Shown here piece by piece: positions 1-23,269 of a stretch of DNA of 23,269 nt (position 1 is its first letter; every line of letters starts with the position of its first letter). The DNA lies in the IMG/VR virus record IMGVR_UViG_3300020057_000155, positions 1 through 23,269 of that record, one strand, 5' to 3'. Origin of the DNA: a virus. The position numbers were made by a program, and so were the translations under genes. A model generated the notes under the pieces. The model was given only the letters and a program-made list of their open reading frames with translations, did no database searches and was not told the origin of the DNA.

Positions 1-132
1 GGGATAGGTGACGTGATGAACCTCGCGCGCCGCGGCTTTGCAGAGCTCGCAGAGGCCGCCAGATCGTTCGGCCGCCTCCTTGCGGATGGCCTGCCATTCC
101 GGCGAGGTCAAGTGCTTGCGATAGGTGCTCAT
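1..132 (-). CDS. HNH endonuclease, N-terminal part (cut by window edge)
   Basis: The minus-strand frame opens with ATG at 132 and runs off the left edge, giving 44 visible residues. They begin MSTYRKHLTSPEWQAIRKEA and contain a CELC pair (Cys28, Cys31) followed by VHHVTYP (His39, His40). This is the arrangement of small phage HNH nucleases: a Cys-x2-Cys zinc knuckle, then the first catalytic histidine. The second zinc knuckle and the rest of the catalytic fold lie outside the window, so integrity cannot be judged. No strong ribosome binding site is visible before the ATG. It lies divergent to the small plus-strand cassette starting at 287. A DNA-nicking or cleaving role, in packaging or homing, is the family expectation and is not shown here. 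Confidence 0.72.
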   Translation of the reverse strand, partial: MSTYRKHLTSPEWQAIRKEAAERSGGLCELCKAAAREVHHVTYP

Positions 133-186
133 GGCGGTTCGGGCAAGGGGTCCCTCACGGCATCAGCTCCGCCGGCCGCGAGAACT

Positions 187-197
187 TTACAATGTAA
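187..197. promoter_or_regulatory. 11-bp inverted repeat, possible operator
   Basis: TTACAATGTAA is a perfect inverted repeat (5 + 1 + 5) in the 154-bp divergent gap between the HNH gene (1-132) and the small cassette at 287. It is a plausible small-repressor site, perhaps for the DNA-binding-type protein at 705-896. That link is only inference; a site this short can arise by chance. Confidence 0.3.
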
Positions 198-212
198 CCG
201 TGCAAATAGTCC

Positions 213-241
213 TTGCGTCGCCGCATTTCATGCCGTACATT
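213..241 (+). promoter_or_regulatory. Candidate sigma70 promoter for the 287-896 cassette
   Basis: A TTGCGT hexamer (213-218) and a TACATT hexamer (236-241) are separated by 17 bp. That would start transcription near 248, about 39 bases before the ATG at 287. The -35 matches consensus fairly well and the -10 is moderate. The site lies in a local AT-richer dip and reads toward the cassette. Confidence 0.4.
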
Positions 242-286
242 ATCTTCATGCCACGGGATGTCTGGGGCAGCAAACAGGAGATTGAG

Positions 287-472
287 ATGAGCATCGACCA
301 CGCTGGTACCTCGCAGTTCACCCCCGCGCAGATTGACCGAATCAACACCATGCTTGACAACGACGATCTGCTCAACTCGGCCAACGCGGACTTGGTCGAC
401 GTGTGTGCTGCCGTCTGGGATTGCCCAAGATATGTGGCCCTTGCTTGGCTCGCCACGATGCCCGCCGCCTGA
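287..472 (+). CDS. Small protein of unknown function, first of a three-gene cassette
   Basis: A 61-residue protein starting MSIDHAGTSQFTPAQIDRI. The start was chosen because AGGAG (276-280) precedes the ATG at 287 by a normal distance; the same frame is open further upstream but lacks such a site. The body is acidic and mostly helical in character (DNDDLLNSANADLVDVCAAV), ending in a tryptophan-containing hydrophobic stretch (YVALAWLATMPAA). I recognise no family. Its stop (470-472) overlaps the ATG of the next gene, so the two are probably translationally coupled. The cassette runs against the direction of the surrounding leftward arm, so it probably has its own promoter and may be an accessory (moron-type) insertion. 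Confidence 0.6.
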   Translation: MSIDHAGTSQFTPAQIDRINTMLDNDDLLNSANADLVDVCAAVWDCPRYVALAWLATMPAA

Positions 473-708
473 TGATGACGACACCAGACGAAAAGTTCGC
501 CCGCTATCGCGAACTGTGCGACATGGCCGACGAAGCGATGGATAGCGCGATCTCTCGGCAGGTGCCGCGGGCGTGGATCGCGGCAGAATCGCGAAATGCA
601 GACGCTGCCAATTTTTGGTGGACTGATCTCCGCGGCGTGGCGACCGAAGAGGCGATCCGCTACAACAACGCCAGACGATTGGAAACTTTGGCATGGATGA
701 GGCCATGA
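472..708 (+). CDS. Small protein of unknown function, second of the cassette
   Basis: A 78-residue protein starting MMTTPDEKFARYRELCDMAD. Two adjacent ATG codons (472 and 475) are available; the first overlaps the previous stop as TGATG. It is predicted to be helical and mixed-charge, with a paired tryptophan motif (NFWWTDL) near residue 45 and a C-terminal EEAIRYNNARRLETLAW helix. No family is recognised and no membrane segment is seen. Its stop codon overlaps the ATG at 705 of the next gene, so all three cassette genes are chained by overlaps and were probably acquired or kept as a unit. Confidence 0.6.
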   Translation: MMTTPDEKFARYRELCDMADEAMDSAISRQVPRAWIAAESRNADAANFWWTDLRGVATEEAIRYNNARRLETLAWMRP

Positions 709-896
709 CCGAGCCACGCAAGATGGGCCGCCCACCCCTGCCGCCCGAGCAGCGCAAGGGTGAGCGCCTCGAGCTCCGCACAACCGCCGCGCGGGTGGCA
801 AAGCTGCGGCGGCTCGCGCAATCCGCCGGCGTCTCGGCAAACTCGTGGATGGAGCAGCGCATCGACCTGGCGCGCGAGACGGTAGAGGGCGCGTAG
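705..896 (+). CDS. Small ribbon-helix-helix-like protein
   Basis: A 63-residue protein starting at the ATG that overlaps the upstream stop (ATGA at 705-708); a second ATG at 693 is possible. A basic N-terminus (PRKMGRPPLPPEQRKGER) leads into a short strand-like LELRTTAARVAKLRRLAQSA and a second helix (SANSWMEQRIDLA). That order, a strand followed by two helices with an S-N-S-W helix start, resembles Arc/CopG-type regulators and the phage and plasmid proteins carrying an M-G-R-P-P tail. As the last gene of the cassette it may autoregulate it, for example through the inverted repeat at 187-197. It ends four bases before the convergent gene at 901, with no visible terminator between them. Confidence 0.6.
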   Translation: MTEPRKMGRPPLPPEQRKGERLELRTTAARVAKLRRLAQSAGVSANSWMEQRIDLARETVEGA

Positions 897-900
897 TCGC

Positions 901-1170
901 TCATCCGTGGGCCCACCCATCGCTGGAGCCTGCCTTGCTGATTCCGCCGCGAGCTCCCGACGCACGCAGCAGCGCCATCGTCTCGATCAAGCGCCGCGCG
1001 TCCTCGGGCCGCCGTTCGGTGATCGCGACCAGCTGCGCGACACGCTCGTCGTATGGCAGGCGCAGGAGCATCTGAGCTTCGCACTGGTGGCGCCACTCTT
1101 CGGCGTCGCTGAACACCATGCGGCCGTCAAGCAGTTCGACCTTCGTCGGCCCTTTCCAGGGTGTGTTCAT
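901..1170 (-). CDS. Conserved phage protein of unknown function
   Basis: An 89-residue protein starting MNTPWKGPTKVELLDGRMVF. It combines a short N-terminal beta-rich part with a W-R-H-x-C-E-A motif (EEWRHQCEAQMLLRL) and an R-R-P-E-D-A-R-R-L-I helix, a pattern I associate with small early proteins of betaproteobacterial phages. The function is unknown. It is the last of the leftward genes before the inverted cassette. Six bases separate its start from the upstream stop, consistent with one leftward transcript. The C-terminus (SGARGGISKAGSSDGWAHG) looks disordered. Confidence 0.7.
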   Translation of the reverse strand: MNTPWKGPTKVELLDGRMVFSDAEEWRHQCEAQMLLRLPYDERVAQLVAITERRPEDARRLIETMALLRASGARGGISKAGSSDGWAHG

Positions 1171-1176
1171 GCGGGG

Positions 1177-1428
1177 CTAACTGATCCGGTGAACGGTCCG
1201 GCCGGCGATGACTTCCGGCAAGTTGTCCGCGCCCGCAGCGGTGTCGATGAACGAGCTCTCGCCGCCGCCGCAGGCGCGCAGGTAGTCAACCTCGACCTTG
1301 GCGGTGTCGACGAGCGTCTTGCCGAGCTCGTTGATCGCCCTGGCCTTGTCGAGCTCGAGCGTGCCGGCCTTGATCCCCTGGAGGGCCTCGAACAGGTGTT
1401 CGCGAAGGGTGGTCAGATCCTGGCTCAT
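1177..1428 (-). CDS. Conserved small helical phage protein
   Basis: An 83-residue protein, MSQDLTTLREHLFEALQGIK onward. It contains the stretch LDKARAINELGKTLVDTAKV followed by EVDYLRACGGGESSFI, a combination I recognise from small early genes of many proteobacterial temperate phages, where the function is still unassigned. It is helical, soluble and has no catalytic signature. Its ATG overlaps the stop of the HNH gene upstream (ATGA, 1425-1428), which supports the start and suggests coupled translation. Confidence 0.75.
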   Translation of the reverse strand: MSQDLTTLREHLFEALQGIKAGTLELDKARAINELGKTLVDTAKVEVDYLRACGGGESSFIDTAAGADNLPEVIAGRTVHRIS

Positions 1429-2108
1429 GTGGTTTCGGCCTCCTTGGCCTTGCGGTTGATCTGTCGGCTGATGGCGCCGCGCAGCTGGATCGCCTTAGCG
1501 ATGTCCGGCCCGTAGCGGTGGTAGGTGTTGCGCTGCATCAGCTCGCGCCGGCTGAGCAGATCGACTGCATCGAGGGTGATGGCGGCAGCGTCGGTACTGC
1601 GACGACCATGTCGAAAGACGACGACGTGCCCGGCCGGGATCGGGCCGTTCGCCTCGATCCACACCAGGCGGTGCACGCCGACCCAGTCGCGCGGCGGGTA
1701 GCCGGTATCGCTCACCTTGCGGTCGAGGTAGCCGTCGGCGTTGATGCGATGCGAGCCGACGGGCGCCCAGGTGTGCGGGCGCGAGCCGGGTTGGAATCGA
1801 GTCTGCGCCGAGCGGCCGCCGGCGACGTAATGCGTACCCTTGTTCCACGGCACCAGGCCGGGCTTGAACTGGCAGGCCTTGCCGATCGTGCCACCCTTGA
1901 AGATGCGCCCGCTCTTATCGCTCGCGGCGAAGGCCTCGCTCTTGAGCAGGCCCATGTGGTTGGCCTTGGCGTAGACGTGCGAGATGGGCCGGTCGAGAGC
2001 AACCGCAAGGTCGGCGGCCAGGCTGTCGGCGTAGTTGCGCCGGAGCAGCTCGAGCTCGACCTCGGTCCAGGGTCGGCGCGGAGCGAGGATGCCGCGGCTC
2101 TTCGTCAT
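1425..2108 (-). CDS. HNH endonuclease with N-terminal HTH
   Basis: A 227-residue protein. The N-terminal third (RPWTEVELELLRRNYADSLA, then ISHVYAKANHMGL) looks like a homeodomain/SANT-type DNA-binding helix set. The C-terminal half carries the HNH signature: VHRLVWIEANGPIPAGHVV, then VFRHGRR, and later LLSRRELMQRNTYHRYG. This is the classic free-standing phage HNH (homing-type) architecture, with the first catalytic His in VHRLVW. Between them is a glycine-rich region typical of the family (FKGGTIGKACQFKPG, PWNKGTHY). The length is normal and it looks intact. It is translationally coupled to the downstream 83-residue gene. Such genes are often selfish inserts, but some phage HNH proteins assist packaging; sequence alone does not decide. 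Confidence 0.85.
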   Translation of the reverse strand: MTKSRGILAPRRPWTEVELELLRRNYADSLAADLAVALDRPISHVYAKANHMGLLKSEAFAASDKSGRIFKGGTIGKACQFKPGLVPWNKGTHYVAGGRSAQTRFQPGSRPHTWAPVGSHRINADGYLDRKVSDTGYPPRDWVGVHRLVWIEANGPIPAGHVVVFRHGRRSTDAAAITLDAVDLLSRRELMQRNTYHRYGPDIAKAIQLRGAISRQINRKAKEAETT

Positions 2109-2124
2109 GTCGTCGGTCGAGTCA

Positions 2125-2358
2125 TTACCGGCCGCTCCCTGACTTTCCCGAGACGCGCTGAATGCTCCCGACTATTCCCGCCCGCTGGAGTCGGTCGGCG
2201 AGCACGATGGCGTCATGCACTCGCTTCTCGATTACCGGCACCAGACACGTCTCGATGAAATCGCCGATGTCGATCTCGTCGAGGTCGCAGATGGCCTTCA
2301 GCTTGGCGTGCATGTCCGCATCCAGCTTCGCCCTGATGTCCTTGCGCTCGAGTGCCAT
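2125..2358 (-). CDS. Small helical protein, possible DNA-binding regulator
   Basis: A 77-residue protein starting MALERKDIRAKLDADMHAKL. The first 45 residues read as RHH-like: a strand (RAKLDADMHAKLKAIC), then DLDEIDIGDFIETCLVPVIE, resembling short phage proteins that carry an antitoxin-like ribbon-helix-helix. The C-terminus (VSGKSGSGR) is a basic, flexible tail. It sits between the GIY-YIG and HNH genes with gaps of 3 and 16 bp, so it should be on the same leftward transcript. Assignment as a regulator is inference; the coding call is supported by tight packing and good composition. Confidence 0.6.
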   Translation of the reverse strand: MALERKDIRAKLDADMHAKLKAICDLDEIDIGDFIETCLVPVIEKRVHDAIVLADRLQRAGIVGSIQRVSGKSGSGR

Positions 2359-2361
2359 GGG

Positions 2362-2790
2362 TCAGGCGGATTCGGTGTCGGTGAGCAGATGCGCACGGAA
2401 CTGCTTCCATGCCGCGCTCTCTTCCGCGTGCGAGGCCCTGCGTCGCTCAATGCGCCCGAGGTTTTCGCGAACCCATGCGACGGCTTCGCGCACCGCGTCG
2501 ATCGCGTCGCCCCGGTTGATGCCGGTGAATGTCTCGGCGCTCGGGCCGCCGCGTTGTGTGGCACCAGCGGCCAGCAGAACCCTGATGGCGGCGCGCTCGG
2601 CCTCCAGTGCGAAGGAACGCGTCCCGTAGGCGCAGTAGTGGCGCCAGGTCGTCGCGCCGTGCCGGTGAGTCGCCATGCGCTTTTGCGGGTCGCTTGTCAT
2701 GCCGAGCTTCACGTCGCCATTTGGACGGCCGATGAGGTAGACCCACGCGCAGCCCTTAAGTGGCCGGGGAAACTGGCGGCGGCGCTTCAT
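2362..2790 (-). CDS. GIY-YIG / T5orf172-type nuclease-domain protein
   Basis: A 142-residue protein. Residues about 15-45 (WVYLIGRPNGDVKLGMTSDP, then QKRMATHRHG) match the T5orf172/GIY-YIG core: a hydrophobic strand replacing GIY, a V-K-L-G-M-T segment replacing YIG, and the conserved D-P-x-K-R and H. A following helix (AERAAIRVLLAAG) with the acidic AE fits the core fold. The C-terminal half is a charged helical extension (AWVRENLGRIERRRASHAEE). In this family the role is DNA nicking or binding; many phage copies are fused to KilA-N or Bro domains, but here the domain stands alone. Its ATG overlaps the stop of the Cro-like gene by one base (TGATG), so it is the first gene co-expressed with Cro. 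Confidence 0.75.
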   Translation of the reverse strand: MKRRRQFPRPLKGCAWVYLIGRPNGDVKLGMTSDPQKRMATHRHGATTWRHYCAYGTRSFALEAERAAIRVLLAAGATQRGGPSAETFTGINRGDAIDAVREAVAWVRENLGRIERRRASHAEESAAWKQFRAHLLTDTESA

Positions 2791-2990
2791 CAGGCGGCCT
2801 CTTGTTGTTGACCGGGATGCGGATGCGGCACTCGGTTGGCGATCCGCCAGAGCGCCGCTTGCACCCGATCAGCGATGCGCGGCGACAGTTCGTCCGGCCA
2901 CTTGTCTACCGCCTGGTAACTGACGCCAATCGCTTCGGCGGCAGCGGCTACCGTTCCCCCGAGGGACTGAATGGCTTCGGCTTTGAGCAT
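2790..2990 (-). CDS. cro: Cro-like transcriptional regulator (leaderless start)
   Basis: A 66-residue protein starting MLKAEAIQSLGGTVAAAAEA. Residues 8-40 (LGGTVAAAAEAIGVSYQAVD, then KWPDELSPRI) form a helix-turn-helix of the lambda Cro/YdaS kind: a GG at the first helix, A-A-x-x-I-G-V-S as the turn, K-W-P at the end of the recognition helix. It diverges from the CI-like gene at 3060, the classic cro/cI arrangement. An in-frame ATG exists at 3005, but it lies upstream of the predicted transcription start (~2989) and inside an operator. The ATG at 2990 falls almost exactly on that start and has no Shine-Dalgarno, so translation is probably leaderless. It should compete with CI at the operators at 3000 and 3023 and commit the phage to lytic growth. 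Confidence 0.8.
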   Translation of the reverse strand: MLKAEAIQSLGGTVAAAAEAIGVSYQAVDKWPDELSPRIADRVQAALWRIANRVPHPHPGQQQEAA

Positions 2991-2995
2991 GGAGA

Positions 2996-3033
2996 ATTGA
3001 ACCATAGTTTACGGCTGCGCGCAACTATAGTTC
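2996..3033 (-). promoter_or_regulatory. Left operator/promoter block (P-left, O-left)
   Basis: Two operators, 3000-3009 (AACTATGGTT on the minus strand) and 3023-3032 (AACTATAGTT, a perfect palindrome), are 23 bp apart. On the minus strand a -35 TTGCGC (3024-3019) and a -10 TTCAAT (3001-2996) are spaced by exactly 17 bp, placing the start near 2989, at the cro ATG. The outer operator fills the spacer and touches the -10; the inner one abuts the -35. The whole block recurs in inverted orientation at 3535-3572 with the same spacings, which is strong internal evidence that these are real sites. Confidence 0.8.
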
Positions 3034-3042
3034 CAGTATGCT
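3015..3042 (+). promoter_or_regulatory. Possible weak promoter for the CI-like gene
   Basis: CTGCGC (3015-3020), a 16-bp spacer and TATGCT (3037-3042) read toward the repressor ATG at 3060. The match to consensus is poor, as expected for a regulated maintenance promoter. The inner operator (3023-3032) lies in its spacer, so CI or Cro bound there would control it. An alternative -10 (TATAGT, 3026-3031) lacks a good -35. Confidence 0.3.
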
Positions 3043-3059
3043 GCGCTACCGTCCCAGGA

Positions 3060-3494
3060 ATGCCCCTCGCCTACAAGGATCGGCTCGCGCTCGCAATGAG
3101 GGAAGCAATGGTCGGCGAGCACCAGGTGGCGAAGCACCTCAAGATAACCTATACGGCGGTCAAGAAGGTACTCGACGGGAAAACGAGCGCCCTGACCGCC
3201 TCGAACAATGCCCGAGCCGCGCAACTTACCAGCGTACGCTCCGACTGGCTGGCGACCGGTGAAGGCGACATGAAGGCCGGCGCCAGTCCCGGCGAGATGC
3301 CGTTCCGAGAATTGAACGTCTTTGAGGCGCAGCTCATCACGTTCTTCCGCCTGCTCACGCTCGACCAGCAGCACGAGGTCGTCGCCGCCTTGAACAAGAT
3401 GGTCGGCGGCGGAGCCTCAGCGGCAAACCCGTTCCCAGGCAAGGCCCGCAAGGTGCGGGGCACCTCAGTCCTCGGCGAATTGGGCAAGCCGTAA
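3060..3494 (+). CDS. cI: CI-like phage repressor without a protease domain
   Basis: A 144-residue protein starting MPLAYKDRLALAMREAMVGE. Residues 5-60 carry an XRE-type helix-turn-helix (HQVAKHLKITYTAVKKVLDG, then TSALTASNNARAAQ and SDWLATGEGDM), the usual N-terminal half of lambdoid CI proteins including the W-L-A-T-G-E/G signature that ends the DNA-binding domain. The second half (FRELNVFEAQLITFFRLLTL, then DQQHEVVAALNKMVG) is a short helical segment probably used for oligomerisation. The S24/LexA-type Ser-Lys peptidase domain of full-length CI is absent. It lies exactly between two mirrored operator blocks, which is the main argument for its role. AGGA lies directly against the ATG, too close for an ideal ribosome site. 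Confidence 0.8.
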   Translation: MPLAYKDRLALAMREAMVGEHQVAKHLKITYTAVKKVLDGKTSALTASNNARAAQLTSVRSDWLATGEGDMKAGASPGEMPFRELNVFEAQLITFFRLLTLDQQHEVVAALNKMVGGGASAANPFPGKARKVRGTSVLGELGKP

Positions 3495-3512
3495 GTAAAA
3501 CGGCGCCTGTTA

Positions 3513-3572
3513 CAAAATAGTTGCGCCCATTGATGAACTATAGTTGCGCCGTTTGTTGAACTATGGTTCAAT
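3513..3572 (+). promoter_or_regulatory. Right operator/promoter block (P-right, O-right)
   Basis: Three operator-like sites start at 3513 (CAAAATAGTT, degenerate), 3536 (AACTATAGTT, perfect palindrome) and 3559 (AACTATGGTT), each 23 bp apart. A -35 TTGCGC (3544-3549) and a -10 TTCAAT (3567-3572), spaced 17 bp, point right, giving a start near 3579 and a ~38-base leader before the ATG at 3617. Segments 3535-3549 and 3559-3572 are exact reverse complements of 3019-3033 and 2996-3009. The spacing is close to that between lambda operators. CI should block this promoter and hence the whole recombination operon. Confidence 0.82.
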
Positions 3573-3616
3573 CACTCCATCGGTTCGGCACTCGCCGGGC
3601 TGCAGGGGAGAAGCAG

Positions 3617-3781
3617 ATGAACCAAGTCAAAGTCGCCGCCGAACTCCAGCGAGTCACAGCCGAGATCGCGAAGTCCCGCGCTGCGATGAGCGCCGCGAAG
3701 GTCGGCTCGCGCAAGTGGCTCGCCGCCGAAGGCGAGCTGAACTTCTGGCAGGGCAAGCAAGCGTATCTGGCGGCCGCATGA
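3617..3781 (+). CDS. Small protein of unknown function, first gene of the rightward operon
   Basis: A 54-residue protein starting MNQVKVAAELQRVTAEIAKS. The start was chosen for the strong AGGGGAG site (3604-3610), six bases before the ATG; the frame is open to 3563, but that ATG lies inside an operator. The protein is a basic helical hairpin-like peptide (RAAMSAAKVGSRKWLAAEGE, then LNFWQGKQAYLAAA). No family is recognised. Being first behind the repressor-controlled promoter, it is a candidate early effector or regulator. Its stop overlaps the next ATG (ATGA, 3778-3781). Confidence 0.7.
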   Translation: MNQVKVAAELQRVTAEIAKSRAAMSAAKVGSRKWLAAEGELNFWQGKQAYLAAA

Positions 3782-4083
3782 GCGCCGACGAGCAGCAGGC
3801 CGCCGACATGGCCGCGATCCGCCGGCGCTGGCCGCGCAAGGTGTGGGCGACGCTCGACGAGTGCGGCGGCGACCCGAACGTGCGGGTCGAGCGCGTCAGC
3901 CACCACGGCGTCGCGCAATGGAAGGCGACCCTGAAGTCCGACCCGGACGGCATGAGCGGCTACGGCTCGGCGCCCTTCGATGCGGTGCGCGACCTCTACT
4001 CGATGCTGTCCCTCTGGAACGACATGCTGCGCGAGCGGGCCGGGGATCGGTTCGATGCGCCGGCGACCAGGAGCTTCGGGTGA
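3778..4083 (+). CDS. Phage protein of unknown function
   Basis: A 101-residue protein starting MSADEQQAADMAAIRRRWPR. The central part (VRVERVSHHGVAQWKATLKS, then SGYGSAPFDAVRDLYSMLSL) alternates strand-like and helical segments, ending in a charged helix. It is soluble, without visible catalytic or metal-binding motifs apart from a His-His pair. Both ends overlap their neighbours (ATGA upstream, GTGA downstream), so it is embedded in a translationally coupled chain. The function is not recognised. Confidence 0.7.
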   Translation: MSADEQQAADMAAIRRRWPRKVWATLDECGGDPNVRVERVSHHGVAQWKATLKSDPDGMSGYGSAPFDAVRDLYSMLSLWNDMLRERAGDRFDAPATRSFG

Positions 4084-4394
4084 GCCGCGACGCCTTCGCC
4101 GGCCTCGCTCGCGACGAGGAGGAGCGCGACGAGAAGATCGCGCTCGAGCGCCGCGAGCGCACCGAGGACCGCGAGCACGCCGAGACGGTCGCCGCTCAAG
4201 CTGCCGCTGACCGCCTGGTCGCCGTCGGCCCCGAGTTGCTTGACGGCTTCGCCGATGCGATCGGCCTGCTCAAGGGCTGCGCGGACATCATGACGAAGAT
4301 CGGCCGCCCGGCCACGGCGGCGACGCTGGACACGAAGGCGGCCGAGTTGCTGGCGTTGCTGCTGAAGGTGACGAAGCCGGAGTGCGGGTCGTGA
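4080..4394 (+). CDS. Coiled-coil phage protein of unknown function
   Basis: A 104-residue protein starting with GTG at 4080, which overlaps the previous stop (GTGA); MSRDAFAGLARDEEERDEKI onward. The first 45 residues are a highly charged helix rich in E, R and D (ALERRERTEDREHAETVAAQ), suggesting a coiled coil. The rest (GPELLDGFADAIGLLKGCAD, then ATAATLDTKAAELLALLLKV) is a hydrophobic helical bundle without a clear membrane segment. The function is unknown; oligomerisation is likely from composition. Confidence 0.65.
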   Translation: MSRDAFAGLARDEEERDEKIALERRERTEDREHAETVAAQAAADRLVAVGPELLDGFADAIGLLKGCADIMTKIGRPATAATLDTKAAELLALLLKVTKPECGS

Positions 4395-4573
4395 AGACGT
4401 GCCCGAAGTGCGGCGAGTCCAAGGCCCGCGACGCCAAGTACTGCGCCAGCCTGACCGATGGATACATCGCGCAGCTGCTTGGCCTCCCGGTCAAGAAAGC
4501 GCCCCCACAACTCATCGAGTTGAAACGCGAGCACCTGCGTCTGGTGCGACTCTTGAAGGAAAAAACGAAGTGA
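4391..4573 (+). CDS. Small zinc-ribbon-like protein
   Basis: A 60-residue protein read from GTG at 4391 (GTGA overlap with the previous stop); an in-frame GTG at 4382 would add three residues. It begins MKTCPKCGESKARDAKYCAS: a C-P-K-C-G knuckle plus a further Cys at residue 18, so possibly an incomplete zinc ribbon (three Cys, no obvious fourth). The second half (YIAQLLGLPVKKAPPQLIEL, then KREHLRLVRLLKEKTK) is the P-P-x-L-I-E-x-K-R-x-x-L-x-L helix often seen at the end of small phage HNH-associated or zinc-finger proteins. The function is unknown; nucleic-acid binding is plausible. Confidence 0.65.
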   Translation: MKTCPKCGESKARDAKYCASLTDGYIAQLLGLPVKKAPPQLIELKREHLRLVRLLKEKTK

Positions 4574-4788
4574 AGACCCTCAACGACGTCAAGGAAGACA
4601 TGAGCGCGCTGTACGAGGCGGGCAAGAACGGCGAGATCGACCTCAAGGCAGCCGGCGAGCTGGCGAACATCACCGGCAAATATCTCAAGGCCGAGCAGTT
4701 GATTCTGGCGCGCGAAGTCTTCTTGAACGAGGCCAACGGCGCGCGAATCCAGCGGCCGCTGCTTCGCCAGGAAGCCGACGCGCACTAG
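4570..4788 (+). CDS. Conserved small helical phage protein
   Basis: A 72-residue protein from GTG at 4570, overlapping the upstream stop. It reads MKTLNDVKEDMSALYEAGKN, then LKAAGELANITGKYLKAEQL and ILAREVF. The A-G-E-L-A-N-x-x-G-K-x-L-K-A-E-Q-L pattern is familiar from small early genes of Mu-like and lambdoid phages, where it is annotated only as a phage protein. It resembles the leftward-arm protein at 1177-1428 in style (helical, N-terminal regulatory look), though I see no close identity. Function unknown. Confidence 0.7.
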   Translation: MKTLNDVKEDMSALYEAGKNGEIDLKAAGELANITGKYLKAEQLILAREVFLNEANGARIQRPLLRQEADAH

Positions 4789-4796
4789 GCGACGCA

Positions 4797-5180
4797 ATGA
4801 GCAACGCCCGGCACCTCGGCTTCTACCGCTCCGACCGGCACGAGGCGCTGTCGCACGAGTACCCACCCGAGCAGCAGCACCCGCGGCTGACGACCGCCTG
4901 CACCGGAAATTGCAACCAGGGCCGCATGTGCGACTGCGTGCCCGACCTCGAGGACAACATGAAAACCATCCACGCCACGATCACTCTCCCCGGCGACGGC
5001 CGCCACCCCGCGCGCACCTACAGCAGCGAGGCCGAAGCGTTCCGCACCGCCTACTACGCCTCGGCAATCGAAAAGCCGGCGCCGTCGCGCATCGCGTCCC
5101 GGGTGTTCGGGGCGCTGCTCGGCGCGGCGGTTGTCGCGACGCTGGTGGTGCTGATCGTCTACGGCAAGGTGCCGGCATGA
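4797..5180 (+). CDS. Cys-rich, C-terminally membrane-anchored protein
   Basis: A 127-residue protein starting MSNARHLGFYRSDRHEALSH. A cysteine cluster (TTACTGNCNQGRMCDCVPDL, four Cys within 12 residues, around residues 34-45) could bind metal. After it comes a methionine (MKTIHATITLPGDGRHPART) where a second, shorter product could begin. The C-terminus has one clear transmembrane helix (FGALLGAAVVATLVVLIVYG) ending two residues before the stop, so a tail-anchored inner-membrane protein is likely. No family is recognised. Its stop overlaps the next ATG (5177). An early membrane protein could act in superinfection exclusion, but nothing here shows that. Confidence 0.65.
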   Translation: MSNARHLGFYRSDRHEALSHEYPPEQQHPRLTTACTGNCNQGRMCDCVPDLEDNMKTIHATITLPGDGRHPARTYSSEAEAFRTAYYASAIEKPAPSRIASRVFGALLGAAVVATLVVLIVYGKVPA

Positions 5181-5341
5181 ACTACCTCCGCGCTCTATGG
5201 GCGGCCCTGCGCGGCAAGTCGCCGTCTCTGGCATCTCTGGCCTACGTGGCGCAGCTCGAGGCGCGCGTCGCCCGGGCCGAGCGCCGGGCCGCGGGACAGC
5301 GCAAGTCCCGCGAGCGGAAGGAAGCGGGGGTCAATCCATGA
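5177..5341 (+). CDS. Small basic helical protein, unknown
   Basis: A 54-residue protein, MNYLRALWAALRGKSPSLAS onward, with a strongly basic C-terminal helix (EARVARAERRAAGQRKSRER). It is bounded on both sides by ATGA overlaps, which supports that it is translated. The composition suggests a helical, possibly nucleic-acid- or membrane-associated peptide: the N-terminus is amphipathic. No family is recognised. Confidence 0.6.
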   Translation: MNYLRALWAALRGKSPSLASLAYVAQLEARVARAERRAAGQRKSRERKEAGVNP

Positions 5342-6246
5342 GCGCCCGTCCAGAGATCCCGCTTCTGGTGCGGAACATGCCGGCCGCCGAGTACCACGCG
5401 ACCGACAGCGTAAGCAACTCGAAGCTGTCGGACCTGAAGCGCAGCCCCGCGCACTGCTGGGCGCTGCACCTCGACCCGGACCGGCCGGAACGCGAGCCGC
5501 GTCCGTGGATGCTGACCGGCCCGCTCGCACACTGCGCGGTGCTCGAGCCTGACGCGATGGCGTCGCGCTACGCCGTGGTGCCCGAGGACGCGCCGAAGCG
5601 GCCGACCGAAGCGCAGTGGAATGCGAAGAAGCCGAACGAGAGCAGCCTGGCCGCGATGGACTGGTGGCGCGAGTTCAACGACGCGATCAGCGGCCGCGAG
5701 ATCGTCACCGCCGCGCAGTACACCATCGTGCAGGGCCAGCTCGAGGCCGTCAAGCGCGTGCCGGCGCTGGTCGATCTGCTGTCGCAGGGCGAGGCCGAGA
5801 CCTCGGCCTTCTGGCGCGACGGAGCGACCGGCCTGCACTGCCGCGCGCGGCCCGACTGGTTGCACCCTTGCGGCTCCAATCGCGTCGCCGTGCTCGACAT
5901 CAAAACCATCAGCGACCTGTCGCCCGAGACCGTCGCCCGCGCGATCGCCAAGCTCGGCTATCACCGCCAGCAAGCGCATTACCGAAACGGCCTGATCGCG
6001 TGCGGCCTGGTCGTCGAGGAGTTCGTGTTCGGCTTCGTGAGCGGCACCTATCCGTACCTCGCCGCCGCATTCGTGCTCGACGACGAGACCGCAGAGCAGG
6101 GTGAGGACGAGGTGGCCGAGCTCGTCGATCTCTACGCGCACTGCAAGCGCACCGGCGAGTGGCCGGCGTTCGGCGGCGGCTACCAACTCGTCGGCCTGCC
6201 CGCTTGGGCGAAGCGCAACAGCGAAGTGGAGGTGTCCTTTGTATGA
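5338..6246 (+). CDS. RecE-like exonuclease (PD-(D/E)XK, exonuclease VIII C-terminal type)
   Basis: A 302-residue protein with the length and motif order of phage RecE-type nucleases (the PDDEXK/DUF3799-like core). Visible elements: the N-terminal EYHATDSVSNSKLSDLKRSP; TGPLAHCAVLEP with His65 and Glu70; GEAETSAFW; the metal-binding RPDW (Asp173); the VAVLDIKT D-x-K pair (Asp187, Lys189); and the helix YHRQQAHY with the Q-x3-Y motif (Gln211, Tyr215). All catalytic positions appear present. By family it digests the 5' strand of double-stranded DNA ends to give 3' tails for single-strand annealing recombination. It is coupled upstream (ATGA at 5338) and downstream (TTG start at 6239) to the genes most likely to be its partners. 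Confidence 0.88.
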   Translation: MSARPEIPLLVRNMPAAEYHATDSVSNSKLSDLKRSPAHCWALHLDPDRPEREPRPWMLTGPLAHCAVLEPDAMASRYAVVPEDAPKRPTEAQWNAKKPNESSLAAMDWWREFNDAISGREIVTAAQYTIVQGQLEAVKRVPALVDLLSQGEAETSAFWRDGATGLHCRARPDWLHPCGSNRVAVLDIKTISDLSPETVARAIAKLGYHRQQAHYRNGLIACGLVVEEFVFGFVSGTYPYLAAAFVLDDETAEQGEDEVAELVDLYAHCKRTGEWPAFGGGYQLVGLPAWAKRNSEVEVSFV

Positions 6247-6850
6247 AGTCAGCGATCTGCGGGCGACCATCGTCCCGAAGTCCGACCAGCTCAACAGTGA
6301 ACAACTGCTCGGCGGCCCGATCACCGTCACCGTGACAGAGGTACGCATCGGCAACAGCGACGAGCAGCCGGTCGCCATTCACTACATCGACGACGGCGGC
6401 CGCCCCTACAAGCCGTCGAAGACGCAGCGCAAGGTTCTTTTGCTCGCATGGGGGCACGACGGTCGCGCCTGGACCGGCCGTTCGATGACGCTCTACTGCG
6501 ACCCGAAGATCAAGTTCGGCGGCGAAGAGGTCGGCGGTATTCGGATCAGCCATCTCAGCGACATCGAGCGCGAGATCCACGTTTCACTGACGGCGACGAA
6601 GGGCAAGAAGGCGCCGCATGTGATCAAGCGCCTGGAGTCGAAAGCGCCGGTCGAGAAGATCGCGAAGCCGGCGCGCACCGAGCGCCACGGCAGCATGGTC
6701 GCCGACTTCGAACTGCTGGTCGCCGAGCAAGGCCTCGATGCGTTCGTCGCGTCCTGGCAGAAGTTGCCGAAGGAAGACCGGGCCGCCATCGGCATCGCCG
6801 AGCGCGACCGCATCGCCGCACTCGCGAAGCCGGCCGACGCGGCCACCTGA
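6239..6850 (+). CDS. Conserved phage protein beside the RecE-like exonuclease; possible recombination partner
   Basis: A 203-residue protein. The start is TTG at 6239: a perfect GGAGG (6228-6232) lies six bases upstream, no in-frame ATG or GTG fits, and it overlaps the exonuclease stop by eight bases. It begins (M)YEVSDLRATIVPKSDQLN; residues ~20-130 form a beta-rich domain (ITVTVTEVRIG, RKVLLLAWGHDG, SMTLYCDPKIKFGGEEVGGI, RISHLS) with lysines near KPSKTQRK. The end (VADFELLVAEQGLDAFVASW) is helical. I recognise it as a protein recurring next to phage RecE-type genes without an assigned function. A beta-rich, lysine-bearing domain here could bind single-stranded DNA, but it has none of the RecT or Bet signatures I know. 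Confidence 0.75.
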   Translation: MYEVSDLRATIVPKSDQLNSEQLLGGPITVTVTEVRIGNSDEQPVAIHYIDDGGRPYKPSKTQRKVLLLAWGHDGRAWTGRSMTLYCDPKIKFGGEEVGGIRISHLSDIEREIHVSLTATKGKKAPHVIKRLESKAPVEKIAKPARTERHGSMVADFELLVAEQGLDAFVASWQKLPKEDRAAIGIAERDRIAALAKPADAAT

Positions 6851-6874
6851 TCCCCACCACCACTAGGAGCCCCG

Positions 6875-7570
6875 ATGTTCGCACTCCCCACTGCCACCCG
6901 CGCGCACGTACGCACGTTCAACCTACGCACCGAGAAGCACGGCGACGAAGACGTCACTGCGCTGGACCTCGGCATGCGCCTGACCGGATCGAATGTGCTG
7001 CTTGACATGCTGCACCCGGGCCTGCGCGCGGCGCTCTACCTGCCGCCCGATCCAGCGCAGGCCACCATCCCCGGCGAGACTCCGCCGTGGACCGTGTTGC
7101 GCTGCGAGGCCGTGCCGTTCGTCGCCGTCAAGTACGAGATGGCCGGCCGCAACGTCGTGCTGGTGCCGGCGAGCGAGATGGAGTCGGAGCTCGCCCAGGA
7201 TGAACTGCAGATGAGCTCCTGCAACGTGAACGCGTTCAAGGTGACGGCGCATGCTGGCGGCTCGGTCGACATCGATTTCCGCATCCAGTCGAACGACATC
7301 GACGCCGGCGCGATCGGCATGGCCGGCGGGATGCTGGCGCAGGACGTCGAGCTGTCGATCACGCACACGGATGTGGCGGAGGAACCGGAGTCCGAGGACA
7401 CAGCGCCGAAGGAGAAGGCGAAGACGGCGACGGATCTGTTCATCGAGGGCGCGACCGGCAAGCCGACGCCGAAGGACCACCTGAGCGCACGGCCCGACTC
7501 GAAGCCCGGCGACCCGGATCACGTCGCCTGGCCGTTCCCGACCAACGTGGCGAACGGAGTGCAATCGTGA
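6875..7570 (+). CDS. Conserved early phage protein of unknown function
   Basis: A 231-residue protein with a good ribosome site (AGGAG, 6865-6869) six bases before the ATG. The first ~170 residues are a beta-rich domain (THVRTFNLR-like start; DVTALDLGMRLTGSNVLLDM; FVAVKYEMAGRNVVLVPASE; CNVNAFKVTAHAGGSVDIDF), the last ~60 an acidic, disordered linker and tail (EEPESEDTAPKEKAKTATDL). An acidic flexible C-terminus on a compact N-terminal domain recalls SSB-like organisation, but I see no OB-fold signature I could name. It is the third gene of the exonuclease block and overlaps the following GTG. The function is unknown. Confidence 0.7.
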   Translation: MFALPTATRAHVRTFNLRTEKHGDEDVTALDLGMRLTGSNVLLDMLHPGLRAALYLPPDPAQATIPGETPPWTVLRCEAVPFVAVKYEMAGRNVVLVPASEMESELAQDELQMSSCNVNAFKVTAHAGGSVDIDFRIQSNDIDAGAIGMAGGMLAQDVELSITHTDVAEEPESEDTAPKEKAKTATDLFIEGATGKPTPKDHLSARPDSKPGDPDHVAWPFPTNVANGVQS

Positions 7571-7977
7571 CGCGGGGGCACGACGACGGCCTTGACATGG
7601 ACCGCGTGACGCAGCGCCGCACCAGCGCCGCTCTGACGGGCGTGCAAAAGCCGCCGGGCGCGGCATCGAGCGTGTTCGACGTGGCCAGGCCGCCGCCGAA
7701 GAAGAGGTTGACGGCGCCGGAGTTCGATCCGCTGGCCATCGAGATCAAGACCGGCGTGCCGCTGCCGGCCACCAAGACCGGCGCGGCGGCCATCCAGGGC
7801 GCGCGCTACCAGGCGCTCCTCGACCGCATGAAGCCGGGCGACTGCGTCGAGTTGCCGTCCAAGCTCGCGCGCGGCATCCAGGCGTGGGCCAAGGGCAAGA
7901 GCGGCGTGAAGCTCTCCCTGCGCAAGATCAGCGACGAGCTGGTCGGTGTGTGGCGCGTTCACAAGGCGAAGGGGTGA
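7567..7977 (+). CDS. Phage protein of unknown function
   Basis: A 136-residue protein from GTG at 7567 (GTGA overlap with the stop before it). The N-terminal half is low in structure and rich in Pro, Arg and Ala (GVQKPPGAASSVFDVARPPP). The C-terminal half is a compact helical domain (YQALLDRMKPGDCVELPSKL, then ARGIQAWAKGKSGVKLSLRK and LVGVWRV). The pattern of a short helical module ending in a strand with V-W-R-V resembles small phage proteins found near recombination genes; no function is known to me. Soluble. Confidence 0.65.
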   Translation: MTRGHDDGLDMDRVTQRRTSAALTGVQKPPGAASSVFDVARPPPKKRLTAPEFDPLAIEIKTGVPLPATKTGAAAIQGARYQALLDRMKPGDCVELPSKLARGIQAWAKGKSGVKLSLRKISDELVGVWRVHKAKG

Positions 7978-7980
7978 GTC

Positions 7981-8295
7981 ATGAATGACCCCCTACGCGA
8001 TGCCCTGGCCGAGCTTGTGCCGGGGCAAACAGTTTACGTGCCAGCGGAGGTTGTCATCCTTTGGCACGATGCCGGGCGGGTGCTTTGTCGCGTCCACGAC
8101 TACAAATTCTCGGTCGCGGCCGATCAGGTTTTGCGCGCCGCCCCCACAGGAGCAGCGCCATTTGCGACTATCAACCATGAGCTACTGAGGCAGATCGAGG
8201 ATTCAGCGGATGAGTGGGGGCCGTCTGGAAAACTGGGCAACGACGCCGAGTATGCTCGCGCGGGCAAAGCCGAAGCGGCGGACCGCGAGCCGTAA
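7981..8295 (+). CDS. Phage protein of unknown function
   Basis: A 104-residue protein starting MNDPLRDALAELVPGQTVYV, three bases after the previous stop, with a weak GAAGGGGTGAGTC leader. The first 55 residues are beta-rich (QTVYVPAEVVILWHDAGRVL, then CRVHDYKFSVAADQVLRAAP), like a small SH3-type barrel. The rest is a hydrophilic tail (DEWGPSGKLGNDAEYARAGK). The local base composition is slightly less GC-rich than that of its neighbours. No family is recognised. Its stop overlaps the ATG of the excisionase-like gene. Confidence 0.6.
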   Translation: MNDPLRDALAELVPGQTVYVPAEVVILWHDAGRVLCRVHDYKFSVAADQVLRAAPTGAAPFATINHELLRQIEDSADEWGPSGKLGNDAEYARAGKAEAADREP

Positions 8296-8690
8296 TGCTG
8301 ACCGCCGCCGCAGTCGCCGCCGAGCTCGGGATCAGTCCTCGCCAGGTCTACACGCTCCACGCGGGCGGGCGGCTGCGCGGGTATCGGATCGGCCGTTCGG
8401 TACGATTCGCCGGGGTCGACGTCCAGGAGTTCAAAGCATCATGCCGATCAGCCGCGTCCGCGACAGTGAGGGCCGCGCTCGTTTCGAGTTTGAATTCAGC
8501 CGTCGTCTTGGCGGTCGGCGGCAACGAACTCGAAAGCTGCTTCCTGCGGCATGGAGTCGCGCCCGAGCGGATGCCTTTGACCGGCAAGAATGTGCCCGCC
8601 TCTACGCGCAGGCGACCGGCATCGAAGCCCAGCAGTGGACGATCGACCAGGCTGTCACTCGTTACCTCGACGAGCGAGCGGTCGAGCTGA
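8295..8690 (+). CDS. xis: Excisionase-like HTH protein, overprinted by int
   Basis: A 131-residue frame. The first ~50 residues (MLTAAAVAAELGISPRQVYT, LHAGGRLRGYRIGRSVRFAG, VDVQEFKASC) are a clear MerR/excisionase-type HTH module (helix-turn-helix, then the wing Y-R-I-G-R-S-V-R-F and a D-V-x-E-F end). This fits a directionality factor for the adjacent integrase. The frame does not stop there: 81 further residues overlap int by 250 bases and look like a by-product of the int frame (low complexity, Ser/Arg rich). The functional part therefore probably ends where int begins. The start overlaps the upstream stop (TAATG), supporting translation from 8295. Confidence 0.7.
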   Translation: MLTAAAVAAELGISPRQVYTLHAGGRLRGYRIGRSVRFAGVDVQEFKASCRSAASATVRAALVSSLNSAVVLAVGGNELESCFLRHGVAPERMPLTGKNVPASTRRRPASKPSSGRSTRLSLVTSTSERSS

Positions 8691-9499
8691 AGACGCACGG
8701 CGGCATCGTGCTCGAGCTGCTGGCCCTGGCGCCCTACTTCGCCGGCCAGCCAATCGAAGCCCTGCCCGAAGTGGCGGCGAGATTCGCGCGCGAGCACCGC
8801 GCGACCCTTGCGCCGGCCACGATCATGAACCGGCTGCGCTACCTTGCCGCGGCGTGCCGGTGGGGCTGGAAGCGTCACGGCATGGGCCTGCACGACCCCG
8901 CGGCCCGGGTTCAGATGCCGGCCGTCAGCAACGAGCGACAGGTCTACATCGACCGCCGGCAGATGTTGACGCTGGCCCGCGCATGCGTCCACAGGCCAAC
9001 CAGGGCGGCCATCAGGGTCGCGTACTACTCCGGGATGCGCTTGGGCGAGATAGAGCGCGCAAGGCGGGTTCCCGGGGCCTTCCTGCTAGACGACACGAAG
9101 AACGGGGAGCCGCGGGTCGTGCCGATGCATCCGAAGATCAGGACAGCCGCCACGGTGCCGCTCGGGAGCCGGTACACGCGGCACTATCACTTCCGCATCG
9201 CCTGCGCCTCGGTCGGACTGCACGATCTGCACTTCCACGACCTCCGGCACTCGGCGGCCAGCGCCATGATCAACGCGGGCGTGGACCTCTACACGGTCGG
9301 CGCAGTGCTGGGGCACAAGTCTGCGGCGAGCACTCGGCGGTACGCGCACCTGGCCACGAACGCGCTCGAGGTGGCCGTCGGCAAGATCGGCAGGCGGCCA
9401 ACATCTTCCCCGTTTGCTGCGGTGCACAAGGTGGAGGCGCGGGCCGGAGTCGAACCGACCTACTCGGATTTGCAATCGAGGCAGCGGCGCGTAGCGTAG
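8441..9499 (+). CDS. int: Tyrosine site-specific integrase
   Basis: A 352-residue phage integrase. An N-terminal arm-binding-type basic region (MPISRVRDSEGRARFEFEFS) is followed by a core-binding helical domain (~65-150) and the catalytic domain. The active-site set is complete: Arg200 (SGMRLGEIE), Lys220 in the beta-hairpin (DDTKNGEPRVVPM), His266 and Arg269 (HFHDLRHSAA), His292 (LGHKS) and the nucleophile Tyr301 (STRRYAHL). ATG 8441 has AGGAG at 8425-8429, rather far (11 bases). The last ~20 residues (ARAGVEPTYSDLQ) are encoded by tRNA-Cys-derived sequence, a known feature of integrases whose gene end carries the att core. It ends convergently 16 bases from the lysis lipoprotein gene. Confidence 0.93.
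   Translation: MPISRVRDSEGRARFEFEFSRRLGGRRQRTRKLLPAAWSRARADAFDRQECARLYAQATGIEAQQWTIDQAVTRYLDERAVELKTHGGIVLELLALAPYFAGQPIEALPEVAARFAREHRATLAPATIMNRLRYLAAACRWGWKRHGMGLHDPAARVQMPAVSNERQVYIDRRQMLTLARACVHRPTRAAIRVAYYSGMRLGEIERARRVPGAFLLDDTKNGEPRVVPMHPKIRTAATVPLGSRYTRHYHFRIACASVGLHDLHFHDLRHSAASAMINAGVDLYTVGAVLGHKSAASTRRYAHLATNALEVAVGKIGRRPTSSPFAAVHKVEARAGVEPTYSDLQSRQRRVA
9432..9477 (-). other. Presumed attP core: 3' half of tRNA-Cys(GCA)
   Basis: Read on the minus strand, these 46 bases run GATTGCAAATCC, a variable part, a T-arm (GTCGG stem, TTCGACT loop, CCGGC stem), then CGCGCCTCCA. From memory this matches the 3' half of bacterial tRNA-Cys, from the anticodon loop (TT-GCA-AA) to the encoded CCA. 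The D-arm and the 5' acceptor strand are not present on the other side, so this is a fragment and not a tRNA gene. It lies inside the int 3' end, where such att cores are expected. Integration would restore a complete host tRNA-Cys. Confidence 0.82.
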
Positions 9500-9515
9500 C
9501 GCAGATCACCGGGCG

Positions 9516-9785
9516 TCAGGATCGCGCCTCAGGCGCATAGATCGCCGGCTTCGCACCCCGGCGGGCAACGTCTTCCCCGTCTAGATCCCGCCCCCCGCAG
9601 ACCTCCCGCGGATCGAACTCGACCCGATGCACTCCCGGGCCGGTAGCACCGAGCAGCAGGCCGACGAACTGCCCGTCGTAGCAGAGCGGGCGGATCAGCA
9701 TCTGGCCGTCGAGCACGATCTCGGCCGGCGGCGACTCGGCGGTGGCACAGCCGGCCAGGAGCAGCAGCGGCCAGAGATTCACCAC
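9516..9785 (-). CDS. Small lipoprotein, end of the lysis cluster
   Basis: An 89-residue protein starting at GTG 9785 (9782 is equally possible), 11 bases after the upstream stop. The N-terminus VVNLWPLLLLAGCATAESPP is a short lipoprotein signal with lipobox L-A-G-C (Cys13 or Cys14), so an outer- or inner-membrane lipoprotein is likely. The body (EIVLDGQMLIRPLCYDGQFV, then VHRVEFDPREVC) has two more cysteines. An Rz1-like outer-membrane spanin role is possible from position, but it lacks the Pro-rich make-up of Rz1 and no Rz-like partner is seen. The start lacks a clear Shine-Dalgarno and may rely on reinitiation. Confidence 0.6.
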   Translation of the reverse strand: MVNLWPLLLLAGCATAESPPAEIVLDGQMLIRPLCYDGQFVGLLLGATGPGVHRVEFDPREVCGGRDLDGEDVARRGAKPAIYAPEARS

Positions 9786-9796
9786 GAGAGCCGGGT

Positions 9797-10087
9797 CTAG
9801 GGAGCCGCCGCAGCCCGCGGGGCCGGCGCATTCGTGACGGTGACCCTGCACTCGGAATCGACCGAGACGCCGCCGTTCACGACCGTGCCCTTGTCGACCG
9901 CCATCGAGACGGTGACGACGCGGCCGTAGACCGAGTTCGCGACGGTGCAATTCGCGCTGATGCTCTTGTCGGCGCCCAGCGCCTTGATTGCCTCGGGCGT
10001 CATCTTCGAGTAGTCGATCCCGCCGGGCAGCGTCGAGCAGGCCGTGAGGAAGGCGGCGAGGAACAGGCAGATCGCGAGCTTCAGCAT
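9797..10087 (-). CDS. Phage lipoprotein
   Basis: A 96-residue protein starting MLKLAICLFLAAFLTACSTL: a textbook type II signal peptide with lipobox L-T-A-C, the lipidated residue being Cys17. The mature part contains KMTPEAIKALGADKSISANC and a beta-rich segment (VVTVSMAVDKGTVVNGGVSV) with two cysteines that could pair, then an Ala/Pro tail. Similar short lipoproteins occur at the end of lysis modules in betaproteobacterial phages; the function is unsettled (spanin-like, or protecting the lysogen surface). The ATG overlaps the end of the small frame at 10081. Confidence 0.75.
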   Translation of the reverse strand: MLKLAICLFLAAFLTACSTLPGGIDYSKMTPEAIKALGADKSISANCTVANSVYGRVVTVSMAVDKGTVVNGGVSVDSECRVTVTNAPAPRAAAAP

Positions 10088-10268
10088 GATGGTGAGCCTT
10101 TCAGGTTGGGTTGGTAGTTCGGCCAGCCGGCCGCCTCATTCGCCGGGATGTAGGTTCGCAGATGGCCGGTGATCGAGTGCCGGCGAAGGTGCGGCTTGCC
10201 GGGCACCTTCAGCCACTCTGCCTTCGGATCGGGCTTCTCTCGTCGCGGATGGGCGGACCGAGATTCAT
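10081..10268 (-). pseudogene. Split small ORF between endolysin and lipoprotein (possible frameshift)
   Basis: An ATG at 10268 overlaps the endolysin stop (ATGA) but its frame ends after 19 residues (MNLGPPIRDERSPIRRQSG). The adjacent frame is open down to a stop at 10083-10081, which overlaps the lipoprotein start. It reads EKPDPKAEWLKVPGKPHLRR, then HSITGHLRTYIPANEAAGWP and NYQPNL, which looks protein-like. Losing two bases within GAGAGAAG (about 10238-10231) would join them into one ~61-residue protein starting MNLGPPIRDEKPDPKAEWLK, tightly linked at both ends. Alternatively only a 41-residue product from GTG 10206 is made. It is a sequencing error, a broken gene or a frameshift site; no canonical slippery heptamer is seen. 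Confidence 0.42.
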
Positions 10269-10687
10269 TGCCACTGCCCGGTTTCGATCTGCCGGGCCAT
10301 CTTCTTCGCGCGGCCCGGCGTCTGCTTCGCCCAGAGGCTATCGAGCATCCGCCCGGCCGCGTGCGCGTAGTGGCCGTCGCGGATCGCGGCGAGCGTGCGG
10401 GTGAACCCCATCAAGCCGTTGATCCCCATTTGGAACGCCATTCCGACTAGCACCGCCATGCGAACTTCATCCAGGCGAGCCGCCCACGGCAAACGATCCA
10501 ATACCTGCGCGGTCTTTTCGGCGATGTCGTTGTCGAGCAGGAAGTCGATCTCGTTCCCGCGCAGACCGCCACCCTTGCGCTCGTCGATCAGCCGGCCGAC
10601 GCCGATCGTCCAGTAGCCGAGATGGTCCTGATAGGCGTGTCGGACCCGACCTTCCAAGGCGGACAGCTGCGCGCGGAGCGAACTCAT
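10265..10687 (-). CDS. Endolysin, T4-lysozyme type (GH24 muramidase)
   Basis: A 140-residue protein starting MSSLRAQLSALEGRVRHAYQ. The catalytic triad of glycoside hydrolase 24 is present with exact family spacing: Glu12 (LEG), Asp21 (YQD) and Thr27 (WTIGVGR). Further family features are the GNEIDFLLDNDIAEK helix and the MAFQMGINGLMGFTRTL motif. It should hydrolyse the MurNAc-GlcNAc bond of peptidoglycan. There is no signal or SAR helix at the N-terminus, so it should be cytosolic until a holin releases it, consistent with its ATG overlapping the stop of the holin gene (10684-10687). Confidence 0.92.
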   Translation of the reverse strand: MSSLRAQLSALEGRVRHAYQDHLGYWTIGVGRLIDERKGGGLRGNEIDFLLDNDIAEKTAQVLDRLPWAARLDEVRMAVLVGMAFQMGINGLMGFTRTLAAIRDGHYAHAAGRMLDSLWAKQTPGRAKKMARQIETGQWQ

Positions 10688-10974
10688 GGCGCGGCGCTCT
10701 TGGCTACCGCCTCGGGGCGGGTGATGCTCTGCTGCGGCCAGACGCGCGCAACGAACCCGGCCAGGCCGACCACGACCGGGATCAGCCAGGCAGGGATGTG
10801 CAGGTAGCTGTTGACGCCTGCGATGAGGGCGAGCCGGTCGGCCTCGGCGAGCGACAGGTAGATCGCGGCCGCCGTGCTGGCGCTGGCCATTACCCAGTTG
10901 CTGGCCATCTTGTGGGCGGCGCTCAGGTTCGTGCGCAGTCGGCCGGCGAAGTCGGGATGTTTTCCGACACTCAT
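10684..10974 (-). CDS. Holin
   Basis: A 96-residue protein starting MSVGKHPDFAGRLRTNLSAA, with a GGAAGGT ribosome site 8 bases upstream. It has two hydrophobic segments: ~30-47 (NWVMASASTAAAIYLSL, moderately hydrophobic) and ~66-83 (IPAWLIPVVVGLAGFVARVW), separated by a polar turn (AEADRLALIAGVNSY). The tail is polar. This size and topology, with a directly coupled muramidase, fit a class II-type holin making the inner-membrane lesion that releases the endolysin. No exact family is named with certainty. Confidence 0.78.
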   Translation of the reverse strand: MSVGKHPDFAGRLRTNLSAAHKMASNWVMASASTAAAIYLSLAEADRLALIAGVNSYLHIPAWLIPVVVGLAGFVARVWPQQSITRPEAVAKSAAP

Positions 10975-11025
10975 ACGAGGCACCTTCCGGCATCGTTCGC
11001 AAGGGGTTGGCGGCAGCCTCGCGCC

Positions 11026-11196
11026 ATGAAAACGCGACCCGACGACGACGACATCCTGCCCGCTCTCTCGGAGAGCCTGCGCGCCATGCGCTGCAACGAC
11101 GAGCACGGCCACGATCTGGTCGACGAGCTCATGCGCCGCGTGCAAGCCGAGATGGCTGCAAAGGCCCTCATCATTCGCGAGGTGCTGATCCTGTAG
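11026..11196 (+). CDS. Small acidic protein on the opposite strand (possible moron)
   Basis: A 56-residue protein, MKTRPDDDDILPALSESLRA then DEHGHDLVDELMRRVQAEMA and AKALIIREVLIL, sits on the plus strand in the 229-bp gap between the holin start (10974) and the end of the small membrane-protein gene (11204), where no minus-strand gene fits. The acidic N-terminus and amphipathic helical body look protein-like. A weak AAGGGG lies about 17 bases upstream, so initiation is not well supported. If real it would be transcribed separately from the late genes, as expected of a lysogenic-conversion (moron) gene. Confidence 0.45.
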   Translation: MKTRPDDDDILPALSESLRAMRCNDEHGHDLVDELMRRVQAEMAAKALIIREVLIL

Positions 11197-11203
11197 CCGC
11201 ACT

Positions 11204-11350
11204 TCATGACACAGCCGCGAAGTGGGCAAGAATCGCGGCGATGTTTTTCCAGAGTACCGCCGCGCCCAGCAGGAACACCATCACGGCAAGCGCGGCGACT
11301 GTGCGCTCGAGCTTCTTCTCTAGCGTGCCCTTCACGCGGTCGGCGTTCAT
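11204..11350 (-). CDS. Small single-TM membrane protein of the lysis region
   Basis: A 48-residue protein, MNADRVKGTLEKKLERTVAA then LAVMVFLLGAAVLWKNIAAI and LAHFAAVS. It has a short charged cytoplasmic N-terminus followed by one long hydrophobic helix. The ATG overlaps the stop of the XhlA-like gene (11347-11350). The location and size fit an accessory holin or antiholin; that role is inference. Confidence 0.68.
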   Translation of the reverse strand: MNADRVKGTLEKKLERTVAALAVMVFLLGAAVLWKNIAAILAHFAAVS

Positions 11351-11607
11351 TTGATCGCCACTTTCGCGAACGAGACGATCCACGCCACGAGCGCGAGCAC
11401 CATTCCGCCCAGCGTCATCACGCCCCACAGGAGCAGCCTGGAGCGGTCGGACTCCATCGCCGCGACGCGCCTTTCGAGCGCTTCGAACGCTTGCCGGCGC
11501 GTCGCCATCTCTGCTTTCATGAGCAGGATGTTCGTTTCGGACGAGGTGACGCTCGCGTCCGCCCGGTCGTTGCGTAACCACTCGGCTTTGTCGCTTGCGT
11601 CGCTCAT
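11347..11607 (-). CDS. XhlA-like coiled-coil membrane protein
   Basis: An 86-residue protein starting MSDASDKAEWLRNDRADASV. An N-terminal and central charged helix (ILLMKAEMATRRQAFEALER, then RVAAMESDRSR) is followed by one C-terminal transmembrane segment (LLLWGVMTLGGMVLALVAWI) and a short basic end. This coiled coil plus TM arrangement is that of haemolysin XhlA-family lysis accessories. It also resembles short phage proteins described as virion or lysis membrane proteins. It is the first small gene after the tailspike (34-bp gap) and is coupled to the one-TM gene after it. Confidence 0.7.
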   Translation of the reverse strand: MSDASDKAEWLRNDRADASVTSSETNILLMKAEMATRRQAFEALERRVAAMESDRSRLLLWGVMTLGGMVLALVAWIVSFAKVAIK

Positions 11608-11641
11608 GCCGCGCCCGCCCGCGTGGTGGTTTCGAGAACGT

Positions 11642-13891
11642 TCAGAGATTTCCTTCGCTAACCCACGTACCGGGCGCGGCGGCCACCGTGCAGCGCCAGC
11701 CCTTCGGCTGGCCAACAACAGGCGTGCCTTGCTCGGCCCTATCGCCGACTGCGCCAGTGCCCGCCGCCGGGGCCGCAATAGCGAAGAATTCGGTCTTGAA
11801 ACCCGTGGCCGCGTTGGTGATCGTCCCGGGGATCGAATTGGTCTTGTCGTAGTAGCTGCTGGTGCAGGTGCCTGCCGTAGTCACGCCGATCGCGGCGTTC
11901 GTGTTGATCGCGTTGTTGCCGAAGCGCGCGCCGGTGCAGGCGGTGACCGCAATAGCTGGTCCGGTGTTGCCCCCGCCGTTGTTGCCGGTGACCGCGACCC
12001 GGTCCACGCCGATCAACGAGAGGGCGGCAGAGGATCCGTCGGCCCGGATGGCGTTGCTGCTCACGATCACGTCGGTGTGAATGAACGACGACAAGCGGTC
12101 TACCCGGATCGCGTTGCCGACAGTGGCACGCGCGATGTTGTCCGAGATCACGAGGCGGTCAAAGTTTGCCGTATCGGCGATGCACAGGATCGCATCGCTG
12201 GTGCCATTGTTGCGGACCTTGTTGCCGGAGATCAGTACGTCCGACGAGCCGGAAACCTTGATGCACTGGCCGAGCAGCGTCGCGCCGCCCGCGCCGGTGC
12301 CGTTGTTTGTCGACGGCATCCGCACCGTGTTGCCTTGCACCACCGCGCCGCCGACACAAGAAGCGATATTGATGCCGTGGGCCTGCGTCATCCCCTCGAC
12401 GATGTTGCCGATGACAACAGGGGATATGTCTCCTGCCACGGTCCCGGCGACTGAGATGCCCGCGGGCGCGTTCGTCACCGATGTCGTTGCGCTGCAGCAA
12501 TTCCGGACGTTGTTGCCGACGACCTGCAGGCCGCCGAGTCCGAATCCGACGCAGTAGATCCCGCTGCCGTAGAACGAGCCCGCAGCGCCGGTGATGCCCT
12601 CCACATCGTTGAACGAAATTTCGTTGTAACTATTCTGCGTGCCGCCTATGTAGACGACGATGCCGTATCCGGCGTGCGCCTTGACCAGGTTGCGCGTGAC
12701 ACTATTGTTCTTGGGTAGGAAAGTGCCAGCGCCGCCCGGGTCTTGCACCATCACGCCGAACCATGATTGAGCGCCGCCGTAGCATCGGTTGTCGCTGATG
12801 ATGTTGTAGCTGCTGTTGCGGTAGACGCATATATCGTTTTTGTCGCCCGCCGAGCTGGCGAGGAAGTCATGGAAGTAGTTGCCTGCGATGGTGCAGTCGT
12901 TGCTGTTGTTCAGCATGACCCCCGACCATTGCTGGCCCTCGAATTCGCAGTCCCGGACCTCACAGAAGGTGCAGCTGTCGAACTTGACGCCGGCCACCTC
13001 GCCCGCGTTGAGGGCGACGGTCTGATGCATGCGGAGGCCGCGCACGCGAATATTCGTCTTGCCGGTGGCATAAACGCCGTTGATGTCGCCGGTCGCGTAG
13101 CGGATCGTCGCGCCGACGTGGCCCTGAAGTAGCATATTGCTCGGCGGGGTGAGAGCCGCGGCAATGAGGTAGGTGCCGGAGAAGCGCAGCCCCTTGACGC
13201 CGAGCGCGCCCGCGGCTGCCATTGCGGTGTTGATCGCGGCCGCGCTGTTGGCGACGCCGGTGGGGTCGACGCCGGCGAAGCTGTTGATGCTCGGGTAGGT
13301 GGCACTGTCGTGCCCAACCGTGCGCACCGCGTAGTTAAGAGCCGCGTTGAAGCCCACCATCGCGGCGTTTAGCGTGTTGAGCGAAACATCGAGCAGCGCC
13401 GTTTGCAACGCTTGGTTTCCCGCGATGTCCGTCGGCGTGTACGGCTCGAGGCCGGCGCCGCTGGCCTTGTAGCGGATCGGCTTGCCGGCGCCAGGGGCAT
13501 CGAGGGTAAAGGACGCGGCGACCGTGCCCTCGGGCAGCGTCGGCACGCGCAGCAGCTGCTCGAGCAACTGCTGGACGATCATGATGGCCCGGTCGAAGTC
13601 TTCGTTGACCGTCAGGGCCTGGAAGTCGCCGAGCGTGTTGTAGTAGAGCGCCCGCGACGCTGGCATCACGCGGCGGATGACGAGCGAGCCGGTCGGCGCC
13701 ACGGCGAAGGTGATGCTCCCGCCGCTCAGGTCGCCGAGGCTGACCGTGTAGCCGGCGGCCGAAACGCCGTCCAGCGTGACCGATAGATCGGAAGTCGAGA
13801 GCAGGCGGAACGGGAAGGAGAAGACCGTCGCCGCGCCGGCCGCGGTGTACTTGATGCTCGGCGTTTGAGCGGCTACTGTCACTTTTGGCAC
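11642..13891 (-). CDS. Tailspike with right-handed beta-helix (possible depolymerase)
   Basis: A 749-residue protein from GTG 13891. Residues 1-~115 form a T7-fibre/tailspike-like virion-attachment domain (KYTAAGAATVFSFPFRLLST; GYTVSL; GSLVIRRVMPASRALYY; the helix EDFDRAIMIVQQLLEQLLR). A linker leads to FAGVDPTGVANSAAAINTAM (~205-225), the usual entry to a pectate-lyase-3-like beta-helix. This continues to ~690 as repeated coils with asparagine ladders (NNSNDCTIAGNYFHDF; NIISDNRCYGG; LVISDNIARATVGNAIRVD). The last ~60 residues form a small C-terminal cap (WRCTVAAAPGTWVSEGNL). It should bind, and perhaps degrade, host surface polysaccharide. The catalytic residues of such spikes are not conserved enough to point out. 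The ribosome site is weak. Confidence 0.88.
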   Translation of the reverse strand: MPKVTVAAQTPSIKYTAAGAATVFSFPFRLLSTSDLSVTLDGVSAAGYTVSLGDLSGGSITFAVAPTGSLVIRRVMPASRALYYNTLGDFQALTVNEDFDRAIMIVQQLLEQLLRVPTLPEGTVAASFTLDAPGAGKPIRYKASGAGLEPYTPTDIAGNQALQTALLDVSLNTLNAAMVGFNAALNYAVRTVGHDSATYPSINSFAGVDPTGVANSAAAINTAMAAAGALGVKGLRFSGTYLIAAALTPPSNMLLQGHVGATIRYATGDINGVYATGKTNIRVRGLRMHQTVALNAGEVAGVKFDSCTFCEVRDCEFEGQQWSGVMLNNSNDCTIAGNYFHDFLASSAGDKNDICVYRNSSYNIISDNRCYGGAQSWFGVMVQDPGGAGTFLPKNNSVTRNLVKAHAGYGIVVYIGGTQNSYNEISFNDVEGITGAAGSFYGSGIYCVGFGLGGLQVVGNNVRNCCSATTSVTNAPAGISVAGTVAGDISPVVIGNIVEGMTQAHGINIASCVGGAVVQGNTVRMPSTNNGTGAGGATLLGQCIKVSGSSDVLISGNKVRNNGTSDAILCIADTANFDRLVISDNIARATVGNAIRVDRLSSFIHTDVIVSSNAIRADGSSAALSLIGVDRVAVTGNNGGGNTGPAIAVTACTGARFGNNAINTNAAIGVTTAGTCTSSYYDKTNSIPGTITNAATGFKTEFFAIAAPAAGTGAVGDRAEQGTPVVGQPKGWRCTVAAAPGTWVSEGNL

Positions 13892-13917
13892 CTCGCGCGG
13901 GTTGCGCGGGGCCGAGC

Positions 13918-15552
13918 TCAGTTCAGTTCGAGCTCGACTTCGTACACCCCCGCGTCAGGGAGCCAACTGTCGGCTGGAATGCCTTCCAGATTCCTGACAT
14001 TCCGGCCGATGCGCTCCGGGGTGTCAGCGATCGCGCCGCCGGTTGCGTCGAGGTAGTCGTCCGGCTGGTTGGTGACCGCCGGGTTCCAGTCGGGCATCTG
14101 CGTCCAGAGCGGGCCATCCTCGACCGAGGCGTGCACGTAGATCATGCCGCTCGACAGGGGCGCCTCCCACGCCTCCAGAATCCGCTTGTTCTTGTTCTCG
14201 ACGCTCTGCTCCTCGACGACGGCGCAAACGAGGCGCCGCTGCTTCAGCGCCGCGCGCAGGCTGACCGGCGCAAAGCCGCCAATGCCGTTTGTCTCGACCT
14301 TGACCTTCGGGACGTGGCAGGCCTGGATCAGATCGCAGAGCTGGTGCACCTGGCCGCCGGTCACGCGCTCGCCGCGAGCGTCGAACGTCGCGACCTCGCC
14401 TTCGAGACTCGTGACCCGGTGCACGTAGCGCCGGCCGACGGCATCCTGCAGGACGATCGCGAAGGCCGACACGTCGCTGCGCACCTTTCCGCCAGCCGGG
14501 TCCCACCTGGCCGCCATGCCGACGATCTGCGTCTGGCCGAGCATCAGCACCGGGATGCGGTTGCGCTTGATCAGCTCGAGCTCGTCGGCGTAGGGGATCA
14601 TCTTCTCGCGCTCGAGCCTGATCTCGTGCAGCGGCTTCGCCTCGAGCTGGTACTGAGAATCCCATGCGTTGAAAGTGCGGGTTTCCTTGCGGCGCTGGGC
14701 GATCTCGGCGCGGTTGAATCTCTCCGGCCATGCGCACATCGAGGCAATGTCGATTGTCACGGCCGGCGGCCGGGCGAAGACGACCTCGCCGCCGTCGATG
14801 CGGTAGTCGAATCCGTCGCGCAGCATCTTCGCGTGCTTGTGGATGCCTGCCATGACATAGAGGCCATCCGACCCGATCGGCGGGCACGGGTAGCGGGTGC
14901 GGTCCTTCGTCTCGGTGTAGCGCTGCGTGTGCTCGAACAGGGTGATCTTCAGCACGGCCGCGCCTCCGGCGATCAGCTCGGGATAGATCGAGTCGCTGGT
15001 GTGCGGCGTGCCGATGTAGGTCTTCTGCGCGCCCGGGACCGCGATGTGCACCGACTCGCTGATCCGCTGGCGCAGCTTGAGCCGGGCCTCTGGTTTCTCG
15101 ATGTTGCCAGGTACCTCGATGTCATCGAAATCAACATCCTCCGCCCGGGCGCCGGTGGCGTTCGTCTTCACGCCTACCGCCCGCATGCTGGCGTTGCGCG
15201 CATCCTTCGCGCCGGTCACCCAGAAGCGGCGCGAGCCTGGCCGAGGGCCGATCATGCCGCCGCAGAGCGGGTGATTTCGCAGCACGTTGATCACGTCGGC
15301 CGTCAGCATGCCGGCGGTCGGGCCGTCAGCGCTCCAGACCAGCGAGCGGTGATGACGGTTCCGGTAGAGGCGCCAAGCCTTGTACACGGCGTAGATCGTC
15401 GACTTTGCTGCGCCGCGGAAGACCATCAGCACCCGCTGCGGGTCGGTGCACGACTCGAGCCAGAGACAGATTCGGACGTGCAGGACCGGGACGGCCCAGC
15501 CTTGCAGCCGGGCCCACACCATGAAAAAGATCAGGAAGCCGTCACGCGACAC
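13918..15552 (-). CDS. terL: Terminase large subunit
   Basis: A 544-residue protein from GTG at 15552, overlapping the small upstream gene by 11 bases. The ATPase domain shows a Walker A-like FRGAAKST (residues 45-52) and an acidic Walker B segment DVDFDDIEVP (139-148), followed by an adenine/coupling-like stretch (YIGTPHTSDSIYPEL). The C-terminal RNase-H-like nuclease domain has the acidic DPAGGKVRSDVSAFAI start, a middle KVKVETNGIGG strand and the late PDDYLDATGG acid. The architecture is closest to T7/podovirus-type terminases (short N-terminus before Walker A). It cuts and pumps DNA into the prohead. In this gene order it lies between the ejection proteins and the tailspike, as in T7-like late regions. 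Confidence 0.88.
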   Translation of the reverse strand: MSRDGFLIFFMVWARLQGWAVPVLHVRICLWLESCTDPQRVLMVFRGAAKSTIYAVYKAWRLYRNRHHRSLVWSADGPTAGMLTADVINVLRNHPLCGGMIGPRPGSRRFWVTGAKDARNASMRAVGVKTNATGARAEDVDFDDIEVPGNIEKPEARLKLRQRISESVHIAVPGAQKTYIGTPHTSDSIYPELIAGGAAVLKITLFEHTQRYTETKDRTRYPCPPIGSDGLYVMAGIHKHAKMLRDGFDYRIDGGEVVFARPPAVTIDIASMCAWPERFNRAEIAQRRKETRTFNAWDSQYQLEAKPLHEIRLEREKMIPYADELELIKRNRIPVLMLGQTQIVGMAARWDPAGGKVRSDVSAFAIVLQDAVGRRYVHRVTSLEGEVATFDARGERVTGGQVHQLCDLIQACHVPKVKVETNGIGGFAPVSLRAALKQRRLVCAVVEEQSVENKNKRILEAWEAPLSSGMIYVHASVEDGPLWTQMPDWNPAVTNQPDDYLDATGGAIADTPERIGRNVRNLEGIPADSWLPDAGVYEVELELN

Positions 15553-15895
15553 CGCGGTCCTTCAGCCGCCGCATGAGCCGTAGGGCATCTTGCTCGGCGG
15601 CGGCGATCTCCTTCTCGAGGTTCGAATCGCCCTCGGTGTCGTCGTCGGACAGGGCGAGAGGCGCGAGGGCGCCGCGTTCCTGCGTGCCGTGGATCACGTT
15701 CAAGACCTTCACCAGCACGGCGATGCTGCTCATCGCCAGCCGGCGGCCCCAGTAGGCGTCGCCGCGCTCCTGCTGCGTCATGTCCTTGGCGAGCTTGCCG
15801 TCGGCCGGCCAGTTGACCGGCTCGGCGTCGCGCAGCACGACATCGACGAGCTTTTCCTCGAGCGCCTGCAGCCGTTCGTACTGGTCTTGCCTCAT
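15542..15895 (-). CDS. Probable terminase small subunit
   Basis: A 117-residue protein, MRQDQYERLQALEEKLVDVV onward, with NWPADGKLAKDMTQQERGDA, YWGRRLAMSSIAVLVKVLNV and an acidic then helical end (LEKEIAAAEQDALRLMRRLK). The assignment rests on position directly before terL with an 11-base overlap and on the small, helical, charged character typical of DNA-recognition subunits. The W-G-R-R-L-A-M-S-S helix and the acidic tail are familiar from small proteins preceding such terminases. There is no clear HTH. Its ATG overlaps the stop of the 847-residue gene. Confidence 0.68.
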   Translation of the reverse strand: MRQDQYERLQALEEKLVDVVLRDAEPVNWPADGKLAKDMTQQERGDAYWGRRLAMSSIAVLVKVLNVIHGTQERGALAPLALSDDDTEGDSNLEKEIAAAEQDALRLMRRLKDRGVA

Positions 15896-18435
15896 TTGCC
15901 TGCCGCCTTCTCCAGCTCGGGCGCCCGCTCTGGAAACGTTGCTCCGGGCTCCCACCAGTACGACTGTCCCCAGTCTTTCTGAGCCCGCTGCCTCATGCGC
16001 CCGAGATAACCCGGATTGAGCGCCTCCTGCGCGTTGTGCAGAAACCAATGCTCGAAGGCAGGCCGGGTCCACCACAGCGACGCCCCGGGGGTGTTCGATA
16101 CGAGCAACTGCAACGACTCGGCCCCGGCGTTCGTTTCCTTGCCTAACGCTTTCTCCCATGCGTTGACGACGCCGAGGTCGCCGACCAGGCCGCCCACTGT
16201 ACCGGCCAGCGGCCCGAGCGTTACTCCGATCGTCTGCCCGACCTTTCCACCGCGCTGCTCGGTCGGATCCTTGAAGATCAGGTCGCCGGCGTAGCCCAAG
16301 CCGCCGCCCTGCGCCACGGCGCGCAGCCAGAACTTCGGCGAGGTCATGTCGAACGGATCCTTGCCCTGCAGTGTCGTTTTCGTCTGCAGCACCAGCGCGC
16401 CGAGCAGCGTGCTGGTGAGGGTGAGCATGGCGAGGACCGCGGTTCGGTTGGCCGCGCCGCCCGCTGCACTCTCGGCGCCGAAGCCGAGCGGCGCCCCTTC
16501 CATCCCCTGAGGCGTCTCCAGGATGCGCCGCCAGTGCCGCGTCATCATGGCAATCGGGAAAGACTTGAATTGAGCCATCGAGCGGAACGCCTCGCCGCGG
16601 ATCGTGCCGGCCGGCTGGCCCCCGCCGGTGGCAATCGCCCGGGTCGCGAGGTCGGGATTCACGACGGCGAACTGCGCCTCGTCGATGACGAAGGCGAGCA
16701 CCTTGTCGCCCGCCTGCACCGCCCCGTCGACGCCGGTGGCCCGCACCGCATCGGCCGTCAGGTACTGCCCGCCCTGGTGCTCGGTCGCCTTGGCCTGGCT
16801 GATGATCGACCAGTCGGCCTCGGTGATGCCCTTGCGCTGCAGAAGGTAGCGATCCCACTCGTCGAGCTCGCCCCAGCCTTTCTTCGCCATCCGGGCGAGC
16901 CCGCCCATCATCGTCTGCGAGAACGCGCCCCGAAGCCCGTCGGTCCATGCGTTCATCAGCGACATCTTCATGACCGCGCTCGCCACCCGGCCCGAGAGGC
17001 TGTGCGTCAGGTTGTCCCCTGTCCATCGGTTGAGCGTCGAGGTCAGCGACTCGCCGATGACACCATGCTCACGGAGGAAGGCGCGGGTTTCGCCATCGAA
17101 CTGCTTGCCGAGGTTCTGCAGCATCTGGAAGTACGGCAGGCGGTTGAAGTGCAGCGTCGAGGCGATCGTCGCGACATCCGTCATCGAGGTGAGCACGGCG
17201 CCGCCGAGCTTGGCCGCCGTCTGCACGTTGCGGAGGTCTCGGCCGAGGTCCGCCGTGAACCGGTTCTCGGGCATGCCGGTCGCGCCGCTGACGAGATTCC
17301 AGTACGCCTCAGGCGTGTTGCCGGCCGAGCGAGCATCGAGGAAGTCGCCGGCAGCCTCCGTCACGTCCGCGCGCCGGGCGATGTCGGCTTGCAGCTTGAA
17401 CTGCTGCGCCGGGTTCGGGCCGTAGGCTTCGACGAGCGCGATATCGCGCGCCATGCGGCTGACGTGGCCGACCATCGAGTCGTAGAGCGAGCCTTCGCCG
17501 AACTCCTTCGTATAGGCCATCCAGGCATCGCCGTCGGCGAAGTGCAGTACCCGGTGGTCGGCGCCCCGATTAGCCCTCGCGCCGGGCCCCCGGAACGCCC
17601 CGGGCTCGACCTTGTTGTCGCCGCCGCTCTTCAGCGTCTCCCAGCTCGAGCGCAGCAGTCCCTCGATCTGGCCGTTCGTCATCGCCGTGCCGTCGGTGTT
17701 CAGGTACTGGCGGCGGTCGAGCAGCGGCAAGACCTTCTGCGCCCATGCGTCGGCACCGGCCGCGTGCACCTTCATGGCGTCGTGCGCTTGGGTCAAGTAG
17801 CCGTAGGCCAGCTTCCCGACGTCGCCGCCGGCGGCGTTGAACCGGACCCGCAGGCGCTCGATCGTGTCGAGCCACGCCCGCGCGCCAGCCTTCGCCGCAG
17901 CGTTTCCCGTGGAGCCGTCCGCGTTCTTGAACACCTCGCGCACGACGGCGGCCGTCATCTCCGGATTGTCCACGTCGAAGATCCGCATCGCCAGATTCCG
18001 GCCGATGCTGGTACCGGCGGTCGACTCGGCGGCGTCGATCATGTCGGCCAGGCCGGCGATCCCTTCGTTTCGGACGGCGGCTGCCTGGTTGTGCGTCGTC
18101 TCGAGGCTGCGGATCAGGCCCTGCGAGCGGGTCAGCCCGTTGAGCGCCATCGCCGCCTTGATCTGCTCGTCGACCCGGGCGGTTGCGACGACCTGCATCC
18201 CGGCCAGGGCTTCCTTGCGGGTGGCCGCGGCCTCGAGGTCATCCATCGCGGCGCGGGCGACCTCGGCGGTGCGCTGCTCGCGGCTGAGGCCGAGCCAGCG
18301 CGGCGTGTCCTGCCGGGCGAGCATCTGCCCCTTGTCGCGCAGGGCGTCCTCGATCAGTTGCATCTTCGCGTCGCTGATGGTACGGCCGGCGGCCGCGGCG
18401 CGGACGGCGGTGCGACACTTCGGGTTCATGGCCAT
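15892..18435 (-). CDS. Large ejection / internal virion protein
   Basis: An 847-residue protein (ATG 18435; 18429 is also possible). The first ~250 residues are Ala/Arg-rich and helical (MQLIEDALRDKGQMLARQDT; QRTAEVARAAMDDLEAAATR). The centre and end carry hydrophobic or Gly-rich stretches (LGGAVLTSMTDVATIASTL; TAVLAMLTLTSTLLGALVLQ; VGQTIGVTLGPLAGTVGGLV) compatible with insertion into the host envelope. It ends with tryptophan-rich segments (WWTRPAFEHWFLHNAQEALN). In size and position it corresponds to the largest ejection protein (T7 gp16-like role). I see no transglycosylase motif. Proteins of this kind leave the capsid before the DNA and help form a conduit. Last of four ejection-type genes; overlaps the small terminase gene. 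Confidence 0.72.
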   Translation of the reverse strand: MAMNPKCRTAVRAAAAGRTISDAKMQLIEDALRDKGQMLARQDTPRWLGLSREQRTAEVARAAMDDLEAAATRKEALAGMQVVATARVDEQIKAAMALNGLTRSQGLIRSLETTHNQAAAVRNEGIAGLADMIDAAESTAGTSIGRNLAMRIFDVDNPEMTAAVVREVFKNADGSTGNAAAKAGARAWLDTIERLRVRFNAAGGDVGKLAYGYLTQAHDAMKVHAAGADAWAQKVLPLLDRRQYLNTDGTAMTNGQIEGLLRSSWETLKSGGDNKVEPGAFRGPGARANRGADHRVLHFADGDAWMAYTKEFGEGSLYDSMVGHVSRMARDIALVEAYGPNPAQQFKLQADIARRADVTEAAGDFLDARSAGNTPEAYWNLVSGATGMPENRFTADLGRDLRNVQTAAKLGGAVLTSMTDVATIASTLHFNRLPYFQMLQNLGKQFDGETRAFLREHGVIGESLTSTLNRWTGDNLTHSLSGRVASAVMKMSLMNAWTDGLRGAFSQTMMGGLARMAKKGWGELDEWDRYLLQRKGITEADWSIISQAKATEHQGGQYLTADAVRATGVDGAVQAGDKVLAFVIDEAQFAVVNPDLATRAIATGGGQPAGTIRGEAFRSMAQFKSFPIAMMTRHWRRILETPQGMEGAPLGFGAESAAGGAANRTAVLAMLTLTSTLLGALVLQTKTTLQGKDPFDMTSPKFWLRAVAQGGGLGYAGDLIFKDPTEQRGGKVGQTIGVTLGPLAGTVGGLVGDLGVVNAWEKALGKETNAGAESLQLLVSNTPGASLWWTRPAFEHWFLHNAQEALNPGYLGRMRQRAQKDWGQSYWWEPGATFPERAPELEKAAGK

Positions 18436-18625
18436 GAATCAGGTCCTCGTCTGGCTCGGCACCGCCGCTCTCCTGAGCGCGTGGGTGTTCGGCTGGGGCG
18501 CGCTCGCGACCGGTAGCGCGCGGCAGGGCGTGAAGTACGTCGGGATCTGGCTTCTGACGCTGCTCGTGTGCGTGGCGCTGGCCGGACTGGGCATGCTCAT
18601 CGCCTGGCCCTTCATGCCAGACTAA
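18434..18625 (+). CDS. Antiparallel two-TM small membrane protein
   Basis: A 63-residue plus-strand protein, MNQVLVWLGTAALLSAWVFG onward, with two convincing transmembrane helices (VLVWLGTAALLSAWVFGWGA; VGIWLLTLLVCVALAGLGML), a short polar loop with Arg and Lys between them (GSARQGVK) and a tiny tail ending PFMPD. It fills the 176-bp gap between two minus-strand ejection genes. The overlap is only two bases at its start and 14 bases at its end. No ribosome site is obvious (TTCGGG at best). The topology recalls short superinfection-exclusion or holin-like proteins; no family is recognised. Coding is inferred from the membrane pattern and the otherwise unexplained gap. Confidence 0.55.
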   Translation: MNQVLVWLGTAALLSAWVFGWGALATGSARQGVKYVGIWLLTLLVCVALAGLGMLIAWPFMPD

Positions 18626-20300
18626 GGGAGCACTCGGCGGCGACGCGCAGCAGGTCGGAGTCGGCGCGGCCGAGCTCGAAGTCCGTGCCTTCTTGCGCCT
18701 CGCGGCGCGCCTGCGCCAGTTCCGCGGCAGCGGTGCCGTCGCGGCTTTCCACTTGGGTAGCGTCGAGCCGCGCCCCCTCGTCGGCGCGCACCTGCGACTC
18801 GGGCGGCGGCAACGCCGCCGGGGTCGATTCACGCGGAAGTTCGATGACGACCTTCATGGAGCCGCCTGGCTTGCCGACACTGAGGCGGAAGTCCTTGCGA
18901 CCGTCCGGGAATTCGTCGTCGATCTGCAGCCGCTTCGGATTCACGCGGATCGGCACAGCGGTGTCGCCGAAGCCCGTGTCGGTCTCGCTTCGGTTGGTGA
19001 CATAAACATCCGGTTCCGCGTCGGCCTTCAGTCGTCCGGTGTCACGGATACGCTGCGCCGCTTCGGCCGATGTGTGGTGATACAGCGTGACGGTGCCGTC
19101 GTCGTTCAGGGGTAGCCCCGTCGCGTCGTCGACTGCAGGGGCGCGTGGTGCGTTGTCGCCGGCGGCGCGGCCTTCTAAATCGCCGGCGACAGCCTTGTCA
19201 GTCGCCACGGCCTGAGCTCTACCATTTTCCTCTGCTCGTACCGGCAGGTCGGGAGGCACCGCGTCGGCCAGCGCCTGCTGGGCGGCGTGCACCTCCTCCG
19301 GCTTCGGCTCGGGAGCGGCCTTCGGCGGCGGCGCGTCGTTTCGCGGTGGCTCGATGATCGGCGGCGGGTCGGCGCGGGCGACGTCGCCGATCCGGGCGTC
19401 CTGCTGCAGCGTCAGGTTGTGCACCATCGCGGCGTCGACGGCTCCCGGCGCCGAAGTCGCTTCGGGAGCCCTACCCCCCGGCGGAGCGCCGATCGCCTCG
19501 CCAGCGCCCGATTTGGCCGCCTGGCGCAGCTTCACGGCATGCGCGCCGCCGAACGCCGCCGGGATCAGGGTCGACAGGGCCAGCCCGACCGGGTCGAGCG
19601 GGTCGAACTGCTCGGCGATCTGAGCGTAGCCGGCGCGGCTGAGGATGTCGCGGGTGACAGCCTGCTGCGCGACGAAGGTGCCCGGGCCGCCGGCTACAGC
19701 CAGCGCGGCAGTCTTTGCGACCGTCGATCCGGCGACCGGCAGCAGGATGCTCGCGCCGCTGGCCAGGCCGGTGAGGACAGCCGCCTCGGTCGCCGTCTTG
19801 TCGTCGACCCCCTTGCTCTGAAGGTCGTCGAGTATCGTCAGACCCTCGTCGGCGGCGAACGCTGCCACCCCGGCGGGCCCCAAGCTGCCCACGTAGCCGA
19901 TTGCCTTCGTCAGCCCCTTGCCGACGGCAAACATTGCCTGCTCCGCCGTGCTGGCGGTGGCCGGGTCCGGCCGGAAGCCTTCGGCCACGTTGCGCAGGGT
20001 GCGCGAGAACTCGTTCTCGCCGCTGTTCGGCTCCGAGCGGGCGGCGTCCAGCGCCTTCATGTTCGGCGCGCGGCGCATCTTGTCGAGCGCCCGGGCCGTG
20101 GCGGTGACGATCTCGCCGGCGCCGGCCAGCCCTTCGGCCACGGCGGCAGGGACGACGCCGCCCAGGGTGCGGCCGACGGCGTTCGGCAGATCGGCCCACG
20201 CGCTGATCTTCGCCGAGGGCTTCGGAGGCGGAAGCGGCGCCGTCGCCAGCAGGTTGACCGCGGCGTCGGTGTCTGCCTGGAAGGCGTCGACGATGCTCAT
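18612..20300 (-). CDS. Ejection-type protein with C-terminal ADP-ribosyltransferase-like segment
   Basis: A 562-residue protein. Residues 1-~260 are Ala/Gly-rich and hydrophobic in places (VGRTLGGVVPAAVAEGLAGA; LTGLASGASILLPVAGSTVA; VGLALSTLIPAAFGGAHAV), like membrane-active ejection proteins. Residues ~265-400 are a Pro/Ala-rich linker (PPPIIEPPRNDAPPPKAAPE). Residues ~401-480 form a compact domain: DGTVTLYHHTSAEAAQRIRD, TGRLKADAEPDVYVTNRSET, FGDTAVPIRVNPKRLQIDDE. The Y-H-H-T-S...A...I...G start, the later Y-V-T-N and the D-D-E match the general H-Y-E pattern of ADP-ribosyltransferase folds. The tail is charged and helical. A packaged protein of this kind would enter the host with the DNA, as T4 Alt does. 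Enzyme activity is inference; the structural role is inferred from neighbours. Confidence 0.65.
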   Translation of the reverse strand: MSIVDAFQADTDAAVNLLATAPLPPPKPSAKISAWADLPNAVGRTLGGVVPAAVAEGLAGAGEIVTATARALDKMRRAPNMKALDAARSEPNSGENEFSRTLRNVAEGFRPDPATASTAEQAMFAVGKGLTKAIGYVGSLGPAGVAAFAADEGLTILDDLQSKGVDDKTATEAAVLTGLASGASILLPVAGSTVAKTAALAVAGGPGTFVAQQAVTRDILSRAGYAQIAEQFDPLDPVGLALSTLIPAAFGGAHAVKLRQAAKSGAGEAIGAPPGGRAPEATSAPGAVDAAMVHNLTLQQDARIGDVARADPPPIIEPPRNDAPPPKAAPEPKPEEVHAAQQALADAVPPDLPVRAEENGRAQAVATDKAVAGDLEGRAAGDNAPRAPAVDDATGLPLNDDGTVTLYHHTSAEAAQRIRDTGRLKADAEPDVYVTNRSETDTGFGDTAVPIRVNPKRLQIDDEFPDGRKDFRLSVGKPGGSMKVVIELPRESTPAALPPPESQVRADEGARLDATQVESRDGTAAAELAQARREAQEGTDFELGRADSDLLRVAAECSLSLA

Positions 20301-22357
20301 TGCAGCGGGATGAACACGGGGCGGCCGGCGGCGCCGAGCACGGGGCGGCCGTTGACGATGACCATGTAGCGGCCCGGCCCGGCGAACTGCAGCTCAGCGC
20401 CCGGCAACTTCTTCGCGAATTCGGCGATCGGCACGTCTACGCCGCCGGCGCGGACCGTCGCACCGCCGGCAAGTTGCGCGACCTCGTCCGGGGTGATCAT
20501 CTTCAGGCGGGTTTCCAGGGCGCCGATCTCGACGTTCGGCGGCAGGGCCACCTTCCGGCCGTTGTGCTCGACGACCGAGCCGCCCACGGCCAGGTTGACG
20601 GCGGTCCGAAGGTTGCGCTCCGACAGGTCGCCGCCCTGCTCCGCCGCCATGCCGTGGGCGATGAGGAGCGCGCCCTCGACTGCGTTGTCGGTAACGGTCT
20701 GCCCGGGGAAGACGTCGGCGAGCTGGGCGGCGATGTTCGCCTTCCACTGGCTGGCCTTGACGCCGGGCACCTTCTCGCCTTTCGTGCTGGTGCCGTCCTT
20801 TTTCGCAGCGTCCCCGCGCAGGATGATCTCGGAGGTGTAGCGGCCTTCGCTGGTGGCAGTGGCGCCGGAGGCGATCGCCAGCGCTAGCGCCTTGTCCTTG
20901 CCGTCGAGCTGGCGGGCCAGCGCGGCCGACTGCTCCGGCGGCATGGCGCGCGACAGGGCTGCGATCGCTTCGCTCCGTTGCTTCGGCAGCAGAAGGCCCA
21001 GCATGTCCCCCATCTTGAAGGCCTCCTCGCGCAGCAGTGGCGAAACCGGCTTGCCGGTGCGGCTCGCGACGACCTTCGCCTGCTCCACCCGCTGCAGCAT
21101 GCCGAGGGCGAGCGCCGGCGCGTCGAACCCCTTCGACAGGTCGAGCGGCTGCACCGCGTCGATCACGTTGCGCTCGGCCGCCGCCCGGAGCGGGTCGGCC
21201 TCGTAGTCGCGCCTCGCCTCGCCCAGCACCTGCTGCCGGCGGGCGATCTCGTGCTCTAGGCCCTGACTCGTCCCGGCGGTATTGCGCCGCTGCATCAGCT
21301 GGTCGATCTGCCCCTGCTGTGCGTCGAGCGGCAGCATGGCGGCGGCGGTGCGCGCCGGAACATCGGCGGCGATCGCGCGGTAGGCGGCGGAGTGCTCGGG
21401 CGTCAGCTTGGCGATGAGTGCTTGGTTCGCGACCGGATCGGCCGCCTTGCCGGCACGCGCCCAGTCGCCGAGCAGGCTGAAGGCGCTGGACGACTCGCGT
21501 TCGCGGCGCTGGGCGGCGATCTCGCCCCGCTGCGCCCGGGCGAGCGCCTGCTGCTCGAGGTGCGTCTGGTAGCCCTGCGATGCGCCGAGAAGCTGCGCCT
21601 TCTTCTGCGGGTCCATGTCGGCGAACTCGTCGGTGCCGAGCTTCTTGTCCCACGCCTGAAGCGCCTTCGCGTCGCCGCGTGCGCCGTTGATCCCGGAGTA
21701 TGCAGTCGTGAAGGTGGCGGCCTCCTTCCAGTTCTGGCCGAGCTTCTGCAGCTGGTCGGGCGACAGGTCGGAGAACGGGCCGAGCTGCGCGAGGGTGTCG
21801 CCGGCAACCTGCCGGGCGGCGGCCGGATCCTTGGCGTACAGCCGGGCGGCGTACTCGAGCGTCGTCCCGATGCCGGCCGTCACGTCCTGCCGGTCGCGCT
21901 TGGCGACGGTCAGCTCGAGCGCGCGGCCGAGTTTCATGCTGGCCCGCTTGACCCCGTTGCCGAAGTCCTGCGCGTGCGCGGCAGGAACGCCGACCGCAAC
22001 GGAGGCGGTCACGTCCGCGGCGCGGCGCTGCCATTCCTCGGCCGCCTTCGTCTTGTCGATCGTCCCGGTCGCGACACCGGTGGATACCTCGTCGTGCGCC
22101 TGCGTCAGCAGGTCCTGCGCGTCGAGCAGCTTGCCGCTTGCGGTCGCCCGGTCGGCGGCGTCGCGCAGCATCTTCGCCTCGCGGTCGGCCCGGGCCTGCT
22201 CCCGCGCCGCGGCGTCGCCGATCGCCGACACGGTCGCGCCGGCCTCCTCGATCGCACCGCCTCCGCCGAAGGCGCCGCGAGGCGCCTGCAGTTCGTTCTG
22301 AAGCGCCGGGCGGGCGACAGCGTTGCCCAGGCCCTCGCCGGCAGGGATGCGGGCCAT
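20297..22357 (-). CDS. Ejection / internal virion protein, coiled-coil rich
   Basis: A 686-residue protein; the ATG at 22357 overlaps the previous stop (TGATG), whereas the frame itself is open well upstream. It is mostly charged helix: ATVSAIGDAAAREQARADRE, DLLTQAHDEVSTGVATGTID, EIAAQRRERESSSAFSLLGD. A more folded C-terminal ~150 residues follows (FPGQTVTDNAVEGALLIAHG; AEQGGDLSERNLRTAVNLAV), ending in a beta-rich FAGPGRYMVIVNGRPVLGAA, GRPVFIPLQ. Length and composition match T7 gp15-like ejection proteins. It lies between the gp14-like gene and the 562-residue gene, all linked by overlaps, so the set is probably produced in fixed proportions and packed inside the head. Confidence 0.7.
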   Translation of the reverse strand: MARIPAGEGLGNAVARPALQNELQAPRGAFGGGGAIEEAGATVSAIGDAAAREQARADREAKMLRDAADRATASGKLLDAQDLLTQAHDEVSTGVATGTIDKTKAAEEWQRRAADVTASVAVGVPAAHAQDFGNGVKRASMKLGRALELTVAKRDRQDVTAGIGTTLEYAARLYAKDPAAARQVAGDTLAQLGPFSDLSPDQLQKLGQNWKEAATFTTAYSGINGARGDAKALQAWDKKLGTDEFADMDPQKKAQLLGASQGYQTHLEQQALARAQRGEIAAQRRERESSSAFSLLGDWARAGKAADPVANQALIAKLTPEHSAAYRAIAADVPARTAAAMLPLDAQQGQIDQLMQRRNTAGTSQGLEHEIARRQQVLGEARRDYEADPLRAAAERNVIDAVQPLDLSKGFDAPALALGMLQRVEQAKVVASRTGKPVSPLLREEAFKMGDMLGLLLPKQRSEAIAALSRAMPPEQSAALARQLDGKDKALALAIASGATATSEGRYTSEIILRGDAAKKDGTSTKGEKVPGVKASQWKANIAAQLADVFPGQTVTDNAVEGALLIAHGMAAEQGGDLSERNLRTAVNLAVGGSVVEHNGRKVALPPNVEIGALETRLKMITPDEVAQLAGGATVRAGGVDVPIAEFAKKLPGAELQFAGPGRYMVIVNGRPVLGAAGRPVFIPLQ

Positions 22358-22866
22358 CAGTAGTCTCCCCGGGCGTTCGGCACGCCGTCGACCGCGCCCG
22401 CACCGCCGCCCGGCGGCTTCGTGCCGCGCCAGCGGGTGAAGGCAGTTGCCCCCCGGAGGAGAGAGCCGGTCGCGCTGTTGACCGCGGCGAGCTGGTACTG
22501 CTTGGCGAGGCGCCGCTGATTCGCCGCCTTGGCCTGGCCGGTCAGGATCGCGGTGAGCGCATCCGATTCGCCGCGCTGGTTGATGTCGCGCTCGATCTCC
22601 AGCGCCGAGGCCGAGGTGAGCGACGCGCCGGCGCCGACGACGGCCACCCGGGTGTCGCTCACGGCCGCCGTCGTGGCGCGCCGGATCTTGGCGGCCTGAG
22701 ACTCGGCGGACGCGAGCTCGGCCCGAGCATCGGCTCCGGCCTGCCGCGACCGGAAGACGCCCTCGGAGAAAGCGCTGATGCCGTTCGTCAGCGTGCCGAC
22801 GATCTGCAGGCGCCCGCCGATCTCCTGTATCTGCTCGGGCGTGTAGCCGGAAAGGTCGCCGAACAT
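22357..22866 (-). CDS. Small ejection / internal virion protein (gp14-like size and context)
   Basis: A 169-residue protein starting MFGDLSGYTPEQIQEIGGRL. It has a helical Ala-rich body (ARAELASAESQAAKIRRATT), a Gly/Ala/Ser-rich middle with ALEIERDINQRGESDALTAI, and a Q-A-K-A-A-N-Q-R-R-L-A-K helix, then a Gly/Pro-rich end. Small Ala-rich helical proteins with an S-A-L-E-I-E-R-D motif precede the larger ejection proteins in several podoviruses, comparable to T7 gp14, which reaches the outer membrane first. The assignment rests on order, size and style. Three bases separate its start from the acetyltransferase stop. Confidence 0.68.
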   Translation of the reverse strand: MFGDLSGYTPEQIQEIGGRLQIVGTLTNGISAFSEGVFRSRQAGADARAELASAESQAAKIRRATTAAVSDTRVAVVGAGASLTSASALEIERDINQRGESDALTAILTGQAKAANQRRLAKQYQLAAVNSATGSLLRGATAFTRWRGTKPPGGGAGAVDGVPNARGDY

Positions 22867-22869
22867 GGG

Positions 22870-23269
22870 TCAGGCCTCCAGAATGATGCCGCAGCGAGCA
22901 AAGCCCAGCCGCTCGTAGAAGAACGCGACGCGCTCGGTGTCGATGCCGGCCGAAACGCCCAGATTGATGTGCACCGCGCCCCGGTGCTGCGCCCACCGGC
23001 GGTAGGCGTGCACCAGCCGGGCCGCTGCCAGCCCGCCGCGGTGCTCCGGCAGGACGTACGCAAGGATGTCGGTCGCGACCAGGTCGGGCGAGCCCCAGTG
23101 CGGGACGGCAATCGCGAGCAGGCCGCCGACGATGCCGTTCTGGTCCTCGGCGAGCATGGCGAACTGGCCCTCGATCACGCCGGCGAAGGTCGCCCCCACC
23201 TTCACCGCGTCGAAGCGCAGGCGGTTGAAGCGGGCACTCTCGACGTGCATCTCCGCGGCGGGCTGGCAG
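22870..23269 (-). CDS. GNAT-family N-acetyltransferase (5' end outside window)
   Basis: The minus-strand frame is open to the right edge; an ATG at 23250 exists, but MHVESARFNRLRFD reads as an internal segment of this phage GNAT family, so the true start is probably beyond 23269. Visible: GGLLAIAVPHWGSPDLVATD, then the acetyl-CoA-binding motif A as VLPEHRGGLAAARLVHAYRR (a variant R-G-G-x-A instead of the usual R/Q-x-x-G-x-G/A), a GAVHINLGVSAGI strand and the closing FYERLGFARCG motif B. It transfers acetyl from acetyl-CoA to an unknown amine; such genes recur just before ejection-protein genes in podoviruses. The 3-bp spacing to the next gene suggests co-transcription. Confidence 0.8.
   Translation of the reverse strand, partial: CQPAAEMHVESARFNRLRFDAVKVGATFAGVIEGQFAMLAEDQNGIVGGLLAIAVPHWGSPDLVATDILAYVLPEHRGGLAAARLVHAYRRWAQHRGAVHINLGVSAGIDTERVAFFYERLGFARCGIILEA

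Follow-up and report, generated by a model that had tools for sequence, protein, structure and literature searches.

A putative lambda-like immunity region with mirror-image operator pairs flanking a short CI-like repressor gene in a viral contig

Operators, promoters and genes of the window

The viral DNA analyzed here, a stretch of 23,269 bp from an IMG/VR virus record referred to as the window, very probably contains a phage immunity region in which one CI-like repressor would close both early promoters and a Cro-like protein would read the same operators. Four sites of the form AACYATRGTT (3000, 3023, 3536 and 3559; none expected by chance) make up two mirror blocks on either side of a gene for a CI-like protein of 144 aa (Table 1), and scanning all 23,269 bp for AACTATAGTT with at most one mismatch returned these four positions only, with none in 100 shuffles. 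The blocks contain exact inverted repeats of 15 nt (3019-3033/3535-3549) and 14 nt (2996-3009/3559-3572). Aligned over 38 bp (2996-3033 and 3535-3572), one block matches the reverse complement of the other at 30 positions, and all eight mismatches fall into the spacer between the operators. Inverted 14-nt matches less than 1 kb apart are by themselves not uncommon given the GC-rich composition of the window (0.83 for each Markov-1 sequence), and it is the operator-level test that is informative. A degenerate third 23-bp repeat of the right block (OL) is present at 3517-3539 and carries the half-operator ATAGTT.

The initial annotation had described these positions and inverted repeats, all of which were exact on re-examination; its outer left site was meant in the leftward reading, as AACCATAGTT on the plus strand corresponds to AACTATGGTT when read leftward. 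It had also placed an outward TTGCGC-17-TTCAAT promoter in each block, and a search for TTGCGC-N15..19-TTCAAT found these two promoters and no further match in the window (none expected). The operator spacing of exactly 23 bp, on which it had likewise remarked, is accounted for by the promoter geometry (6+17), because the 3' GTT of each operator runs into a promoter hexamer; in relatives, operator spacings of 23/24 bp correspond to promoter spacings of 17/18 bp. The -35 hexamer TTGCGC and the -10 hexamer TTCAAT of the window are weak matches to the sigma-70 consensus.

Table 1. Positions of operators, promoters and genes in the window
Feature	Position	Strand	Remarks
OR1 (AACCATAGTT)	3000..3009		overlaps PR -10; conserved in relatives
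OR2 (AACTATAGTT, perfect palindrome)	3023..3032		overlaps PR -35; at expected PRM -35 position
Position of missing OR3	3056..3065		in relatives AACYATGGTT including cI ATG, 33 bp from OR2
OL2 (AACTATAGTT)	3536..3545		overlaps PL -35
OL1 (AACTATGGTT)	3559..3568		overlaps PL -10
Early promoter PR (TTGCGC-17-TTCAAT)	2996..3024	-	towards cro; -10 ends few nt before cro ATG
Early promoter PL (TTGCGC-17-TTCAAT)	3544..3572	+	away from cI, into recombination operon
Candidate PRM -10 (TACCGT)	3047..3052	+	7 nt before cI ATG; assigned by position
cro-like gene	2790..2991	-	ATG 2991, in-frame ATG upstream at 3005; P22_Cro/YdaS-like HTH; recognition helix VSYQAVDKW
cI-like repressor gene	3060..3494	+	144 aa; N-terminal HTH and short helical C-terminus
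First small ORF of rightward operon	3617..3781	+	54 aa
RecE/exonuclease VIII-like gene	further right, to 6246		rightward operon
Integrase gene	8210-9499		further right of PL

According to the mechanism that we propose, a dimer of the CI-like repressor would bind the two OR and the two OL operators. In each block one site would cover the -10 element of the outward early promoter and its partner the -35 element, so that the cro operon and the recombination/integration operon would be closed by one protein. From OR2, CI may in addition activate its own gene. In the lytic state the Cro-like protein, which has a similar recognition helix, would read the same operators. The predicted left transcription start (~2989-2991) falls on the cro ATG, from which a leaderless cro mRNA would result, and a leaderless cI mRNA is possible; a hexamer starting with TA is found 6-7 nt ahead of the cI ATG in many relatives.

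Both regulators are recognizable as phage helix-turn-helix proteins. The window Cro matches PF14549 with an E-value of 1.9e-6 and 28.0 bits, which is below the gathering cut-off of 30.2, and it is 57-73% identical to the Cro proteins of relatives, which start at the downstream ATG. The window CI matches phage repressors weakly (phrog_2328, E 7e-9) and has no Pfam match and no S24 peptidase domain, while longer relatives have PF00717. Its structure model (mean pLDDT 78, pTM 0.51) comprises a confident five-helix HTH, helices 87-98 and 101-115 and a disordered tail. Foldseek matches of this model are XRE/434-type HTH proteins with modest E-values, including 2cro and P22 c2, and no match argues for an S24 domain; among them are the short phage repressors 9iaq and 9sf2, which by their titles were solved with antirepressor or AimX partners. 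CI and Cro share a recognition-helix motif with the family form S/T-Y-Q-A-V-x-K, for CI SYQAVKK in the family, from which TYTAVKK in the window departs. At the end of the contig a GC-rich 17-nt inverted repeat (arms 23025-23041/23253-23269) reaches the last base exactly; it may have arisen in assembly or be structural.

Recurrence of both blocks in related loci

When DNA was scanned for one operator pair, loci with homologous CI and Cro genes emerged; a search with a Cro alignment, which is independent of the operator DNA, yielded 80 viral loci, and a CI alignment retrieved 28 viral loci and 9 in genomes. The set of related loci was recovered mostly via the Cro or CI protein and in some cases via the operator pattern. 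The window CI as single-sequence query found nothing in the viral and genome collections. The genome loci stem from Castellaniella, Paenalcaligenes, Comamonas, Achromobacter, Polaromonas and Ramlibacter, all of which we take to be Burkholderiales, and the host of the temperate phage is probably a betaproteobacterium. A survey of 399 genomes, from the order to which a Comamonas host belongs, gave three strong matches to Cro, the seed genome among them, and a representative Cro of the window's family had no match among 50,697 catalogued phage records. Among the titles listed by literature searches with the operator sequence, all papers were on unrelated subjects. Two kinds of candidates were rejected: HK639, which has a full-length CI and a different intergenic sequence, and AT-rich matches to the operator pattern (e.g., L033, L045, L051), which have no CI/Cro match and are probably due to chance.

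The upstream region is highly regular across 72 unique loci, with OR1 ~10 nt from the cro ATG (9-11 in most) and OR2 usually 23 or 24 bp beyond OR1. Beyond cI, an operator pair with 22-24 bp spacing is present in 64 of the 76 loci of an enlarged set, comprising loci with at least 600 bp of sequence beyond cI, and in none of the shuffles; by the first method a second pair was detected in 57/72 loci. At the operator ends of these OL blocks the -10 position holds TTCAAT, TTTAAT or TTAAAT in 61/64 cases, and 35/64 have TTGACA or TTGACT at the -35 position.

Within a genome the two blocks agree. The central base of OR1 and OL1 is the same in 52 of 56 loci (35 A/A, 17 G/G, 3 G/A, 1 G/C; Fisher 1.7e-11 for the A/G table), which alone is weak after phylogenetic correction because it reflects only ~5 changes on the tree. 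Four loci with altered CI/Cro recognition helices (L010, L291, L292 and L293) have different operators, with OR and OL altered alike; in L293 the 14-bp OR1 GTTAGCCGGCTTAA is repeated at OL without mismatch, and over 12 bp OL2 is the exact reverse complement of OR2. When six operator types were compared with each other (6x6), OR1 differed from the downstream region of its own genome by 0-1 mismatches and from those of others by 2-4. As both blocks differ alike in these four loci, one regulator probably reads both OR and OL. At the level of the DNA sequence it is established where the sites lie and how they are arranged, that they recur in relatives, and that OR and OL agree within each genome. 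The initial annotation had proposed a comparison of the blocks for co-varying changes, the outcome of which is favourable, as OR equals OL within a genome across operator types. Its further claim that one repressor closes both early promoters gains from this agreement and from the recurrence of the blocks, and the repression itself is deduced from the arrangement of the sites.

Two other explanations of the blocks were weighed against this reading. That the right block is a duplicated copy of OR and answers to a different regulator, one for the rightward operon, so that no common protein acts on the blocks, is conceivable insofar as the blocks could stem from an inverted duplication; we consider it very unlikely, given that OL equals OR within each genome across several operator sequences and that no other regulator gene is located between the blocks in the window. 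Still less weight, hardly any, is given to the idea that the inverted blocks are an element of recombination, packaging or replication instead of operators. Inverted repeats flanking a gene can indeed be recombination sites, but here they coincide with promoter hexamers and adjoin cro and cI in relatives, and the repeat sequence varies along with the recognition helices.

Several loci deviate from the common plan. In L094/L095, L115 and L127, OR and OL-like sites are found less than ~165 bp from the cro start with no cI in between, while the operators are retained. The arrangement resembles that of natural cI deletions, perhaps of lytic derivatives against which the CI of relatives would still be effective. 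In L078 and L080 cI is shortened to ~50 codons, and L078 has an OL-like block directly behind it. Residues 88-230 of the L039 CI are 69% identical to Bordetella phage vB_BaM-IFTN9, a similarity that is confined to the S24 part and suggests an exchange of DNA-binding and cleavage domains among repressors.

The third operator and the S24 domain of CI

In 59 of the 72 unique loci a third operator, OR3, is present; usually the cI ATG lies inside it (AACYATGGTT), and the protein mostly starts with MV. In the window this operator is gone, though the cI ATG keeps the same offset from OR2. The initial annotation, the operator/promoter reading of which is itself supported, had mentioned neither the OR3 on the cI start codon of relatives and its absence from the window nor the lack of an S24 domain in CI. 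OR3 is missing in 11/26 loci with an S24-less CI versus 1/50 loci with an S24-containing CI (Fisher 1.3e-5, uncorrected for phylogeny), with some of the S24-less CIs being only distant homologues. On a poorly resolved tree at least 12 changes of CI type and at least 8 changes of OR3 were counted, which leaves too few supported independent contrasts for a phylogenetic correction.

The association fits an upkeep of OR3 that lapsed after loss of the cleavable domain. For lambda it was shown that mutation of OR3 or OL3 relieves the repression of PRM and raises CI expression (PMC3708714). Plausibly, an OR3-mediated limit on CI synthesis is needed less once CI can no longer be cleaved, a hypothesis that was formed after seeing the data. 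As the window has no OR3 at the cI start and its CI no S24 domain, this CI is probably neither self-limited at PRM nor cleaved through RecA, and induction may need an antirepressor-like partner; as no LexA box was found in the window, no SOS-controlled antirepressor was identified. Tentatively, and with rather less than even confidence, the region might be seen as a stripped-down, SOS-independent lambda-like switch of ~0.55 kb, in which loss of the RecA-cleavable domain left OR3 unmaintained and resulted in symmetric two-plus-two operators.

Block distance and comparison with known switches

The distance between OR1 and OL1 ranges from 502 to 3871 bp in 53 loci, and with 559 bp the window is among the shortest. 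The cI-to-OL interval amounts to 44 bp in the window and to up to 3 kb in relatives; the window is compact because extra genes are absent and cI is short. The extra sequence between cI and OL, seen e.g. in L146, L161 and L063, is possibly a site for lysogenic cargo genes by analogy with rexAB of lambda.

Whether OR and OL are joined by a loop over the repressor gene, which the initial annotation had considered possible, is evenly balanced in our judgement with the alternative that the blocks are real and CI acts locally at each of them, the 0.5-kb spacing having no regulatory role. No signal of helical phasing was found among the OR1-OL1 distances (n=53 loci), so nothing in the block distances speaks for looping, and their spread of 0.5-3.9 kb in relatives is in line with local action. 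Lambda CI forms octamers via its C-terminal domain, and the short window CI is without a C-terminal domain of the lambda type. The relief of lambda PRM repression by OR3 or OL3 mutation (PMC3708714) points in the same direction, as the window is without OR3. Against purely local action, most relatives keep OL near OR beyond cI, which is compatible with a loop, and the C-terminal helices of the CI model (residues 87-115) could oligomerise.

Few CI/Cro circuits are well mapped, and the family enlarges their number by a switch that is spread through environmental and prophage contigs. Dozens of its members differ naturally in how many operators they have, how far apart the blocks are and which type of CI they encode, and some have apparently lost cI; such variants could serve to probe the roles of autorepression at OR3, of the distance between OL and OR and of the cleavability of CI.

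In lambda, as in the window, an operator cluster lies on either side of cI, the two early promoters point away from cI, and CI and Cro share operators; lambda furthermore has rexAB beside cI and a cleavable CI. The analogy to lambda OL/OR drawn in the initial annotation is sound. Its description as a compact analogue with both arms diverging from cI needs amending, as the promoters of lambda also face outward and N15 is compact as well. The repressors of 434 and P22 resemble the window CI in the N-terminal HTH fold (434 repressor 2r63, E 0.0015), and the resemblance of the window Cro to P22_Cro (PF14549) stays just under the gathering cut-off; they differ in the C-terminal part of CI, with no S24 domain in the window, and presumably in operator sequence. 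The two sets of three operators in lambda are ~2.3 kb apart (PMC5880393, PMC3708714), whereas the window has two plus two sites 0.5 kb apart, no OR3 and no S24 domain. The CI of TP901-1 from Lactococcus is composed of an HTH and a separate oligomerisation domain and acts on OR, OL and OD operators in a switch that spans less than 1 kb (PMC7250872), and thereby resembles the window as a short HTH CI with several operators in a compact switch. The likeness lies in the described architecture; TP901-1 differs in its MOR protein, which forms complexes with CI and acts as antirepressor, and no mirror pairs flanking cI were described (PMC7250872). A compact layout is already known from N15 (PMC4488713), where the repressor gene cB is the only gene that the immB operators flank (OL 34056-34094 with two sites, OR 34729-34793) and cro is divergent; phiKO2 has an immunity region like N15 immB, and for the N15 relative PY54 leaderless cI and cro mRNAs were shown (PMC4488713). 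N15 differs in its operator sequence, its CB of 202 aa that belongs to the LexA family, its three OR sites and its OL, which controls repA, and its CI/Cro proteins have no significant sequence similarity to those of the window. Among the traits of lambda/N15-type regions, a third OR operator at the cI promoter/start and a LexA/S24 self-cleavage domain in CI are absent from the window, while divergent cI and cro genes with operators between them overlapping PR and a second operator cluster beyond cI over an outward early promoter are present. The layout plan is known from lambda and N15; here it occurs in a family without a Cro match among the catalogued phage records searched and in an unusually reduced form.
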